Positions 1 to 64,000 of a stretch of 64,000 bases of DNA are shown piece after piece (position 1 is the stretch's first letter; every line of letters starts with the position of its first letter). Source of the stretch: Halomonas sp. CUBES01 (lineage in GTDB: Bacteria; Pseudomonadota; Gammaproteobacteria; Pseudomonadales; Halomonadaceae); contig NZ_JAJLLW010000002.1 in assembly GCF_020991005.1 (NCBI RefSeq), positions 248,001-312,000 of the forward strand, in the 5' to 3' direction. The notes under the pieces were generated by a model. That model was not told the DNA's origin. It saw only the letters and a list, made by a program, of their open reading frames with translations, and made no database searches. The position numbers and the translations under genes were made by a program.

Positions 1-215
1 AGTGGGCGGCAGACCAGGATCCGTTATTCAAGGAGGTGTTCTACTGCGAGGTATTGCCAGAGCTAAAACGCATGGGCAAAGCGGTGCTGGTGATTACCCA
101 CGATGACCGCTATTTCCACCTCGCGGATCGATTGGTGCGGCTGGAGAGCGGCAAGCTGTTGGCGCCAGAGAAGTTGACTAGTAGTGAGAAGGTAGTGTCT
201 TCGGTGGTCAATTGA
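1..215 (+). CDS. ABC exporter, C-terminal end only (partial)
   Basis: This is the last 70 codons of an ABC transporter ATPase domain, read in frame 3 and cut by the window start. It begins inside the Walker B/D-loop segment (WAADQDP) and continues through the H-loop (VITHDD). It is clearly paralogous to the complete exporter at 5592-7250, which has WAADQDP and VISHDD at the same places. That family (SyrD/PvdE-like, cyclic peptide or siderophore export from the inner membrane) is inferred from the paralogue. The gene ends 112 bases before a toxin-antitoxin pair, as the second copy also does. Confidence 0.8.
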   Translation, partial: WAADQDPLFKEVFYCEVLPELKRMGKAVLVITHDDRYFHLADRLVRLESGKLLAPEKLTSSEKVVSSVVN

Positions 216-223
216 ATCGGACA

Positions 224-251
224 TGGTGCCTTGGTATTGGTGCCTCGGTAT
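224..251. repeat. Tandem 14-base repeat
   Basis: Two adjacent 14-base units, TGGTGCCTTGGTAT and TGGTGCCTCGGTAT, differ at one base. They lie between the exporter stop and the toxin-antitoxin genes, followed by a run of G. No function is evident. Confidence 0.7.
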
Positions 252-327
252 CAGGGGGGGGGAGAACTGCTAGGGAGGGTGTCAAAATAGAGAGTATCGT
301 TTAAGCTGTACAGGTAATCGAGGAGAG

Positions 328-531
328 ATGATCATGAATACCCAGCTAGATCCCATCGTTTCTGAATTCGAGACGCAGGAACAAGCCGATAGCTATGATC
401 GTTGGCTCAAGGCCAAGGTTCAGCACAGCATCGACAACCCGGGCCAAGGAATGCCTCATGATCAAGTTATGACCAAGGTTGATGCGATCATCGCCGACGC
501 GGAGCAACGCCAAAGCGGCGGAGTTTCGTGA
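328..531 (+). CDS. Antitoxin, RelB/stability-determinant-like
   Basis: A 67-residue acidic protein that should neutralise the toxin encoded by the next gene and repress their shared promoter. The segment DPIVSEFETQEQADSYDRWL is typical of small 'stability determinant' antitoxins that pair with RelE/ParE toxins; this is recognised from family memory. The start has a good ribosome site (GAGGAGAG) at 320-327; ATG 334 is an alternative. The stop overlaps the toxin start by four bases (GTGA), so the two are translationally coupled. No DNA-binding domain is obvious by eye. Confidence 0.75.
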   Translation: MIMNTQLDPIVSEFETQEQADSYDRWLKAKVQHSIDNPGQGMPHDQVMTKVDAIIADAEQRQSGGVS

Positions 532-803
532 GCCTGCCTATCCACTGGCATGACGAGGCGATTAACGACTTGTTTGAGCTTGTCGTATACATCGCCGAGC
601 GCGATCCTCAAGCCGCCCGGCGGCTGCGTATTCGTATTGAAGCAGCTCTCTCCTCAGTGGCTGAACACCCCTACTTACACCAAGTGGGCCGTTTGCCGGG
701 TACACGAGAAATTGTTGCTCACCCAAACTTTATCGTGGTCTATCAAGTGACGGATCGCATTGAGGTCATATCAGTGGTTCACTCTCGCCAAAATTATCCC
801 TGA
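528..803 (+). CDS. ParE/RelE-family toxin
   Basis: A 91-residue RelE/ParE superfamily toxin. The start is GTG inside the antitoxin stop. The pattern fits the family: a helical N-terminus (HDEAINDLFELVVYIAERDPQAA), then the strand motif LPGTREIVAHPNFIVVYQV and a C-terminal VVHSRQNYP. ParE members poison DNA gyrase and RelE members cut mRNA at the ribosome; sequence alone does not decide which applies here. Length is normal, with no frameshift, so the module looks intact. Confidence 0.85.
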   Translation: MSLPIHWHDEAINDLFELVVYIAERDPQAARRLRIRIEAALSSVAEHPYLHQVGRLPGTREIVAHPNFIVVYQVTDRIEVISVVHSRQNYP

Positions 804-1044
804 CGCCTACTCGCCGCTCATACGAACTGCTAACCCAGAGTCTCCACCTCAAAGGCCACCATTTGGCGCTGGACGTTGGAAAATTCGAGCCGGTCAGATA
901 AATGGGGTTGCCGGAGGCGTCATGTCTGTCAGTCCTTAAACATGTCATTCAGGCTAGTGGCGAAGAGCACCTCTCCTTAGCACTATGACGCTGAGCGAGT
1001 TCTTCATCAGAGTATGCGCCTTCATCTAGTGACTTCTTAAGCTC

Positions 1045-1668
1045 TTACCTGCCACTTCCCCTCACCATACGCGCCAGTACCCGGTCTTTAAGCCATAAGC
1101 GGTGAATCAGCGCCATCGCGATATGGCCGAAAATTAATCCACAGAGCAGCCACGCGAGCGGGCCGTGAAGGAGCTCGGCGGGGGCGGTCATCCAGGTGAT
1201 GTCGCGCTCGACTTCGGGCACTAGCTCCATACCGTAAAAGCGCAGCGCCCCGCCACGCCCGTACTGACGCAGAATGGCAAAAGCGGGTAGCCAAATCAGC
1301 AGCCCATAAAAGGTGATATGTACAAGGCGCGCCATGCGACCACCCCATCCAGGCGGCTGCGGAGGACGCTGCTTGCGGTTGACCCATGCCCAGCCAAGTC
1401 GCGTCAGGGTTACGATCAGGAGCATAAAACCCAACGAGCCATGAGGCCCGATGCTCGCCAAAAAGAGCGTGATAGCGTTTTCGCCCATTCCCCGCCAGGC
1501 CAGCAACACGGTAAATTGCAGCGTGACCAGCGCAGCGGTCAGCCAGTGCAGCGCACGGCTTATGCGACCGTAGTGGCTGGGGCTGTCTCGCCAGCCAATG
1601 GTCGCTTGAATTGGCTGGCTTGTGTGATCACTGTTGAACGCTGTGGCGTTTGTTGCGCCTTTATCCAT
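1045..1668 (-). CDS. Cytochrome b561-type membrane protein
   Basis: A 207-residue di-haem inner-membrane protein. Four hydrophobic helices are visible, with candidate haem ligands His41 (RALHWLT), His76 (GPHGSLG), His117 (LVHITFYG) and His168 or His182 near the end. Bacterial b561 proteins pass electrons between quinol and periplasmic or inner-membrane acceptors. The gene overlaps the end of the siderophore-interacting reductase by 8 bases, so the two form one operon. It may supply or balance electrons for ferric-siderophore reduction; that link is inferred from position only. Confidence 0.85.
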   Translation of the reverse strand: MDKGATNATAFNSDHTSQPIQATIGWRDSPSHYGRISRALHWLTAALVTLQFTVLLAWRGMGENAITLFLASIGPHGSLGFMLLIVTLTRLGWAWVNRKQRPPQPPGWGGRMARLVHITFYGLLIWLPAFAILRQYGRGGALRFYGMELVPEVERDITWMTAPAELLHGPLAWLLCGLIFGHIAMALIHRLWLKDRVLARMVRGSGR

Positions 1669-2605
1669 TGGCCTTGTCCTTGCGCCAGTAGCCCATGCTG
1701 GTGACGTACTGTTTGGGGAGCCCGCACTCGTTGACCAGATAGCGGCGCAGCTTCATGGCGACCTTGGTTTCAGCGGCGATCCAGGCGTAGAAGGGCGCGT
1801 TGTCGTCCAGGGTGGCGGATTCCCAGAGCGGGCCGTCCTCATCGTCGTTTTCGTCGTTGGCAGTGGCGCTGGTAGTAGCGTTAGCAGGCGTGCCGCCCAG
1901 CGCTTGAATTTCCCTATGTAAATCGATATCGCGCAGCGCTCTCATCAATAGCTCCCCGTGCTGGCAATTGGGTTCGGCATCGCGGGCCAACCAGTGCAGT
2001 TTGGCGGCCTGGGGCAGCGGCTGCACATCGTCGCTGCGGGGCACTTCGAACAGTGCTTCGGCCCTGGGTTTGAAGGGCAGGTCATCGAGGGTTTCCAGAA
2101 TACCAGCCGCCGCGGGGAGGGCGGTTTCATCGGCGATGATCAGGATCCGGCGTACGCCCTGGGGAGGCTTCCACTCGTAGCCCAGCTTTGGGCCTTCCGC
2201 ATTGGCGTCGGGAGCTGTCATGGCCAGGCGGTCGCCGGGACGGGCGCGCATTGCCCAGCGCGAGGCGGGGCCATTGTCGCCGTGGAGTACAAATTCTACG
2301 TCCACCTCAGCCTGTTCCGGGCGCAGGGCGCGGATGGTGTAGGTACGCGCAGAAGGCCGCTGGGCGTCCGGCAGTGCGCGGTAGGCGCCGTACCAGTCGT
2401 GCTCTTCCAGCTTGGCGATCTCAAACAGCGGGTCGAGACTGCCACCGCCTTCGGGGAAGAACAGCTTGACGCGCTGATCGGGGGCATAGGTCGCCATTTG
2501 GCCGACGTCTGGGCCAGTAAAGGTGAACCTGACTAATGAGTCGCTGACCTGGGTGCGCCGCGCCAGGGCGATATCGAAAAGCCGGTAGCTCGGTTTGGCT
2601 GCCAT
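1661..2605 (-). CDS. Siderophore-interacting protein (ferric-siderophore reductase)
   Basis: A 314-residue cytoplasmic flavoprotein of the ViuB/YqjH SIP family, which uses NAD(P)H and FAD to reduce ferric siderophores so that iron is released. The FAD-binding motif ARTYTIR (near residue 88) and the following HGDNGPASRWA segment are characteristic. A C-terminal NAD-binding half follows, with an acidic insert (ATANDENDDEDG) near residue 250. It is divergent from the FhuB permease gene, with a possible Fur site in the 165-base gap. The window thus has two cytoplasmic iron-release enzymes, this one and FhuF. Confidence 0.9.
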   Translation of the reverse strand: MAAKPSYRLFDIALARRTQVSDSLVRFTFTGPDVGQMATYAPDQRVKLFFPEGGGSLDPLFEIAKLEEHDWYGAYRALPDAQRPSARTYTIRALRPEQAEVDVEFVLHGDNGPASRWAMRARPGDRLAMTAPDANAEGPKLGYEWKPPQGVRRILIIADETALPAAAGILETLDDLPFKPRAEALFEVPRSDDVQPLPQAAKLHWLARDAEPNCQHGELLMRALRDIDLHREIQALGGTPANATTSATANDENDDEDGPLWESATLDDNAPFYAWIAAETKVAMKLRRYLVNECGLPKQYVTSMGYWRKDKANG

Positions 2606-2644
2606 CGTTTATCTCCTTTTACACAGTGAGTCAATTGTAGTGCT

Positions 2645-2664
2645 AATTATTATCATTTAGAATC
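2645..2664. promoter_or_regulatory. Possible Fur box between divergent iron genes
   Basis: An AT-rich patch containing ATTATTATCATTTAGAATC sits in the 165-base gap between the SIP reductase and the FhuB-type permease. It resembles the GATAAT/ATTATC hexamers of Fur sites, but the match is only moderate. The placement would let Fur control both directions. Confidence 0.45.
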
Positions 2665-2770
2665 GTTATCCGTTATTCCATCATCAACTTCTAAAAAACG
2701 GTAGGGCGAAGACAATGATTCTGCTGCCTGTTAAGTCCCGGACGACGAACGGCATGGCCAGTCTGCAAGG

Positions 2771-4780
2771 ATGCCTCTCATGCTAGGCGCCGCTCACGTT
2801 ACTCAACGGATGGGGGGGATGTCGCCCTTGAAAGCCTGCCTGTTGCTCAGCCTGCCTATGGTGGTGCTGTTTTGGGTGGGCCTAGAGGATCAAGGCGGTG
2901 TCGCCCTGGGTCTCCAGGCATTGGTGGCTCCCTCTTTCGAGAAGGTCGACGAGCTGCTGCTCTACTACGCTTGGTGGCCGCGCCTCTCGATCGCACTGCT
3001 CGCCGGGGGCGGCTTGGGGCTGGCAGGCGTGCTTATGCAGCAGGTGCTGCGCAACCCCTTGGCGTCGCCCACCACGCTGGGGGTGGCGTCGGGCGCTAAC
3101 CTGGCGCTGATGACCGCCACCTTGCTGGCGCCGGGCCTGCTGGTGGCTGGCCGCGAATGGGTTGCCTTGTTGGGCGGCGCGCTGGCAGTGGGGCTGGTTT
3201 TCCTGCTCTCCTGGCGGCGCGGGCTGGCGCCGATCGTGGTGGTGCTAGCGGGCCTGGTGGTCAATCTGTATCTGGGGGCGCTCTCTACCGCGCTGCTGCT
3301 GTTCAACCATGAAGCGCTCTCGGGGCTATTGATCTGGGGGGCAGGATCGCTGGCGCAAAACGGCTGGGACGGCGTTGCCACTCTCTGGCCACGGCTGGCG
3401 ATTAGCTGCGTGGCCGCCTGGTTTCTGCTGCGTCCTCTGGCAGTGCTGGAGCTTGACGATGCCAGCGCTAAAAGCCTGGGGGTATCGCTTGCCTATCTGC
3501 GCTTTGCAGGCATGGGGCTGGCCGTATTTATTACCGGCAGTATTGTCAGCGTGGTGGGCATCATCGGTTTTATTGGTTTGGCCGCGCCCAACATTGTGCG
3601 TATGGCCGGGGCGCGCCGCTTAGGCCCACGGCTGTTATGGTCGACCCTGTTGGGAGCGGTACTGCTGGCGACGACGGACCTGCTGCTGCAGCAGTTCGGC
3701 GGCATGGTGGCGGCCTTTATTCCCACCGGGGCGATTACCGGAGCCTTGGGGGCACCGCTGTTAATGTGGCTGATTCCGCGCTTGAAACTCCAGGGCGATC
3801 AGCCGCCGAAAGGGGCGGGTGTTTTCGCCCACCGTCACCCGGCGCCTTCCCGCTTGGCCACCGCTTTAATCCTCGCGCTTCTGGGGGCTACGCTGCTTGG
3901 GCTGCTGGTTGGACAGGGAGTTGATGGCTGGTATTTGCTGTCGCCTGATAACTGGAACGTCATGCAGTGGCGCGTGCCCCGGGTGGTGGCGGCGGCGGCC
4001 AGCGGGTTGATGCTCGCGGTAGCGGGTACCATTCTTCAGCGTCTTTCCGCCAACCCCATGGCCAGCCCCGAAGTGCTGGGCATCAGCGGTGGCTGTGCCA
4101 TTGCGCTGATTCTGGGCATCTTCCTGCTGCCTGCGCCCACCAATATGATGCTGATTGGCGTGGGCACCCTGGGGGCTTTTGCGACGTTGCTGGTGCTGGT
4201 GGGTATCAACCGCAAGAGCGGCTATCTCCCCGAGCGTTTGCTGCTCACAGGGGTGGCGGTCAGTGCGTTGTTTGACGCCGTTCGCAGTGTGATGCTGGCG
4301 GGTGGTGACCCGCGGGGCCAGCAAGTGATTGCCTGGCTGGCGGGGTCTACCTATTACGTGGATATCACCAATGCGGTGATCGTCGGCGTAATCGCTGCCG
4401 CGCTGGCGCTGGTGACGCTGCCGTTGACCCGCTGGCTGGATATCCTGCCTTTGGGGGCACCCACCGCTCGGGCATTGGGTGTCAACCTCAACCGCGCCCG
4501 TTTGGCGCTGCTGGTATTGGTGGCGCTGCTCACCGCCTGCGCCACTCTGGTAGTGGGGCCACTTTCATTTATTGGTCTGCTGGCGCCGCATATGGCTCGC
4601 TTGGTCGGCTTCTCCCGGGCAGGGCAGCATCTGCTGGGGGCTGCGCTGATCGGCATGCTATTGATGGTGCTGGCGGATTGGGTAGGTCGTCAGATTATCT
4701 TCCCCTATGAGATACCCGCCGGCCTTGTCGCTTCACTGATTGGCGGCGCTTACTTTATGTGGGGGCTGCGGCGGCTATGA
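2771..4780 (+). CDS. fhuB: Fused ferric-siderophore ABC permease (FhuB type)
   Basis: A 669-residue inner-membrane permease made of two homologous FecCD halves, about residues 1-335 and 350-669. Each half has the early motif ([32 protein letters not shown]) and the loop that docks the ATPase ([24 protein letters not shown]). Such fusions import hydroxamate-type ferric siderophores with an FhuD binding protein and an FhuC ATPase. Two FhuD-like proteins lie downstream at 13.0 and 18.2 kb, but no FhuC ATPase occurs in the window. ATG 2771 is the first start; ATG 2780 or 2810 is possible. The gene overlaps fhuF by four bases. Confidence 0.92.
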
Positions 4781-5565
4781 ATAACATGGCGATCAAACCG
4801 GGTGAGCTTTTGGCAGTGGCGGATCCTGCGGAGGCGCTGTTGGCGCTTTACCGCCAGCCACCGCTGGATAACATGAAGGCCCCGGCGTTTGGTCCGCCTG
4901 ATGAGCCGACGCTGGCGGCCTCTGCGTTGCTGGATCGAAACTTCTTGAGTGAGCAACTGGCGCGCTATGGCTGCAGCCATGGTGACAATGCTGACCGCAA
5001 AGCCGTTGCGTCGATCTGGTCGAAATTTCATTTCAGCAGTGTCTCGATCCCGACGCTGGTGGCCAATCTGTTATTGGGTTACGACTTACCGTTGGGTGGG
5101 AATGAGTTGCGACTGGCGTTTGGCGATAAGGGCCAGGCCACGCGTATCTGGCTGCCCCACGGGGGCGTGCCATTGGCGTCCAAAGCGCCCCAGGCGCGAT
5201 TCAGTCGCCTATTCGATGACCACTGTGCACCGCTTATCGAGACGCTGGCTGTGGTCTCCGGGCTTTCTGAAAAGGTGTTCTGGAGCAACCTTGGTCACTA
5301 TGTGGAGTTTGTGGGGAAGACCTGCGAGCGGCACCCCGATTTCAGCGGAGCCGGTGAGCCGCTGTTGGATTATCTCGACACCAAGACGCTTCCCGGTGGG
5401 CGGCGCAACCCGCTCTACCAGCCGGTGCGTTATCTGGAACTGGGCGGTGAGACACCGTCCAGGGTGCGGCGGCTGTGCTGCATCAAATATCGGCTACCCG
5501 GCGAGCCCCTGTGCGGCGGCTGCCCGCTGAAACCTGAAAACAAGCCGGCCAAGCGTCGGCGCTAA
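4777..5565 (+). CDS. fhuF: Siderophore-iron reductase FhuF
   Basis: A cytoplasmic [2Fe-2S] protein that reduces ferric siderophores after import. The C-terminus carries the diagnostic cysteine pattern CC-x10-C-x2-C ([16 protein letters not shown]), which binds the cluster. I chose ATG 4777 because it makes an ATGA overlap with the fhuB stop; an in-frame ATG at 4759 would overlap by 22 bases. The order permease, reductase, exporter suggests one siderophore-handling operon. Confidence 0.9.
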
Positions 5566-5591
5566 CCCTGAATCGCCAAGGAGCCCTATTC

Positions 5592-7250
5592 GTGGAGTTG
5601 TTGAGGATTGTCTGGCGTGATTACCGCTGGCCATTTGTGGCCGTGGTGGTGCTCAGTCTGGTCAGCGCTGGTCTTGGCATCGGGGTCATTGCCTATATCA
5701 ATGAACGGATGCTGGGCACCTTCGCTGATCCCTGGCGCATCCTGCCGGAGTTTCTGGCGCTGGTGGCGTTATTGCTGGCGATCACCCTGGCCTCACAATT
5801 AGCCTTGACCACCCTGGGTCACCACTTCGTCTATCGGCTGCGGGGGCAGCTGATCAAGCGCCTTCTGGATACCGATATCGAGCGTATCGAGCAGATTGGC
5901 AGTGCGCGCTTGCTGGCCAGCTTATCCAGTGACGTGCGTTATATTACTGTGGCCTTTGTACGCCTGCCGGAGTTGGTGCAGGGCGGGGTGCTGACGGCGG
6001 GCGTGACCCTTTACCTGGCCTGGCTCGCCCCTGCCATGCTGGCCGTGACGGCGCTATGGGTGATCTTGACGATTCTGGTGGGCATGCGCCTGGTAGCGAA
6101 GGTCTATCGGCACATGGCCAAGCTGCGTGATGCTGAAGACCGCCTCTATGAGGACTACCAGTCGGTGATCGAGGGGCGCAAAGAACTGGCGCTCAATCGT
6201 GACCGTGCCGAGTGGCTGTACCGTGACGTATACACCCCCAACGCCAAAGCGTATCGCCACCATATCATTCGCGGCGATACCTACCATCTCAGCGCGGTGA
6301 ACTGGTTCAATATCATGATGCTGGGCGCTATCGGTGTGGTGTTCTTCCTGGCCAATGGCCTCGGCTGGTCGTCGGCGCAGGTGGCCACCACCTTCTCGCT
6401 TACGCTGCTGTTTTTGCGCGCGCCGCTGATTCAGGCCATTGGCGCCTTTCCGCCGCTGATCAATGCCCGGGTGGCGTTCGAAAAAATCAGCGCCCTCGAT
6501 CTGGCCGAACACCATGAACCGTTCGAGCATTCTACCCATCGTCATGAGTGGCAAACGCTGGCGCTGGATCAGGTCACCTATCGATATCCCGCAGAAGAAG
6601 CGCGGCCGGGTTTTGCCATTGGCCCTATTGACCTGACGTTACAACGCGGCGAGGTGCTATTTCTGATCGGCGGTAACGGCAGCGGCAAGTCGACCCTGGC
6701 AAGGCTTCTGACCGGGCTCTACCAACCCCAGAGCGGCTGTATAAGGGTCGATGGCAGGCCGCTTCAGGAGGAAGACTGGACAACCTATCGCCAGCACATC
6801 TCGGCTATCTACACCGATCTGCACCTGTTTGATCGCTTGATTGGCCCGGCGGGTGAATCACCCGACCCAGCGCTGATGGAAGAGTGGCTGGCAGCCCTTG
6901 GCATGCACAGCAAGCTCGATTTTGACGGCGACCGGGTCACCAACGCCAACCTCTCCCAGGGCCAGCGAAAGCGCCTGGCAATGCTGCTGGCAGTGGCCGA
7001 GCAGCGCGATCTACTACTGCTTGACGAGTGGGCCGCCGACCAGGACCCGCAGTTCCGGCGAGTCTTTTACCGCGAGCTATTGCCGCAGCTAAGGGCGCTG
7101 GGCAAGACGCTGGTGGTCATCAGCCACGACGACCACTACTTCGACCAGGCCGACCGCCTGCTGGAAATGCGCGGTGGGCAGCTAGTTGAACTCACCGGCG
7201 AGCAGCGTGAAGCCGCCAGCCGCGATGCGGTGGCAAGGGTGAATGGGTAG
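5592..7250 (+). CDS. Peptide/siderophore ABC exporter (SyrD/PvdE-like)
   Basis: A 552-residue half-transporter fusing an N-terminal six-helix membrane domain (about residues 1-300) to an ATPase domain. Visible motifs are Walker [10 protein letters not shown] (near 360), signature [10 protein letters not shown] (near 454), Walker [11 protein letters not shown] (near 475) and the H-loop SHDDHY. The signature and WAADQD are typical of the cyclic-peptide exporter family that includes PvdE, which moves pyoverdine precursor to the periplasm. The start is GTG 5592, 26 bases after fhuF. It is a paralogue of the exporter cut by the window start. The substrate is not shown by the sequence. Confidence 0.9.
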
Positions 7251-7270
7251 TCATTGATGTGAGTCGCTTA

Positions 7271-7340
7271 GCTAAGCCGCGCCCTGGTGATGGCGAAGTA
7301 TCTAGTTTTCCAGTTAGAGGATAAAGATCCCAGATGCCAG
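7271..7340 (-). pseudogene. Scar of a lost higBA copy
   Basis: Two fragments of the intact higBA locus lie side by side here. Bases 7271-7298 match 8063-8090 (the 3' end of higA) at 26 of 28 positions. Bases 7301-7340 match 8451-8490 (inside higB) at 34 of 40. The roughly 360 bases between them in the intact locus are missing. This fits a duplicated toxin-antitoxin locus collapsed by internal deletion. An upstream in-frame ATG for the next antitoxin falls in this scar and should not be used. Confidence 0.8.
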
Positions 7341-7358
7341 CACGTGGTACCGTCAGCC

Positions 7359-7397
7359 TTGACGCTTTTATTACCGGGACATATATTTCAACATATA
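7359..7397 (+). promoter_or_regulatory. Promoter and direct-repeat operator of the VapBC-like pair
   Basis: A near-consensus sigma-70 promoter: TTGACG at 7359-7364, a 17-base spacer, and TATATT at 7382-7387. Two direct ACATATA repeats (7379-7385 and 7391-7397, 12 bases apart) cover the -10 element. That fits an operator for the ribbon-helix-helix antitoxin encoded next. Confidence 0.65.
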
Positions 7398-7418
7398 CTT
7401 GCTGACAAGGGGTGTGTC

Positions 7419-7649
7419 ATGGGCCAGGTGACGATTTATATCGATGATGATACCGAGAAGAAGATGGCGGCGGCGGCCAAGGCGATGAATATCTCCAAGA
7501 GCAAATGGATTACTAATCTGATCAAAGAAGAGGTTGCCAATGAATGGCCACAGGCGGTGGTCGAACTGGCGGGGGCTTGGGATGCGTTTCCGTCGCTGGA
7601 GGAGATTCGGGCAGAAACCGGCACCGATCATCAGCGAGAACCACTCTGA
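7419..7649 (+). CDS. Ribbon-helix-helix antitoxin (VapB-like)
   Basis: A 76-residue CopG/RHH-type antitoxin. The N-terminal strand VTIYIDDDTEKKMAAAAKAMNISKSKWI has the RHH pattern for operator DNA binding. The acidic C-terminal tail (SLEEIRAETG) is the likely toxin-binding part. ATG 7419 follows the promoter; a longer frame from 7287 only adds residues read from the higBA scar. The stop and toxin start overlap as TGATG. Confidence 0.85.
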   Translation: MGQVTIYIDDDTEKKMAAAAKAMNISKSKWITNLIKEEVANEWPQAVVELAGAWDAFPSLEEIRAETGTDHQREPL

Positions 7650-8041
7650 TGTATGTGCTTGACACCAATACGCTCATCTACTTTTTCAAAGGCATGGGCA
7701 ATGTCGCCGATAACCTCTTGTCAAAAAAGCCCGGTGATATCGGCATACCTGCGATTGTGTTGTACGAGCTGGAGCTTGGTATTGCAAAATCGGTTGCTCC
7801 CAAAAAGAGAGCGATGCAGCTCGACAAACTGATCGACACTGTACAGGTTCTTGGGTTTTCCACCCCCGAAGCCAAAGCCTCAGCGCAAATTCGCGCGACC
7901 CTGGAAAAGCAGGGAACCCCCATCGGCCCCTACGATACGCTGATAGCCGGTACCGCGCTTGCCAACCAAGGTACATTGGTTACCCACAATACTGGGGAAT
8001 TTAAACGCATTAAGAAACTGGCGGTTGAAGATTGGTACTAG
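7649..8041 (+). CDS. vapC: PIN-domain toxin (VapC-like RNase)
   Basis: A 130-residue PIN ribonuclease. The conserved acidic residues are visible: Asp in YVLDTNTLIYFFKG, Glu in VLYELELGIAKS, Asp in IGPYDTLIAGTA and an acidic residue after LVTHNTGEF. VapC toxins cut tRNA or rRNA in a Mg-dependent way. It starts within the antitoxin stop and appears intact. An upstream in-frame ATG at 7544 lies inside the antitoxin gene and is unlikely. Confidence 0.9.
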   Translation: MYVLDTNTLIYFFKGMGNVADNLLSKKPGDIGIPAIVLYELELGIAKSVAPKKRAMQLDKLIDTVQVLGFSTPEAKASAQIRATLEKQGTPIGPYDTLIAGTALANQGTLVTHNTGEFKRIKKLAVEDWY

Positions 8042-8063
8042 CTGGGTGCACGGTACCGCTCGG

Positions 8064-8354
8064 CTAAGCCGCGCCCTGGCTATGGCGAAGCTGAAAGAGG
8101 TCATAATTAGCCTGCATGGACAGCCAGAACTCGGCGCTTCCAGCGCCTAACCGTTCCAGAGCCAGTGCCATTTCAGGGGTGACAGAGGCGCTGCCATTAA
8201 TTACCCGGTTCAGGGTGTTACGGTGGCAACCGAGCTGTTCGGCGACCGATGCCACGCTGCCAACCTTGTGGCCGTCTTCGTCCTCGATCAGACGCTGCCG
8301 GATAATGCGGCCCGGATGTGAGGGGTTATACATCGCCATGGTTTGTTCTCCCAT
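8064..8354 (-). CDS. higA: HigA-family antitoxin
   Basis: A 96-residue XRE-type helix-turn-helix protein with the HigA signature: NPSHPGRIIRQRLIED, then the HTH SVAEQLGCHRNTLNRVINGSASVTPEMALALERLG. It binds HigB and represses the operon. It lies downstream of the toxin, the inverted order typical of higBA, and its ATG overlaps the toxin stop by one base. ATG 8339 (MYNPSHPGR preceded by MA) is a possible shorter start. Confidence 0.92.
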   Translation of the reverse strand: MGEQTMAMYNPSHPGRIIRQRLIEDEDGHKVGSVASVAEQLGCHRNTLNRVINGSASVTPEMALALERLGAGSAEFWLSMQANYDLFQLRHSQGAA

Positions 8355-8632
8355 CAGTGATAATCGTCATCGTCCAGCAGGTAAACATTACCGTCTCGGA
8401 ACTCGAAGAACAGCCGCCAGTTACCTGACACCTTGATGGCATACTGGCCGTCCAGTTTTCCAGTTAGAGGGTGAAGGCCCCAGTTGCCAGCTGCTATATC
8501 GTCTAGACTCGTGGCTGCGTCCAGTACGGTCAGACGATCACGGAGACGGTCGACATGATCGGCACGAACGCACTTGGTGCTGCCTTTTTCAAAAAGCAGT
8601 TTTAGTCCCTTATGCTTGATGCTTTTAATCAT
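8354..8632 (-). CDS. higB: HigB-family toxin
   Basis: A 92-residue RelE-superfamily mRNA interferase. It begins MIKSIKHKGLKLLFEKG, continues with NWGLHPLTGKLDGQYAIKVSG and ends with the strand NWRLFFEFRDGNVYLLD, all typical of HigB/RelE-like killers that act on ribosome-bound mRNA. Part of it (8451-8490) matches the degenerate scar at 7301-7340. Confidence 0.92.
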   Translation of the reverse strand: MIKSIKHKGLKLLFEKGSTKCVRADHVDRLRDRLTVLDAATSLDDIAAGNWGLHPLTGKLDGQYAIKVSGNWRLFFEFRDGNVYLLDDDDYH

Positions 8633-8668
8633 CCATCGTACCGGCTTATGCCTAACTGGGTTTTATTT

Positions 8669-8697
8669 ACTGTAGTGTGTCGCGCGACAGTGTGCAA
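8669..8697 (-). promoter_or_regulatory. higBA promoter with palindrome in the spacer
   Basis: On the minus strand TTGCAC (8692-8697) and TACAGT (8669-8674) are separated by exactly 17 bases. The perfect 12-base palindrome TGTCGCGCGACA (8678-8689) fills most of that spacer. A repressor such as HigA bound there would block RNA polymerase. Confidence 0.65.
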
Positions 8698-8787
8698 TGC
8701 TGGGCTAAGTGCGTTTATCTTCACTTCCGCTGACCTGCCATAGGCTCTGAAGTGAATGTGGACATTGACACTGCCTCTAAATTGAAA

Positions 8788-8806
8788 AAGAATAAGAATC
8801 ATTTTC
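8788..8806 (+). promoter_or_regulatory. Fur box before the first fecI
   Basis: AAGAATAAGAATCATTTTC matches the 19-base Fur consensus GATAATGATAATCATTATC at 14 positions. It lies 22 bases before the sigma factor start, so iron limitation should switch on the first signalling cassette. Confidence 0.7.
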
Positions 8807-8828
8807 GAAGCAGTGGGGCACTTTTTAT

Positions 8829-9383
8829 ATGGCGGCGGCACCCCGATCAGCCGAGCCTGCGGCTTACCATACCGGCTGTCGAGACTCCCTCGGTCAGCTG
8901 TATCACCACCATCAGTCTTGGTTGCAGCAGCTGCTCAGCCAGCAGTTGGGATGCAGTGAATCGGCGGCGGATCTGGCGCAGGACGCGTTTGTGCGCTTGA
9001 TGAAAACACCCCGCCATCTGGATAGTTTCGACGGTGCCAGAGCCTATCTCAGCCGTATGGCTAAAGGTCTATGCGTGGATCATTGGCGCCGCCAGGATAT
9101 CGAGCGTGCCTGGCAGCAAGCTTTGGCGGCCAGCGCCGAGGCGCATTTGCCCTCTGCCGAACACCAGCAAATTGTCATCGAAACACTGTGCGAAATAGAC
9201 CGCATGCTGGCGCGGCTACCCGAGAAAGTCGCCAGCCCCTTTCTTGCCTCCCAACTGCACGGCAAACCCTATCGCCAGATTGCTGAAGAGCTGGGCGTTT
9301 CCGAACGTATGGTTAAGAAGTACATGGCTCAAGCCATGCTGCAATGCGCACTGATCGAAACCGGTTTCGAGGCCAGCCTCTAA
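8829..9383 (+). CDS. FecI-type ECF sigma factor (cassette 1)
   Basis: A 184-residue iron-responsive ECF sigma factor. Region 2 is visible at about residues 20-90 (LYHHHQSWLQQLL ... DLAQDAFVRLM), with the promoter-melting part AYLSRMAKGLCVDHWRR. Region 4 covers about 120-175, with the HTH YRQIAEELGVSERMVKKYMAQA. It should direct RNA polymerase to the receptor gene downstream when FecR signals. It is preceded by a Fur box and followed after one base by fecR. It is homologous to the sigma factor at 14.0 kb. Confidence 0.92.
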   Translation: MAAAPRSAEPAAYHTGCRDSLGQLYHHHQSWLQQLLSQQLGCSESAADLAQDAFVRLMKTPRHLDSFDGARAYLSRMAKGLCVDHWRRQDIERAWQQALAASAEAHLPSAEHQQIVIETLCEIDRMLARLPEKVASPFLASQLHGKPYRQIAEELGVSERMVKKYMAQAMLQCALIETGFEASL

Positions 9384-9384
9384 C

Positions 9385-10404
9385 ATGGTTTCTGTTGCTC
9401 GCCCTGATGACGCCGCCAAGCGCCGCGCTTTGGCCGAAGCCGCCGAATGGTTTGCTGAGTGGCACGCGGGGGAGCTCTCTTCAGATCAGTTTGAACGCTG
9501 GCAAGCGTGGTTAGACGACAGCGATACCCACCGCTGGGCCTGGGAGCAAGTGGAAGTCGTCAGCCGTCGTTTTACCGCCAACCTGGATGAGGCGGAGCGT
9601 GACACAGCCGACAGGGTCATCAGCTCGGCGCGGCATCGACGGCGAGGGCGGTGGCACCTGCTGAGTGGGCTCTCTAGCCTGGCGATTGCGGCCGTGTTGA
9701 TCGGGCTCTCCTGGCAGTGGACGCCCTTGCCGCAGTGGGTGGCCTACTGGGGCGCCGACTACCGCTCCGCCACCGGCGAAATCTCCCGCATCGAACTGGA
9801 GGATGGCACTCAGGTTTGGCTAAGCAGCGCCTCGGCGTTGGACGTCGACTACGACCAGGAGCGGCGCCAGCTGCAACTGGTGGCGGGTGAAGTGCTGATT
9901 AAGACCGGCAAAGACCCCGAACGCCCCTTTTACCTGGATACCCGAAGCGCCCGGCTGACCCCCTTGGGCACTCGCTTCAGCGTGCGCCAACGCCAGGCCG
10001 ACGAACTGCTGGCGGTGTTCGAAGGCGCGGTGGCTATTCAGACCCTTGGCGATGCCGACCATGCTGGCCAACGCCAGGTAGTCGACGCCGGGCAGCAGGC
10101 CAGCTACGCCGCTAACGGCATTGGCGAACTCAACCCCGCCGACGGCAGCCGGGCCGCCTGGGCCAAGGGTGTGTTGTTGGCCGAAAATATGTCGTTAAAA
10201 ACCTTTGCCGCAGAGCTGAGCCAGCATCACCATGGCCGATTAGAGGTCGACCCGGCGGTGGCGGATCTCACCCTGCTTGGCGCTTTCCCGCTTGACGATC
10301 TGGAGCGTACCCTGAAAATGGTCGAGACCACGTTGCCGGTGAAGGTGCGCAAAGTCATGCCCTGGTGGATCAAGATCGAGGCGGCTGGGGCAGCCTCTGA
10401 ATAA
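9385..10404 (+). CDS. FecR-type sigma regulator (cassette 1)
   Basis: A 339-residue inner-membrane regulator. The N-terminal cytoplasmic domain (AEWFAEWHAGELSSDQFERWQAWL, DUF4880 type) binds the sigma factor. A single membrane helix lies near residues 90-110 (LLSGLSSLAIAAVLIGLSW). The periplasmic FecR domain follows (ISRIELEDGTQVWLSSASALDVDY ... LTPLGTRFSVRQ), with a C-terminal STN-like part. It receives the signal from the receptor's STN domain. The start is one base after the sigma factor stop, which suggests co-translation. Confidence 0.92.
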   Translation: MVSVARPDDAAKRRALAEAAEWFAEWHAGELSSDQFERWQAWLDDSDTHRWAWEQVEVVSRRFTANLDEAERDTADRVISSARHRRRGRWHLLSGLSSLAIAAVLIGLSWQWTPLPQWVAYWGADYRSATGEISRIELEDGTQVWLSSASALDVDYDQERRQLQLVAGEVLIKTGKDPERPFYLDTRSARLTPLGTRFSVRQRQADELLAVFEGAVAIQTLGDADHAGQRQVVDAGQQASYAANGIGELNPADGSRAAWAKGVLLAENMSLKTFAAELSQHHHGRLEVDPAVADLTLLGAFPLDDLERTLKMVETTLPVKVRKVMPWWIKIEAAGAASE

Positions 10405-10458
10405 AGGCGAGCCAAGAATAAAAAAACGCTTTTCCGGTTCCCCTTTTTCGCGCTGGTT

Positions 10459-10504
10459 CGATTCCCCTATATAAGCAGCCAAAAATCATCTGCAAGGGGA
10501 ATCG
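10459..10504 (+). promoter_or_regulatory. Inverted repeat enclosing the receptor ribosome site
   Basis: The arms CGATTCCCCT (10459-10468) and AGGGGAATCG (10495-10504) are perfect complements separated by 26 bases. The second arm contains the Shine-Dalgarno sequence AGGGGA of the receptor gene starting at 10507. If transcribed, the hairpin would hide the ribosome site. It could instead be a protein site around the promoter. Confidence 0.6.
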
Positions 10505-10506
10505 AA

Positions 10507-12933
10507 ATGCCGCAACAACGCACCGCGTTACATCCATCGCCTACCGCCACCCGTCCGTTTCCACGGCGTCGCCGCGCCCTCGCGCTGGCGGTACACCTCG
10601 CCGCCGCCGGTTTGTTAGCCACGCCGCTGCTGTCGCTGCCCGCCATGGCGCAAACCACCCAGCAGCAAACTCGCCAGTACGATATCCCTGCGGGCCCGGT
10701 CAGCACGGTGCTCAACCGCTTCGCTGCTGAATCAGGTGTTTTTATCAGCGGCGCTGGCGAGTTGGGGCAAGGGCGGCAAAGTCCTGGGCTGCAGGGCCAG
10801 TACAGCGTTGGTGAAGGGCTGGAACGGCTGCTGAGTGGCACCAGTCTTAGGGCCGTAAGGCAGGGGGATGGTACTTATCGGTTGGAAGAGCGGCCTAATG
10901 AGGTGGCGCTGTCGGTCGTGGAAGTGTCCGCCGAACAATATAGGGGAGCTGTGACAGAAGGAAATGATTCTTATACATCCAGCAAAGTAACTCTAGGCAA
11001 GCAAGGGCTGTCACTCAAAGAAATGCCCCAATCTGTCAGTGTCATCACCCGAGAGCGCATGAATGACCAGAACATGACGACGCTGGATGACGTCCTGACA
11101 CGCACCACAGGCATCACCAAACGAGACTTCGGCCCCACGGCATCGGTCTACCTCTCGCGCGGCTACGAAATTGACACCATGCTGCTCGACGGCACCCCCA
11201 TCGACAGCGCAATCGGCGTAACCGACACCATGTTCGATACTGCGGTACTGGACCGTGTGGAAGTCTTACGAGGGCCAGCCGGGCTCATTCAGGGCTCAGG
11301 CGAGCCCAGTGGTACCGTCAATCTGGCGCGCAAACGCGCCCAGGAAGAGTTCGGCTTTCAGACGGCGCTATCGTATGGCTCTCACGACGCCTATCGCGGC
11401 GAAGTCGATGTCACCGGAGCGCTGGATGAATCTGGCAGACTTCGTGGTCGCTTTGTCGGCGTACATGATGATCGGAACCATTTCATCGACCATGTCTATA
11501 CCGAAAACACCACAGGGTATGGCACGTTAGAATACGACATCACTCCGAGCACCACCATATCTGTCGGTCTCATGGATCAATCAGGCGAATCCAGGCCCAA
11601 TTATGGCCTCCCGCAGCTCGCCAATGGGCAGTTGCTGGACATTGATCGGTCCACCTATCACGGCTCGCTTTGGGACGTGAAGGATGAAAGCATCGAGCGC
11701 TATTTCGCCGAACTGGAGCATGAGCTTGATAACGGCGGCAATTTTCGTATTATCGCCAACCATATTGACCGAGAGACCGATACACAGCAAAGCACCGCTG
11801 GCAACAGTATCCCTACCTCAAACACGGATGATATCGACATCTGGCAATGGCGCATCGCCAACCCCCGTCAAGATAGGTTCGTCGATGCCACGCTTTCAAC
11901 ACCCTTCGAGCTAGCGGGTCAAACACACAACTGGATGGTCGGCGCAAGCCATAGGATCACTGAGGAAGAGACCTTGTTCGGTTCCGGCGACCCTCAGTTC
12001 ATTCAACGCAACTTGGCCAATCCCAATCCTGACACGCCGAAACCCACTTTCGATGTCAACCAGACTCGGGATCTTGAGACACAGGAAACCAGTCTCTATA
12101 GCCAGCTCAGGCTATCGGTTCTTGCTGACACCACTTTCATTGCAGGCGGCCAAGTAAGCTGGTGGGAATCAGAGGACCAACTGGATTCAACTAACAACTT
12201 CGAAATCGATAGTGAGTTCACTCCTTATGTCGGCTTGATTTATGATATCAATGATCAGGTCTCGACTTATGCTAGCTACACCGAAATTTTCCAGCCGCAA
12301 AGCTCGCAGGAGGTGAACGGCGACTTCCTAGACCCCCGAACTGGTCAGCAGGTTGAGCTAGGGCTGAAGGGGGAGCACATGAACGGAGCCTTTAACTGGC
12401 ATGCCTCGACCTTCAAGATCACCGACAAAAACCGCGGCATTACTGATCTGGACAATCCAGGCTTCTCAATTGCCGAGGGTGAAGCGGAAAGTGAAGGCTT
12501 CGAGCTTGAGGTCACCGGCCGCCTGACGCCTCGCTGGGATATTTCAGCAGGCTATGCCTATACCCAGACAGAACTAGTCAACGACCCAGAACAGGAAGGT
12601 AGACCGCTTTCCACCGACACGCCGGAGCATGACCTTAAACTATGGACCCGCTATCGATTCTCCGATAACCCCGATCAAGGTTGGAGAGTGGGCGCTGGCC
12701 TCAACTATTCAAGTGAGGTCTTCGCCGAAGCCGGGGATACGCGTTGGGAGCAAGGCGGATACACAACAATATCCGGCCTGATTGGATATCGACTCAATCG
12801 TAATCTGGACTTCGCCCTGACCGGAGAAAATCTGACGGACGAGAAGTATTTTGAAACTGTCCGAGCTAGAACTCGAAACAACTATTATGGTGAGCCTCGT
12901 AACTTCATGCTAACAATGCGCTATCAATACTAA
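10507..12933 (+). CDS. TonB-dependent siderophore receptor with STN domain (cassette 1)
   Basis: An 808-residue outer-membrane receptor. The order is: signal peptide of about 49 residues (ends AMAQ), STN signalling domain (about 57-110, YDIPAGPVSTVLNRFAAESG), plug (about 165-280, LKEMPQSVSVITRERM ... VEVLRGPAGLIQGSGEPSGTVNL), then a 22-strand-type barrel ending in an aromatic residue. This matches FpvA/FhuE-like transducers, which bring in ferric siderophores with TonB energy and signal to FecR. The ligand cannot be read from the sequence. Confidence 0.93.
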   Translation: MPQQRTALHPSPTATRPFPRRRRALALAVHLAAAGLLATPLLSLPAMAQTTQQQTRQYDIPAGPVSTVLNRFAAESGVFISGAGELGQGRQSPGLQGQYSVGEGLERLLSGTSLRAVRQGDGTYRLEERPNEVALSVVEVSAEQYRGAVTEGNDSYTSSKVTLGKQGLSLKEMPQSVSVITRERMNDQNMTTLDDVLTRTTGITKRDFGPTASVYLSRGYEIDTMLLDGTPIDSAIGVTDTMFDTAVLDRVEVLRGPAGLIQGSGEPSGTVNLARKRAQEEFGFQTALSYGSHDAYRGEVDVTGALDESGRLRGRFVGVHDDRNHFIDHVYTENTTGYGTLEYDITPSTTISVGLMDQSGESRPNYGLPQLANGQLLDIDRSTYHGSLWDVKDESIERYFAELEHELDNGGNFRIIANHIDRETDTQQSTAGNSIPTSNTDDIDIWQWRIANPRQDRFVDATLSTPFELAGQTHNWMVGASHRITEEETLFGSGDPQFIQRNLANPNPDTPKPTFDVNQTRDLETQETSLYSQLRLSVLADTTFIAGGQVSWWESEDQLDSTNNFEIDSEFTPYVGLIYDINDQVSTYASYTEIFQPQSSQEVNGDFLDPRTGQQVELGLKGEHMNGAFNWHASTFKITDKNRGITDLDNPGFSIAEGEAESEGFELEVTGRLTPRWDISAGYAYTQTELVNDPEQEGRPLSTDTPEHDLKLWTRYRFSDNPDQGWRVGAGLNYSSEVFAEAGDTRWEQGGYTTISGLIGYRLNRNLDFALTGENLTDEKYFETVRARTRNNYYGEPRNFMLTMRYQY

Positions 12934-12941
12934 GCGCCAAG

Positions 12942-12970
12942 ACCGGTGCAGATGCCCTATCTGTGCCGGT
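12942..12970 (+). terminator. Hairpin between receptor and binding protein (cassette 1)
   Basis: Arms ACCGGTGCAGAT (12942-12953) and ATCTGTGCCGGT (12959-12970) pair over 12 positions, two of them wobble, around a 5-base loop. No long T-run follows, so this may be a weak terminator or a processing site that sets the receptor to binding-protein ratio. Confidence 0.5.
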
Positions 12971-13018
12971 TTCCGTCTCTGGGCTTCTCCCGCCCCACAC
13001 CACTACACAGACTTTGAT

Positions 13019-13936
13019 ATGCTTGACGGACGATCAATATCCCTTCGGAATACCATTTCGTGGTTTGCCCTGGTCATCGCCACCATTTTGACCTCCTTCC
13101 CCGTATGGAGTCAGCAGGTCAGGGAAGCTGGAACCGTCGCAACCCTCGACTTCGCCATCGCCGAAACACTCTTCGCGTTCCAAGACCTGCCGGTCGCTAT
13201 GGGCAGCGTCAGCAACTACCAAAGCTGGACAGAAGATGACTCGCTACCACCCAACCTCGTGGACATTGGCTCCAACCCGCAGCCCAATAAAGAACTACTG
13301 TCCACGCTCAACCTCGACACTATTTTGATCCCGCTACAGTATGCGTACCTTAAGGATGACCTTTCAGGCATCGCCCCGGTGGCACTGCTTTCACCCTATA
13401 ACACATCCCCCTTATCAGGCTGGGAAAAAATGCTCGCCTTTACCGAAGAAGTCGGGACACATACGGAAAGGAAGCGAGATGTGAACCAGTTGATTGTTGA
13501 CGCGGATGACTACATGAACCGTCTCCGTGATACTGCTACAACGCTTCCGCAGCCACTATTGCTAGTGCAGTTCCTCGATACAAGACATGTCAGGATCTAC
13601 GGACACAACAGCCTGCCTGGCATCGTTCTCGAGCAACTCGGCCTGCGCAACGCCTGGGAAGGGCCCACCAGCCGCTGGGGAATCTCCACCATCGGGATTG
13701 GTGAGCTATTCAACATGGAGGCTCATTTCGTTGTAGTGGATACCTCCCACCTGCCGAGCAGACACTCGATTCAGAAGAATGTCATGGCCAGCGAGCTATG
13801 GGGCCAACTGCCTAGCGTTCGGGCGGGCAACACCACCCTGCTTGATGCCGACTTCTGGGTTTTTGGGGCCATTCCCTCCACTCTCCGCTTCGCAAGCTCT
13901 CTTGTCGAGGCACTGGAAACGCCCGCAGAACCCTGA
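13019..13936 (+). CDS. Periplasmic ferric-siderophore binding protein (FhuD-like, cassette 1)
   Basis: A 305-residue secreted protein: a hydrophobic signal segment (WFALVIATILTSFPVWS) is followed by a class III substrate-binding fold. It has the typical FhuD-like start (RVATLDFAIAETLFAF-type), NPQPNKELLSTLNLDTIL near residue 90, and the C-terminal motif ADFWVFGAIPSTLRFASSLVEAL. It should deliver ferric siderophore from the receptor to the FhuB-type permease. ATG 13019 is the first in-frame start; the ribosome site is weak. It is a paralogue of the protein at 18.2 kb, which has the same C-terminal motif. Confidence 0.85.
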   Translation: MLDGRSISLRNTISWFALVIATILTSFPVWSQQVREAGTVATLDFAIAETLFAFQDLPVAMGSVSNYQSWTEDDSLPPNLVDIGSNPQPNKELLSTLNLDTILIPLQYAYLKDDLSGIAPVALLSPYNTSPLSGWEKMLAFTEEVGTHTERKRDVNQLIVDADDYMNRLRDTATTLPQPLLLVQFLDTRHVRIYGHNSLPGIVLEQLGLRNAWEGPTSRWGISTIGIGELFNMEAHFVVVDTSHLPSRHSIQKNVMASELWGQLPSVRAGNTTLLDADFWVFGAIPSTLRFASSLVEALETPAEP

Positions 13937-13980
13937 TATCAACTGTTACTAAGATAATTCGATATCACCCATAGATTTGT

Positions 13981-13999
13981 AATGATAAGTATTATCATT
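13981..13999 (+). promoter_or_regulatory. Fur box before the second fecI (perfect palindrome)
   Basis: AATGATAAGTATTATCATT is a perfect inverted repeat (AATGATAA, three bases, TTATCATT) close to the Fur consensus. The first in-frame ATG of the sigma factor (13982) lies inside it, which argues for a later translation start. Confidence 0.85.
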
Positions 14000-14038
14000 T
14001 ATTGTTTGCGTCTGGTTTTTTCCCCTTTTTTCGGGGCA

Positions 14039-14593
14039 ATGGGCACAGGCAATCAATGGCAACGGGCGATGGTATCGATAAAGCAGCAGGGTAGGCGCGA
14101 GGCTCCTTTCGACGCGCTCTATCATAATCATCACAGTTGGCTGAGGCGCTGGTTGAGCGCCAAGCTGGGCTGTTCCCATACCGCTGCGGATCTTACTCAC
14201 GATACCTACCTACGCATACTGGCGCGGGGCACCACACCCGAGCCGGAACAGTCGCGGCGTTTTCTAACTCAGATCGCCAAGGGGTTAGTGATCGATCACT
14301 ATCGCCGTCAGCGGATCGAAACCGCCTACCTTGAAGCCCTGAGCCTGCTCCCCGAGACCATGGCGCCTTCGCCAGAGGAGCAAGCACTTACTATCGAAGC
14401 GCTGGTCGAGATCGATGCGCTGCTGCATGGGTTGCCCAATAAACCTCGCCGGGCTTTTTTGATGTGCCGCCTGGATGGCCGGAGCTACCAGGAAATCGCT
14501 GATGCCTTGGAGGTGTCGGTTTCATCGGTGGAGAAGTACATCGCCAAGGCGTTGCTGGTGTGCCATCAGGCCATGCATGAATCTCAACCCTAA
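14039..14593 (+). CDS. FecI-type ECF sigma factor (cassette 2)
   Basis: An iron-responsive ECF sigma factor of about 184 residues, close to the cassette 1 protein in layout. Region 2 shows LYHNHHSWLRRWLSAKLG ... DLTHDTYLRIL and FLTQIAKGLVIDHYRRQ. Region 4 ends with YQEIADALEVSVSSVEKYIAKALLV. The open frame extends to ATG 13982, but that codon is within the Fur box and would add a hydrophobic, unrelated stretch. I chose ATG 14039; ATG 14069 is also possible. fecR follows 13 bases after the stop. Confidence 0.9.
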   Translation: MGTGNQWQRAMVSIKQQGRREAPFDALYHNHHSWLRRWLSAKLGCSHTAADLTHDTYLRILARGTTPEPEQSRRFLTQIAKGLVIDHYRRQRIETAYLEALSLLPETMAPSPEEQALTIEALVEIDALLHGLPNKPRRAFLMCRLDGRSYQEIADALEVSVSSVEKYIAKALLVCHQAMHESQP

Positions 14594-14606
14594 GCGAGCC
14601 GATGCC

Positions 14607-15611
14607 ATGAGCCGACCATCCGCCAATGCCTCCCAAGAGACGCCTTCTCAAGAAACCATCTCCCCTGCTGTTCTGGAGCAGGCCAGCTTGTGGATGGCAC
14701 GGCTATGGAGCGACGACGCCACCGACGCCCAGCGCAAGGCTTGCCTGCAATGGCGGCAAGCCGCGCCGGAGCACGAACGTGCCTGGCAGCAGCTTCAGGC
14801 GGTCGACGGTCAACTGGGAACGTTGCCGCGCCATGCGGCGCGCAGTGAGTTATTCGAGGCCTCCTCGCAGGTCTCCAGGCGTCATCTGCTGCAGTGGGGT
14901 GGCGTTGCGCTGCTCGCAGGTGGCCTGGGATTTGGGCTGCCGCGCACGCCTCAATGGCAGCGCAAGTTTGCCGACTACGCGACCGGCATTGGCGAGATGC
15001 GTGACGTGACGTTGAGCGATGGCACTCAGCTGCGCCTGGATACTGATACCGCCATTGACGTCAGCTTCGATGGCCACCAACGGCGACTCCACCTTCTGCG
15101 TGGCGGGGTGCTGATTACCACCTCTAAAACCCCAGATGCGCGCACGTTCAGCGTGATGACGCGAGAAGGGCTTTCTTATCCGTTGGGCACCCGCTTCAGC
15201 GTGCAGCAGCATAGCGATAGCACCCAAGTGGCGGTTTTCGAGGGGCAGGTGGCCCTGGAACGGCGGGGAGGCGCTAAGCGGACGACGTTGGATGCCGGCC
15301 AGCAAGCCGCCATGAGTGCCGAACGGGTGACCTCGCCCGAACCGCTAGACGCGACCGAACTGGCACGCTTTGATGGGCGACTGGTGGCGGAGAGCATGCG
15401 AGTGATTGAGGTGCTCGATACCTTGAAGCGCTATCGCCATGGGGTGTTGCGCTGCGCACCGGAGGTAGCTGACCGGCGGGTGAGCGGTGTGTTCTCCCTC
15501 GAAGATACCGACCGCGCCCTGGCAAGCCTTGCCGATGCGCTGTCGCTGGAACTGGTTTACCGCACGCCGCTATGGGTGACTCTTAAGCCGCGCAGCGGTG
15601 GACAGAAATAA
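14607..15611 (+). CDS. FecR-type sigma regulator (cassette 2)
   Basis: A 334-residue anti-sigma/sigma regulator. The cytoplasmic domain (ASLWMARLWSDDATDAQRKACLQW) comes first. A short hydrophobic segment near residues 90-110 (LLQWGGVALLAGGLGFGL) is preceded by SRRH. The periplasmic FecR domain follows (MRDVTLSDGTQLRLDTDTAIDV ... YPLGTRFSVQQ). I chose ATG 14607; ATG 14577 would overlap the sigma gene by 17 bases. The twin-arginine-like residues before the membrane segment recall FecR proteins exported by Tat, which is only a suggestion. Confidence 0.9.
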   Translation: MSRPSANASQETPSQETISPAVLEQASLWMARLWSDDATDAQRKACLQWRQAAPEHERAWQQLQAVDGQLGTLPRHAARSELFEASSQVSRRHLLQWGGVALLAGGLGFGLPRTPQWQRKFADYATGIGEMRDVTLSDGTQLRLDTDTAIDVSFDGHQRRLHLLRGGVLITTSKTPDARTFSVMTREGLSYPLGTRFSVQQHSDSTQVAVFEGQVALERRGGAKRTTLDAGQQAAMSAERVTSPEPLDATELARFDGRLVAESMRVIEVLDTLKRYRHGVLRCAPEVADRRVSGVFSLEDTDRALASLADALSLELVYRTPLWVTLKPRSGGQK

Positions 15612-15706
15612 AGTGGGAAAATTTCCATAAAATATTGAGGGATTCTCGTTCTCGTTCGGAATAGAGGATGTAGACATAAAAAATGCATCACTCAACGGGG
15701 ATCTTC

Positions 15707-18154
15707 ATGACGACGCAGCAAGCGCACTCTCGCTTTATCCGTACGCCTCTGGCGCGAGCCATTCAATACGGCCTACTGGCCAGTTGCCTGGCAGCTGGAT
15801 TGCCCGCCAAGGCGCTTGCCCAACAAGCCACAGGGCAGGACAGCACCGCTCAGCAAACTTATTCTATCGAAGCAGGGCAACTCGATACGGCGCTTAACCG
15901 GTTTGCGGTCAGTGCAGGTATAGAGATTGCCTTCGATGCGTCGCTAACCAGCGGTAAGCAGACCAATGGCCTGCAGGGGCAGTACAGTGTTGATGAAGGG
16001 TTGCAACGCTTGCTGGCGGGTACTGGGCTTGCGCCTGTGCGCCGGGGTGATGGGAGTTATCGGCTGGAGGAGCGGCCCGCAGATGTGAATCTTTCTACGA
16101 TGCGGGTTGAAGCGGATTGGGTGCAAGAGACAGCCACTGGGCCAGTAGATGGCTATGTAGCAACGCGCACTGCCACAGGCACAAAAACTGACACTCCCAT
16201 TAATGAAGTGCCACAATCAATATCTGTGATCACCCATGATGAGGTCGTAGCTCGGGGCGCACAATCAATCGGTGACACCTTGAGCTATACGGCAGGTGTA
16301 GAAGGCCACTCTAATGGTCTAGATCCTCGGCGCGACTTCATCTCTATACGCGGTTTTAGCGGAACAGAATATTTTTATCGCGATGGCTTAAGACTAACAG
16401 GGTTTAATAATCAGGGTCGAACAGTCTCAGAGCCCTATGGGCTAGAGCGTATTGAAGTCTTGAAGGGGCCCTCCTCAGTTCTTTATGGACAAGGCGGCCC
16501 AGGTGGGATTGTCAATTTAGTAAGCAAAAAACCTACCGAAATACCTCAAGGCGAAGTGCGAGTGTCTGCCGGTAGTGACGATCACCACCAGGTTAATACC
16601 GATGTAAGCGGTCATTTAGATGATCAAGGGGACTTTAAATATCGTTTTGTAGGTCTCCTCAGAGAAGCGAATGCTGAGATCGACTATACAAAAAATGATC
16701 GTACCTATCTCGCCCCTAGCCTCTCTTGGACACCAAGTGATAAAACGTCTATCACTTTACTAGCAGAATATAAAGAAATAGATACGATTGGTTCTTATAT
16801 CGTGCTTCCTAGGCTTGGCACACTAGACAGCAACCCTAATGGTCAAATTCCACGTTCACGTTATGTCGGTGAGCCTGATACTGATAACTTCGAACAAGAC
16901 TATTTTTCAGTGGCAAGCTTATTCGAGCATAAATTCAACGATACAGTAACCATTCGACAAAATACACGTTATCGAGAAGCAGAAACAGACATCACAAATA
17001 TCTATGCTGGTCAAATAATGGATGACCTCCGTACGATACCTCGTTTTGGCTTAGGGCGTGATGAAAAAATAGACGCTATTACGACCGATAGCCAACTACA
17101 ATTCGATTTCAATACTCAGGGGATTGACCATAAAGTATTAGTTGGTTTGGACTGGCAAAGAGCCAATAATGACCTGACTTACTACTCTGTCCAAGGCCTT
17201 ACACCGTTAGATATTTTTGATCCTGTTTATGGAACTAGCAATCCAACGCAGGCGATGTCAGCTAGCGCTTCACAAGAGCTTGAGCAAACAGGCCTTTATA
17301 TGCAGGATCAAATAAAATTGGATGATCGCTGGGCCCTGACGCTTGCCGGTCGTCGTGACTGGAGCAGTCAAACTAATCGTGATCGGATCGAACATACTGA
17401 AAACAAAGCGTCTGACAGCGAATTTACTCATCGAGTAGGGCTCGCTTACACTGCAGATAATGGCCTAACGCCCTATATTGGCTACTCTACATCTTTCTTG
17501 CCCGTGGTAGGACAAGGTGCTGATGGCGCAACTTTTGAGCCAGAAACAGCCCAGCAATATGAAACTGGTATAAAATACTTCTCTAATGATGGCAATCTTT
17601 CTATTACAGGTTCAATTTTTGACCTTACGCGTCAGAATGTTACGACCGCCGATTTAGACAATCCTGGTTTTAACCAACAGACAGGCGAATGGCGTTCCAG
17701 AGGTCTTGAGCTGGAGGCAAGAGCTAGCTTACCCGTTGGCTTAGACTTAGTCGCCAGCTATACATACTTGGATCTTGAAGTAACAGAAAGCAATGGGGAT
17801 GATCTAGGTAAGAGACCAACCGACCAGCCTGAAAATATGGCAAACTTATGGGCTAATTACAACTTCAGCAGTGGTATATTTAACGGCTTAGGCCTTGGCG
17901 CTGGCGTGCGCTATATAGGTTCTAGCTACTACGATAGCGCTAATGAAAACTCACTACCTTCTACGACACTGTTTGACGCATCATTGAACTATGACTTTTC
18001 AAGAGTCGATGCTAGCTTTGAAGGTTGGAATGCACAGGTCAATGCAAATAATGTTACCGACAAAGAGTATATAAGTAATTGTGGTTACTTTGGCGATTCG
18101 TGTAAGTATGGTGTTGGGAGGAATGTGATAGGGACAATCTCTTACGCTTGGTAA
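15707..18154 (+). CDS. TonB-dependent siderophore receptor with STN domain (cassette 2)
   Basis: An outer-membrane receptor of 815 residues from ATG 15707, which has an ACGGGGA ribosome site five bases upstream; ATG 15683 lacks one. The order is: signal peptide (ends ALAQ), STN domain (QTYSIEAGQLDTALNRFAVSAG ... GDGSYRLEERP), plug (INEVPQSISVITHDEVVARG ... IEVLKGPSSVLYGQGGPGGIVNLVSKKP) and barrel ending GTISYAW. The STN part resembles cassette 1 strongly while the barrel does not. Base composition drops after about 16.1 kb, which suggests that the plug and barrel came from a different source. Confidence 0.93.
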   Translation: MTTQQAHSRFIRTPLARAIQYGLLASCLAAGLPAKALAQQATGQDSTAQQTYSIEAGQLDTALNRFAVSAGIEIAFDASLTSGKQTNGLQGQYSVDEGLQRLLAGTGLAPVRRGDGSYRLEERPADVNLSTMRVEADWVQETATGPVDGYVATRTATGTKTDTPINEVPQSISVITHDEVVARGAQSIGDTLSYTAGVEGHSNGLDPRRDFISIRGFSGTEYFYRDGLRLTGFNNQGRTVSEPYGLERIEVLKGPSSVLYGQGGPGGIVNLVSKKPTEIPQGEVRVSAGSDDHHQVNTDVSGHLDDQGDFKYRFVGLLREANAEIDYTKNDRTYLAPSLSWTPSDKTSITLLAEYKEIDTIGSYIVLPRLGTLDSNPNGQIPRSRYVGEPDTDNFEQDYFSVASLFEHKFNDTVTIRQNTRYREAETDITNIYAGQIMDDLRTIPRFGLGRDEKIDAITTDSQLQFDFNTQGIDHKVLVGLDWQRANNDLTYYSVQGLTPLDIFDPVYGTSNPTQAMSASASQELEQTGLYMQDQIKLDDRWALTLAGRRDWSSQTNRDRIEHTENKASDSEFTHRVGLAYTADNGLTPYIGYSTSFLPVVGQGADGATFEPETAQQYETGIKYFSNDGNLSITGSIFDLTRQNVTTADLDNPGFNQQTGEWRSRGLELEARASLPVGLDLVASYTYLDLEVTESNGDDLGKRPTDQPENMANLWANYNFSSGIFNGLGLGAGVRYIGSSYYDSANENSLPSTTLFDASLNYDFSRVDASFEGWNAQVNANNVTDKEYISNCGYFGDSCKYGVGRNVIGTISYAW

Positions 18155-18157
18155 TAC

Positions 18158-18187
18158 AAAGCCCCGAAAGTTAGCTTTCGGGGCTTT
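18158..18187 (+). terminator. Intrinsic terminator after receptor 2
   Basis: A perfect 13-base-pair hairpin: AAAGCCCCGAAAG (18158-18170), loop TTAG, CTTTCGGGGCTTT (18175-18187), then a T-rich tail. It stands between the receptor and its binding-protein gene and should uncouple or reduce expression of the latter. Confidence 0.9.
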
Positions 18188-18199
18188 TAATTCAATATT

Positions 18200-19081
18200 T
18201 TGGATTTTAAGAAGGTCATGCTAAAACAGGCTTTATTAATGCTTATTCTTTCTGTTTTCTCAATCTTTGCAGAAAGCGCTGAAAGATTTTCAATTGTCAC
18301 CTCTGACTGGGCCGCTGCTGAAACTCTTAGCATGCTAGGAGTGACGCCGATTGCTATTGCTCAGTTTCGAAACTACCAGGGGTGGACTGGAAACGAAATT
18401 ATAAGAGAGGAGAGTGGCATTGATATAGGTTTAAAGCCTATGCCTAATTTGGAGTTAATATCAAATTATGAGCCAGACTTCTTACTAGGGGATAATCCAA
18501 TTTTGCTACAGCATGTCTCAAAATTAGCGCCTACTATTGACACTTCACTTTATCCTTTTGAGCACTCCCCATGGGAGTCAGTTGTTGATTTTACTTGTGA
18601 AATTGCGGAACAACTTGATCTTCTTCCAGAAGCTGGAATTGTAACTGCACAAGCAAACAAACAGTTAGCCATCCTGAGAGATCAAATAAAAAACAAAGAA
18701 ACCCCTGTTGTTATTGCTCAATTCAGAGATGATCGCCATGCCTGGGTTTACGGGGAAAATAATATTTTGCATGGCGTTATTAATCAGTTAGGGTTAACCA
18801 ACGCGTGGGAGCCATCAGCAAGTGCTACAGGTCTTTCAGTCGTAACTATTGATGTGTTAGCTAGATTAGACGGTCATTTATTTATTATAGAGAGTCCTGC
18901 TTACAAAGAATGGATCCGTGAGCGCTTAGAAAGCAGTGACATCTGGCAAATTTTGATTAGCCAACGGGAAGGGGAAATCAGTTACATTCCTGGCAATTTT
19001 TGGGTTTTTGGCGCGATTCCCTCAGCCCTTCGCTTCGCCGAATCCTTGGTTGAGGCACTGAACGAGGATGCTGTGCCTTAG
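18200..19081 (+). CDS. Periplasmic ferric-siderophore binding protein (FhuD-like, cassette 2)
   Basis: A roughly 290-residue secreted FhuD-like protein. A signal peptide (KQALLMLILSVFSIFAESA) precedes FSIVTSDWAAAETLSMLGVTPIAIAQFRNYQGW. The C-terminal WVFGAIPSALRFAESLVEAL is shared with the cassette 1 protein. The frame opens with TTG 18200; ATG 18218 is a likely alternative start, though its AAGAAGG site sits close. The gene is strikingly AT-rich: 21 of 60 bases are G or C at 18241-18300. A terminator just upstream implies its own promoter or readthrough. Confidence 0.85.
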   Translation: MDFKKVMLKQALLMLILSVFSIFAESAERFSIVTSDWAAAETLSMLGVTPIAIAQFRNYQGWTGNEIIREESGIDIGLKPMPNLELISNYEPDFLLGDNPILLQHVSKLAPTIDTSLYPFEHSPWESVVDFTCEIAEQLDLLPEAGIVTAQANKQLAILRDQIKNKETPVVIAQFRDDRHAWVYGENNILHGVINQLGLTNAWEPSASATGLSVVTIDVLARLDGHLFIIESPAYKEWIRERLESSDIWQILISQREGEISYIPGNFWVFGAIPSALRFAESLVEALNEDAVP

Positions 19082-19258
19082 CCCACTGACTAATAGCATC
19101 GCTTAGTCAATATACGTTTATTCACTACTTTTGATGAATTCATTATAAGAAAAACTAATACCCCATTAGCAGGATGATTTTTAGTTATCAGTGCTGCCCG
19201 TTACCTTAATGCCAGGATTTATCAACACGACGCTAATTCTGACGCTGGGAGCTGGGCA

Positions 19259-19864
19259 ATGATGGAAAGTTATATCACCGGGCTGGTGGTGTGCGGCGGC
19301 ATTATCATGGCGATTGGCGCGCAAAACGCCTACATCCTGGGGCTGGCGATTCGTCGTGAGTACCACTGGTGGTCGGCAGGTCTATGTATGAGTGCGGATA
19401 TCATTCTGCTCACGGCGGGGATGTTTGGGGTGAGTGCTTTTCTGCTGACAATGCCCAGCGCTATGGAGGTCATGCGCTGGGTGGGTGTGGTGTTCTTAAG
19501 CTGGCTGGCGGCGCAGGCGTTGTTTAGAGCCGTTAGCGGGCGGCAGGGGCTGAACGCGGAAGCGGGCAAGGCGCGCAGTTTAACCAAAGTGATTTTCGCG
19601 ACCCTTGCCGTGACCGTGCTCAATCCTCAGGTGTATCTGGACACGCTTCTGCTGATACCCGCCATCGGCGCCCAGCAGAAGAGCGCCGGTGTGTTTGTGG
19701 CGGGGGCCTCTACCGCCTCCATACTCTGGTTTAGCCTGCTGGCCTGGGGTGGCGCGGCGCTCTCGCCTTGGCTTTCAAAGCCCATCGCGTGGCGCACTAT
19801 CGATGGTCTGATTGGCTTGATGATGGCTGGGATTGCCGTGCATCTCGCATTTAATGCCAGCTAG
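19259..19864 (+). CDS. LysE/ArgO-family amino-acid exporter
   Basis: A 201-residue inner-membrane exporter with six hydrophobic segments. The family start GLVVCGGIIMAIGAQNAYILGLAI is diagnostic for LysE/ArgO members, which export lysine or arginine. The motif VTVLNPQVYLDTLLLIPAIGAQ in the middle supports this. The start has a GGGAG site upstream. It faces the threonine aldolase gene tail to tail with a 3-base gap. Confidence 0.9.
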   Translation: MMESYITGLVVCGGIIMAIGAQNAYILGLAIRREYHWWSAGLCMSADIILLTAGMFGVSAFLLTMPSAMEVMRWVGVVFLSWLAAQALFRAVSGRQGLNAEAGKARSLTKVIFATLAVTVLNPQVYLDTLLLIPAIGAQQKSAGVFVAGASTASILWFSLLAWGGAALSPWLSKPIAWRTIDGLIGLMMAGIAVHLAFNAS

Positions 19865-19867
19865 TCA

Positions 19868-20875
19868 TCAATGGCGACTAAAATACGCCTCCATCACCGC
19901 GATAACCTTGTCGATATCTTCATCGCTGATATCGCGATGCGCGACGAGCCGCGTGGCGTAGAGTAGTTCAATCAAGATGCCGTGCTCTTTGAGCCAGGCG
20001 GAGAGCGGCTGAACGTGTTCGTCAGGAAAGTGCGCGAATACCATGTTAGTTGCCTGGGAGGTAATCTCGACGCCCGGCAACCTCGCCAGCCCTTCCGCGA
20101 GGCGTGCCGCGCGACGGTGGTCGTCGGCCAGGTCAGTCACATGATGATCCAGGGCATGCTGACAGGCCGCGGCGATAATGCCCGATTGGCGCATGCCGCC
20201 ACCCACCACTTTACGCCAGCGTCGGGCGCGGTCGATTAAGGCGTGTGAACCGACCAGTGCCGAGCCGATGGGCGTGCCAAGCCCCTTGGAGAAGCACAGC
20301 GAGACGCTATCAAACGGCAGGCAAAGCTGTTTGAGAGGGATGTCGCTCGCCACGACGGCGTTGAACAGGCGCGCCCCGTCCAGGTGTGTGGCCAGGCCAC
20401 GCTCCCGGGCCAGTTCGGTGGCTTTCAAGACGTAATCCGCTGGCAATACCTTGCCGCCGATAGTGTTTTCCAGTGCCAGCAGGCGAGTGCGGGCGAAGTG
20501 GAAATCATCGGCTTTGATCGCTTCGCCGATTTTCTCCAGGGGCAGGCTGCCGTCGGCGGCGTTTTCAATGGGTTGGGGTTGAATGCTGCCCAGTACGGCA
20601 GCGCCGCCGCCTTCCCATCGATAGGTGTGCGCGGACTGTCCTACGATATACTCGTCGCCTCGCTCGCAGTGGGCCATCAGTGCCGCTAGATTGCTTTGGG
20701 TACCGCTGGGAAACAGCAAGGCGGCATCCTTGCCGGTTTGCTCGGCAAGATGCTGCTGGAAGGCGTTCACCGTCGGGTCGTCGCCCCAAACGTCATCGCC
20801 CAGCGGTGCCGAGGTCATGGCCGCCAGCATTGCATCAGTGGGGCGTGTGACGGTATCGCTACGTAAGTCGATCAT
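19868..20875 (-). CDS. ltaE: Low-specificity L-threonine aldolase
   Basis: A 335-residue PLP enzyme that splits L-threonine or allo-threonine to glycine and acetaldehyde. The family start MIDLRSDTVTRPTDAM is evident. So are FPSGTQSNLAALMAH, HLDGARLFNA and the PLP-binding lysine at residue 197 in CFSKGLGTPIGSALVG. Length is normal for the family. The neighbour LysE is convergent, so there is no operon link. Confidence 0.95.
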   Translation of the reverse strand: MIDLRSDTVTRPTDAMLAAMTSAPLGDDVWGDDPTVNAFQQHLAEQTGKDAALLFPSGTQSNLAALMAHCERGDEYIVGQSAHTYRWEGGGAAVLGSIQPQPIENAADGSLPLEKIGEAIKADDFHFARTRLLALENTIGGKVLPADYVLKATELARERGLATHLDGARLFNAVVASDIPLKQLCLPFDSVSLCFSKGLGTPIGSALVGSHALIDRARRWRKVVGGGMRQSGIIAAACQHALDHHVTDLADDHRRAARLAEGLARLPGVEITSQATNMVFAHFPDEHVQPLSAWLKEHGILIELLYATRLVAHRDISDEDIDKVIAVMEAYFSRH

Positions 20876-21028
20876 GACATGTCCTGTTGAGAAAAATCCT
20901 GAGTAATGCTTGATAAGCTTCTATGTTTATCTCCATGCTTTTATCGTTCATAAACCCTATCCAGGGCAACCCGGCAAAGGCAATCAGCCCCCTTCGCTGC
21001 CTGACATCTCCGTGGGAGAACGGCCAAC

Positions 21029-21580
21029 ATGCAAGACACGCTGCATCTTCGGGCGCTGGAGCGCAGTGACCTGCGCTTTGTGCACGAGCTCAACAATAAT
21101 CAAAGCATCATGTCGTACTGGTTCGAGGAACCCTACGAATCCTTCGATGAGCTGGAAGAGCTTTACAATAAGCATATTCACGATAACGCCGAGCGCCGCT
21201 TTGTAGCCGAGGGGGCCAGCGCCAACCCCATTGGCCTGGTCGAGCTGATCGAGATAGATTACATCCACCGCAGCGCTGAGTTTCAGATCATCATCGCGCC
21301 GACCTATCAGGGAAAGGGGTTCGCGCGCACGCTGATCTACCAGGCACTGCACTACTCGTTCACCATTCTCAACCTGCACAAGGTATTCTTGATCGTGGCG
21401 GTAGAAAACGCCAAAGCCATTCATTTATATCAACAAAGCGGCTTTGTGGAGGAGGGGCATCTGGTTCAGGAGTTTTTCATCAATGGCCGTTACCGCGATG
21501 TGAAGCGCATGTATATCCTGCAGGATAATTTTCTGGCGACCTTGGCCGACACCGAACACTCGGAGCTCGCCGGGCTATAA
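21029..21580 (+). CDS. speG: Spermidine N1-acetyltransferase
   Basis: A 183-residue GNAT acetyltransferase. It has [35 protein letters not shown] and the acetyl-CoA loop [17 protein letters not shown], then [30 protein letters not shown], all matching SpeG. It acetylates spermidine and spermine to limit polyamine toxicity. Its transcript ends at the hairpin at 21594-21615, shared with the convergent micro-gene. Confidence 0.93.
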
Positions 21581-21593
21581 AAGGGCGATAAAA

Positions 21594-21615
21594 AAACGCC
21601 TCGAAAGAGGCGTTT
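21594..21615. terminator. Bidirectional terminator between speG and the 38-codon gene
   Basis: Perfect arms AAACGCCTC (21594-21602) and GAGGCGTTT (21607-21615) enclose a GAAA loop. An A-run precedes it, which gives a strong U-tract for the minus-strand transcript. The plus-strand tail is shorter. Confidence 0.9.
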
Positions 21616-21634
21616 ATGGCACTGTTTGCGGTTT

Positions 21635-21751
21635 CTAGCGAAGGTAGGCCGCAATGGCGTCGAATGCGGCGCGCTGTTGCTCGGCGCGTGCTGCCCATAC
21701 GTCGAGCACGTCAACGTCGGCGGCACGGCCCTGGCTGAATGATAACGACAT
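21635..21751 (-). CDS. Unrecognised small protein, 38 residues (micro-gene A)
   Basis: I do not recognise this protein. It begins MSLSFSQGRAADVDVLDVW and ends AAFDAIAAYLR. It has a strong ribosome site, AGGAG, eight bases before ATG, and a strong terminator just after the stop. A TATAAA element lies at 21785-21790 on the same strand. It is paralogous to the 45-residue protein at 22008-22145: after the shared VL-x2-W, 10 of the next 17 residues are identical. The conserved part could form one amphipathic helix. No signal peptide or membrane segment is present. Confidence 0.75.
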   Translation of the reverse strand: MSLSFSQGRAADVDVLDVWAARAEQQRAAFDAIAAYLR

Positions 21752-21963
21752 GGCGTCAACTCCTGGTGGGGAATGGAAACGGGTTTTATAGGGCAACCGC
21801 TTTGCTGCTAAGCAATATTGTTAGCGAGGAAACGATATTAGGCGGTTTTTCACCATCAAGCTAGTGCTTAAGAAGTAGTCTTTTGGATGACATTTGTAAG
21901 CTTAGGCTTACAAATTGGCGTTAAAACGCCTATGTGACTGAGTGAAAGAGGCTTTCTAACCAT

Positions 21964-21990
21964 GAAAAAGCCGAGCAACGGCCCGGCTTC
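21964..21990 (-). terminator. Terminator of micro-gene B
   Basis: Arms AGCCGAGC (21969-21976) and GCCCGGCT (21981-21988) pair with one wobble around a four-base loop. On the minus strand the stem is followed by TTTTTC, as in an intrinsic terminator. Confidence 0.8.
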
Positions 21991-22007
21991 GGTGACAATC
22001 ATTTCGT

Positions 22008-22145
22008 CTAACGAGATAAGCAATATGTCAGTGACTCACAGTACGCCGCAAGGGCGTCGCTCGCGGCGCGCTGCCAGTACGCTTGTTGCGTCCAGGCGTT
22101 AAGCACTTCGCTATTTCGTGTCGAGGATACATTGGATGAAGACAT
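22008..22145 (-). CDS. Unrecognised small protein, 45 residues (micro-gene B)
   Basis: I do not recognise this protein. It begins MSSSNVSSTRNSEVLNAW, continues QRAASDALAAYCESL, and shares its core with micro-gene A. The ribosome site AGGAGG lies eight bases before ATG. The leader CCCACTAGGAG resembles CCCACCAGGAG of micro-gene A. It has its own extended -10 promoter and its own terminator. A longer in-frame start at 22253 has no ribosome site and would include the promoter, so it is rejected. Confidence 0.75.
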   Translation of the reverse strand: MSSSNVSSTRNSEVLNAWTQQAYWQRAASDALAAYCESLTYCLSR

Positions 22146-22177
22146 GTGCGTGGCCCTCCTAGTGGGACTACGCAATG

Positions 22178-22207
22178 AGTATAGCAGTTTTTGTTGCAGT
22201 GCAGCAA
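22178..22207 (-). promoter_or_regulatory. Extended -10 promoter of micro-gene B
   Basis: On the minus strand TGCTATACT (22178-22186) is an extended -10 element, with TTGCTG 18 bases upstream (22202-22207). Transcription would start about 25 bases before the ribosome site. Confidence 0.65.
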
Positions 22208-22361
22208 AATGCCTTGTATGGCGCAACTGGATCACAATGGCATCGCAGGGCATACCGTGGGTCAGCGAGCTTTAGCATGAACCCGTGATGGCGCAAGCGT
22301 GTTGTCCATGCCGATGATTCCGTAGTTAATTCATCAGTAACGTCCAGGAGGGAGTAAACCA

Positions 22362-23123
22362 ATGCGCTTGCGCGTTTTATCGGATCTGCATTTGGAGTTT
22401 TTTAACGGCGAGCGTGATTTACCGGACGTGGCGGCCGATGTCGTTATCCTTGCGGGGGATATTCATCGTCAGGTCGAGGGGCTGGCCTGGGCGCGTCAGC
22501 GCTTTCCCGCCACGCGGATCATTTACGTGCCCGGCAACCATGAATTTTATGGCACCTGCATGCCGCTGTGCCGTGAGGCGCTGGCTGCAAAGGCCGATCA
22601 GCACGACATCGAGCTTCTGGATAACCGCTACATAACCCTTGCTGGGGTGCGTTTCTATGGCACCACGCTGTGGACCGATTTTGCGCTTTACGCTGATAAC
22701 CCAGCTCACAACCCGCGAGAAACTGTGACGAAAGCGAAACGCTATATGCCGGATTTTCGCATTGTCGAATCTTCCCCCGGCATCACCCTGACCCCTGAGG
22801 CCAGTAGCGATCTGCACCAAGACGCTTTGCATTGGCTATCGGAGGCGCTTGCCGAACCGTTTGAGGGCCCCAAGGTGGTGATCAGCCACCATGCGCCAAT
22901 GCGTGACTGCATTCCCGATCAGTACAAGGGCGATGCACTATCGCCCGCCTTTGCCTCGCATTTACCGCAGTTGATGGGTCACATGGACCTGTGGATTCAT
23001 GGTCATGTCCATGAGCCGGTTGATCACTATCACCTAGGTACCCGAGTGGTGGCAAACCCCGGCGGCTACCCCGAGGAATTTGTACCACCGTTGTTTGAGC
23101 CTAGCCTGGTGATCGACGTCTAG
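22362..23123 (+). CDS. Calcineurin-type metallophosphoesterase
   Basis: A 253-residue phosphoesterase with the metal-binding motifs in order: LSDLHLEF (residues 6-13), LAGDIH, VPGNHEFY, ISHHAP and GHVHEPVDH. The two-metal active site is complete. The substrate is unknown; related proteins act on nucleotides or phosphodiesters. A strong ribosome site (CAGGAGGG) precedes ATG 22362. It ends with GGYPEEFVPPLFEPSLVIDV, common in this subfamily. Confidence 0.9.
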   Translation: MRLRVLSDLHLEFFNGERDLPDVAADVVILAGDIHRQVEGLAWARQRFPATRIIYVPGNHEFYGTCMPLCREALAAKADQHDIELLDNRYITLAGVRFYGTTLWTDFALYADNPAHNPRETVTKAKRYMPDFRIVESSPGITLTPEASSDLHQDALHWLSEALAEPFEGPKVVISHHAPMRDCIPDQYKGDALSPAFASHLPQLMGHMDLWIHGHVHEPVDHYHLGTRVVANPGGYPEEFVPPLFEPSLVIDV

Positions 23124-23283
23124 GGTCCTGAGCCGTGAGCTTTGAATTTACCTTCCATCCCCCGTCATTGGTTTGGGGGGCGCGCTAAAAACTGACTAGA
23201 CTCGGGTGAGGGCACAAGTAGGCAGCCCACGCAGCGGGGCAAGGCACTTCCCGCCGTCGTCAAGAAACCTGGAGAGCATGGCC

Positions 23284-24771
23284 ATGGAAATCCTCGAATC
23301 GATATTAGGCCCGCTGCGTGATGGACTTTATGCCGTCATGATGCCGGTCAGTGACTTTATCTGGAGCTATATCCTGGTGTATCTGCTGCTGGGCGCGGGT
23401 GTGTGGTTCACGATTATTACCCGTGGCATGCAGTTTCGCCTGTTCGGTCACATGGCCCGGGTCACGGTAACGGCCCGCGGTGCTGGCGAAGGTGTTAGCG
23501 GCTTCCAGGCATTTGCGACATCGATGGCTGCCCGTGTCGGCACGGGTAACCTGGCGGGGGTGGCGCTGGCGCTTTGGATCGGCGGCCCGGGGGCGATTTT
23601 CTGGATGTGGGTGACGGCGCTGGTGGGCTTTGCGACCGCTTTCATCGAATCCACGCTGGCCCAGGTCTACAAGCATCGCAATGAAGACGGTGTGTTTCGC
23701 GGCGGGCCTGCCTACTACATTGAACGTTGCCTGGGATGGCGCTGGCTGGGCTCGTTGTTCGCGGTGTTTCTGATTATTGCTTACGGCCTGGCCTTTAACG
23801 CTGCGCAATCCAACACCATTGCCCAAGGGATGAACGGTGCCTTTGGTATTCCCAATTGGCTATCCGGTGTGGTGATTGCCATCCTGGCGGGCTTGGTCAT
23901 TTATGGCGGGCTCAAGTCCGTTGCGCGTACCGCCGAAAAAATCGTCCCCGTCATGGCGATTGCCTACCTGCTGGTGGCGCTGTGGATTCTAATTGCCAAT
24001 ATCTCCGCCGTGCCAGATATGCTTTCGCTGATTGTGATGAGCGCCTTCGGGCTGGGGCCAGCCGTGGGTGGTGCCGCTGGCTATGCCATCAAGGCAGCGA
24101 TGGAAAACGGCATCAAGCGCGGGCTGTTTTCCAACGAGGCCGGTATGGGGTCGACACCCAACGCTGCCGCCCAGGCGACGGTTAAACACCCGGCCGCTCA
24201 GGGACTGGTGCAGTCATTCGGGGTGTTTGTGGATACCATCGTGATCTGTAGCTGTACGGCGGTCGTGATATTGCTTTCCGGCGTATATGAGCGGCTGCTG
24301 TCTGAGTCAGCGGGGGATAGCATCGAAGGCATTCAGCTGACCCAAGACGCCATGGTCGATCACCTGGGCGGCTTTGGGGAAATCTTTATCGCCCTGGCAA
24401 TCTTCTTCTTCGCCTTCACCTCGATTCTGGCCAACTTCTCGTTTTCGTCGGTGAATATCGAGTATCTATTCCGCCGTCATGCAAAAAAAGCGGTCAATGT
24501 CTTTAAAGTCATTATCATCGCCATGGTGCTCATCGGGTCGGTGGCTGAACTTAGCGTGGTATGGGACTTTGCCGACCTAGCGATGGGACTGATGGCCACC
24601 ACCAACCTCTTCGCGATCCTGATCATGGGGCCCATCGCCGTGTCGGTGCTCAAGGACTATGAGCGCCAGCGCCGGGATGGCATCAAGGAGCCACGCTTTG
24701 ACCCAGCAGTTCTCAAACGCCCTGAGCTGGTCGATGACGATGTATGGCCGGTGAAAGAGACAAAGTCCTGA
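23284..24771 (+). CDS. Sodium:alanine/glycine symporter (AGCS family)
   Basis: An inner-membrane carrier of about 495 residues that couples alanine or glycine uptake to sodium. It shows GVSGFQAFATSMAARVGTGNLAGVALAL, the AGCS signature region, and SNEAGMGSTPNAAAQATVKHPAAQGLVQSFGVFVDT in the middle, with about ten hydrophobic helices. ATG 23284 is best spaced from the GGAGAG site; ATG 23278 is possible, and the longer frame from 23206 lacks support. It is convergent with the CDF gene, with a shared terminator. Confidence 0.92.
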   Translation: MEILESILGPLRDGLYAVMMPVSDFIWSYILVYLLLGAGVWFTIITRGMQFRLFGHMARVTVTARGAGEGVSGFQAFATSMAARVGTGNLAGVALALWIGGPGAIFWMWVTALVGFATAFIESTLAQVYKHRNEDGVFRGGPAYYIERCLGWRWLGSLFAVFLIIAYGLAFNAAQSNTIAQGMNGAFGIPNWLSGVVIAILAGLVIYGGLKSVARTAEKIVPVMAIAYLLVALWILIANISAVPDMLSLIVMSAFGLGPAVGGAAGYAIKAAMENGIKRGLFSNEAGMGSTPNAAAQATVKHPAAQGLVQSFGVFVDTIVICSCTAVVILLSGVYERLLSESAGDSIEGIQLTQDAMVDHLGGFGEIFIALAIFFFAFTSILANFSFSSVNIEYLFRRHAKKAVNVFKVIIIAMVLIGSVAELSVVWDFADLAMGLMATTNLFAILIMGPIAVSVLKDYERQRRDGIKEPRFDPAVLKRPELVDDDVWPVKETKS

Positions 24772-24801
24772 CCATAAAAGGGAAAAACAATCAGCATACA
24801 T

Positions 24802-24822
24802 CAGGGCGGCTAGGCCGCCCTG
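24802..24822. terminator. Terminator between AGCS and CDF genes
   Basis: Perfect arms CAGGGCGGC (24802-24810) and GCCGCCCTG (24814-24822) surround a TAG loop and are followed by TTTAA. The hairpin serves two convergent genes. Confidence 0.85.
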
Positions 24823-24823
24823 T

Positions 24824-25756
24824 TTAATGATGGGGTTCAACCAACAGCCCGCAGGAGGGCGCCGCCCAGCGGGTGTCGGCGGTGAATACCACATCGCAGA
24901 CCACGGGCGAATAGTAACGTCTTACCTCTTCATCGACTTGTGCCCGCAGCTTGTCCTGGTCGGCAATGGAAACATCAGGAGTGGCGGGCAATACCACATG
25001 CACGATGACATACAGCAGGCGGCCGGGGCGCACCATGCGAACGCGTACTTCGTGAGTGTCGATGTCTGCCAGTGCGCGCCCAACAGCTTGGTGGACCGGC
25101 TCCGCAAGGGCATCTTCTGGCGTTTTGTTGAGCAACTCCCTCAATGCCTGTGAGGCCATGCGCACCGGCACCCCCAGGCACAAGACGACAACGGCAATGA
25201 CCAGCAGCGGGTCGATATAGGTGAGCACGCTTTGCCACTGCAGTTTTTCAAAAACAAGCACCAGGCAAAAGGCAGCCAGAACCGCCGCTGAAATCACGCT
25301 GTTGACGACCCAGTTCGCCTTGTCGGCTTCTACCAGTGGGCTGCTGACCGAGCGCAGACTGCGGTGCATGACCCAGGCCGTCAGCGAGCACGCGGCGGTG
25401 GCGAACAGGGCGTAGGCGATGGCGATACCAGCCGCAATGGCGCGTCCGCCCGTCAGCAATGCCGCAATGGCATCGACCAGGGCGAATATCGACACGCCAA
25501 AGATCAACAGTCCCTTGCACAGGTTCACCAGCGATTCGAAGTAACTGTAGCCGAACGGGTACGATTCGCTATCCGGGCGGCTGGCAAGGCGACTGACCTT
25601 GATGGTGACCAGCGCAACACCGAAATAGATCAGGTTGAAGAGTCCATCCAGCAGAATCGCCTGGGAATTGGATGCCAGCGTGGCGGCAATGCCCGCACAG
25701 CCGATCAGCAACGCCATGAAGGCGGAAAAAGCTAAGGTATGAGACTCGGTTTTCAT
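24824..25756 (-). CDS. CDF-family cation efflux protein
   Basis: A 310-residue cation diffusion facilitator with about six membrane helices, then a cytoplasmic C-terminal domain. Helix 2 carries a metal-site Asp in LLDGLFNLIYFG, and helix 5 shows VEADKANWVVNSVISA. In place of the usual HxxxD on both helices it has D-x2-(F)N and D-x-(A)N, so the metal is not predictable. The C-terminal stretch is rich in acidic residues (VDEEVRRYYSP). It sits downstream of nirBD but probably has its own transcription. Confidence 0.85.
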   Translation of the reverse strand: MKTESHTLAFSAFMALLIGCAGIAATLASNSQAILLDGLFNLIYFGVALVTIKVSRLASRPDSESYPFGYSYFESLVNLCKGLLIFGVSIFALVDAIAALLTGGRAIAAGIAIAYALFATAACSLTAWVMHRSLRSVSSPLVEADKANWVVNSVISAAVLAAFCLVLVFEKLQWQSVLTYIDPLLVIAVVVLCLGVPVRMASQALRELLNKTPEDALAEPVHQAVGRALADIDTHEVRVRMVRPGRLLYVIVHVVLPATPDVSIADQDKLRAQVDEEVRRYYSPVVCDVVFTADTRWAAPSCGLLVEPHH

Positions 25757-25814
25757 GGCGCCACTGCCCTGTGAGCTTGATAAAAGCGACAGTATAACAG
25801 CAGCGCATGTTAGC

Positions 25815-25834
25815 GAGGGGTGGCGCTACCCCTC
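25815..25834 (-). terminator. Hairpin at the nirD stop
   Basis: Perfect 7-base arms GAGGGGT and ACCCCTC flank a 6-base loop and overlap the end of nirD. No T-run follows on the minus strand, so it may stabilise or weakly terminate the nir transcript. Confidence 0.4.
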
Positions 25835-26218
25835 AATCCACACCTCATCGCCTTTAAATTCGACCTTCCAGGTCCGCAGTTTGACGTCTTCATCTTCCAA
25901 ACACTGGCCATCTTCCAGGCGGAAGTGCTGTTTGTAGATGGGCGAGGCGACCACCGGGGCGCCTTTTAAATCGCCGACAATGCCCCGGGCAATGACGTTG
26001 GCGTTGGAGAACGGGTCGTGGTGGTCGAGGGCGTAAAGCTCGTTGCCATGGCCGGGTAAATAGAAGATGGCCACCTGGGCCGGGGGCTCCACATTATCCA
26101 GCCAGGCGGCCACCCCGGAAAATTCCACCAGGTCGGCCTTGTTGCAGACTTTTTGCCAGGTCTTGCTGTTTTCAACACTCACGGTATCCATCTCTTTTTT
26201 CATTGCCGTTGCGGTCAT
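25826..26218 (-). CDS. nirD: Nitrite reductase small subunit NirD
   Basis: A 130-residue Rieske-like small subunit of assimilatory NADH-nitrite reductase. The pattern WQKVCNKADLVEFSGVAAWL, ELYALDHHDPFSNANVIARGIVGD and PIYKQHFRLEDGQCLEDED is characteristic. As in other NirD proteins the Rieske cluster ligands are not all kept (DHHDPF in place of CxH), so no cluster is expected. It follows nirB by 47 bases in the same operon. Confidence 0.95.
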   Translation of the reverse strand: MTATAMKKEMDTVSVENSKTWQKVCNKADLVEFSGVAAWLDNVEPPAQVAIFYLPGHGNELYALDHHDPFSNANVIARGIVGDLKGAPVVASPIYKQHFRLEDGQCLEDEDVKLRTWKVEFKGDEVWIEG

Positions 26219-26265
26219 GGGATGCCTCGTCGTTTGATCATTGTTTATTCAGTGAAAAGCGTCGC

Positions 26266-28773
26266 TTAAGCAGGCCGTAGCTGGCCGCGCTCGCTGGTCA
26301 TGATGATCGACGGATCCGGGCGCTCGTCGTTGACGAAGCTTCTGAAGCGCTTGAGCTTTTCCGGATCGCTGATGGCATCCGCCCATTCGCACTGGTAGTT
26401 GTCGATGACGGTTTGCATCTGACGTTCGAGTTCATCGCCAATGCCCAGGCTGTCTTCAAGCACCACCTCTTTGAGGTAATCCAGGCCGCCTTCGAGGTTT
26501 TCCCGCCATACCGAGGTGCGCTGCAGGCGATCGGCGGTGCGCACATAGAACATCAGGAAGCGGTCGATGGTGCGGTACAGCTGCTCGTCGTCCAGGTCGG
26601 TGGCGAACAGTTCAGCGTGGCGCGGGCGCATGCCGCCGTTGCCGCACACATAGAGGTTCCAGCCGTTTTCGGTGGCAATGATGCCGATGTCTTTGCTTTG
26701 GGCCTCGGCGCACTCGCGGGTGCAGCCGGACACGCCAAACTTGATCTTGTGGGGCGAGCGTAGACCCTTGTAGCGGTTCTCCAGTTGGATCGCCATGCTG
26801 ACGCTGTCCTGCACGCCGTAACGGCACCAGGTGCTGCCCACGCAGGACTTCACCGTACGCAGCGACTTGCCATAAGCGTGGCCGGTCTCAAAGCCGGCTT
26901 CGATCAGCTCGCCCCAGATATCCGGCAGGTCTTCCAGGCGCGCACCGAACAGGTCGATACGTTGCCCGCCGGTAACTTTGGAGTAGAGGCCGTATTTCTT
27001 GGCGACTTCGCCAAGCACGATCAGTTTATCCGGGGTGATTTCGCCACCGGCAACCCGCGGCACCACTGAGTAGGTACCGTTTTTCTGCATATTGGCCATG
27101 AAGGTGTCGTTGGTGTCCTGCAGTGGCACATGGGCGGCGTCGGTGATCGGCTCGTTGAAGCAGGAAGCGAGAATCGAGGCCACGGCGGGTTTGCAGATAT
27201 CGCAGCCCAGACGGTGGGTCTCAGGGTTGCCGTGCTTGTCGATCAGCTCGCTGAAGGTCTTGATGCCTTCCACGCGCACAATGTCGTAAAGCCCCTGGCG
27301 GGTATGGGCGAAGTGCTCGCAGATTGATTTGTCGACCTCCACGCCGCGGGCTTCAAGCTCGTGATCCACGACACTTTTGAGCAGTGCCGTGCAGCCACCA
27401 CAGCCGGTGCTGGCCTTGGTTGCGCCTTTCACGCCCGCCAAATCGACCGCGCCGTCGTCAATGGTGGCGCAAATATCGCCCTTGGAAACGTTATGACAGG
27501 AGCAGATGGTGGCGGTTTCCGGCAGCGCACCAGGGCCCAGCGCCGGGGCGGCGCCACTACTTTGCGGCAGAATTAGCGAGGCGGGTTCTTCAGGCAGCTC
27601 GATGCCGTTTGAATAGTACTGCAGCAGGGTGTCGTAGGCGCTGTTATCGCCCACCAGCATGGCGCCCAGCAGCTTCTTGCCGTCGCTGGAGACGACCATC
27701 TTGCGGTACACCTGAGTCAGCGGGTCGAGGTAGCGGAACATCCGTGCCCCCGGGTTCTGGTTGCCGTGGGCGTCGCCAATCGACCCCACATCCACGCCGA
27801 GCAGTTTGAGCTTGGTACTCATGTCTGCGCCGCTAAAGCGGGTATCGCCGTCGGTCAGCGTGGCGAGCGCCGCCTTGGCCATCTGGTAGCCGGGGGCGAC
27901 CAGGCCGAAAATGCTCTGGTTCCATAGGGCGACTTCACCGATCGCCAGGATGGCGGGGTCGCTGGTGCGGCACTGGTCGTCGACCACCACGCCGCCGCGC
28001 TCGCCGATCTCAAGGTCGCAGTCCCGGGCCAGCTGGTCGCGGGGGCGAATGCCCGCCGAGAACACGATCAGGTCGGTTTCCAGCACCTTGTCGTCCTGGA
28101 AGACCATGCGGTGACGGCTCGCGTCGCCGTCTTCGATGCGCTGGGTGGCGCGCTCGGTAAGGACCTGAACGCCCAACGCTTCGATTTTTTCGCGCAGTAA
28201 TTCGCCGCCCTCATTGTCAACCTGCATGGGCATTAGCCGCCCGGCAAACTCCACCACGGCGGTATCCAGGTTCAAGCCGCGCAGCGCGTTGGCGGCCTCC
28301 AGGCCCAGCAGCCCGCCGCCGACCACCACGCCGTTGGTGGCGTTTTCCGCCGCCGCGCGAATATCGTCCAGATCATCCAGGGTGCGATACACCAGGCAGC
28401 CGTCCCGGTCGTTGCCGGGAATCGGCGGCACGAAGGGGTAGGAGCCGGTGGCCAGCACCAGCTTGTCGTAGGGGTAGCGGCCCTGATCGGTCACCACTTC
28501 CTGCTGGTCGCGGTCAATGTGCGTTACGGCTTCGCCGGTGCGCAGCGTGACGCCGCTGGTGGTGTAGTAGTCGGCGTCGCACAGGGCGAGCGACTCGGCA
28601 TCGCGGCCGCTGAAATATTCCGATAGGTGGACGCGATCATAGGCCCGGTGACGCTCTTCGCCAAACACGGTGACCTGGTAGCGCTCAAGAGCGCCGTTAT
28701 CGACCAGTTGCTCGACCAGGTGGTGGCCGACCATGCCGTTACCAATAATAATGAGCTGCTGTTGGGTAGACAT
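26266..28773 (-). CDS. nirB: Nitrite reductase large subunit NirB
   Basis: An 835-residue cytoplasmic enzyme that reduces nitrite to ammonium with NAD(P)H. Domains in order: FAD/NAD oxidoreductase (residues 1-320, IIGNGMVGHHLVEQL ... VVVGGGLLGLEAA), BFD-like [2Fe-2S] (about 420-480, TICSCHNVSKGD ... STGCGGC), a second cysteine region, and the sirohaem/[4Fe-4S] domain with CVGSTWCRYG and SGCTRECAEAQ. It starts two bases after the upstream FAD reductase stop. Sirohaem would come through the CobA methyltransferase encoded nearby. Confidence 0.96.
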   Translation of the reverse strand: MSTQQQLIIIGNGMVGHHLVEQLVDNGALERYQVTVFGEERHRAYDRVHLSEYFSGRDAESLALCDADYYTTSGVTLRTGEAVTHIDRDQQEVVTDQGRYPYDKLVLATGSYPFVPPIPGNDRDGCLVYRTLDDLDDIRAAAENATNGVVVGGGLLGLEAANALRGLNLDTAVVEFAGRLMPMQVDNEGGELLREKIEALGVQVLTERATQRIEDGDASRHRMVFQDDKVLETDLIVFSAGIRPRDQLARDCDLEIGERGGVVVDDQCRTSDPAILAIGEVALWNQSIFGLVAPGYQMAKAALATLTDGDTRFSGADMSTKLKLLGVDVGSIGDAHGNQNPGARMFRYLDPLTQVYRKMVVSSDGKKLLGAMLVGDNSAYDTLLQYYSNGIELPEEPASLILPQSSGAAPALGPGALPETATICSCHNVSKGDICATIDDGAVDLAGVKGATKASTGCGGCTALLKSVVDHELEARGVEVDKSICEHFAHTRQGLYDIVRVEGIKTFSELIDKHGNPETHRLGCDICKPAVASILASCFNEPITDAAHVPLQDTNDTFMANMQKNGTYSVVPRVAGGEITPDKLIVLGEVAKKYGLYSKVTGGQRIDLFGARLEDLPDIWGELIEAGFETGHAYGKSLRTVKSCVGSTWCRYGVQDSVSMAIQLENRYKGLRSPHKIKFGVSGCTRECAEAQSKDIGIIATENGWNLYVCGNGGMRPRHAELFATDLDDEQLYRTIDRFLMFYVRTADRLQRTSVWRENLEGGLDYLKEVVLEDSLGIGDELERQMQTVIDNYQCEWADAISDPEKLKRFRSFVNDERPDPSIIMTSERGQLRPA

Positions 28774-28775
28774 GC

Positions 28776-30116
28776 TTAAGCCGCCTCCGACGTTGAATGA
28801 GAAGAGTGTTTGGAAGAATGTTGAGAAGAGAGCTCAAAAGAATCAGGGGGCAGTTGGGCTGCCGCTGCACGCAGCACCTCGACATCCGCGGCACCAAACA
28901 GCAGCGCCTGACGGAAGCCGCTGAGGTCGTGCCCCGCCAGCGCCTGCTCGAAATACCAGGGGCCCTGTTGGGTGTCGCCGTACAGCACGGCGCCTTCAAT
29001 GCGGCCGTCGCGCAGTAACACGCGCCGGTAATCGCCCCGGTGTGGGTCGTGGTAGCACAAGACGTCGTGCTCGGGCGCTGCCTCGGTAGGGCCAAACGCG
29101 AAAAGCGAGACGCCGCTGACTTTCAGCTTGGTAGCGGTGGGCACCTCGCGATAACCGTCGCCCGCGTCGCCACAAAGCACCGCCGCCAGCACCTCGACCT
29201 GATGCCAGATAGGCTCGACCAGCCCATAGGTATGCTGCTCGAACTGGCAGCATTCGCCCAAGGCAAAAATATGCGGGTCGGAGGTGGTGAGATGGCGGTC
29301 GACCTTGACGGCACGGTCGGTGGTAAGCCCAGCCTGCTGGCCCAATTCGGCGTTGGGGGTAATGCCAGCGGCGATAACCACGCTGTCGGCGGGCAGTCGA
29401 CGGCCGTCATTCAGGATGGCAGCGCAGACGCGGCCGGTCGGGTCGCCTTCGAGTTTTGCCAGCTGTGCCTGGGTGACGATGTTAAGCCCGCGCTCAACCA
29501 GCGAGGCTTTCAGCAAATTGGCGGCGGTAGCGTCCAACTGGCGGTTCATCAGCCGGTCGCTGCGTTGTAAAACGCTTACCTGCAGTCCCTGGCCGCGCTT
29601 GCGTAGCCCTTCAGCGGCTTCCAGGCCCAGCAGGCCGCCGCCAATTACCAGCGCATGGCCGCCTTGTTGGGCAATGGCCTCCAGCGTTGCGGCGTCGTCC
29701 AGGTCCCGAAAGCCATGGACGCCATCCAGCGCTATACCTTGCACCTTGGGAAGCGTCGGGCGTGAGCCGGTGGCCAGCACGAGGCGATCATAGTAGAGGG
29801 TTTCGCCTGCGTCGGTTGCCAGTGTGCGGCTGTCACGGTCGATGTGCTCGACGCGTTCGCCCAGCTTGAGCGTTACGCCGTTGTCCTGATACCAATCAGC
29901 GTCGCGCAGCGTTAGTGCCTCTGGCTGCATGTCACCGGCAAGCAAAGGCGAAAGCAGAATGCGGTTGTAAGCGGGCACCGGCTCTTCCCCAATCACGGTA
30001 ATGGCTCTGGGGCGTTGAGGATGATTGACCAGCGCTTCCACCAACCGGTGGCTGGCCATGCCGTTGCCGATGATGACCAGGTGGTCATCGGGTGAGCACC
30101 GGGAAAAAGTTTCCAT
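28776..30116 (-). CDS. FAD-dependent NAD(P)H reductase of the nitrate assimilation operon
   Basis: A 446-residue flavoprotein resembling the first domain of NirB: VIIGNGMASHRLVEALV near the start, ATGSRPTLPKV, then VIGGGLLGLEAAEGLRKRG for NAD(P)H. Such proteins (NasB/NasC type) pass electrons to nitrate reductase. It lacks the iron-sulfur and sirohaem parts of NirB. ATG 30116 has GAGGAG six bases upstream; earlier in-frame ATGs at 30137 and 30176 fall in the leader, the latter within the terminator hairpin. The C-terminus is a low-complexity serine/histidine tail. Confidence 0.88.
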   Translation of the reverse strand: METFSRCSPDDHLVIIGNGMASHRLVEALVNHPQRPRAITVIGEEPVPAYNRILLSPLLAGDMQPEALTLRDADWYQDNGVTLKLGERVEHIDRDSRTLATDAGETLYYDRLVLATGSRPTLPKVQGIALDGVHGFRDLDDAATLEAIAQQGGHALVIGGGLLGLEAAEGLRKRGQGLQVSVLQRSDRLMNRQLDATAANLLKASLVERGLNIVTQAQLAKLEGDPTGRVCAAILNDGRRLPADSVVIAAGITPNAELGQQAGLTTDRAVKVDRHLTTSDPHIFALGECCQFEQHTYGLVEPIWHQVEVLAAVLCGDAGDGYREVPTATKLKVSGVSLFAFGPTEAAPEHDVLCYHDPHRGDYRRVLLRDGRIEGAVLYGDTQQGPWYFEQALAGHDLSGFRQALLFGAADVEVLRAAAAQLPPDSFELSSQHSSKHSSHSTSEAA

Positions 30117-30161
30117 GGGTGGCTCCTCATCTTGCATGATGGTGATTCGCTCCAAACAAAA

Positions 30162-30214
30162 ACGCCCCTGACACATGCGCTTCCTGCGAGCAGGATGAAC
30201 AAGGTCAGGGGCGT
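30162..30214 (-). terminator. Leader terminator before the FAD reductase/nirBD operon
   Basis: A perfect 11-base-pair stem (ACGCCCCTGAC with GTCAGGGGCGT, 30162-30172 and 30204-30214) encloses a smaller TCCTG/CAGGA hairpin. On the minus strand it is followed by TTTTTGTTT. It lies 46 bases before the first gene, so most transcripts should stop unless an antiterminator acts. NasR, encoded at 49.4 kb, is the obvious candidate. Confidence 0.88.
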
Positions 30215-30243
30215 CGTTGCCCGGTAACGTTGATTAACGCGTG

Positions 30244-30261
30244 GCCGCCGCCATTGGCTGC
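30244..30261 (-). promoter_or_regulatory. Possible ANTAR-type hexaloop hairpin
   Basis: On the minus strand GCAGCC and GGCGGC pair with one mismatch around the six-base loop AATGGC. Known ANTAR target hairpins have hexaloops with A at position 1 and G at 4, as here. The hairpin lies just before the leader terminator. The partner hairpin was not clearly found. Confidence 0.4.
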
Positions 30262-30285
30262 CAACAAGTTATATATCTAACTAGT

Positions 30286-30301
30286 AGCAAGTCAGCGGCC
30301 A
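30286..30301 (-). promoter_or_regulatory. Sigma-54 promoter of the FAD reductase/nirBD operon
   Basis: On the minus strand TGGCCGCTGACTTGCT has the -24 GG and -12 GC exactly ten bases apart, with TGGC and TTGC blocks. Transcription would begin near 30276, giving a leader of about 160 bases. Confidence 0.65.
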
Positions 30302-30389
30302 ACTCCGGGGTATTCTTTTTTTTTGTTTTACTTTCATCATGTTGAGTAAGTGCATCAGAAATGCAGAGGGGCCGCTCCTTGTGGCTTTG

Positions 30390-30406
30390 TGCACGCTGTT
30401 GGTGCG
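30390..30406. promoter_or_regulatory. NtrC-like binding palindrome
   Basis: TGCACGCTGTTGGTGCG matches 11 of the 14 fixed positions of the NtrC consensus TGCACCA-N3-TGGTGCA. It lies about 90 bases upstream of the minus sigma-54 promoter and 130 bases upstream of the plus one, suitable for a shared enhancer. Confidence 0.55.
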
Positions 30407-30537
30407 CCATGGAGGGTGAGCTGCACTTTCAGTACGCAAGTTTAAGGTGCCAGAGAGGTAAGCTGATGATAGGAAGAAGGCAGGGTTTTCTATTTAAGTG
30501 GCTGTTTTTAAATAAAAATTTAGGCGATGACGAATAA

Positions 30538-30553
30538 TGGCTTAGGGTTTGCA
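30538..30553 (+). promoter_or_regulatory. Sigma-54 promoter of the nitrate reductase operon
   Basis: TGGCTTAGGGTTTGCA has GG and GC separated by ten bases, with the TGGC and TTGC blocks intact. Transcription would start near 30564, giving a leader of about 230 bases that contains the terminator at 30701-30762. Confidence 0.7.
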
Positions 30554-30668
30554 ACCCTACGAGTACAAGCAACAAACGCGCATTGCAGTGCGTTCACCAA
30601 AAAAACAGTGGCAGCGAATAAGCCCAATAACGTTGTTAGACAAATAAGTTTCTTTACACAATACGTTT

Positions 30669-30686
30669 GGCACCTTTAGCGGTGCC
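30669..30686 (+). promoter_or_regulatory. Leader hairpin with six-base loop
   Basis: Perfect arms GGCACC and GGTGCC surround the loop TTTAGC, 15 bases before the leader terminator. It may be an antitermination structure. The loop lacks the A1/G4 pattern of ANTAR targets, and its right arm could pair with GGCA just downstream. Confidence 0.4.
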
Positions 30687-30700
30687 CGCTGCGGCAACGA

Positions 30701-30762
30701 CGTCCAGCCAGCTGATCGCCTCGCGCTTTGCGCAACACGGTCAGCGGCCTGGGCGTTTTTTT
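30701..30762 (+). terminator. Leader terminator before nitrate reductase
   Basis: Two coaxial 7-base-pair stems (CGTCCAG with CTGGGCG; GCTGATC with GGTCAGC) are joined by a 3-base internal loop, with a GCGC/GCGC mini-hairpin at the tip. Seven T residues follow at 30756-30762. It lies 34 bases before the nitrate reductase ATG. Confidence 0.88.
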
Positions 30763-30796
30763 ATGGGTGGCGTTTGCAATTTGCCGAGGAGTCATC

Positions 30797-33520
30797 ATGC
30801 ACCAAGTCAAAACGACTTGCCCCTACTGTGGCGTTGGTTGCGGCGTTAACGCGACCGTGGCGGAGAATGGCACGCTGAGCGCTGTCGAGGGCGACCGTGA
30901 ACACCCCGCCAATTTCGGGCGGCTGTGCGTCAAAGGCTCAGCGCTGCACGAAACGCTGGGCGAGCAGGGGCGTCTGATCAAGCCGCGTGTAGATGGCGAA
31001 GAGGTTTCGTGGGAGCAGGCCTTAAGTGTCACCGCCGAACGCTTAAACACCCTGCGGGCCAAGCATGGCAACCAAAGTGTGGCGGCGTACCTTTCGGGCC
31101 AGCTGCTGACGGAAGATTATTACGTTGCCAACAAGCTGTTTAAAGGTTTTTTGGGCACGCCGCATCTGGATACCAACTCGCGGCTGTGCATGGCCTCGGC
31201 GGTGGCGGGGTACAAGCGCGCCTTCGGTGCCGATGCGGTGCCCTGTAACTATGAAGACCTGGAAGAGGCCGAACTGGTCGTGCTGGTAGGGTCCAACCTG
31301 GCCTGGAATCACCCGGTGCTTTATCAGCGCATCAAGGTCGCCAAAGAGCGTAACCCGTTGATGCGCGTGGTGGTGATTGACCCCCGCGTGACCGACAGCT
31401 GCGAAATCGCCGACCTTTACCTGGGTATTAAACCCGGCAGCGATGCAGTGTTGTTCAACGGCCTGCTGGCCTGGATGGCGGCCAAGAACAAGCTGGACAC
31501 GCTGTATCTGGAGCGCCATACCCAAGGTATTGACGATGCGCTAAGCGCCGCCCAGCAGTCGGCTGTTTCCATCGCTGAGGTGGCGGCTGCCTGCGAGGTC
31601 GATGCCGAGCGCCTGGAAACCCTCTACTACTGGTTTGCCAGCCAGCTGCACGTGGTAACGCTTTACTCCCAGGGGGTCAATCAGTCGTCCAGCGGAACGG
31701 ACAAGTGCAACGCCATCATCAACTGTCATTTGGCCGGCGGCAAGATCGGCCTGCCCGGGGCAGGGCCGTTTTCGATCACCGGTCAGCCCAACGCCATGGG
31801 CGGGCGTGAAGTCGGCGGCCTGGCCAACCAGTTGGCCGCGCACATGGATTACGACACCCCCGGCGCGCGTGAACGGGTCAGCCGCTTCTGGGCCACTGAT
31901 AACCTCGTGCCCATCCTGCCGGAAGGCCCCGGCCATAAGGCGGTCGATCTCTTTGATGCGATCGAACGCGGCGAGATCAAGGTGTTGTGGGTGATGGCCA
32001 CCAACCCGGCGATTAGCCTGCCTGATGCCGCCCACGTGCGGGCCGCGCTGGAAAAGTGCCCGCTGGTGATCGTCTCGGAATGCACGGCGGATACCGATAT
32101 GCTGCCCTACGCCGACATTGTGCTGCCCGCGTCCGGGTGGTCCGAGAAAGATGGCACCGTGACCAATTCCGAGCGGCGCATCTCGCGCCAGCGGGGCATG
32201 CTGCCACTCCCCGGCGAGGCGCGCCACGACTGGCAGATTATCTGCGATGTGGCTAAGCAGTTGGGTTTCGGGGAGGCGTTTGCTTACACTCACCCAAGCG
32301 AGATATTCGACGAGCACGCACGGCTCTCCGGAGTGGACAATACCGGCGCCTCGCAGCGTCTTTTCGATATTTCAGGGCTGGCCGGGCTTGGCCGCGAGGG
32401 CTATGATGCGCTCGCGCCGATTCAGTGGCCGGTGAATCGCGATGCCCCCCAGGGTACCGCGCGCTTGTTCGAAGCGGGGCGGTTCGCCACGCCCGACGGC
32501 CGGGCTAAGCTGTTGCCGATTACCCCGCGTGGGCCGGAGAAAGCCCTGAGTGCCGCCTATCCGCTGCGTCTGAATACCGGACGGATTCGCGACCAGTGGC
32601 ATACCATGACGCGGACCGCGCGGTCGCCGCGGCTGATGAACCACCGCGCCGAGCCTTTCATGGAGGTGCACCCGGACGATGCCGCCCGGGCGGGCGTCAC
32701 CGACCAGGCGCTTGGCGTGTTGACCGCCGCCACCGGTGAATACCGCGCCCGGGTGAGGGTGGCCCATAGCCAGCGGCGCGGCGAGGTGTTCGTGCCGATT
32801 CACTGGACCGACTGCTTTACCCACAGCGCGCGCAGCAGTGCCTTGATCGATGGCATCACCGACCCGCTTTCAGGTCAGCCGGAAGCCAAGCACGGTGCCG
32901 TGGCTCTGGCGGCCCTGCCGACCGCCTGGCAGGCGACGCTGTTTGTTGCTGATCACGCCCTGGCGTCGCTGCCTGACGCGCCGCGCTGGTGTGCGAGCGA
33001 TTACTGGACACGAATCCCGATGCGCGGCTGCCAGCGCTGGCAACTGGCCGGTAGCAGGGCGGTCAGCGACTGGTTCCGCCAGATGGGCGAATGGCTGTCG
33101 GCGTCGCCGGCGCTGTGGTGTGAAGATGCCGCTACCGGTCGCCTGCGCGCCGCAGGCATCGAAAACGGTCGCCTCAGCTGGTGGCTGATGGTGGGGCCGC
33201 CCAGCGAACTGCCGGGCTTTGCCTGGCTGGAAGCGCGCTTCAACGACGACGCGGTGAGCGATGCCCACCGCCGCCGTCTGCTGGCGGGCTGCTACGACGG
33301 CGCGGTGGATAGTGGCCCGGTGGTATGCAGCTGTCATCAGGTCGGCCAGACGTCGATTGTCGAGGCCATCCGGCGCGGCGATACCAGCGTCGAGGCGTTA
33401 GGCGCACGATTGGCGTGCGGTACCCAGTGCGGTAGCTGCATTCCTGAGTTGAAATCATTACTTGAAGAGGAACGCCCCCATGCGCGCGCTGAGCAAATCC
33501 CAGCTTCTGAAATGGTGTAA
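30797..33520 (+). CDS. nasA: Assimilatory nitrate reductase catalytic subunit
   Basis: A 907-residue cytoplasmic molybdenum enzyme reducing nitrate to nitrite. The N-terminal [4Fe-4S] site is Cys8, Cys11, Cys15 and Cys44 (CPYCGVGC ... GRLCVKG). The molybdopterin domains follow (SSGTDKCNAIINCHLAGGKIGLPGAGPFSITGQPNAMGGREVGG). A C-terminal BFD-like [2Fe-2S] domain carries VCSCHQVGQ and CGTQCGSC. I chose ATG 30797, which has GAGGAGT upstream; an in-frame ATG at 30728 lies inside the terminator hairpin. cobA starts within its last 41 bases. Confidence 0.95.
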   Translation: MHQVKTTCPYCGVGCGVNATVAENGTLSAVEGDREHPANFGRLCVKGSALHETLGEQGRLIKPRVDGEEVSWEQALSVTAERLNTLRAKHGNQSVAAYLSGQLLTEDYYVANKLFKGFLGTPHLDTNSRLCMASAVAGYKRAFGADAVPCNYEDLEEAELVVLVGSNLAWNHPVLYQRIKVAKERNPLMRVVVIDPRVTDSCEIADLYLGIKPGSDAVLFNGLLAWMAAKNKLDTLYLERHTQGIDDALSAAQQSAVSIAEVAAACEVDAERLETLYYWFASQLHVVTLYSQGVNQSSSGTDKCNAIINCHLAGGKIGLPGAGPFSITGQPNAMGGREVGGLANQLAAHMDYDTPGARERVSRFWATDNLVPILPEGPGHKAVDLFDAIERGEIKVLWVMATNPAISLPDAAHVRAALEKCPLVIVSECTADTDMLPYADIVLPASGWSEKDGTVTNSERRISRQRGMLPLPGEARHDWQIICDVAKQLGFGEAFAYTHPSEIFDEHARLSGVDNTGASQRLFDISGLAGLGREGYDALAPIQWPVNRDAPQGTARLFEAGRFATPDGRAKLLPITPRGPEKALSAAYPLRLNTGRIRDQWHTMTRTARSPRLMNHRAEPFMEVHPDDAARAGVTDQALGVLTAATGEYRARVRVAHSQRRGEVFVPIHWTDCFTHSARSSALIDGITDPLSGQPEAKHGAVALAALPTAWQATLFVADHALASLPDAPRWCASDYWTRIPMRGCQRWQLAGSRAVSDWFRQMGEWLSASPALWCEDAATGRLRAAGIENGRLSWWLMVGPPSELPGFAWLEARFNDDAVSDAHRRRLLAGCYDGAVDSGPVVCSCHQVGQTSIVEAIRRGDTSVEALGARLACGTQCGSCIPELKSLLEEERPHARAEQIPASEMV

Positions 33521-34373
33521 CCCCTTGGCGCGCCTGGCGAGCCGCTTTGAGCTGCCCCGCAGTGGCCGTGATGCGTCGCGGTCCCTCCCGCTGGGCGACG
33601 ACTGCCGGCCTGGGCACGTGTACCTGGTGGGCGCCGGCAGCGGCGACGCCGAGTTGCTGACCCTCAAGGCCGCGCGGCTTTTGCAGCAGGCGGATGCCGT
33701 GGTCTACGACCGCCTGGTGGGCGATGACGTGCTGGCGCTGCTGCCCGTCGGCGGCGAGCGCCACTATGTGGGCAAGGCCAAGGGCCATCATAGTGTTCCC
33801 CAGGCCGAGATCGGTGCGCTCATGGTGCGCCTGGCCCGGCAGGGCAAATCGGTAGTGCGCCTGAAAGGCGGCGACCCGGCCGTTTTTGGACGCATGGGCG
33901 AAGAGCTTGATGCCTTGGCCATCGCGCAGGTGCCGGCCACCATCGTGCCGGGGATTACCGCGGCCTCCTCGGCGGCGGCCTGCATGGGCATTCCGCTGAC
34001 CGACCGGGGCCATGCCCAGCAACTGCGCTTTGTCACCGCGCAGCTGTGCCGCGAGGACGGCACGCCGGACTGGGCGGCGCTGGCGCGCCGCGACGAAACG
34101 CTGGTGTTTTACATGGGGCTTTCCAAGGTCGAGGCGATCTGTGCGGGCCTGCGCGAGGCGGGGCTGCCCGACGACTGGCCGATCATGCTGGTGGCCAATG
34201 CCAGTCAGCCTGACCAGCGGTCGCTGGTCGGCAGCCTGGCCGATATGCCGGGGCGGTTGGCCGCCGAGCCTCTGCCGTCGCCTTGTGTGATTGTCGTGGG
34301 TAGCGTCGTCAAACGCGTCGAAGCAAGCCCTGCAACCCATGAGAATAAAGCGCGCTATGCATGTCAACGCTGA
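33480..34373 (+). CDS. cobA: Uroporphyrinogen-III C-methyltransferase
   Basis: A 297-residue SAM-dependent enzyme that makes precorrin-2, the precursor of the sirohaem needed by NirB. It shows the SAM loop VYLVGAGSGDAELLTLKA, then VVRLKGGDPAVFGRMGEE and VPGITAASSAAACMGIPLTDRG, all standard for SUMT. About 45 extra residues precede the domain. ATG 33480 has AAGAGGA eight bases upstream and overlaps nasA by 41 bases. It overlaps the next gene by 13 bases. Confidence 0.95.
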   Translation: MRALSKSQLLKWCNPLARLASRFELPRSGRDASRSLPLGDDCRPGHVYLVGAGSGDAELLTLKAARLLQQADAVVYDRLVGDDVLALLPVGGERHYVGKAKGHHSVPQAEIGALMVRLARQGKSVVRLKGGDPAVFGRMGEELDALAIAQVPATIVPGITAASSAAACMGIPLTDRGHAQQLRFVTAQLCREDGTPDWAALARRDETLVFYMGLSKVEAICAGLREAGLPDDWPIMLVANASQPDQRSLVGSLADMPGRLAAEPLPSPCVIVVGSVVKRVEASPATHENKARYACQR

Positions 34374-36091
34374 GCATTTCCCTCGGCCAGTGGTCCGATA
34401 AAGGGCAAAAGCCCAGCAATCAGGATTTCTACGGCGCCTGTTTGCCCGACGACACCCAGCGCCAACAAAAAGGCATTGCCGTTGCCCTGGCGGATGGCAT
34501 CAGCAGCAGCGCCGTGAGCCGCGACGCCGCCGAAGCCGCGGTGGGCGGCTTCCTGACCGATTACTACGCCACCCCCGCCCCGTGGAGCGTCAAAAGCTCG
34601 GCGCAGCGGGTGCTTCAGGCCACCAATGCGTGGCTGTATGCCCAAACGCGGCAAAGCCAGTATCGCTACGACATGGATCGGGGGTACGTCTGCACGCTGA
34701 GCGCGATGGTGATCAAGTCGGCCACGGCGCACCTGTTCCACGTCGGCGACTGCCGAATTTATCAGTTAGCAGGCAAGACGCTTGAGCCCTTGACCGAAGA
34801 TCACCGTTTCTGGGCCTCGCGTGAGGTCAGCCACCTGAGCCGCGCGATGGGGGCAAGCCAGCATCTCGAGCTTGATTACCGTGCCGTCTCGCTCAGTGAG
34901 GGCGATGTGTTTTTACTGGCCAGCGACGGCGTTTACGAATGGCTGTCCCCTCAGGTGATGGTCACGCTGATCCAGGACCACGCGGCCGACCTCGAGGCCG
35001 GCGCAAAAGCCCTGGTAGACGCTGCGCTGGCCAACGGCAGCGACGATAACCTGACCGCACAGCTGGTGCGTATCGAGACGTTACCCGACCGCGAGGCCGA
35101 CGAGCTTTTCGAGTCCTTGGGCCGCCTGCCGTCACCCGCCGAGCTGCGTGCGAATAGCGAGCTGGATGGCCTGCAGATCATCCGCCCGCTGCATGCCAGC
35201 GCCCGCAGTCACGTCTACCTGGCGCACGACCCTCAGGCCGACCAGCATGTGGTCGTCAAGACCCTGGCCACCGAGCTTGCCGAGGACTCCGTCAGCGTCG
35301 AGCGCTTTGTGCGGGAGGAGTGGATCGCCCGCCGCTTGCATAATCCCCATGTACTATCCGCGCCCGCGCAGCGCGGCCCAAGGCGCTACCTGTATACCGT
35401 CTGGGAATACATTGAAGGCCAGACGTTGACCCAGTGGATGCGCGACCATCCCGATCCGGACCTGGCCGACGTACGCGATATTATCGAGCAGGTGGCCAAG
35501 GGGCTGCGTGCCTTTCACCGGCTGGAAATGCTCCATCAGGACGTGCGTCCGGACAACATCATGATCGACCGCCACGGTATGGTCCGGCTGATTGATTTTG
35601 GCGCCACGCGAATCGCGGGAATTGCAGAAGCAACGGATTCCGCCGGCGAGGTTGACCCGATACTCGGAACCGCCCAGTACACGGCGCCGGAATATTTTCT
35701 GGGCGAGGGCGGCACTGAGCAGTCCGACCTTTATTCACTAGCAGTGATTGCCTATCAAATGCTAACCGGCACGCTGCCCTACGGCACCGAGGTGGCCAAA
35801 ACCCGTACCCGGGCTGCTCAGCGCAAGCTCGCTTATCAGTCAGCGGTCAGCGAAAACCGCGCGCTGCCCGCCTGGGTGGACGCGGTGCTGAAAAAAGCCC
35901 TGCATCCCAATCCGGATCAGCGCTATCCAGCACTCTCGGAATTCATCTTCGAGTTGCGCACGCCAAGCCCGGGAACCCTGAAACAGTCGCGGCCGCCGCT
36001 TCTCGAGCGTGACCCCGCGCGTTTCTGGCAGTGGCTATGTGCCTTGCTCGGCGTCGTTATCGTGGCGCTTTTGGCCAACATGCCTCAATAG
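34361..36091 (+). CDS. PP2C phosphatase and Ser/Thr kinase fusion protein
   Basis: A 576-residue protein joining two opposed activities. The PP2C phosphatase (about residues 5-245) keeps VALADGISSSA, LFHVGDCRIY, LLASDGVYEWL and GSDDNLTAQ. The Hanks-type kinase (about 269-530) has VVVK (Lys near 300), the catalytic loop HQDVRPDN near 391 in place of HRDLKPEN, and DFGA near 412. A membrane anchor ends the protein (LLGVVIVALLANM). A similar kinase gene sits in nitrate assimilation clusters of Pseudomonas (from memory). Its role and substrate are unknown. Confidence 0.9.
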   Translation: MSTLSISLGQWSDKGQKPSNQDFYGACLPDDTQRQQKGIAVALADGISSSAVSRDAAEAAVGGFLTDYYATPAPWSVKSSAQRVLQATNAWLYAQTRQSQYRYDMDRGYVCTLSAMVIKSATAHLFHVGDCRIYQLAGKTLEPLTEDHRFWASREVSHLSRAMGASQHLELDYRAVSLSEGDVFLLASDGVYEWLSPQVMVTLIQDHAADLEAGAKALVDAALANGSDDNLTAQLVRIETLPDREADELFESLGRLPSPAELRANSELDGLQIIRPLHASARSHVYLAHDPQADQHVVVKTLATELAEDSVSVERFVREEWIARRLHNPHVLSAPAQRGPRRYLYTVWEYIEGQTLTQWMRDHPDPDLADVRDIIEQVAKGLRAFHRLEMLHQDVRPDNIMIDRHGMVRLIDFGATRIAGIAEATDSAGEVDPILGTAQYTAPEYFLGEGGTEQSDLYSLAVIAYQMLTGTLPYGTEVAKTRTRAAQRKLAYQSAVSENRALPAWVDAVLKKALHPNPDQRYPALSEFIFELRTPSPGTLKQSRPPLLERDPARFWQWLCALLGVVIVALLANMPQ

Positions 36092-36158
36092 ATGTAAAAC
36101 GCCGTGATTCTTCTCGTTTTTCATGACGCTCAGCATGCTGATGCCACCCGGCGCCATC

Positions 36159-36872
36159 CTACTCAGCTTCTCGTTCCGTGTTGACGGCTTGGCAGGTTTC
36201 CATTCGATACCCGGATTGGTAAACGCTGCGCAGGCGCAGACCATGACGACCATCCAGTTCCAATTTTCGGCGCAGGCGGCTTACGTGCGTATCGACAGTG
36301 CGCGTTGAAACGTCTCCCTTGATGCCCCAGACAAGCTCGAGCAAATGGGGGCGGGTGATCAATTCACCGATCTTGGAAAAAAAGAGGGCAGCCAACCGAT
36401 ACTCACGTTCGGTCAAATTAACGGGCTGGCCTGCCACGCTGATGTAATGCTCGTCGGTGTGCAGAGTGAAGGCCTCCGGGCACGCAGCCGCCGGACGTGG
36501 GGGCGTATAGCCTGCACGTCGACCCAGCGCGCTGACCCTGGCAATAAGCTCTTTAGGGCGAAGCGGCTTGGCAAGAAAATCGTCCGCGCCCTGCTCCAGA
36601 GCGCGGACGACGTTATCCTCCCCCTGACTGGCGGTGATAAACAGGATGGGGCCTTTCCAGCTCTCGTGCTGCCGCAAGTGGCCGACAACGTCCATGCCGC
36701 AGCTGTCGGGGAGGCGCCAATCGATAATCAGCAAATCAAACGTTTGCTGGCGGATGGCGCGAGTCAGCTCGCTGGCGCGAGCAAAAAGCGCTACGCAATG
36801 ACCTGCGGCAATCAGGCAATGTTCGATGAAGGCCTGCTGGTCAAGGTCGTCTTCAAGTACGCCAATATGCAT
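36159..36872 (-). CDS. OmpR-type response regulator
   Basis: A 237-residue DNA-binding response regulator. The receiver has acidic residues EDD (7-9), phosphoacceptor Asp51 (LLIIDWRLPD), ITASQ and Lys102 (FLAKPL). The C-terminal winged helix is of the OmpR/PhoB type (LTEREYRLAALFFSKIGELITRPHLLELVWG ... TRTVDTHVSRLRRKL). It is divergent from the sensor pair at 37.0-39.8 kb and is a plausible output of that relay. The target genes are unknown. Confidence 0.92.
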   Translation of the reverse strand: MHIGVLEDDLDQQAFIEHCLIAAGHCVALFARASELTRAIRQQTFDLLIIDWRLPDSCGMDVVGHLRQHESWKGPILFITASQGEDNVVRALEQGADDFLAKPLRPKELIARVSALGRRAGYTPPRPAAACPEAFTLHTDEHYISVAGQPVNLTEREYRLAALFFSKIGELITRPHLLELVWGIKGDVSTRTVDTHVSRLRRKLELDGRHGLRLRSVYQSGYRMETCQAVNTEREAE

Positions 36873-37038
36873 GGTGTTTTACCTTAGTTATCAACTTATA
36901 AATGTCATCCACGAAGATGCAAAAAAACCATATCTTAAGTTTAGTGGATAGTGATGCGTTGACACAAAGGTTCACAGTTTGTCATCGAACGGTCGTTATA
37001 TACTCGCTTTAAATTGAACAACTACACTGGGGTTCCCC

Positions 37039-37539
37039 ATGAGCCGATATCTGGGTTTTATCGTTGTTGCAATGGCCGTCATGTTGCCTGTCCAGGCCCT
37101 TGCGCTGAATGCACCTGAGGGGCGTGTCTTGCTGGTAGTGAGCGGCAAGGTGGAACACACCAATGTCGGCGATGAAGCCCATTTTGACAAAGCCATGCTG
37201 GAAGCGCTGGCCCAGCATGAAACCGCTTCACGCACGCCGTGGTATGATGGTGTCGTGCGTTTTTCGGGTCCTCTCGGTCGGGCGGTACTCGATGCCGCTG
37301 GCGCCAATGGAGAGCATGTGCGTGTCTCGGCACTGAATGATTACGCGGCGACGATACCGGTCAGCGACTTTGAAGCGTACGACGTGATCCTGGCTATGCA
37401 GGCCGACGGTAAAACACTGCGTATACGCGATCATGGCCCGTTATTTGTCATTTACCCTTTTGATACCCATCCAGAGCTTCTTAACGAAGAGATCCTGGTG
37501 CGTTCCGTATGGCAGGTGAACCGCATCAATGTTGAATGA
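37039..37539 (+). CDS. Secreted molybdopterin-domain-like protein lacking cysteine
   Basis: A 166-residue protein with a signal peptide (LGFIVVAMAVMLPVQALA). The body resembles the SUOX/YuiH oxidoreductase molybdopterin-binding fold: VRFSGPLGRAVLDAAGANGEHVRVSALNDYAATIPVSDFEAYDVILA, then IRDHGPLFVIYP and VWQVNRI. It contains no cysteine at all, so the usual Mo ligand is absent and catalysis is unlikely. It precedes a hybrid kinase gene by 18 bases, which suggests a periplasmic sensing partner. The family call is from memory of such pairs. Confidence 0.7.
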   Translation: MSRYLGFIVVAMAVMLPVQALALNAPEGRVLLVVSGKVEHTNVGDEAHFDKAMLEALAQHETASRTPWYDGVVRFSGPLGRAVLDAAGANGEHVRVSALNDYAATIPVSDFEAYDVILAMQADGKTLRIRDHGPLFVIYPFDTHPELLNEEILVRSVWQVNRINVE

Positions 37540-37557
37540 CATTACTGAGCAGTTATC

Positions 37558-39807
37558 ATGCTGGCCTTGTTGAAATTTTATTTCTCCCGCCGCACCAGGA
37601 TCGCGACATTCTCAGCGATCCTTTTTTTTCTTTCGGCCCTCACGGTAGGGGGGGTGATTTATAGTCGGCAAAATGCCCTGGAAAACCGGCTGCTTGAAAA
37701 CCTGCTATGGGCGGCGTACCAGTTTGATCGAGAAGTGCGCGAATTTCGGCTGTCATTGCATGAATCACAAGCAGGCGACTCCGCCATTGATGACCTGCTG
37801 GTACGTTATGAAATATTGTACAGCCGACAAACACTTTTTTTGCAGGGAGAAATAGGCGCCGCTGTTGAAGCGCTGGGAAATATTCAAGGCGATGTCCAAG
37901 CGTCCCAGGCAAATATTGCAAAGATGGAAACCCTGATTGCCCCTCTATGGGAAACGCCATCCGTACTCGGCAGTCAGTTGAGCTCGGTTCTTCATCAACA
38001 GGCGACTGCCCTGCAGCAGCTTACCAACAACATCTTGGTCGAGACCAACGCCCACGTGTCCAAGACACGCAGCGATGAGCGTCGGGTATTAACTCACCTA
38101 TACGGTTTAGTACTGTTACTTATCATTTTTCTGATGTTTTCCGGGGGTATGTTAGTGCGTGCCCTGATTCTGGAAGGCCGTTCCAGTATGCGCAAGGCCC
38201 AGGCGTTAGAAGTCAAAGGCCATGAATTGAACGAGGCGGCCAGCCGAGCAGAAAAAGCAAGCCTTGCGAAGTCAGAGTTTATGGCGGTGATGAGCCACGA
38301 AATTCGCACCCCGTTGAATGGGGTGGTGGGCATGGCGGATTTATTGAAAGACGAAGTAAAAACGCCGAAGGCTGTCACCTATCTGGCTGCTTTAAAGCGC
38401 AGTGCGGAAAGTTTGCGCGCCGTCATTAACGATATACTCGACTACACGAAAATCGAGTCGGGGCGTTTCGATCTTGATTATCAGACATTAAACCTTCACC
38501 AGTGCATCGATGAGCTTTGTGAAAGCTATGCACTGCAACAGCCAAGGTCGAACGTCATGTTTCATTACTGGGTCGACCCTGCATTGCCGCGCTATGTTAT
38601 CGGCGATGTTGCACGGCTGCGGCAGATCATAATGAACTTGATCAACAATGCGCTGAAGTTTACGGAAGAGGGTGTCGTTCGGTTTTACGTAAGGTCACTA
38701 ACAGGCAATAACATTCTATTTGAGGTGCTTGATACCGGCTGCGGTATTTCTGAGGAGCATCAAGCACAGCTCTTTACGGCCTTCTCACAAGTCGATGCGT
38801 CCATCGCGCGTCGCCATGAGGGTACCGGGCTTGGCCTTGCCATTTGCAAGCGGCTAGTGGAAGCCATGCAAGGAAATATCGGTGTCAGCAGTCAGCCAGG
38901 ATTAGGCAGCCGGTTCTGGTTCAAGGTCAACATGGATGTCGCTGAGCCGATGGTGGGCGACGACCCTGACGAACAACGCCGTGTGCTGACGTCCTATCAC
39001 CATATTCTGGTGGTGGAGGATAACCCATTGAATCAGACCGTTGCACAAGGAATGCTGGAGTACCTGGGGGCGAAGGTGACCATTTCTGAAAATGGCCAGG
39101 AGGCACTTGACGAACTTCAAGCGCACCACGGGCAGATCGATCTCGTCTTGATGGATATGCAAATGCCGATAATGGATGGGCCGGAAACCGTCCGTCGTTG
39201 GCGGGTGTTCGAGGCGCGCCATCAGCTACCTCGCATGCCTATTCTGGCGATGACCGCCAATGTAATGGCCGAGCATCGTGAACGCTGCATGCAAAGCGGC
39301 ATGGACGACATGATCCATAAGCCCTTTACCAGAGACGAGCTTTTCAGAGGGATACACCGCCACCTGGCCACACAACAGTTGCCAAGCCCCGCCACTGAAC
39401 GAGGCGTTTTGCCAACCTCATCAGCACCACCAGTAGACAAGCATGACGGTGAGCCACCATTGCTGGATGAGCATCTTTGCAATGAGTTGAGAGACACCTT
39501 TGACGCAGCATCTCTTGATGCATTGCTGAGCGCTTTTATAACCCGTTTTGATGAACGTTATGTGCGGCTTGAAGCGTTTAATGCATCAGAGGCGCGCGAG
39601 CATCTGTCCCAAGAAGCCCATTCACTAAAAGGCGCTGGTTTATCGTTAGGTTGCCTTGCGATTGCCGAGCAGGCTAGTCACATAGAACGTCGCGCGGACA
39701 CTGCAACACCCGACGAGTTGGCCATGTATCTGGAACGCTTGAAAAGCCTCAAGGCGTCTACCCAAAGGGCGTTGCAGGACGCGGGATTGATCTGTGGCCC
39801 GCTTTAG
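37558..39807 (+). CDS. Hybrid sensor histidine kinase with REC and HPt domains
   Basis: A 749-residue inner-membrane phosphorelay protein. A membrane helix near 16-32, a periplasmic helical region, and a second helix near 180-202 are followed by the dimerisation domain with His247 (MSHEIRTPLNG). The ATPase has DTGCGIS and GTGLGLAICKRL. The receiver carries Asp533 (LVLMDMQMPIMDG) and the HPt His688 (AHSLKGAGLSLG). The start is ATG 37558. The order His-Asp-His implies a final transfer to a separate regulator, possibly the OmpR-type protein at 36.2 kb. It overlaps the EAL gene tail to tail by four bases. Confidence 0.93.
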   Translation: MLALLKFYFSRRTRIATFSAILFFLSALTVGGVIYSRQNALENRLLENLLWAAYQFDREVREFRLSLHESQAGDSAIDDLLVRYEILYSRQTLFLQGEIGAAVEALGNIQGDVQASQANIAKMETLIAPLWETPSVLGSQLSSVLHQQATALQQLTNNILVETNAHVSKTRSDERRVLTHLYGLVLLLIIFLMFSGGMLVRALILEGRSSMRKAQALEVKGHELNEAASRAEKASLAKSEFMAVMSHEIRTPLNGVVGMADLLKDEVKTPKAVTYLAALKRSAESLRAVINDILDYTKIESGRFDLDYQTLNLHQCIDELCESYALQQPRSNVMFHYWVDPALPRYVIGDVARLRQIIMNLINNALKFTEEGVVRFYVRSLTGNNILFEVLDTGCGISEEHQAQLFTAFSQVDASIARRHEGTGLGLAICKRLVEAMQGNIGVSSQPGLGSRFWFKVNMDVAEPMVGDDPDEQRRVLTSYHHILVVEDNPLNQTVAQGMLEYLGAKVTISENGQEALDELQAHHGQIDLVLMDMQMPIMDGPETVRRWRVFEARHQLPRMPILAMTANVMAEHRERCMQSGMDDMIHKPFTRDELFRGIHRHLATQQLPSPATERGVLPTSSAPPVDKHDGEPPLLDEHLCNELRDTFDAASLDALLSAFITRFDERYVRLEAFNASEAREHLSQEAHSLKGAGLSLGCLAIAEQASHIERRADTATPDELAMYLERLKSLKASTQRALQDAGLICGPL

Positions 39808-40973
39808 GGCAAGGCGCATGTCTCGTCTAATGGGCCATCGCTCGTTAACCAGGTATCAAGTGCATGGCGCGCTAACGGACGGGCAATGAAGTAGCCCTGG
39901 CCAAGTGTACAGCCGTACTGCGCCAGAAGGGTGTGCTGGCAGGACGTCTCGATGCCTTCAGCCACGACCTTGAGCCCCAGCCGCTTACCCAGGTCGATAA
40001 TGGAAAGAGTAATGGCCCGGGCATCGTCATCATGGTCAATCCGTGACACAAAGCTTTTGTCAATCTTGAGCTCGGTAAATGGCAGCCGGTAGAGCTGAAC
40101 CATGGACGAGTAACCGGTTCCAAAATCGTCCAGGGCGAGCTGGCATCCCTTCCGCCTCAGCGTTTCAAGCACGTGTCGGGCGTAACCCAAGCATTCAATG
40201 CCGGCTGACTCGGTAAGCTCCAGGGTAATCTTGTCCAGGGAAATATGATGCCGTTGCGTCAGGCGATCGAACGTCGCCAGCATCCCTTCTGCCTGGATAA
40301 ACGCAGCGGGGACATTGATCGCAACATTCAAGTCGATCCCTTCGGATTGCCAGCGGGCCTGTTGCGCCAGCGCAAGTTCGATAACATGCCAGGTGAGGGG
40401 CAGTATCAGGTCTTGTTTTTCGGCCAGTGGAATAAAGCTGTCCGGATAAAGAACCCCGCGTTGTGGGTCCTGCCAGCGCACCAATGCCTCAACGCCCGTT
40501 ATGTTGCCCGTGTGAAGGTCCTGCTTGGGCTGAAACGCCAGAAAGAGCTCACGGTCACGAAGGGCCTTTTCCAGCTCTGCTTTGACGGGCGGTTTGGACG
40601 ACTGCTTGAGTGAATCAATAAATGGCGCCAAGCCTGTCATCAGTTTGGTTTTAGGCAGGAAGCCCAGCATGCACAGGCCTTTTTGATTGCCACTCTCGAT
40701 CGTATGTGCCGCCGCCTCTTCAGAGCAACCGCTGGTCACTATGATGGCGGCATTCAGACGTAAATCATGCAGATAATCGATAATGTCCAGACCGGTAAAT
40801 TCGCCAAGTCCCAGATCCAGCAAGATCAGTTCCGTATTGAGTAAAGATGGCTGACGGGCCAGCTCGCCAAGACATCCCGCCGTTGCGACATTGTACCCGA
40901 GCTTCTGAAGCAGCATGGTGCCCAATAGCTGTATATCGGCATCATCGTCGATGACTAATGCGTTGCGAATCAT
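39804..40973 (-). CDS. Receiver-EAL cyclic-di-GMP phosphodiesterase
   Basis: A 389-residue protein with an N-terminal receiver (ALVIDDDADIQLLG ... LILLDLGLGEFTG) and a C-terminal EAL domain (about 150-385). Catalytic residues are in place: EALVRW, NVPAAF, LELTES, LDDFGTGYSSM, KIDKSFV and VAEGIET, so c-di-GMP hydrolysis is expected. I chose ATG 40973, which has AGGA seven bases upstream; a frame from 41018 adds residues without a ribosome site. The receiver could be phosphorylated by the neighbouring hybrid kinase. Confidence 0.92.
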   Translation of the reverse strand: MIRNALVIDDDADIQLLGTMLLQKLGYNVATAGCLGELARQPSLLNTELILLDLGLGEFTGLDIIDYLHDLRLNAAIIVTSGCSEEAAAHTIESGNQKGLCMLGFLPKTKLMTGLAPFIDSLKQSSKPPVKAELEKALRDRELFLAFQPKQDLHTGNITGVEALVRWQDPQRGVLYPDSFIPLAEKQDLILPLTWHVIELALAQQARWQSEGIDLNVAINVPAAFIQAEGMLATFDRLTQRHHISLDKITLELTESAGIECLGYARHVLETLRRKGCQLALDDFGTGYSSMVQLYRLPFTELKIDKSFVSRIDHDDDARAITLSIIDLGKRLGLKVVAEGIETSCQHTLLAQYGCTLGQGYFIARPLARHALDTWLTSDGPLDETCALP

Positions 40974-41040
40974 ATAGGATCCTGTGGCGGCGATGCATGG
41001 CATTGTTGTGCACATCAAGGCGCAGATAGCATTAAGTGAC

Positions 41041-41088
41041 GCTGCCGTCAGGCAGCCTTCCTTGGGTTCAACGAGAAACCCAAGGAAG
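41041..41088. terminator. Two adjacent perfect hairpins after the chemoreceptor gene
   Basis: GCTGCC/GGCAGC (41041-41056, GTCA loop) touches CTTCCTTGGGTT/AACCCAAGGAAG (41057-41088, 8-base loop). Both stems are perfect. They lie just downstream of the chemoreceptor on its strand, without a clear T-run. Confidence 0.6.
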
Positions 41089-41097
41089 TTTGTGGTA

Positions 41098-42774
41098 CTA
41101 GAAAGACTCCCATTCGTAGGGCTGGGATTTGGTCAGCAGAGGCGACGTGGTCGTTCTGGAGGGTGAGGGTTGATCGTTGGTGACCTTCACCGCCTGGTTT
41201 GCCTGGGAATCGCTTTGCGTATTGCTGAGCTTGAAGGCACCGACCAGTGCGCCCAGACGTTCGGCTTGTGCGCGTAACTCGGCGGCGGCGGCGCTGGACT
41301 CTTCCACCATTGAAGCATTGTGTTGGGTCATGCTATCCAGCTCGCTGACGGCGTCATTGACCTGACCGATGCCTACGCTCTGTTCTTTCGCCCCTGAACT
41401 GATTTCGGCAATGACGTCAGCAACGCGCTCGATGCTTTTGACCATTTCCTGCATGGTGGCACCGGTTTTCTTGACCTGATCGACGCCCGACTGGGTTCTC
41501 GTCATAGAGGTGTTGATCAGCTCGTTGATATTTTTTGATGCATCGCTGGATCGGCTCGCCAGCGTGCGGACTTCCTGGGCCACCACGGCGAAGCCGCGAC
41601 CGTGTTCACCCGCCCGAGCGGCCTCAACGGAGGCGTTCAACGCCAGTATATTGGTCTGGAATGCGATACTCTCGATGAGGCTGACGATGTTGCTTATCTC
41701 GGAGGATGACTCACTGATACTATCCATCGTCTGTTCGACGCTGTGCATGGCCTGCAGGCCTTGCTGGGCAAACTTGCGCGTCGACGTCGCGAGTTGGTCG
41801 GCCTGTTCCGCTGAGTCTGAGGCGTTATTGACCACTGCCGCGATTTCCTCCATGGAGGCCGAGGTCTGCTGCAAATTGGACGCCGCCTGTTCCGTCCGTG
41901 CCGCCAGTTCCTGGCTGCCTTTGGCAATTTCCCCCGAGGCGTGCTGAAGACTGACGGTGCTGCTGCTCACCGACTGAAGCGTGTCGTCGATCCGTTTGAT
42001 GAAAGCATCGAATTGCTGCGCGAGTTCGCCGATTTCATCACGGCGGCTGCTTTCGATACGGGCGGTCAAGTCGCCATCCCCGTCGGTGATTTCCTTGATT
42101 CGCCCCGTGATGCGACGAATGGCGCGCGACATCATCAACGGGCCTAGCAAGGCAGTCGCGACGGCGGCTAAAAACGCGATAGCGGCAAAGACAATCGTTG
42201 AGGTTTGCTGAACCTGGATTCTATCAATAACGGCTTCTTCTGCCTGGTAGGCGGCCGTCTCGATATTGACCCCGGATACATCGTAGATATCACGCAATGC
42301 ATTGAAAGCCTCCAGTGACGAACCGGAAAGCATGGCGCGGGCGGCTGATGTGTCGCCATTCTGGTGCAGTTCGAAAACACGCGTGGCCTCTTGCTTCCAG
42401 TTGCGATATGAGGTGTCAAAAGTGGCTAACTGAGAGATGAGTTCCGGATAGTTTTTCATTAACCCGGCATAACGTTCCATGCGGTCGTACGCCTGCTGGG
42501 CATTTTCTTCAAACTCGGCAATGAGGGCGGATCCCCGCTCACCTGAAGGGTCTGACAACAGATACTCAATCTCGGCGGCACGCGCCTGGTAAAGGTCTCT
42601 ATCGCCGTTAAGTGTTGCGGTGGTGGCGGGTATATAGTTGGTGATAAAAGTATCCAATCGACTTTTCACCATGTTAACGAGTAAGGCGTCAGCGATGACA
42701 ATAAATAATAATGCTATCGCAACGCTGATAAAGGCTAAGGCGTATTTGACGCTGATTTTATGGAGGTGGCGCAT
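41098..42774 (-). CDS. Methyl-accepting chemotaxis protein
   Basis: A 558-residue Tsr/Tar-like chemoreceptor. Membrane helix 1 is near 12-34, a four-helix-type periplasmic domain (about 35-195) follows, then helix 2 (about 196-215), HAMP, and the long signalling coiled coil with the tip [19 protein letters not shown] that contacts CheA/CheW. The last residues, EWESF, match the CheR/CheB-tethering pentapeptide (NWETF type), which suggests a high-abundance, methylation-adapted receptor. The ligand is unknown. Confidence 0.93.
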
Positions 42775-42908
42775 TGAATAATCCTTTAATGGAATCTAAT
42801 GAGCGCACACTACCGCTAAAGTACTAAAAGCGTCGACGCCTTTATGAACTTCGTCACCTTTGTTCACGATTGTTTTATTAACTTGCTAATCAGTTAAGTA
42901 TGGGAATC

Positions 42909-42926
42909 ACCAGGCCAAGGCCTGGT
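42909..42926. repeat. Palindrome overlapping the ABC gene end
   Basis: ACCAGGCC and GGCCTGGT form a perfect inverted repeat separated by two bases, directly after the exporter stop codon. It may act as a terminator, but no T-run follows on the exporter strand. Confidence 0.5.
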
Positions 42927-44780
42927 TTATTGATAGCCCTTGGCCTGCAGCTGAAACAGCTTGGCATAGCGGCCCTTGGCGGCGAGCAGTTCATCGTGAG
43001 TGCCGCGCTCGATGATGTGGCCCTGGTCGATCACCAGAATGAGATCGGCGCTGCGCACGGTGGAGAAGCGGTGGGAGATCAGAATCGCCATCTTGTCGCG
43101 GCTGTGCTCGCGGAAGCGGGCGAAGACCGCGGCCTCCGCGGCGGCATCCATGGCGGCGGTGGGTTCATCCAGTACGATGATGTCGGCGTTCTCGCGCATG
43201 TAGGCGCGGGAGAGCGCGATCTTCTGCCACTGGCCGCCGGAGAGTTCCTGACCGTTTTTGAACCAGCGACCCAGCTGGGTCTGGTAGCCGCTGGCCATGG
43301 CGCTGATGAAGTCATCCGCCATGCCGTGCCGGGCGGCTTGCTGCCAGCGCTGCTCATCGTCAAAGGCATGGGTGTCGCCGACCCCAAGGTTTTCCCCCAC
43401 CTGTAGCTGGTAGCGCACAAAGTCCTGGAAGATCACCCCGGTGCGCTCGCGCAGCGCCTGGGTGCTCCAGTCGCGCAAGTCGCTGCCATCGAGCAGGATC
43501 CGCCCTTCGGTGGGGTGATAGAGCCGCGTCAGCAGCTTGATCAGGGTCGTCTTGCCGGAGCCATTCTCGCCCACCAGGGCCAGGCTCTGCCCGGGGGATA
43601 GGTGCAGCGTGACGTCGTGCAAGACCGGTGCGCCGCCCGGGTAGGCGAAGCTGACGTGCTCGAAGCGCAGGCCGTCGCCGGGCAAGGTTCCCTGGGTCAG
43701 GGTGCCCTGGTCGGCGTCCACCGGCTGCTCCAGGTATTCATACAGGTTGGAAAGGTAGAGGTTATCTTCGTACATGCCGCTAATCGCGGTCAGGCTCGCG
43801 GAAAGCGCGGCCTGGCCCTGCTTGAAGACCATCAGGTACATGGTCATCTGACCCAGCGTCAGCGCGCCGGCAATGGTTTCAATCACCACCCAGCCGTAAG
43901 CCGCGTAAAAGGTCAGGGTGCCCAGCAGGCCAAGGACAAACCCCCAGCTTTCGCGGCGCAGCGTGAGGCGACGTTCCTCGGCAAACAGCCGGGTGAAAAT
44001 ATCCCGATAGCGCTTGAGGAACAGCCCCTCAAGGCCAAACAGCTTGACCTCCTTGATGCTGTCCTCCCGGGCAAGCACCGTTTCAAGGTACATCTGCATG
44101 CGAGTCTGCGGCGAGCGCCAGCGAAACAGCCGGAAGGCATCGCCGGAAAACTTGGCCTCCGAGATAAACACCGGCAGCGCGCCGGCTACCAGGATCAGTA
44201 GCGCCCAGGGAGAAAACTGCACCAGCAAGACGCCGAAGCTGGCCAGCGAAATGGCATTTTGCAGCAGCCCAAAGGTTTTATTGACCAGCGCCAGCGGGCG
44301 CGTGGAGGCTTCGCGCCGTGCCCGGGTCAGCTGGTCGTAGAGTTCTGAATCCTCGAACTGGCTGAGCGACAGCTGCCCGGCTTTCTCAAGAATCATCACA
44401 TTGACCTTCTGCCCCAGCAGCGCCCGCAGCAGCGACTGCTGGGCCGAGAGGCCACGCTGGGCGAGCGCGATCAGTGCAATGATCAGCGCCTCGAAGGCCA
44501 CCAGCGTAAGTACCGGCGTGATGGACACCAGCAGGTTGGGGGCGGTGGCAGCCTGATGCGCGTCCATCGCGTTGACCACGCCATCGACGATCAACTGGCC
44601 GACCCAGGCAGCGACGGCAGGAAGCACGCCGGCCACGAGCGTACACAGCGCCAGGCCAAGCATCATCCAGCGTGAGGTCTCCCACACCAGTCCCAGTGCC
44701 CGGCGGCTATAGCGGAAGACGCCAAGAAAGCCGCCAAGTGGCGATGACGAAGAAGCGGCGGGTGACGAGGGTGGTGACAT
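42927..44780 (-). CDS. ABC transporter, fused permease and ATPase
   Basis: A 617-residue exporter-type half-transporter. The membrane domain spans about residues 35-340. The ATPase has Walker A VGENGSGKTT, signature LSGGQWQKIA, Walker B IIVLDEPTAAMD and H-loop ISHRFSTV. A serine-rich N-terminal stretch (SPPSSPAASSSS) precedes the first helix. It belongs with multidrug, lipid or peptide exporters; the cargo is not indicated. It is not closely similar to the siderophore-type exporters at the left end of the window. Confidence 0.9.
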   Translation of the reverse strand: MSPPSSPAASSSSPLGGFLGVFRYSRRALGLVWETSRWMMLGLALCTLVAGVLPAVAAWVGQLIVDGVVNAMDAHQAATAPNLLVSITPVLTLVAFEALIIALIALAQRGLSAQQSLLRALLGQKVNVMILEKAGQLSLSQFEDSELYDQLTRARREASTRPLALVNKTFGLLQNAISLASFGVLLVQFSPWALLILVAGALPVFISEAKFSGDAFRLFRWRSPQTRMQMYLETVLAREDSIKEVKLFGLEGLFLKRYRDIFTRLFAEERRLTLRRESWGFVLGLLGTLTFYAAYGWVVIETIAGALTLGQMTMYLMVFKQGQAALSASLTAISGMYEDNLYLSNLYEYLEQPVDADQGTLTQGTLPGDGLRFEHVSFAYPGGAPVLHDVTLHLSPGQSLALVGENGSGKTTLIKLLTRLYHPTEGRILLDGSDLRDWSTQALRERTGVIFQDFVRYQLQVGENLGVGDTHAFDDEQRWQQAARHGMADDFISAMASGYQTQLGRWFKNGQELSGGQWQKIALSRAYMRENADIIVLDEPTAAMDAAAEAAVFARFREHSRDKMAILISHRFSTVRSADLILVIDQGHIIERGTHDELLAAKGRYAKLFQLQAKGYQ

Positions 44781-44847
44781 AATGGAACGGCAACGACCTG
44801 GCAGATACGGAGGGCCATGATGCGATGGTTAATCGTGGATAGCCAGT

Positions 44848-45378
44848 TCAACCCAGCAAAAGTCCGCCATAAATCAGTGCGCCGATGACCACAAAGGCCG
44901 GGTGCGTCTTGAACCGAATCAGCGCAACGGCGGCGACGGCGCCGATGATCAGGGTGTGGACGGCGCCGCTGCTGTCAACGCTTTCCAGCAAAAAGCCGAG
45001 GGTCAGCCAGGCCATCATCATGGCGATGACCGGACGTACCCATTGGCTCATGCGCTTCACCCGGGGCGAATCGCGGTGGCGATACAAAAGCCCAAGCGCG
45101 CCGAGCATCAGCAGCAGGGTAGGGATCACCGTGGCGGCCACCGCGACAATAGCACCGCCGATCCCGGCCACTTCGTAGCCGATATACCCGGCCATCTTGG
45201 TAGCGATGGGGCTTGGCAGCGCGTTGCCCAGCGCCAGGGTTTCCGCAAAGGCCTGCGCGGTCATCCAGTCATAGCGGCCCACCACCTCGGCCTCGATGAG
45301 CGGAATGATCGCCGGGCCGCCGCCATAGCCAATGATGTTGGGGATAAAAAACGCGAGAAACACCTCCCAGTAAATCAT
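44848..45378 (-). CDS. Short chromate transporter, second subunit
   Basis: A 176-residue CHR-family protein of the short, single-domain type. The motif FFIPNIIGYGGGPAIIPLIEAEVV at the start corresponds to the CHR signature, followed by ALGNALPSPIATKMAGYIGYEVAG. About five membrane helices follow. Short CHR proteins work as pairs to export chromate. Its start overlaps the stop of the partner by four bases. Confidence 0.9.
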   Translation of the reverse strand: MIYWEVFLAFFIPNIIGYGGGPAIIPLIEAEVVGRYDWMTAQAFAETLALGNALPSPIATKMAGYIGYEVAGIGGAIVAVAATVIPTLLLMLGALGLLYRHRDSPRVKRMSQWVRPVIAMMMAWLTLGFLLESVDSSGAVHTLIIGAVAAVALIRFKTHPAFVVIGALIYGGLLLG

Positions 45379-45944
45379 GCCGACTCCTTGGCGTTTTTAG
45401 TGCCCGTGGGGCGCAGCAGGGCGGCGAGCAGAATGGCGCCTATCACCCAGCCTGGATGCACGCCGAGCCAGTAAATAAGCCCCGCCGCAATGACCGCCAT
45501 GAGACCGCTGGCCAGCCAGCCCAGGGCCGCTTGGGATTTATCGAAAAAATCCCAGGTAAGCTGTGCCATCATGACCATGACCACGGGCACCACCGCCTGG
45601 CCCATGCCGCGAATCCAGGCGACATCGCGGTAGCGGCTGAAAATGCCTAACATGATAATCATGGCGACGATCATGGGGACGATGATCGCGACGACGGCGG
45701 CGATGCAACCGGTGACCCCGGCTACCCGATAGCCGATGTAGCCGGGCATCTTGGTGGCAATGGGGCCCGGCAGGGTATTGCCGATGGCCAGTACGTCGGC
45801 GAACTCTTCATCGCTGAGCCAGCGGTGGCGGGTGACAACCTCGGCGCGTACCAGCGGTATCATGGCGGGACCGCCGCCGAACCCCAGCAGGCCGACGCGC
45901 AAGAAGGCCCAGAACAGCTGCCAGGTGGGGGTCGATGAGATCAC
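45375..45944 (-). CDS. Short chromate transporter, first subunit
   Basis: A 189-residue CHR-family protein, homologous to the next one: FLRVGLLGFGGGPAMIPLVRAEVV and AIGNTLPGPIATKMPGYIGYRVAG. Together the pair equals one full-length ChrA (chromate efflux). It is divergent from a GntR-type regulator gene, with an AT-rich 176-base gap that contains GATATAAAATAGAATATAA, probably the control region for both. Confidence 0.9.
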   Translation of the reverse strand: MISSTPTWQLFWAFLRVGLLGFGGGPAMIPLVRAEVVTRHRWLSDEEFADVLAIGNTLPGPIATKMPGYIGYRVAGVTGCIAAVVAIIVPMIVAMIIMLGIFSRYRDVAWIRGMGQAVVPVVMVMMAQLTWDFFDKSQAALGWLASGLMAVIAAGLIYWLGVHPGWVIGAILLAALLRPTGTKNAKESA

Positions 45945-46120
45945 AGGTGGTGGCCCTGGAAGGCCAAAAATGAGAAACAGCGCATAGCCGACCCTTGTTG
46001 ATCGTTTGTCAGTTAAAAAATCGATTATTTGATATAAAATAGAATATAAGCGAGGGCTTCCCAGGGCGTCAACTCCCGTGTGGTTCAGGGCATGGGCGCC
46101 AGGATGAAAAAGGATCTGAC

Positions 46121-46789
46121 ATGAATCAACACCTTCAACCGGTTATCAGCACGGCGTCGAGCCGGATTTACGAAACACTGCGGCGGGATCTGGTCGGCGG
46201 GCGTTTTGCGGCAGGCGAGAAGCTGGCGATCAATGCCCTCAAGGAGCATTATCACGTCGGCCTGAGCCCGCTACGTGAAGCGCTGAACAAGCTGGCCGCC
46301 TATGGCCTGTTGATCCAGGAAAACCAGCGTGGCTTCAGAGTGCCCACCCTGACCCGTGCCGAACTGGACGACATTGCCAGCATGCGGCTTGAGCTGGAAG
46401 GCATGGCGTTCGAACGGGCGATCCAGCACGGCGATGCCGTTTGGGAAGCGGAGCTGCTGGCTGCGGCGCATCGCCTGAAGCGCGCCGACATGTCGCTTGA
46501 AAAAGACGAGGAATGGGAAACGCTGCACAGCCAGTTTCATCGCACGCTGGTGGCGCCCTGCGGCTCTGTCTGGCTGCTGCGCTTTATCGAACAGCTCCAC
46601 GACCAGTTTGACCGTTACCGTCGCCTGGGGCCGAAAATGCCAACGGTGCGCCAGACGCTGGATGATCAGCACCACCAGCTCGTGGAGCTGGCGCTTCAGC
46701 GCGACACCAAGGCCGCCCGGGCGCTGATGGACGACCATATCCATAAGTCCTATCAGGTGGCGTTAAAACGTTACGAGGCTCACGCTTAA
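46121..46789 (+). CDS. GntR-family regulator with FCD domain
   Basis: A 222-residue transcription factor. The N-terminal winged helix shows IYETLRRDLVGGRFAAGEKLAINALKEHYHVGLSPLREALNKLAAYGLL. The C-terminal FCD effector domain carries a candidate metal or ligand set (RLELEGMAFERAI, HSQFHRTL, DDQHHQLVELAL). FCD regulators usually respond to organic acids. Control of the divergent chromate transporters is inferred from position; it may equally act elsewhere. Confidence 0.9.
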   Translation: MNQHLQPVISTASSRIYETLRRDLVGGRFAAGEKLAINALKEHYHVGLSPLREALNKLAAYGLLIQENQRGFRVPTLTRAELDDIASMRLELEGMAFERAIQHGDAVWEAELLAAAHRLKRADMSLEKDEEWETLHSQFHRTLVAPCGSVWLLRFIEQLHDQFDRYRRLGPKMPTVRQTLDDQHHQLVELALQRDTKAARALMDDHIHKSYQVALKRYEAHA

Positions 46790-46858
46790 TCAAGCGCTGA
46801 CGTGTAAACTGTCGCCCGACGCGCCGGGCATCGGCGAAGCTAACAAAGAGGAGCAGGC

Positions 46859-47422
46859 ATGCAGGACGCCGATAAAACGGTCATCGCCCAGACGCTGAAC
46901 TGGGTCAACGGCTTTATTGTAGCCCACGACATCTGCCCGTTTGCGCGGCGCGAGCTGGAGAGGCAAGCGGTGCGCGTCGAGGTGGTGCGCTCCAAGAAAA
47001 TCGAGGTGGCACTCGAGGAACTGATGGTCGAGGTGCAGTGGCTGGATGAGCACCCGGAGACGGAAACCACGCTGCTGGTGTTTCCTACGCTATTCAAGAG
47101 CTTCGATCACTACCTGGATTTCATCGACCTGGCCGAAAGCATCCTGGTCGACCAGGGGTATGAAGGCGTCTACCAGCTGGCGAGCTTTCACCCGGATTAC
47201 TGCTTTGCGGACGCGGATCCGGGCGACGCTGCCAACTATACCAACCGTTCTCCCTACGCCATGGTGCACTTGCTCCGCGAGGAGAGCGTCGCCCGGGCGA
47301 TCGATTATTACGGCGATACGGCGGCGATCCCCGAGCGCAACGTGGCGTTGCTCAACGGCATGGGCAGCGACGCCGTCGAACAGCAATGGCAGCGCAGCTG
47401 CGCCACCGATCCTCAAGGCTGA
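46859..47422 (+). CDS. DUF1415 family protein
   Basis: A 187-residue protein recognised as DUF1415, whose function is unknown. Typical features are TLNWVNGFIVAHDICPFAR near the start and LASFHPDYCFADADPGDAANYTNRSPYAMVHLLREESV in the middle. The conserved Cys in ICPFA, with His and Asp residues in the second motif, could bind metal, but this is a guess. ATG 46859 has AGGAG six bases upstream. Confidence 0.88.
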   Translation: MQDADKTVIAQTLNWVNGFIVAHDICPFARRELERQAVRVEVVRSKKIEVALEELMVEVQWLDEHPETETTLLVFPTLFKSFDHYLDFIDLAESILVDQGYEGVYQLASFHPDYCFADADPGDAANYTNRSPYAMVHLLREESVARAIDYYGDTAAIPERNVALLNGMGSDAVEQQWQRSCATDPQG

Positions 47423-47503
47423 GGAATCACGCTTGAAGACTGGCTTCATCCCCGGCAAGCGATAGACAGGATGGAGAGGCCAGGCGCATGGCCTTTGTGG
47501 CGT

Positions 47504-48496
47504 TCAGCGCGCCGCATCGGCGACGATCTGGTAGCTTTTCAGCCGATCCTGAGGGTCGTAGAAATCGCTGTTGATCATCAGCTCGTTAGCCCCCGTGCGT
47601 GCCTGAAATTCGCTCAGTCGGGCTTTGACCGTCTCGGGGCCGCCAATGATCGCGGCGCCCAGGAACTGCTCGACCTGGGCACGCTCCATGGGCGTCCAGT
47701 CCAGCTGCTCCACCGGAGGCATCGACACCGTGGGCTTGCCGCGGATCAGGTTGAGGAATTTCTGCTGGGCCGTGGTCGCCAGGTAATGGGCCATGGCGTC
47801 GCTCTCGGCGGCAATCACCGGCAGCCCGACCGTTGCGTAGGGGGCGTCCAGATGGGTCGACGGCTGGAAGTTGTCGCGATACAGGCGTAGCGCCTCGAAC
47901 AGGTAGCCGGGCGCGAACTGGGCGGCAAAGGCAAAGGGCAGGCCCAGCTTGGCGGCCAGCTGCGCGCTGAAGCCGCTCGACCCCAGCAGCCAGATAGGCA
48001 CGTGTGTGCCCTGGCCGGGCACGGCCTTGACACGTTGCTGGGGCGGGGCATCGCCAAGGTAGCCGCGTAGCTCGTCGAGCTGAGCGGGGAAGTCGTCTAC
48101 CCCGGCTCGGGCATGGCGACGCATCGCCTGCATGGTGGCGCCGTCGGATCCCGGCGCACGACCAAGCCCCAGGTCGATGCGCCCGGGGTAGAGCGTTTCG
48201 AGCGTGCCAAACTGCTCGGCCACTACCAGGGGCGGATGATTGGGCAGCATGATACCGCCGCTGCCGACGCGAATGCGCGAGGTGTGTCCGGCTATATGTC
48301 CAATCAGCACCGCTGTCGCGGCACTGGCGATACCCTCGATGTTGTGGTGTTCCGCCAGCCAGTAACGCTCATAGCCCAGCTGTTCGGCGAGCTTGGCAAG
48401 TGACACGCTATCCTGAAACGTTTCCGCAGCGCTGCCGCCCTGACGAATCGGGGCAAGATCCAATACCGATAGCGCGGTAGACGCGAGTCCGCTCAT
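47504..48496 (-). CDS. LLM-class flavin-dependent oxidoreductase
   Basis: A 330-residue bacterial luciferase-like monooxygenase of the YhbW/MsnO8 type. Landmarks are [86 protein letters not shown] and [22 protein letters not shown]. It would use FMNH2 and oxygen on an unknown substrate. It stands alone between convergent and unrelated genes. Confidence 0.92.
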
Positions 48497-48639
48497 GCTT
48501 CACCTGTAGAACCGTATAGAAAAAGGCGTACCGATCATGGCCCGACGGCGTGATGTCGGGCTGATCATTAGCACGCTTGTTATCTACCCGTTATGCGGCC
48601 GGTACCGTTGAATTGCAAGGCGGGGCGCTACAAAAGCGC

Positions 48640-49326
48640 TCACTCCACCGGCGGGGTGGGGCGAACGAGTATTTCATTGACGTCGACGTGGGCGGGCTGC
48701 GACAGCGCGTAGATGACCGCATTGGCAATGTCGCGGTCTTCCAGCGCGTGCTCCGGTGGTTCATCAAAGAAGGGGGTGTCGACCATGCCGGGCTCGATCA
48801 GCGTGACTCGCATGCCGGTGCCGCGCAGTTCCTCGCGCAGGTTGTAGCCGATGCCCGTCACGGCCCACTTGGTGGCGCTGTACATCGAGCCTGGTATGGT
48901 TGCTCGCCCGGCGGCGGAGCCGGTCAGCAGCACGTGGCCTTTGCTGCGTTTGAGCGCCGGCAGGCAGGCCTGAAGGGTCAGCCCGACGCCGTAGACGTTG
49001 GTCAGGATCATGTCCTTCCAGCGCTCATGATCGGCCCCGCTGAAGCCGCCCGGTGTCCCGCCGCATCCGGCGTTGGCGAAGACCGCATCAAGACGGCCGA
49101 AGGTTTCCAGCGCTTCGTCGACCATCGCCTGCTGGGCGTCCATCCGGGTGACGTCGAGTTCGCAGGTCAGCACGTTCTCCGGCCCAAGTTCCTGGGCGAG
49201 CGCGCTGAGCTTGTCCGTGGAGCGGGCCGCCAATACCAGTTTATAGCCTTCCCGGGCGGCCGCACGCGCCGTCGCGGCGCCGATGCCGCTTGATGCCCCC
49301 GTGATCAGTAGTACGCCGTTTTGCAT
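48640..49326 (-). CDS. Short-chain dehydrogenase/reductase
   Basis: A 228-residue classical SDR with the NAD(P) motif TGASSGIG (residues 9-16), NAG at the end of strand 4 (FANAGCGG), and catalytic Ser, Tyr and Lys (LLTGSAAG, MYSATKWAV). RSTDK after the second strand suggests NADPH use. Substrate unknown; the GMRVTLIEPGMVDTPFF segment is like YdfG-type serine/hydroxy-acid dehydrogenases. Confidence 0.92.
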   Translation of the reverse strand: MQNGVLLITGASSGIGAATARAAAREGYKLVLAARSTDKLSALAQELGPENVLTCELDVTRMDAQQAMVDEALETFGRLDAVFANAGCGGTPGGFSGADHERWKDMILTNVYGVGLTLQACLPALKRSKGHVLLTGSAAGRATIPGSMYSATKWAVTGIGYNLREELRGTGMRVTLIEPGMVDTPFFDEPPEHALEDRDIANAVIYALSQPAHVDVNEILVRPTPPVE

Positions 49327-49426
49327 CCTTTGCGCTCCTCGCAGTTAACCAGAAGTATCCTTTTAGGATGGCTAACTTGGCGCCATTGTGCAAATCATAA
49401 GCCTGCGAACGAATGGGGCGTGTGTC

Positions 49427-50689
49427 TCAGTGATTGGCTTCCTTGCGCTTGAGCATGGAGGAAAGGTCGAGAATCGACTGAGCCATGTCCGCCATGCTTT
49501 TGCTCTGGTTCATGGAGGTGGTGCGCAGGAAACGATAAGCCTCCTCCTCGGTCATTTCCTGGTGAGCCATGATCAGACCCTTGGCGCGCTCGATCAGCTT
49601 GCGCTCGCGCAGCGCCTTACGGGTGTTTTCCAACTCGTCGCTAAGGCCTTGCAGGCGTCGGGACTGTGCCTGGGTCAGCTCGATGAGCGAACGGCCCAGC
49701 GGCGAGTTGAGCGCATTGGCGGTCAGGTCGCCCAGCGGCTCGGCGCTGGTCAACGCCAGCAGCTGCGCGCAGGGCGCCGGAGTGTTCGTAGCGGGATCGG
49801 CCTTGGCCTTTTCCAGCGCGGCGCTGGCCTGATCGATCTTGCGGTGGCAAAGCGCAGTAAGCTGGGCATTGAGCGCGTCTTCGACGTTCTTGATGCTATC
49901 GATACGCAGGGTGGCCAGCTCGTACCAGGTCTCGCCAAGCGAGTCCGGCGAGTCGGGATGCGAGCGCCGCTGGCAGGCAATGTCGCGCAGGTGGCCGATG
50001 CCCGAGAGCGTACGCGGCGAGAGCTCCTGCTGCCAGCACTGCCGGGCGTCCGGTGAGGCAAATTCCTCAAAGGTATCGAAGCAGCGCTGCTGGTCGTTGA
50101 TAAGCTGGGCGAGCAGGGCGCTGTGGGCATCGTCAAAATACCCCTGGGTAAAGCCGAAGGCACCGCAGGCGCGTTCCTGACCGGCCAGCTCCTTGCCCTG
50201 CATCAAATGAAAAATGGCCACCAGCGCGCGGGTGATGTCCGGATCGACGGCCGTATCCGCGGCGTCAAAGACGATCGCCAGCAAGCCACTGGCCAGCTGG
50301 TTATACGCCTGGGTGGCCGCGTCCGGGGTAATGGCAAAGGTGTCGATGGCGTGGCGCAATGCGTCAAGCTCGTCCAGCGCGGCCCATACCGTGGCGATCC
50401 GGCGTAGCAGGCGGGCGGCGGCCTGGGGGCGGGCTTCCTGGCTTAACGCTTCGAGACGGCGGCGCAACAAGGCTTCCGCGTCCTGGCTATGCTGCTGGTA
50501 TGTCGCGCGCCGTTCCTTGAAGCGCATGCCCCGGGAGACCAGGAAAATCGTCGACGCCCCGCGTTCACGCTGCAGCATGTGAATGAAGTGACTGATATCG
50601 CCAACGATATCGCACGTCGTGGCCAGATGGGTCAGGTTGTCGATATCGCAACGTTTGGCGGTTAACAGTAACTGTTGAGCTGAAGACAT
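49427..50689 (-). CDS. nasR: NasR-type nitrate sensor and antiterminator
   Basis: A 420-residue regulator. A nitrate- and nitrite-sensing (NIT) domain fills about residues 30-290 (ISHFIHMLQRERGASTIFLVS). A linker and a C-terminal ANTAR RNA-binding domain follow (LRERKLIERAKGLIMAHQEMTEEEAYRFLRTTSMNQSKSMADMAQSIL). In Klebsiella, NasR binds nitrate and prevents termination in the nas leader RNA. Likely targets here are the leader terminators at 30162-30214 and 30701-30762. It follows narK by 66 bases on the same strand. Confidence 0.93.
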   Translation of the reverse strand: MSSAQQLLLTAKRCDIDNLTHLATTCDIVGDISHFIHMLQRERGASTIFLVSRGMRFKERRATYQQHSQDAEALLRRRLEALSQEARPQAAARLLRRIATVWAALDELDALRHAIDTFAITPDAATQAYNQLASGLLAIVFDAADTAVDPDITRALVAIFHLMQGKELAGQERACGAFGFTQGYFDDAHSALLAQLINDQQRCFDTFEEFASPDARQCWQQELSPRTLSGIGHLRDIACQRRSHPDSPDSLGETWYELATLRIDSIKNVEDALNAQLTALCHRKIDQASAALEKAKADPATNTPAPCAQLLALTSAEPLGDLTANALNSPLGRSLIELTQAQSRRLQGLSDELENTRKALRERKLIERAKGLIMAHQEMTEEEAYRFLRTTSMNQSKSMADMAQSILDLSSMLKRKEANH

Positions 50690-50717
50690 AACGCATTTCC
50701 TTGTGGCTCACCGCCAG

Positions 50718-50747
50718 GACGGCGCACCTCCGTGGAGGTCCGCCGTC
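50718..50747 (-). terminator. Strong hairpin between narK and nasR
   Basis: Outer arms GACGGCG and CGCCGTC and inner arms ACCTCC and GGAGGT build one long hairpin in the 66-base gap. There is no T-run, so it may set relative expression or protect the narK mRNA end rather than stop transcription fully. Confidence 0.55.
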
Positions 50748-50755
50748 GGCGTTGT

Positions 50756-52108
50756 TTAGCGTAACGATAGGGCACCGGCCCCGGTGTCGTCGCCCACTGC
50801 ATCGCGATAGGCCATGGCTTCCTCGGCTTCCTGGGCATCGCTGAAGCGCACCAGCAACACGCAAGAGGCCAACGCCAGTACCGCCAGGCCAAGGTAGAAC
50901 AGTCCCTGCTGATAGGTCAGGCTTTCGCTGCGGAACAGGAAAGCAGCGGATACCGCACCGACGTTGCCGCCCGCGCCGACGATACCGGCCACCGCCCCCA
51001 GGGCCTTTTTATTGATGAACGGAACCACGCCGTAGGTGGCGCCCTCGGCCATCTGCACAAACAGGCTGAAGACCAGCATGATGCCAATGGCCAGGCTCAG
51101 GACGTGCATCTGTGAAAAGGCAACCAGTGCGATCCCTTCGCATATCAGCGCCACCAATAACCAGCGCACGCGTCCTTTCAGGCCGCCCTGTTTGGCAAAC
51201 AGGTCGGAGAATATGCCGCCGAGGGTGCGTGCGAAAATGTTCATCAAGCCAAACAGCCCGGCAATCAGACCGGCGGTTGCCAGCGTCAGCTCAAAATTAT
51301 CGAAAAAGTAGATGGCGGCAATGTTGTTGATCGTCAGCTCCACGCCGAAACACAGGCCGTACACCACAAACAACGCCCAGACGCGAATATCCTTTGCTGC
51401 GGTCATGAAGTTTTGCACGGCACCATGCTCGCCGCTGGCGGCGGGCAGTTCGCCCCGGGCGCGCAGCTCGTCGAAATTGCCATCGGGGGCATCCTGGGTA
51501 AACAGCCAATAGGCAATGCCGGTAAAGAACAGCACGACGCCCGGCACGACCATGGCTAACCGCCAGCCCAGCGCCTCGTTGACGCCCAGCATCAGCATGC
51601 CGGCAAAGATCAGCGGCATCACGATCTGGGTGGTGCCCCCGCCCAGGTTGCCCCAGCCCGCGCTGGTGGCGTTGGCCGTGCCTACCACGTTGGGCGCGAA
51701 CATGATCGAGGTGTGGTACTGGGTAATCACGAACGACGCGCCGATGGCGCCGATCGCCAGCCGCGCCATGAGGAAGGTCTCGAAGCTATCGGCGAGGCCA
51801 ATACCCATGACCGGGATCGAGCCGAGCAGCAGCAGCCCCGAGTAGGTCTTGCGCGGTCCCAGCCGGTCGCACAATACGCCAATCACCAGGCGGACGATGA
51901 CGGTGATGGCTACCGAGGCGATGATGGTATTGCCAATCTGGGTCTGGGTCAGGGCCAGGTCTTCGCGGACCACCGCCATGAGCGGGGCAATGCCGAACCA
52001 GCCGAAAAAGCACAGGTGGAAAGCAAACCAGGAAAAATGGAACGCACGCATTTGCGGCGTCGAAAAATTGAGCAACCGAATGCGGTTGGCCTTGTTGCGA
52101 ATATCCAT
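50756..52108 (-). CDS. NarK-type nitrate/nitrite transporter
   Basis: A 450-residue MFS transporter of the nitrate-nitrite porter family, with about twelve helices. The family signatures are present: SAGWGNLGGGTTQIVMPLIF in the first half and GAVAGIVGAGGNVGAVSAAFLF in the second. It would import nitrate for NasA. A sigma-54 promoter lies about 150 bases upstream and nasR is downstream, so the unit joins nitrate uptake to nitrate sensing. Confidence 0.93.
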   Translation of the reverse strand: MDIRNKANRIRLLNFSTPQMRAFHFSWFAFHLCFFGWFGIAPLMAVVREDLALTQTQIGNTIIASVAITVIVRLVIGVLCDRLGPRKTYSGLLLLGSIPVMGIGLADSFETFLMARLAIGAIGASFVITQYHTSIMFAPNVVGTANATSAGWGNLGGGTTQIVMPLIFAGMLMLGVNEALGWRLAMVVPGVVLFFTGIAYWLFTQDAPDGNFDELRARGELPAASGEHGAVQNFMTAAKDIRVWALFVVYGLCFGVELTINNIAAIYFFDNFELTLATAGLIAGLFGLMNIFARTLGGIFSDLFAKQGGLKGRVRWLLVALICEGIALVAFSQMHVLSLAIGIMLVFSLFVQMAEGATYGVVPFINKKALGAVAGIVGAGGNVGAVSAAFLFRSESLTYQQGLFYLGLAVLALASCVLLVRFSDAQEAEEAMAYRDAVGDDTGAGALSLR

Positions 52109-52187
52109 GGGATGGCCTCACGGGTTTTGTTACGAGTTCAATACCCTGCGCAGCAATCGCGCAGCGTTATCGGTTCACGAGAACATG

Positions 52188-52203
52188 CCTTCTTCATTGA
52201 AGG
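52188..52203 (-). promoter_or_regulatory. Possible ANTAR-type hexaloop in the narK leader
   Basis: On the minus strand CCTTC and GAAGG pair perfectly around AATGAA, a six-base loop with A at position 1 and G at 4, like the AATGGC loop in the nirB operon leader. No clear terminator follows, which weakens the case. Confidence 0.4.
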
Positions 52204-52266
52204 TCAGGTTCGACGCACTCGTACCCGGTTGGGCCTGGTCCACGCCTACCACCACTGCCCAATACT

Positions 52267-52283
52267 ATGCAAAGGGGTTGCCA
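52267..52283 (-). promoter_or_regulatory. Sigma-54 promoter of narK-nasR
   Basis: On the minus strand TGGCAACCCCTTTGCAT has GG and GC ten bases apart, close to the TGGCAC-N5-TTGC consensus. It is the best of the three sigma-54 sites in this window. The leader to the narK ATG is about 150 bases. Confidence 0.7.
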
Positions 52284-52353
52284 TGGCGCAGTTTTTATAT
52301 GTTTATCAGCTAATTACTTTTAGGGGGTTGGCTGAGTAAGCGGTGACCACCCG

Positions 52354-52380
52354 GCCAGTGCTGCATGGTTGGGCACTGGC
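52354..52380 (-). terminator. Hairpin after the patatin gene
   Basis: Perfect arms GCCAGTGC and GCACTGGC are separated by 11 bases, just downstream of the patatin stop and upstream of narK. No T-run follows on the minus strand; it may also belong to the narK upstream region. Confidence 0.45.
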
Positions 52381-52394
52381 ATACGCGGTCTGAC

Positions 52395-53441
52395 TTATAT
52401 TGGTGCCTCGGCAGGCGTCGCGCTGTCGTCCTGGTAGACATCCTCGATATCCAGCGTCGAGTGATGGCCCAGCGCGTCGAGGTTGTCTTCCAGCCAGCGG
52501 TCGGCCGCCGCGCGCCCCTGTTCAAACAGATGGCACAGGAAGGGCCATTCGGCGTTGAGCTTGCTGGAAACCGAAAGGTCTTGCAGCGCGCCTTCGCCGC
52601 TGATGCGGTGAAACAGTGCCTGCTGATAGCAGTTCTCGATGCCCTGGGCGTCAAGCACCTGCTTGAGCATGGCGATCATGCGGATTTCCTTTATCAGCGC
52701 CGAGTTGAAGGTAATTTCGTTGAGGCGGTTCATGATGCCCGAGGCGGTGGTCGGGACGGTGTCCCGGCGAATCGGGTTGATCTGCACCAGCAGAATATCT
52801 CGGGCGCTACATTCCTCCATCAGCGGGAACAGCGCCGGATTGCCCATATACCCGCCGTCCCAATAGGCCTCGCCGTCGATGTCAACGGCCTGGAACACAA
52901 ACGGCAGGCAGGCCGATGCCATGACCGCCTCCAGGCTCATCTCCTGGCGGCGGAACACCCGTTGCTTGCCGGTACGCACGTTGGTGGCCGTCACGAACAG
53001 CTTGAGCTGTTCGCAGCGGCGAACTCGGTCAAAGTCGATCCGCTCGGCGAGGATCTCGCGCAGCGGGTTCACGTTCAGCGGGTTGAACTGATACGGCGAG
53101 ACCAGACGGCTCATTAGATCCATGGCGATATAGCCCGGCGAGTGGTCAAGGCTCCAGTTGCCGGTCAGCTTGTCCAGGGGCGTGCGACGAATCGGGCTGG
53201 CCATCCCTGCGCGGCTGACCGCCTGCCAGAAGTCGTGGAGGGCTTCGCGGGCGGTTTCCTTGTCACCGCGGGTCAGGGCGTCGGCCATCACTACGCCGTT
53301 CATCGCCCCGGCGCTGGTGCCGCTGATGCCTTCGATCTCAACGCGGTCATCCGCCAGTAAGCGATCAATGACGCCCCAGGTATAGGCACCGTGGGCGCCG
53401 CCTCCCTGTAAGGCCAGGTCTAACGATTTGGGTTGAACCAT
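52395..53441 (-). CDS. Patatin-like phospholipase
   Basis: A 348-residue acyl hydrolase with a Ser-Asp dyad: oxyanion loop LQGGGAHGAYTWG, nucleophile motif GISGTSAGAMNG, and catalytic Asp in AYWDGGYMGN. No signal peptide is seen from ATG 53441, which has AAGGAGG seven bases upstream, so it is likely cytoplasmic or membrane-associated. A frame from 53495 would add a hydrophobic stretch but has no ribosome site. Substrate unknown; related proteins hydrolyse phospholipids. Confidence 0.9.
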   Translation of the reverse strand: MVQPKSLDLALQGGGAHGAYTWGVIDRLLADDRVEIEGISGTSAGAMNGVVMADALTRGDKETAREALHDFWQAVSRAGMASPIRRTPLDKLTGNWSLDHSPGYIAMDLMSRLVSPYQFNPLNVNPLREILAERIDFDRVRRCEQLKLFVTATNVRTGKQRVFRRQEMSLEAVMASACLPFVFQAVDIDGEAYWDGGYMGNPALFPLMEECSARDILLVQINPIRRDTVPTTASGIMNRLNEITFNSALIKEIRMIAMLKQVLDAQGIENCYQQALFHRISGEGALQDLSVSSKLNAEWPFLCHLFEQGRAAADRWLEDNLDALGHHSTLDIEDVYQDDSATPAEAPI

Positions 53442-53532
53442 TGGCTTGCCTCCTTGCGGTTGGCGGTCAACAAACAGCCAGATGGCTACCAGCATGGCAC
53501 ATCGCGGCTGGAACCGTTATCTTCCGAGCCAT

Positions 53533-54282
53533 TCAGCTATCGTCAGGCCTGTCTGCCATCGGGTAGTGCTGGGCGAGCGACGGTGCATTCGGGCAGTTGA
53601 TCACCTGAGAGGTCGCCAGCCATTCTTGATCCGGGTAGTACGCGAAGACATAGTGGTCGCCCTTCAGGCTGTCGATCAGCGGGTAGGTGACCTCTTCGCG
53701 AACCGCCGGGCAGCCATGGCTGCGCCCTAACCGGCCGGTTTGATCGATGAAGGCCTCGCTGACGTAGTCGGCCCCGTGAATCACGATGGCGCGCTCAAAG
53801 GCGTTATCGTTCACGTTGGCTTCGAGTCCTTCCAGGCGCAGCGAATAGCCGTTGCGGCCGTAATAGCTATTCATTGTCTTGAATAGCCCGATACTTGATT
53901 GATGGCTGTCGGGAACGTTGGAAAAAGTCTCCGCCTGGGCATCGCCGGATCCCTGTCCGTGGGAGACGAGCTCCTGAAACATCAGCTCGTGCTGTGCCAG
54001 ATCGAATACCCAGAGGCGCGGCTCGGTTGACGGTAGCGAGTAATCGATCACGGCCAGGCGCTCGGCATGGGGATCGCGGCAGCTGAGTGCCTGGGCGGCC
54101 AGGCGGAGTGCCTCCGGGCTGGCCCCGGGGGCAAGCTGAAGCAGCTGATGATGCAGAGGCAGAACGCCGTGAGGCGGTGCCGCATTGACCTGACTGAAAA
54201 AGCTGGCAGCGTGAAGCGGTAGGCTCAAAAAGGTGACCGGCAGGCAGACAAGCCATGCACGCGACGAAAAAAGTGGCATCAT
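53533..54282 (-). CDS. Murein L,D-transpeptidase catalytic-domain protein
   Basis: A 249-residue secreted protein: signal peptide (SRAWLVCLPVTFLSLPLHA), then a YkuD_2-type domain with VIDYSLPSTEPRLWVFDL, AIVIHGADYVSEAF and the active-site stretch GRSHGCPAVRE, whose Cys would be the nucleophile. Such enzymes act on peptidoglycan cross-links or attached proteins. It is divergent from a second L,D-transpeptidase gene, 110 bases away, and the pair may be co-regulated. Confidence 0.88.
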   Translation of the reverse strand: MMPLFSSRAWLVCLPVTFLSLPLHAASFFSQVNAAPPHGVLPLHHQLLQLAPGASPEALRLAAQALSCRDPHAERLAVIDYSLPSTEPRLWVFDLAQHELMFQELVSHGQGSGDAQAETFSNVPDSHQSSIGLFKTMNSYYGRNGYSLRLEGLEANVNDNAFERAIVIHGADYVSEAFIDQTGRLGRSHGCPAVREEVTYPLIDSLKGDHYVFAYYPDQEWLATSQVINCPNAPSLAQHYPMADRPDDS

Positions 54283-54392
54283 ATAGGTTCATCCTGCAGC
54301 TAGCACGCGGTGGGGCCGGCGCCAACCGGCTATTATCACAAAGGAAGTACACCGCATTGTCGGGGCGATCATAGTAACGCAAGGAGAGGTCA

Positions 54393-56030
54393 ATGAACGA
54401 GCGGCAGCCATTAAGACAATGGGCGATAGGGGTGGCGCTTTGCCTGAGCGCGGGCGTGGTCGGTAGTGCCGTGGCCGAGACCGAAACCTCGGCGCCGCTG
54501 CGCGAGGCGCTGGAAGCGCAAGTGACCGAAAGCGATCAACACCTGCCCGTCGAGCGCTTTTACGCGCACCGCGACTACCAGCCGGTGTGGACGAGCTCGG
54601 CAAGCGTGGGGGCGCTGGTCGCGGGGCTTGACGACCTGGTGCAGGACGGGATCCATCCGGATCACTATGCGGCCGGGTCGTTGATGGCAGGATTTGAACG
54701 TAGCCAGGCAGCCGGAGCATCGGCCCAGGTCGCCTTTGAACTGCGGGCAAGCCGGGCGCTGCTGCAGGCACTTGATGACCTGAACCGCGGGCGATTGAAC
54801 CCTCGGCTGTTAAGCAGTCAGTGGGATGGCGAGCGGCCAGCGCGTGGCTACTCGATGGCGCGGGTGGTCGAGGCGGTCAATCAGATGGATATTGCGGCCG
54901 CGCTGGATCAGGCGCGTCCTGATACGCCGGCGTATCGCCAGCTAAAGGCGGCCTATGCCGACTTCCAGTCGCGTGCCTCCCAGTCCAGCGTGCCCTACCT
55001 GGGTCGGCGTGAGGAATCGTTGCGGCTGGGGGATCGGCATGACGATGTGCTCACCTTGCGTCGCCGGCTGACGCACTGGGGCGAAGCGCATCTACTGGCG
55101 GCGAACCCCGAGGCTTATCCGCACATCGACGCCAATGCCCCGGATCAGCGTGAGTTTGACGCGCCGCTGGCCGCGGCGGTCAAGCGTTTCCAGCGTCGTC
55201 ATCTGCTCCAGGAGGATGGCGTCGTCGGCGAGCAGACACGTCGTGCGCTCAACGTGCCGCTGTCTTCACGGGCCGATCAGCTCAGGGTCAATCTTGAACG
55301 CGCCCGCTGGATGGGCGCCCAATCGGATGCGGCGCCGAGCGCGTGGGTCGACCTGGCGGGCTACCGGCTGCATTACACAAGGCCCAACGGCGAGCACTGG
55401 CAGACTCGCGTTATCGTGGGGACACCGCGGCGTGCGACCCCGGTGATACACTCGGCGATCACCCATCTGACCGTTAACCCAAGCTGGACGATTCCGCCGA
55501 CGATTCTGCGCGAGGATGTCCTTCCCCGGGTGCGCGATGATGTCGGTTATCTCGCCGACGAGAACATCCAGGTCGTTGATTTTTCGGGTAACCCAGTGGC
55601 GGCCGAGACAGTCGACTGGGAGCGGCCGGGGAATATCATGCTGCGTCAGGTGGCGGGCAGTGCCAACCCGCTGGGGCGCGTGGTGGTGCGCTTCCCCAAC
55701 AACCACATGATCTACCTGCACGACACGCCTGCCCAGGGGCTCTTTCAGCGGCACCGGCGCGCGCTGAGCTCGGGCTGTGTCAGGGTGGAGGGTGTTACCC
55801 ATTTTGCCCAGCTGTTGCTCCGGGATACCGGCAGTTCGGCGCAGCTGTCGCGCCTGATGGCCAGCCGTGGCAATGACCACCAGGTAAGCTTGCCCCGGCG
55901 CGTGCCGATTGCGCTGCATTATTTGACCGCCTGGCCCAACGCCCAGGGCGAGATCGAATTCCGCCCGGATATCTACGGCCACGATGCCAAGGTAGACGCG
56001 GCGCTTAGTCAGCGTCGGCTATCCGGTTGA
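54393..56030 (+). CDS. L,D-transpeptidase of the YcbB/LdtD type
   Basis: A 545-residue periplasmic enzyme forming 3-3 cross-links in peptidoglycan. Signal peptide (WAIGVALCLSAGVVGSAVAE), a scaffold domain (YQPVWTSSASVGALVAGLDDLVQDGIHPDHY), a peptidoglycan-binding domain near 205-290 (LRLGDRHDDVLTLRRRL ... VKRFQRRHLLQEDGVVGEQTRRALN), and the catalytic domain to the end with MIYLHDTPAQGLF and SSGCVRVEG (catalytic Cys). The domain order matches E. coli LdtD. Confidence 0.92.
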   Translation: MNERQPLRQWAIGVALCLSAGVVGSAVAETETSAPLREALEAQVTESDQHLPVERFYAHRDYQPVWTSSASVGALVAGLDDLVQDGIHPDHYAAGSLMAGFERSQAAGASAQVAFELRASRALLQALDDLNRGRLNPRLLSSQWDGERPARGYSMARVVEAVNQMDIAAALDQARPDTPAYRQLKAAYADFQSRASQSSVPYLGRREESLRLGDRHDDVLTLRRRLTHWGEAHLLAANPEAYPHIDANAPDQREFDAPLAAAVKRFQRRHLLQEDGVVGEQTRRALNVPLSSRADQLRVNLERARWMGAQSDAAPSAWVDLAGYRLHYTRPNGEHWQTRVIVGTPRRATPVIHSAITHLTVNPSWTIPPTILREDVLPRVRDDVGYLADENIQVVDFSGNPVAAETVDWERPGNIMLRQVAGSANPLGRVVVRFPNNHMIYLHDTPAQGLFQRHRRALSSGCVRVEGVTHFAQLLLRDTGSSAQLSRLMASRGNDHQVSLPRRVPIALHYLTAWPNAQGEIEFRPDIYGHDAKVDAALSQRRLSG

Positions 56031-56054
56031 GCGGCACCCGCGCGGCCGACATAA

Positions 56055-56085
56055 AAAAGCGCCACTTCCAAGAAGTGGCGCTTTT
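56055..56085. terminator. Terminator between the L,D-transpeptidase and M23 genes
   Basis: Perfect arms AAAAGCGCCACTTC and GAAGTGGCGCTTTT with a CAA loop. The A-rich left and T-rich right ends make it work in both directions for the convergent genes. Confidence 0.93.
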
Positions 56086-56111
56086 CTAGTTATCGCAGGG
56101 CGCTGTGATAG

Positions 56112-57833
56112 TTACTCGTCAGCGTCCGCGGCGTCGTTATCGACCAGGCTGATGGTGCCGGTTTCACCGCTTTCCAGTGCGGCCAGCATGGGAGCCGCCT
56201 GGCGCTGAAACGCCACCAGGGTGTCACCGTCGAGGCTGGTGTTTTCGGGCAGCTCCACGGTCATGGCGTTCACCGGGGAGTTGTTGACGATGACTTCGTA
56301 ATGCAGATGGGGGCCGGTGCTGCGGCCGGAGTTGCCTGAAAGCGCGATACGCTCACCCATCTCGACCCGCTCGCCCTGGCTGACCAGCGGCTTGGAGAGA
56401 TGCAGGTAGCGCGTGCGGTAGCCGTTATCGTGACGAATGACGATGTAGCGTCCGGCGGCGTAATGGTTGGCAACCTTTTCGACCCGTCCCGAGGCAGGCG
56501 CCGTGACGGGCGAGCCGATCGGCATGGCAAAGTCGGTGCCGTTATGCGGGCTAATGCGTCCGGTAACCGGGTGTTTGCGGCGGGGGTTGAAGCCTGAACT
56601 CAAGCGGTAGTTGCCTTCGAAGGGGCGACGCGCAAACGCCGGATCCAGGCTGCTGCCATCCGGTGTATAAAATTTATCGTCGGTGGCATTGCGCACGACA
56701 GTCAAGTTCATGCGTTCGCCTTGGTACTTAACTGCCAGAACGCGCGAATCCAGCGTTTCGCCGTCGATCATATCGGATTCGACCAGCACTTGAAAGCGAT
56801 CGCCGCGACGGCTATCGCGGCGAAAATCGAGTTTTTTCTGGAGCAGGAGGGTCAGTGCCGTGACGGCGCCACTGTCGAGACCCGTCGACTGGGCTGAACG
56901 CGCAAAGCTGCCGCTGACGGTGCCGGCGTACATGCGCTGCACGGGCTCGCCATGGCGTTCTATCCCGGTAATGGCGAACTGATCGTTCTCGCGCTCGATC
57001 AGCACTCCTTCGCGGGTATTCTTCATCATGCGCAGCGACAGCAGGCGGCCTTCTTTGTCCAACTGATAGTCGAAGCTGTGCCCGGCGCGCCAGTGGGTCA
57101 GCATCCTGGGATCAGGGACGTCGTCGAGCAGTCGAAGCGCTTCACTGTATCCCAGACCCAACTGATTCTGCGCCAGTACGGCGAAGGTTTCGCCGGACTC
57201 GACGATGTGGGTTTCCCACTCGGGCACGAACGTCTCTTCAGCCGCGAGTTCCAGGTCGAGGAAGGACACATCGCCAAACAGGTCGGCGCCATAATCTTCA
57301 TAGGACGTGGCGTCGGCAGTGGCATCGGCCAACTGCGTGGCGGGAGCGTGGTCGACGTCCAGCATGCCGCTGGTCAAGGTGCCCACGACAACGGCCATGT
57401 GCAGAGCGCCGTCGTTCAACGTGCTGTTCTCAACCGTGTCGGTGTCAAGAGTAGGTGAAAGAACGCTCGCTGCTTGAACCTCGATATCGGCTTCAGCGCC
57501 GTCAATAACGTCGAGGTCGACAATTTCGGTTGCCTTGAGCTCGCTAAGGGGGATGTTTTCCCGGGTAGCGTCGAGGGCGCGGGAGGCGCGGTCAATGGCA
57601 TCGGCGACAGGCGTTCGTTGTTTATTCAGAGAAGGAACGCCCGGCGTGGAATCGCTTGGTAGGGGAACCAGAACGCTTTCCATTGACGCATCGGGTTGGC
57701 TCAGGTCGTGATATGTCGTGATTAGTTTTTGTGTGCCCAGCACGGTAACCATGGTGGCTACGGGTAACAGTAACAATTTGTGCGTGCGGGGCAGCGAATG
57801 AAGGATTCGCAACATGGGTAAATGGGCCGCCAA
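56112..57833 (-). CDS. M23-family peptidoglycan endopeptidase (MepM-like)
   Basis: A 573-residue membrane-anchored zinc endopeptidase that opens cross-links to allow cell-wall growth. An N-terminal helix (LLLLPVATMVTVLG) is followed by a low-complexity linker rich in Asp, Thr and Ala (about 60-195). A LysM/OapA-like part follows (HIVESGETFAVLAQNQLGLGYSEALRLL), then a Csd3-type domain and the peptidase with HNGTDFAMP and HLHYEV zinc motifs. ATG 57815 (MLRILHSLP) may be the true start. The acidic linker suits a halophile periplasm. Confidence 0.9.
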   Translation of the reverse strand: MAAHLPMLRILHSLPRTHKLLLLPVATMVTVLGTQKLITTYHDLSQPDASMESVLVPLPSDSTPGVPSLNKQRTPVADAIDRASRALDATRENIPLSELKATEIVDLDVIDGAEADIEVQAASVLSPTLDTDTVENSTLNDGALHMAVVVGTLTSGMLDVDHAPATQLADATADATSYEDYGADLFGDVSFLDLELAAEETFVPEWETHIVESGETFAVLAQNQLGLGYSEALRLLDDVPDPRMLTHWRAGHSFDYQLDKEGRLLSLRMMKNTREGVLIERENDQFAITGIERHGEPVQRMYAGTVSGSFARSAQSTGLDSGAVTALTLLLQKKLDFRRDSRRGDRFQVLVESDMIDGETLDSRVLAVKYQGERMNLTVVRNATDDKFYTPDGSSLDPAFARRPFEGNYRLSSGFNPRRKHPVTGRISPHNGTDFAMPIGSPVTAPASGRVEKVANHYAAGRYIVIRHDNGYRTRYLHLSKPLVSQGERVEMGERIALSGNSGRSTGPHLHYEVIVNNSPVNAMTVELPENTSLDGDTLVAFQRQAAPMLAALESGETGTISLVDNDAADADE

Positions 57834-58150
57834 TTTCGTGATTTAAAAGTAACTAAAGCGAATAAACCCATGAACCATAACCCATGATAGCGGGGGTTCC
57901 TAGACTGTATGTCCATCCATAAAATGAACTTACGCCTAATGACGCATGCACCAGACCGGCGTTACGGATTTTTGAACACTGTTTGCTAATAAATGTAATG
58001 GCAGGCGTTCGTCATCTTTGCCCATCAACACAATGACTGCGCAGATTAGTTAGTTCGGGGTACGGTAATCAAGCACAAATGCTGGCATTCTAGAGGGGTT
58101 TTTCGAATGTTTAGCGGATTGTTTCGCTGTTTTGCGTCGAGGAAATCGAA
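57834..58150. other. Intergenic region between divergent M23 and LysR genes
   Basis: 317 bases without a gene. It should contain both promoters. I see no clear operator, hairpin or near-consensus promoter here. Confidence 0.6.
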
Positions 58151-59065
58151 ATGTCTCGGGTAACACTTGCACAGTGGCAGATGCTTGCCGCCGTGGTTGA
58201 CCATGGAGGGTTTGCTCGGGCCGCCGAGGCCGTGCATAAAAGCCCCTCAACGCTGAACCACGCGGTACACAAGCTGGAAGAGCAGTTAGGGGTTCAGGTA
58301 CTGGAACCGGTGGGCCGTCAGGTGCGCTTGACCGAAGCAGGGGAGCTGCTGCTGCGTCGGGCGCGTCAGCTGATCGAGAGTGCCGAATCCCTTGAAGACG
58401 TCGCCTCGCGGCTTGCGGCGGGCCTCGAAGCCGAAGTGGTGCTGGCGATCGACCAGGTATTTCCCGCCGCGGCCCAGGCAAAAGCGTTGGAGCGGTTTTC
58501 GGAAACCTACCCCCAGGTGCGTGTGCAACTGTTTGAAAGCGTATTAAATGGCGGTACTGAAATGCTTTACGATGGCCGCGCCGATCTGGTGATCTCCGGC
58601 ATCGAAGCCCAGGGATTTCTTGGTGAGCCGCTGGTGATGGTCAGATTCGTGGCGGTTGCTCACCCGTCGCACGCGCTTCACCGGCTGGGCCGGTCACTGG
58701 ATTTGCGCGACCTTGCCCAGCATCGTCAACTGGTGGTGCGCGATTCGGCCCAGCGTCAATCCACCAATGCCGGATGGCTCAAAGCCGAGCAGCGCTGGAC
58801 GGTGAGCCATCTCAATACCTCCCTCGATATGCTCAAGCGCGGCCTGGGGTTTGCCTGGATGCCGGAAACGCGCATTGCCGAAGAGCTAGGCGACGGGCGG
58901 CTCAAGCCGCTTCCGCTGACAGCCGGCAGCATCCGTGAAGTCCCCGTCCAGTTGATTTTCCGCGATCAGGATCGGGCGGGGCCGGCTGCGCATGCCATGG
59001 CCTCGGCGCTCCGCCAGGCGGTGCGCGAGTGCGCCCCCGAAGATTCGATTGTGTCGAATGAATAG
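58151..59065 (+). CDS. LysR-family transcriptional regulator
   Basis: A 304-residue LysR regulator. The N-terminal helix-turn-helix is LAAVVDHGGFARAAEAVHKSPSTLNHAVHKLEEQLGVQVLEPVGRQVRLTEAG. An effector-binding domain runs from about residue 90, with MLKRGLGFAWMPETRIAEEL near the end. The usual Ser in the recognition helix (QPAVS) is SPSTLN here. It is followed after 75 bases by a glutathionyl-hydroquinone reductase gene, a plausible target. Confidence 0.92.
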   Translation: MSRVTLAQWQMLAAVVDHGGFARAAEAVHKSPSTLNHAVHKLEEQLGVQVLEPVGRQVRLTEAGELLLRRARQLIESAESLEDVASRLAAGLEAEVVLAIDQVFPAAAQAKALERFSETYPQVRVQLFESVLNGGTEMLYDGRADLVISGIEAQGFLGEPLVMVRFVAVAHPSHALHRLGRSLDLRDLAQHRQLVVRDSAQRQSTNAGWLKAEQRWTVSHLNTSLDMLKRGLGFAWMPETRIAEELGDGRLKPLPLTAGSIREVPVQLIFRDQDRAGPAAHAMASALRQAVRECAPEDSIVSNE

Positions 59066-59140
59066 CGGTAAAACATCCGCTTGAGTCGGGTGGCCTCTGG
59101 CGTATGCTTACCCAACGCTAACGCTTTGAGGAGAGGCTAT

Positions 59141-60136
59141 ATGGGCTTGTTGATTGAAGGAAAATGGCACGACCAGTGGTACGACACGAAGAAGCATGGC
59201 GGAGAATTTGTCCGCGAATCCGCCCAACTGCGCGACTGGGTGGGTGACAACCCTGACGCCGAAGGCCGCTGCCATCCCGCCGAGCACGACCGCTACCACC
59301 TCTATGTATCGCTTGCCTGTCCCTGGGCGCACCGTGCTCTGATCATGCGAACGCTCAAGGGGCTTGATGCGGTGATTGGCACCTCTCACGTTAGTCCACT
59401 GATGCTCGATCAGGGGTGGACTTACCACCAGGACGAAGGATCCAGCGGCGATCTCGTCAACGGCGTCGAGTATCATCATCAGCTCTATACCATGACGGAT
59501 CCCGGCTATACGGGGCGTGTCACCGTTCCCGTACTTTGGGACAAGCATCGCAATGCCATCGTCAATAACGAATCCGCCGATCTGGTGCGCATACTCAACG
59601 ATGCCTTCGATGAGCTGACCGGCAATGATCTGGATTTTTATCCTGCCGACCTGCGCGATGTGATCGACGAGGTCAATGCCGACGTCTATGACCATATCAA
59701 CAACGGCGTTTATAAATCAGGCTTTGCCACCGAGCAGCACGTCTACGAAAAGCATGTGCGCGCACTTTTCGACGCCCTGGAGCGTATGGAGAAACGCCTG
59801 GGTGAGCATCGCTATCTGGCGGGGGAGTGGCTCACCGAGGCGGATATTCGGCTGTTCACCACTTTGATACGCTTCGATGCCGTGTATTACGGGCACTTCA
59901 AGTGCAACGTGAAGCGCATCGAGGATTTCCCCAACCTGGCCAACTACGTGCGCGAGCTTTATCAATGGCCGGGCGTGGCGGAAACGGTCAACATGGATCA
60001 CATCAAGCGCCACTACTACTACAGCCACGATACCATCAACCCCACGCGTATCGTGCCGGTAGGGCCGGCGCTGGATCTCGGTCGTTCCCATGATCGCGAG
60101 CGACTGCCAGGCAAGGGTATCCGTCGCAAAGCCTGA
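59141..60136 (+). CDS. Glutathionyl-hydroquinone reductase (YqjG/ECM4-like)
   Basis: A 331-residue Xi-class glutathione transferase that removes glutathione from glutathionyl-hydroquinones. Catalytic Cys60 is in SLACPWAHR, the family hallmark. GEFVRESAQLRDWV at the start, PVLWDKHRNAIVNNESADLVRILN and LAGEWLTEADIRLFTTLIRFDAVYYGHFKCN further on are typical. ATG 59141 has GAGGAGAGG upstream; a frame from 59081 has no support. Confidence 0.94.
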   Translation: MGLLIEGKWHDQWYDTKKHGGEFVRESAQLRDWVGDNPDAEGRCHPAEHDRYHLYVSLACPWAHRALIMRTLKGLDAVIGTSHVSPLMLDQGWTYHQDEGSSGDLVNGVEYHHQLYTMTDPGYTGRVTVPVLWDKHRNAIVNNESADLVRILNDAFDELTGNDLDFYPADLRDVIDEVNADVYDHINNGVYKSGFATEQHVYEKHVRALFDALERMEKRLGEHRYLAGEWLTEADIRLFTTLIRFDAVYYGHFKCNVKRIEDFPNLANYVRELYQWPGVAETVNMDHIKRHYYYSHDTINPTRIVPVGPALDLGRSHDRERLPGKGIRRKA

Positions 60137-60156
60137 ACCGACCGTCAGACACCAAA

Positions 60157-60176
60157 AAGCCACCTTGCGGTGGCTT
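60157..60176 (+). terminator. Terminator after the glutathione transferase gene
   Basis: Perfect arms AAGCCACC and GGTGGCTT with a TTGC loop, followed by CTTGT. It is also usable by the convergent PRC-barrel gene, whose minus strand gives TTTTT after the stem. Confidence 0.85.
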
Positions 60177-60228
60177 CTTGTCGTTATCCCTTAACGGTTA
60201 AGGGATCAGCGATATAAAGATGAAGGCG

Positions 60229-60726
60229 CTACTCTTCAATCGCTTCATCGTCAGGGTTGATGGCCTCGCGTGTGGACTGCCAAGCGCTTTCTACCCCTTC
60301 TTCAGTGCTTTCCCAGGCATCCCTGGCATTCGCCTTGGTCTGTTCCCACCAGTCACGATCATAGGTCGGGAAGGATTTGACTTCATCTTCAGAGGCGTTG
60401 ACCAGAATCCGATGTTCGGTGTCGTCACCGTCGGTATCGGTTTCCAGGCTGAAGTAGTCGGTATCGACGACGATTTCACGTCCGCCCAGGCCCAGCACGG
60501 AGCCGCTTTCCACGACCAGCGCGCTGACTTTCATGTCTTCGTTCAGCAGAATATCGTCGACGTCGCCAATTTCTTCATTGGTATCGCCTTCGAGATACAC
60601 GGTCGCATCCATGATGTCATCGGCGGAATACATGCCCTGAGGCCCGTCCGAGGCAGCGTTGGCATGAAAGGCAACGCTGCTTAGCAGGGCGGCACTGACA
60701 GCGGTGGTGATGATTGATTTACGCAT
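60229..60726 (-). CDS. Secreted PRC-barrel-like acidic protein
   Basis: A 165-residue protein with a signal peptide (KSIITTAVSAALLSSVAFHANA) and a PRC-barrel-like domain: MYSADDIMDATVYLEGDTNEEIGDVDDILLNEDMKVSALVVESG. A highly acidic helical tail ends it (DAWESTEEGVESAWQSTREAINPDDEAIEE). PRC-barrel proteins are often stress- or envelope-associated; the role is unknown. ATG 60726 has AAGGAGAG upstream; the longer frame to 60954 lacks a ribosome site. Confidence 0.88.
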   Translation of the reverse strand: MRKSIITTAVSAALLSSVAFHANAASDGPQGMYSADDIMDATVYLEGDTNEEIGDVDDILLNEDMKVSALVVESGSVLGLGGREIVVDTDYFSLETDTDGDDTEHRILVNASEDEVKSFPTYDRDWWEQTKANARDAWESTEEGVESAWQSTREAINPDDEAIEE

Positions 60727-60835
60727 AGCGTCTCTCCTTGTGGCTACGATGCTCAATGTGCATGTATCGCTGTGTCGCGATAGGTGACATTGAGAGAAAT
60801 AAATAAAATTACCGGCGTGTAGAGGCAACGCGCGG

Positions 60836-61033
60836 CTATAAAGCGTTTGCCCACTCGTCGGCCTTGCGCTCGGCTTCCTCCCTGACCAGGCCGTATTTTT
60901 GCTGAAGCTTGCCCACCAGCTGTTCGCGCTTACCACCGATCTGATCCAGCTCATCGTCGGTAAGTTCGCCCCAGCTGGCGCGTGCCTTGCCCTTCATTTC
61001 AGTCCATCGACCTTCGACTTGATCCCAGTTCAT
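60836..61033 (-). CDS. CsbD-family stress protein
   Basis: A 65-residue hydrophilic protein with the CsbD/YjbJ pattern: MNWDQVEGRWTEMKGKARASWGELTDDELDQIGGKREQLVGKLQQKYG. Members accumulate in general stress responses and are thought to be largely disordered or helical; the mechanism is unknown. A ribosome site (AAAGGAG) precedes the ATG. Together with the PRC-barrel protein it suggests an envelope/osmotic stress pair on one strand. Confidence 0.93.
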   Translation of the reverse strand: MNWDQVEGRWTEMKGKARASWGELTDDELDQIGGKREQLVGKLQQKYGLVREEAERKADEWANAL

Positions 61034-61559
61034 CGAACCACTCCTTTGAGGTGCCTTTGAATTGATAGGCGACTATCAGGCTAGTTGAAATACGTTGCGG
61101 TGCAAGGAAGCTCGTCCAAAAAAGCCGCTGAAACCACTGGTCAGCCATCAGTTGCAGTGTTAGGATGCGCGCTCCTCGCATGTGTTGACCCCTCCATCAC
61201 GACGATAAGCGTTTGCCTGCGTAGCCACGAGTCATTGTCAAGTCATTGCTCGCTACCCGGAAACGTTTGCTGGAACATCTCCCTGTTGGCAGATGTTCGC
61301 TGCTGTGAAGATGGCGCGCCTCCAGCATTTCACCAAACGGGTGAAATCGGCGCAGTAAGGTCGCCACGGCGGATTGAGTCACTTAAGGGTGAGCGATCCG
61401 GATGCTAGGTGCGACCGGCGTCTCCGACTCCACTGATGACGATATCCGCGCTGCGGATCGATGTTCTTTGATGCTGCTTACTTGATGCGCATCATTGACC
61501 GAGTCAGAGACGCTTACGATGTTTTTTGCCGGCACAACCGGCCTACCAAGGTGTGATTA
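61034..61559. other. Hairpin-rich intergenic region before the DEAD-box helicase
   Basis: 526 bases with no credible gene. Four perfect inverted repeats stand on the helicase strand: GAACATCT/AGATGTTC (61273-61298), ATTTCACC/GGTGAAAT (61327-61347), ATCCGC/GCGGAT (61444-61458) and GCCGG/CCGGC (61528-61542). A GTCATTG direct repeat lies near 61230-61247. It may hold a long structured 5' leader, or a small RNA, besides the csbD promoter. Confidence 0.5.
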
Positions 61560-63272
61560 ATGACCTCGACTTCTGTCGCCTCGCCGAGCTTCGGCGATCT
61601 GGCTCTATTGCCTGCCGTTCTGTCTGCTGTTGAAGCACAGGGCTATGAAACTCCCTCGCCGATCCAGGCGCAGACGATCCCTGCGTTGCTGGAAGGCCGC
61701 GATATGCTGGGCCAGGCACAAACCGGCACCGGCAAGACCGCTGCATTTGCACTGCCATTGCTTACGCGTCTGGATCTGACGCGCCGCGAACCTCAGGTGC
61801 TGGTCATGGCACCGACCCGTGAGCTGGCGCAGCAGGTTGCCGCCTCGTTCAGCAAGTATGGCCAAAACCTCAAGGGTCTCGAAGTCGCGATCCTGTGTGG
61901 CGGCCAGGAATACCGTGAACAGCTGGGCGCGCTGAAGCGCGGCGCCCAGGTGATCGTCGGCACCCCCGGCCGGATTATCGACCACCTGGATCGCGGCAGC
62001 CTTAAGCTTGACGGCCTGTCCGCCCTGGTGCTCGACGAAGCAGACGAAATGTTGCGCATGGGCTTTATCGACGACGTAAAACGCGTGGTTGCCGATACCC
62101 CGAAAGATGCTCAGCGTGTGTTCTTCTCGGCAACGCTGCCGACCGAAATCGAGCGCATCGTCAACCGCTATCTGGTTGACCCGGTCAAGGTGGCGATCGA
62201 GTCTGGCACCACCACCGGTGAAAACATCGAGCAACGCATCGTTCGCGTTGACGGTGGCGCCAAGCTTGAAGCCCTGGCGCGTATTCTCGAAGTCGAACCC
62301 GTCGATGGCGCCATCGTCTTTGTGCGTACCCGTGCCGCCTGCACCACCCTGGTGGAACAGCTGACCGCTCGTGGCATCAACGCCGCCGGCCTCTCCGGTG
62401 ATCTGGATCAGAGCCTGCGCGAGCGCACCATCACGCGCCTGAAGCGTGGCAAAGTCGACGTGTTGATCGCCACCGACGTCGCTGCCCGCGGCCTCGACGT
62501 ATCGCGTATCACCCACGTGATCAATTACGACCTGCCCCAGGACGCGGAAGCCTATACCCACCGCATCGGGCGTACCGGTCGTGCCGGACGTAGCGGCATC
62601 GCGATTACTTTTGCCGGCTTCCGTGAAGGCCGCAAAGTGGGCTGGATGGAGCAGGCAACCGGTCAGAAGATGTCCGAAATGCCGCTGCCCGACGAGAGCG
62701 CGATTCGTGCCCATCGTGATGAGGTCTTCCATCATCGCGTCGTGGCTGCGCTCACCAAGGGAGCCGAGGAACAGCGTGCTCTGGTCGAGCGCCTGGTCGA
62801 GGAAGGCCATGACCCTGTCGAGCTGGCCTGTGCCTTTGCGGCCATGGCCCGCGCTGACGAAGCGCCGATCGGTCGCCTCCAGGCACCGCGCAAGGAAAAG
62901 CCCTCGCGTGACGGCGCGTCAGGTGGCAAGCCGGGTGCGCGTCGCGAACGTTCCAGCGCACCGAGCGAAGGCATGACCCGCTACCGCGTTTCCGTTGGCC
63001 ATAAAGACGGCGTCAAGCCCGGCCAGCTGGTAGGCGCTCTTGCCAACGAAGGGGGTATCGAAGGCGCGCGTATCGGACGTATCGATATCCGTAACGCCTT
63101 CTCGGTGGTCGAGCTGCCCAGCGGTCTGCCGTCTACCATCCTGACCAAGATGGCGCGTGCCCGGGTTGCCGGCCGTCCGCTGGAAATCAGCGAAGACAGC
63201 GCGCCCGAGCGTGCGCCGCGCCGTCGTAATGACGATGGCGATGCGCCGGTCCGTCGCCGCGAACGCGCCTAA
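61560..63272 (+). CDS. deaD: DEAD-box RNA helicase (DeaD/CsdA-like)
   Basis: A 570-residue ATP-dependent RNA helicase. Motifs in order: Q motif (YETPSPIQAQTIP), AQTGTGKT, PTRELAQQ, GTPGR, DEAD, SATLP, then VFVRTRAACTTLV, TDVAARGLD and HRIGRTGRAGRSG. A DbpA-type RNA-binding domain near 478-548 (TRYRVSVGHKDGVKPGQLVGALANEGGI) and basic, Arg-rich tails match DeaD, which helps ribosome assembly and mRNA turnover in the cold. The start is ATG 61560; its ribosome site (CAAGGTGTG) is weak. Confidence 0.94.
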   Translation: MTSTSVASPSFGDLALLPAVLSAVEAQGYETPSPIQAQTIPALLEGRDMLGQAQTGTGKTAAFALPLLTRLDLTRREPQVLVMAPTRELAQQVAASFSKYGQNLKGLEVAILCGGQEYREQLGALKRGAQVIVGTPGRIIDHLDRGSLKLDGLSALVLDEADEMLRMGFIDDVKRVVADTPKDAQRVFFSATLPTEIERIVNRYLVDPVKVAIESGTTTGENIEQRIVRVDGGAKLEALARILEVEPVDGAIVFVRTRAACTTLVEQLTARGINAAGLSGDLDQSLRERTITRLKRGKVDVLIATDVAARGLDVSRITHVINYDLPQDAEAYTHRIGRTGRAGRSGIAITFAGFREGRKVGWMEQATGQKMSEMPLPDESAIRAHRDEVFHHRVVAALTKGAEEQRALVERLVEEGHDPVELACAFAAMARADEAPIGRLQAPRKEKPSRDGASGGKPGARRERSSAPSEGMTRYRVSVGHKDGVKPGQLVGALANEGGIEGARIGRIDIRNAFSVVELPSGLPSTILTKMARARVAGRPLEISEDSAPERAPRRRNDDGDAPVRRRERA

Positions 63273-63311
63273 GGATTGACCGGCTGCCGCCAGGCGGCAA
63301 CGGCTATCCCC

Positions 63312-63349
63312 ACGCCCCCGTGCCTTTCCAGGCCCGGGGGCGTTTTTTT
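63312..63349 (+). terminator. Terminator after the helicase gene
   Basis: Perfect arms ACGCCCCCG (63312-63320) and CGGGGGCGT (63335-63343) with an inner GCCT/AGGC pairing, followed by TTTTTT. A smaller GCCGCC/GGCGGC repeat lies just upstream near 63285. Confidence 0.93.
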
Positions 63350-63391
63350 GCTACCTTGTGCGTCTGGATGTCGGTAAATCAGGGAGGCCTT

Positions 63392-64000
63392 ATGGCGACA
63401 CCGCTACACGCATGGAACCTGGCGCCTAAACAGGCCATTGCGCTGCAGAGCCAGTTGGCCAAGCGTCTCGAACTTACCGACCGTATCGACCCGGTGCGCC
63501 ATATCGCCGGGGTGGATATTGGCTTCGAAGACCAGGGTGCCACCACCCGGGCGGCGGTGGTGGTGCTACGCTGGGCCCCGAACGCTGCCTCCCACCTGGC
63601 CGTGGTCGAGAAGGTGGTTCACCGCGAGGCGACGCGCATGCCCTATGTGCCCGGTCTGCTATCGTTTCGCGAGCTTCCGGCCGCGCTGGGCGCGTTCGAA
63701 AAACTCGCCGTGACGCCTGAACTGGTCATGGTGGACGGGCAGGGCATTGCCCACCCGCGCCATCTTGGCGTCGCTGCCCACTTAGGTCTGTGGCTGGACT
63801 TGCCCACCATTGGCATTGCCAAGTCACGGCTGACGGGCAGCCATACCGAGGTGGGGGAGGCGCGGGGCGACTGGGTGCCGCTGACCGCCGGGGATGCGGT
63901 GATCGGCGCGGTGCTGCGTTCGCGGGCCAAGGTCAAGCCGGTGTTCGTTTCTCCCGGCCACCGACTGTGTCTGGATACCTCGCTAAGCTGGGTTATGAGC
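63392..64000 (+). CDS. nfi: Endonuclease V (3' end outside the window)
   Basis: The first 203 codons of deoxyribonuclease V, which nicks DNA near deaminated bases such as inosine. The family landmarks are IAGVDIGFED (catalytic Asp), YVPGLLSFRELPA, VMVDGQGIAHPRHLGVAAHLGLWLDLPTIGIAKSRLTG and GAVLRSRAKVKPVFVSPGHRL. ATG 63392 has AGGGAGG five bases upstream. The frame is open to the window end, so only the last residues are missing. Confidence 0.95.
   Translation, partial: MATPLHAWNLAPKQAIALQSQLAKRLELTDRIDPVRHIAGVDIGFEDQGATTRAAVVVLRWAPNAASHLAVVEKVVHREATRMPYVPGLLSFRELPAALGAFEKLAVTPELVMVDGQGIAHPRHLGVAAHLGLWLDLPTIGIAKSRLTGSHTEVGEARGDWVPLTAGDAVIGAVLRSRAKVKPVFVSPGHRLCLDTSLSWVMS

What the first reader, a model, noticed from the sequence alone, without database searches (positions are those of the whole stretch)
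21635..22145. Pair of paralogous micro-genes (38 and 45 codons), each with its own ribosome site and terminator
Two small minus-strand frames share VL-x2-W followed by a helical core, with 10 of the next 17 residues identical. Both have strong ribosome sites in near-identical leaders (CCCACCAGGAG, CCCACTAGGAG), and each is followed by an intrinsic terminator. One has an extended -10 promoter. Duplication with a kept protein core and separate expression signals argues for real, selected small proteins that ordinary gene callers would skip. I recognise no family.
Basis: partly seen in the sequence, partly recalled or inferred. Interest (0 to 1): 0.75.

Follow-up and report, generated by a model that had tools for sequence, protein, structure and literature searches.

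The report
Paired microproteins of bioplastic-storage regulon
Two tiny neighbouring genes in a salt-loving Halomonas relative make real, conserved proteins of about 40 residues that appear to be switched on with the coat proteins of the cell's bioplastic (PHA) granules, pointing to an undescribed family of very small storage-linked proteins.

Summary
Gene A (22008-22145, minus, 45 codons) and gene B (21635-21751, minus, 38 codons) are paralogues. At least one copy was found in 33 of 37 Vreelandella (ex-Halomonas) genomes, two of these only by weak hits. Substitutions are mostly synonymous (median dN/dS 0.23 for A, 0.19 for B). No family match above curated cut-offs.
All 27 A promoters examined carry an exact match to the footprint-derived PhaR operator TGCRNYGCASMA (0.2 expected from shuffles), as do 27 of 32 phasin promoters. 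A stricter pattern, chosen after seeing these, occurs at three places in this genome: before A and before two of three phasin genes. Seven of nine homologue loci away from the Vreelandella location have the operator. B has a degenerate operator here (clearer in most relatives) and a GacA-type box, found within one mismatch in 28 of 28 B leaders and in 0 of 27 A leaders.
Best reading: microgenes derepressed when PHA polymer forms, whose short helical proteins work at the granule. Coding status and, for A, PhaR-regulon membership are well supported by sequence; the granule role is inferred. They are not phasins by sequence.

The parts
22008..22145 (-). Gene A, 45-codon microprotein (VLNAW...QRAASDALAAY core)
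   Evidence: 27 orthologous loci read; median dN/dS 0.23 over 77 pairs
22152..22160 (-). Ribosome site of A (AGGAGGGCC)
   Evidence: AGGAG in 27 of 27 A loci
22178..22183 (-). -10 box of A (TATACT, extended TGn here)
   Evidence: similar box in the aligned relatives
22191..22207 (-). PhaR-type operator of A (TTGCTGCACTGCAACAA); its TTGCTG (22202-22207) lies at -35 distance
   Evidence: exact PhaR consensus in 27 of 27 A promoters
21964..21990 (-). Terminator-like hairpin of A (imperfect stem, short T run)
   Evidence: sequence; not found by the scan
21895..21912 (-). Palindrome TGTAAGCCTAAGCTTACA upstream of B, equal to the GacA activating sequence TGTAAG-N6-CTTACA
   Evidence: within 1 mismatch in 28 of 28 B leaders, best 3 or more mismatches in 27 of 27 A leaders; consensus read in PMC4950607 passages
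21834..21842 (-). Likely -10 region of B (CCTAATATC)
   Evidence: conserved block in the B leader alignment; by eye, no promoter found by the scan
21802..21818 (-). Degenerate PhaR-type operator of B (ATATTGCTTAGCAGCAA)
   Evidence: 2 mismatches to consensus in this genome, at most 1 in 23 of 28 B loci
21757..21766 (-). Ribosome site of B (CCAGGAGTTG)
   Evidence: AGGAG in 22 of 28 B loci
21635..21751 (-). Gene B, 38-codon microprotein (VLDVW...QRAAFDAIAAYLR core)
   Evidence: 28 orthologous loci read; median dN/dS 0.19 over 78 pairs
21590..21615 (-). Intrinsic terminator-like hairpin of B

Best explanation
A and B are paralogous microproteins of the polyhydroxyalkanoate (PHA) storage programme of Halomonadaceae. 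Shown by sequence: both are conserved coding genes; A (clearly) and B (in most relatives, weakly here) carry the operator that also lies before phasin genes; B, not A, has a GacA-type box. Inferred from known PhaR biology: without polymer PhaR sits on the operator (over A's -35 position; downstream of B's likely -10) and blocks transcription; nascent PHA draws PhaR away, so A and B are made together with phasins. B is probably also activated by GacA. Inferred and least certain: each protein is a short helix with an invariant Trp that works at the granule surface, as a micro-phasin or as a partner of phasins, PHA synthase or depolymerase.
For: Coding: by place, 26 of 37 genus genomes keep the A-B tandem (hand count); start and ribosome site kept; median dN/dS 0.19 (B) and 0.23 (A). 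Operator: exact published PhaR consensus in 27 of 27 A promoters (0.2 in shuffles) and 27 of 32 phasin promoters (0.3 in shuffles). Own genome: exact TTGYTGCNNNGCANMAA only before A and two phasin genes, reversed-pattern control 0. In 41 genomes, of 81 distinct exact sites at least 37 lie before phasins and at least 9 before A/B; the control gave 13 hits. Away from the Vreelandella location, 7 of 9 homologue loci have an exact consensus, 6 of them 57-61 bp before the start, with neither neighbour found. PhaR is encoded. The one genus genome of 41 without PhaR and phasins (G009) has no A/B hit. GacA-type box: 28 of 28 B, 0 of 27 A.
Against: No sequence relation to phasins: hhalign probability below 2%, 6-11 columns. 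A's helix is amphipathic (1-2% of shuffles reach it), B's is not (27-62%). B's operator here has 2 mismatches, which chance gives often. G035 (99% complete) and the less complete G016 and G018 have PhaR and phasins but no A/B hit. 8 listed same-family genomes gave no hit. 35 of the 81 exact sites are not assigned to phasins or A/B. Of 9 outside loci, L201 and L202 lack the operator. PhaR controls more than PHA in rhizobia (PMC6201568, PMC12542648 passages), so regulon membership does not prove a granule role. The neighbouring genes scanned are not PHA-granule genes. No expression, binding or localisation data.
Confidence: 0.55

Rival explanations
1. A and B are PhaR-controlled but do not coat granules: they are small regulators that bind PhaR, the synthase, the depolymerase or another carbon-metabolism enzyme and tune flux when polymer is present.
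For: Same operator evidence; no similarity to phasins; B is not clearly amphipathic; published PhaR regulons include genes outside PHA metabolism (passages).
Against: Phasins are the largest assigned group of shared targets in this genus (at least 37 of 81 sites). Nothing points to a specific partner.
Confidence: 0.3
2. The palindrome is the operator of another regulator, not PhaR; co-occurrence with phasins reflects that other regulator.
For: No binding was tested; no clear operator was seen before phaR itself; 35 of 81 exact sites are unassigned.
Against: The site equals footprinted or gel-shifted PhaR sites of two other genera (passages), lies before phasins, and PhaR is encoded in 40 of 41 genomes.
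Confidence: 0.07
3. The transcripts act mainly as regulatory RNAs (like the PhaR-repressed sRNA mmgR of Sinorhizobium) and the frames are incidental.
For: Short units with terminator-like ends; a PhaR-repressed sRNA is known (passages); B has a GacA-type box as rsm RNAs do.
Against: Synonymous bias and frame conservation; no Rfam match at gathering level; few GGA motifs near B's box.
Confidence: 0.03
4. They are small toxins or membrane peptides in a tandem (type I toxin-antitoxin-like).
For: Tandem small frames with separate control regions.
Against: The helical windows have mean Eisenberg hydrophobicity from -0.46 to 0.16, not transmembrane-like; no Rfam antitoxin RNA match; PhaR-type control.
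Confidence: 0.02

Closest known systems
Phasins (Phasin_2, PF09361) of the same genomes
   Same: Share the PhaR-type operator and, by inference, induction by PHA; small proteins; a short local match FDAIAAY to LDAQKAY/LEAMKRY.
   Different: 38-45 aa against 118-136 aa in this genome; no significant profile similarity; no Pfam hit above cut-off.
PhaR/AniA regulon (Bradyrhizobium, Sinorhizobium)
   Same: Operator matches TGCRNYGCASMA; a site overlapping the -35 is reported for phaP4 of Bradyrhizobium (PMC6201568 passages).
   Different: No relative of A or B is named in the passages read; control there was shown by experiment, here by sequence only.
MinP, a cut-down PHA-binding tag from phasin PhaF (PMC7267194 passages)
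   Same: Shows that a shortened, largely amphipathic helical segment can hold a protein on PHA granules.
   Different: Engineered from PhaF; no sequence comparison was made here.
GacA-controlled promoters (rsmX/Y/Z)
   Same: B has TGTAAG-N6-CTTACA upstream.
   Different: B encodes a protein and the stretch after its box is not GGA-rich.

Membership tests
PhaR regulon | PhaR operator in the promoter of A | tested here: met
   Exact in 27 of 27 A loci.
PhaR regulon | PhaR operator in the promoter of B | tested here: inconclusive
   23 of 28 B loci within 1 mismatch, but 2 mismatches in this genome, a level chance gives often.
PhaR regulon | PhaR encoded in the genome | tested here: met
   PF07879 at 96.7 bits; 40 of 41 genus genomes.
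PhaR regulon | PhaR binds and represses the promoter | not testable with these tools
   Needs gel shift and a phaR deletion.
Phasins | Match to a phasin family model or profile | tested here: not met
   No Pfam hit above cut-off; hhalign probability below 2%.
Phasins | Amphipathic helix | tested here: inconclusive
   A passes (1-2% of shuffles reach it), B does not (27-62%).
Phasins | Located on PHA granules | not testable with these tools
   No localisation data.
GacA-activated promoters (gene B) | TGTAAG-N6-CTTACA upstream | tested here: met
   Exact here, one of 5 sites in this genome, reversed-pattern control 0; within 1 mismatch in 28 of 28 B leaders, 16 exact.
GacA-activated promoters (gene B) | Loss of expression in a gacA mutant | not testable with these tools
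   Needs experiment; presence of gacA itself was not tested.

The most novel reading that the evidence does not exclude
A and B are a new class of PHA-granule microproteins (about 4-5 kDa micro-phasins unrelated to the known phasin families), duplicated so that one copy answers to polymer alone through PhaR and the other to polymer plus the GacA signal.
Probability: 0.4. Interest if true: 0.75.

Novelty: new variant of a known kind. Interest (0 to 1): 0.6.

Why it matters
Halomonas-type bacteria are used for PHA production. If right, their storage programme has two overlooked components, expressed with phasins and likely to affect granule number, size or turnover. The operator predicts the inducing condition, so function can be tested at once. 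It is also a worked case in which shared operators, rather than homology, assign a pathway to orphan microproteins. My literature searches listed no paper on these proteins, but the lists were capped and I saw only titles and abstract starts: searches (14 of 14; 10 of 21; 12 of 18; 15 of 104; 1 of 1; 8 of 336; 12 of 558), in an open-access library only.

Tried and rejected
Phasin homology: rejected at the sequence level. Known RNA families at the locus: no match at gathering level, two chance-level ones. Divergent metallophosphoesterase as the true target of A's operator: rejected, because the operator keeps a fixed distance to A (-55 to -62 in 27 of 27), while that gene was not found within about 1.5 kb in 10 of the 27 A loci, and in none of nine loci outside. 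An Rsm-type sRNA between A and B: not seen; few GGA motifs near B's box. Operator before phaR: no clear site in the stretch looked at, where the start codon is uncertain. Relatives outside Halomonadaceae: weak hits in G051 (E 0.056), G045 (E 0.03) and G256 (E 0.005; inside a longer frame without operator), taken as chance. PHROGs and PADLOC were not searched. The script failed because loci were not turned to the match strand; redone.

Limits of the counts: one search lists only its first places (145 hits against 47 in the control). One search was given 81 sites, 65 of the 128 phasin places implied's table, and 16 A/B places, so 37 and 9 are lower bounds; distances run to the domain match, not the start codon. 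The pattern was chosen after seeing A and the phasin promoters of this genome and B of relatives. One search used 27 A loci (of the 30 loci fetched, three were dropped as B copies), 28 B loci (of the 29 genus loci, L031 was dropped as an A copy) and 32 phasin loci (30 of the best phasin per genome, plus the other two of this genome). The background comes from fetched loci that include true sites. One search used nine loci from seven genomes or records; one (L183) is named only Halomonas sp., one (L193) has no certain start, and for L191 I set the first ATG. Alignments A1, A2 and A3 hold 20, 19 and 31 chosen sequences. dN/dS medians use pairs with 0.1<pS<0.6 (78 of 378 B pairs, 77 of 351 A pairs); the pairs are not independent and many others are saturated.

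Full report
The two frames are as described. On the minus strand, gene A (22008-22145) encodes 45 residues and gene B (21635-21751) encodes 38. Their cores align beyond chance: score 65, maximum of 2000 shuffles 45. They lie between a GNAT-type acetyltransferase (21029-21580, +) and a metallophosphoesterase (22362-23123, +); those two names are my reading of the translations.

Both are real genes. B gave a hit in 30 of 37 genus genomes and A in 32 of 37 at E <= 0.1, this genome included; some hits are cross-hits between the copies. The union is 33 of 37, with G024 and G030 only weakly. By place, 26 genomes keep the two in tandem, a few hundred bases apart. In G002 the copies are far apart on one contig. 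The frame and start are kept, and AGGAG lies within 18 nt of the start in 27 of 27 A and 22 of 28 B loci. Substitutions are mostly synonymous: B of this genome against its closest relative found has dN/dS 0.12; medians over usable pairs are 0.19 (B) and 0.23 (A). Invariant across the 31 aligned members are W19 and A23 of B.

Outside the genus the family is thin. Of 390 genomes drawn from the order, 11 have hits: 6 of this genus, 4 of other genera of the family, 1 weak hit elsewhere; 8 listed genomes of the family had none. Named records include Aidingimonas and several Halomonas. There is no match above cut-off in Pfam or NCBIfam, none in PDB sequences at E <= 1, and none in Rfam at gathering level. 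Database homologues that bear a name are called hypothetical proteins.

The informative part is upstream. 27 of 27 A promoters have the palindrome TGCTGC-N3-GCARCA within 90 nt of the start, just before a TATACT-type -10, with little conserved further up. This looked like the operator of PhaR, the repressor that senses PHA polymer. A search of this genome with that pattern, one mismatch allowed, listed sites 83 and 151 bp before the domain matches of two of its three phasin genes (145 hits in all, control 47). The stricter TTGYTGCNNNGCANMAA, chosen after this, occurs exactly at three places: before A and before the same two phasin genes. The third phasin has a close variant, ATGTTGCACTGCACAAA.

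I then used an independent, footprint-derived consensus from Bradyrhizobium, TGCRNYGCASMA (PMC6201568, abstract and passages). In the 200 nt upstream it is exact in 27 of 27 A loci (0.2 expected from dinucleotide shuffles) and in 27 of 32 phasin loci (0.3 expected). For B it is exact in 8 of 28 and within one mismatch in 23 of 28, against 1.6 expected. In this genome B's site has two mismatches and is not significant by itself. Sinorhizobium sites bound by PhaR in gel shifts look alike (PMC12542648 passages).

The operator follows the gene, not the place. In nine homologue loci away from the Vreelandella location, seven have an exact consensus, six of them 57-61 bp before the start; L201 and L202 have none. 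Neither Vreelandella neighbour was found in any of the nine. Across 41 genus genomes the strict pattern has 81 distinct sites (control 13 hits); at least 37 lie before phasins and at least 9 before A/B, 35 are unassigned. PhaR and phasins are each found in 40 of 41 genus genomes; the exception, G009, lacks both and has no A/B hit. The converse fails: G035, and the less complete G016 and G018, have PhaR and phasins but no A/B hit.

B has a second control element. TGTAAG-N6-CTTACA lies 144-161 bp before B's start. It equals the GacA activating sequence (PMC4950607 passages). Within 300 nt upstream it is exact in 16 of 28 B loci and within one mismatch in all 28, while the best in 27 A leaders has 3 or more mismatches. 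This genome has five exact sites, reversed-pattern control 0. In this genome and two relatives a TGTAAGAGATCTCTTACA box precedes, by about 170-180 nt, a GGA-rich stretch ending in a strong hairpin and T run, as in CsrB/RsmZ RNAs; three other loci with the same box did not show this. No Rfam family matched there. Whether gacA is encoded was not tested.

Mechanism. Step 1, shown by sequence: A and B are conserved coding genes. Step 2, strongly supported for A, and for B in most relatives: they belong to the PhaR regulon with phasins. Step 3, from published PhaR biology (PMC9049629 passages): PhaR leaves the operators when polymer appears, so both are induced with phasins; B would need GacA as well. 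Step 4, inferred: the proteins act at or near the granule. A shortened, largely amphipathic segment of a phasin is enough for granule binding (MinP, PMC7267194 passages). A's helix is amphipathic; B's is not by this measure. They fail the phasin membership test by sequence, so the claim is at most that they work like small granule proteins, not that they are phasins.

Noticed in passing
L223 (own genome C25:144200-146700, beside enolase), also L205 and L209: A GacA-type box TGTAAGAGATCTCTTACA is followed about 170-180 nt later by a GGA-rich stretch ending in a strong hairpin and T run, like a CsrB/RsmZ RNA; Rfam finds no family there. Three other loci with the same box (L206, L208, L212) did not show it.
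   Followed up: partly
L225/L203 (C3:4318, beside a DNA polymerase A gene), L222 (C25:65143), L224 (C26:239840): Three further GacA-type boxes in this genome with unidentified targets.
   Followed up: partly
G002, C1:247802 and C1:1920909: The A-B tandem is split: B lies near the metallophosphoesterase homologue and A near the acetyltransferase homologue.
   Followed up: no
L082 (own phaR, C26:155140): No clear PhaR-type operator was seen before phaR itself, although autoregulation is reported in other bacteria; the start codon is uncertain.
   Followed up: no
41 genus genomes, list: 35 of 81 exact operator-like sites are not assigned to a phasin or A/B place I supplied; several recur as TTGTTGCCRCGCATCAA-like sequences in different genomes and may be conserved coding sequence or further targets.
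   Followed up: no
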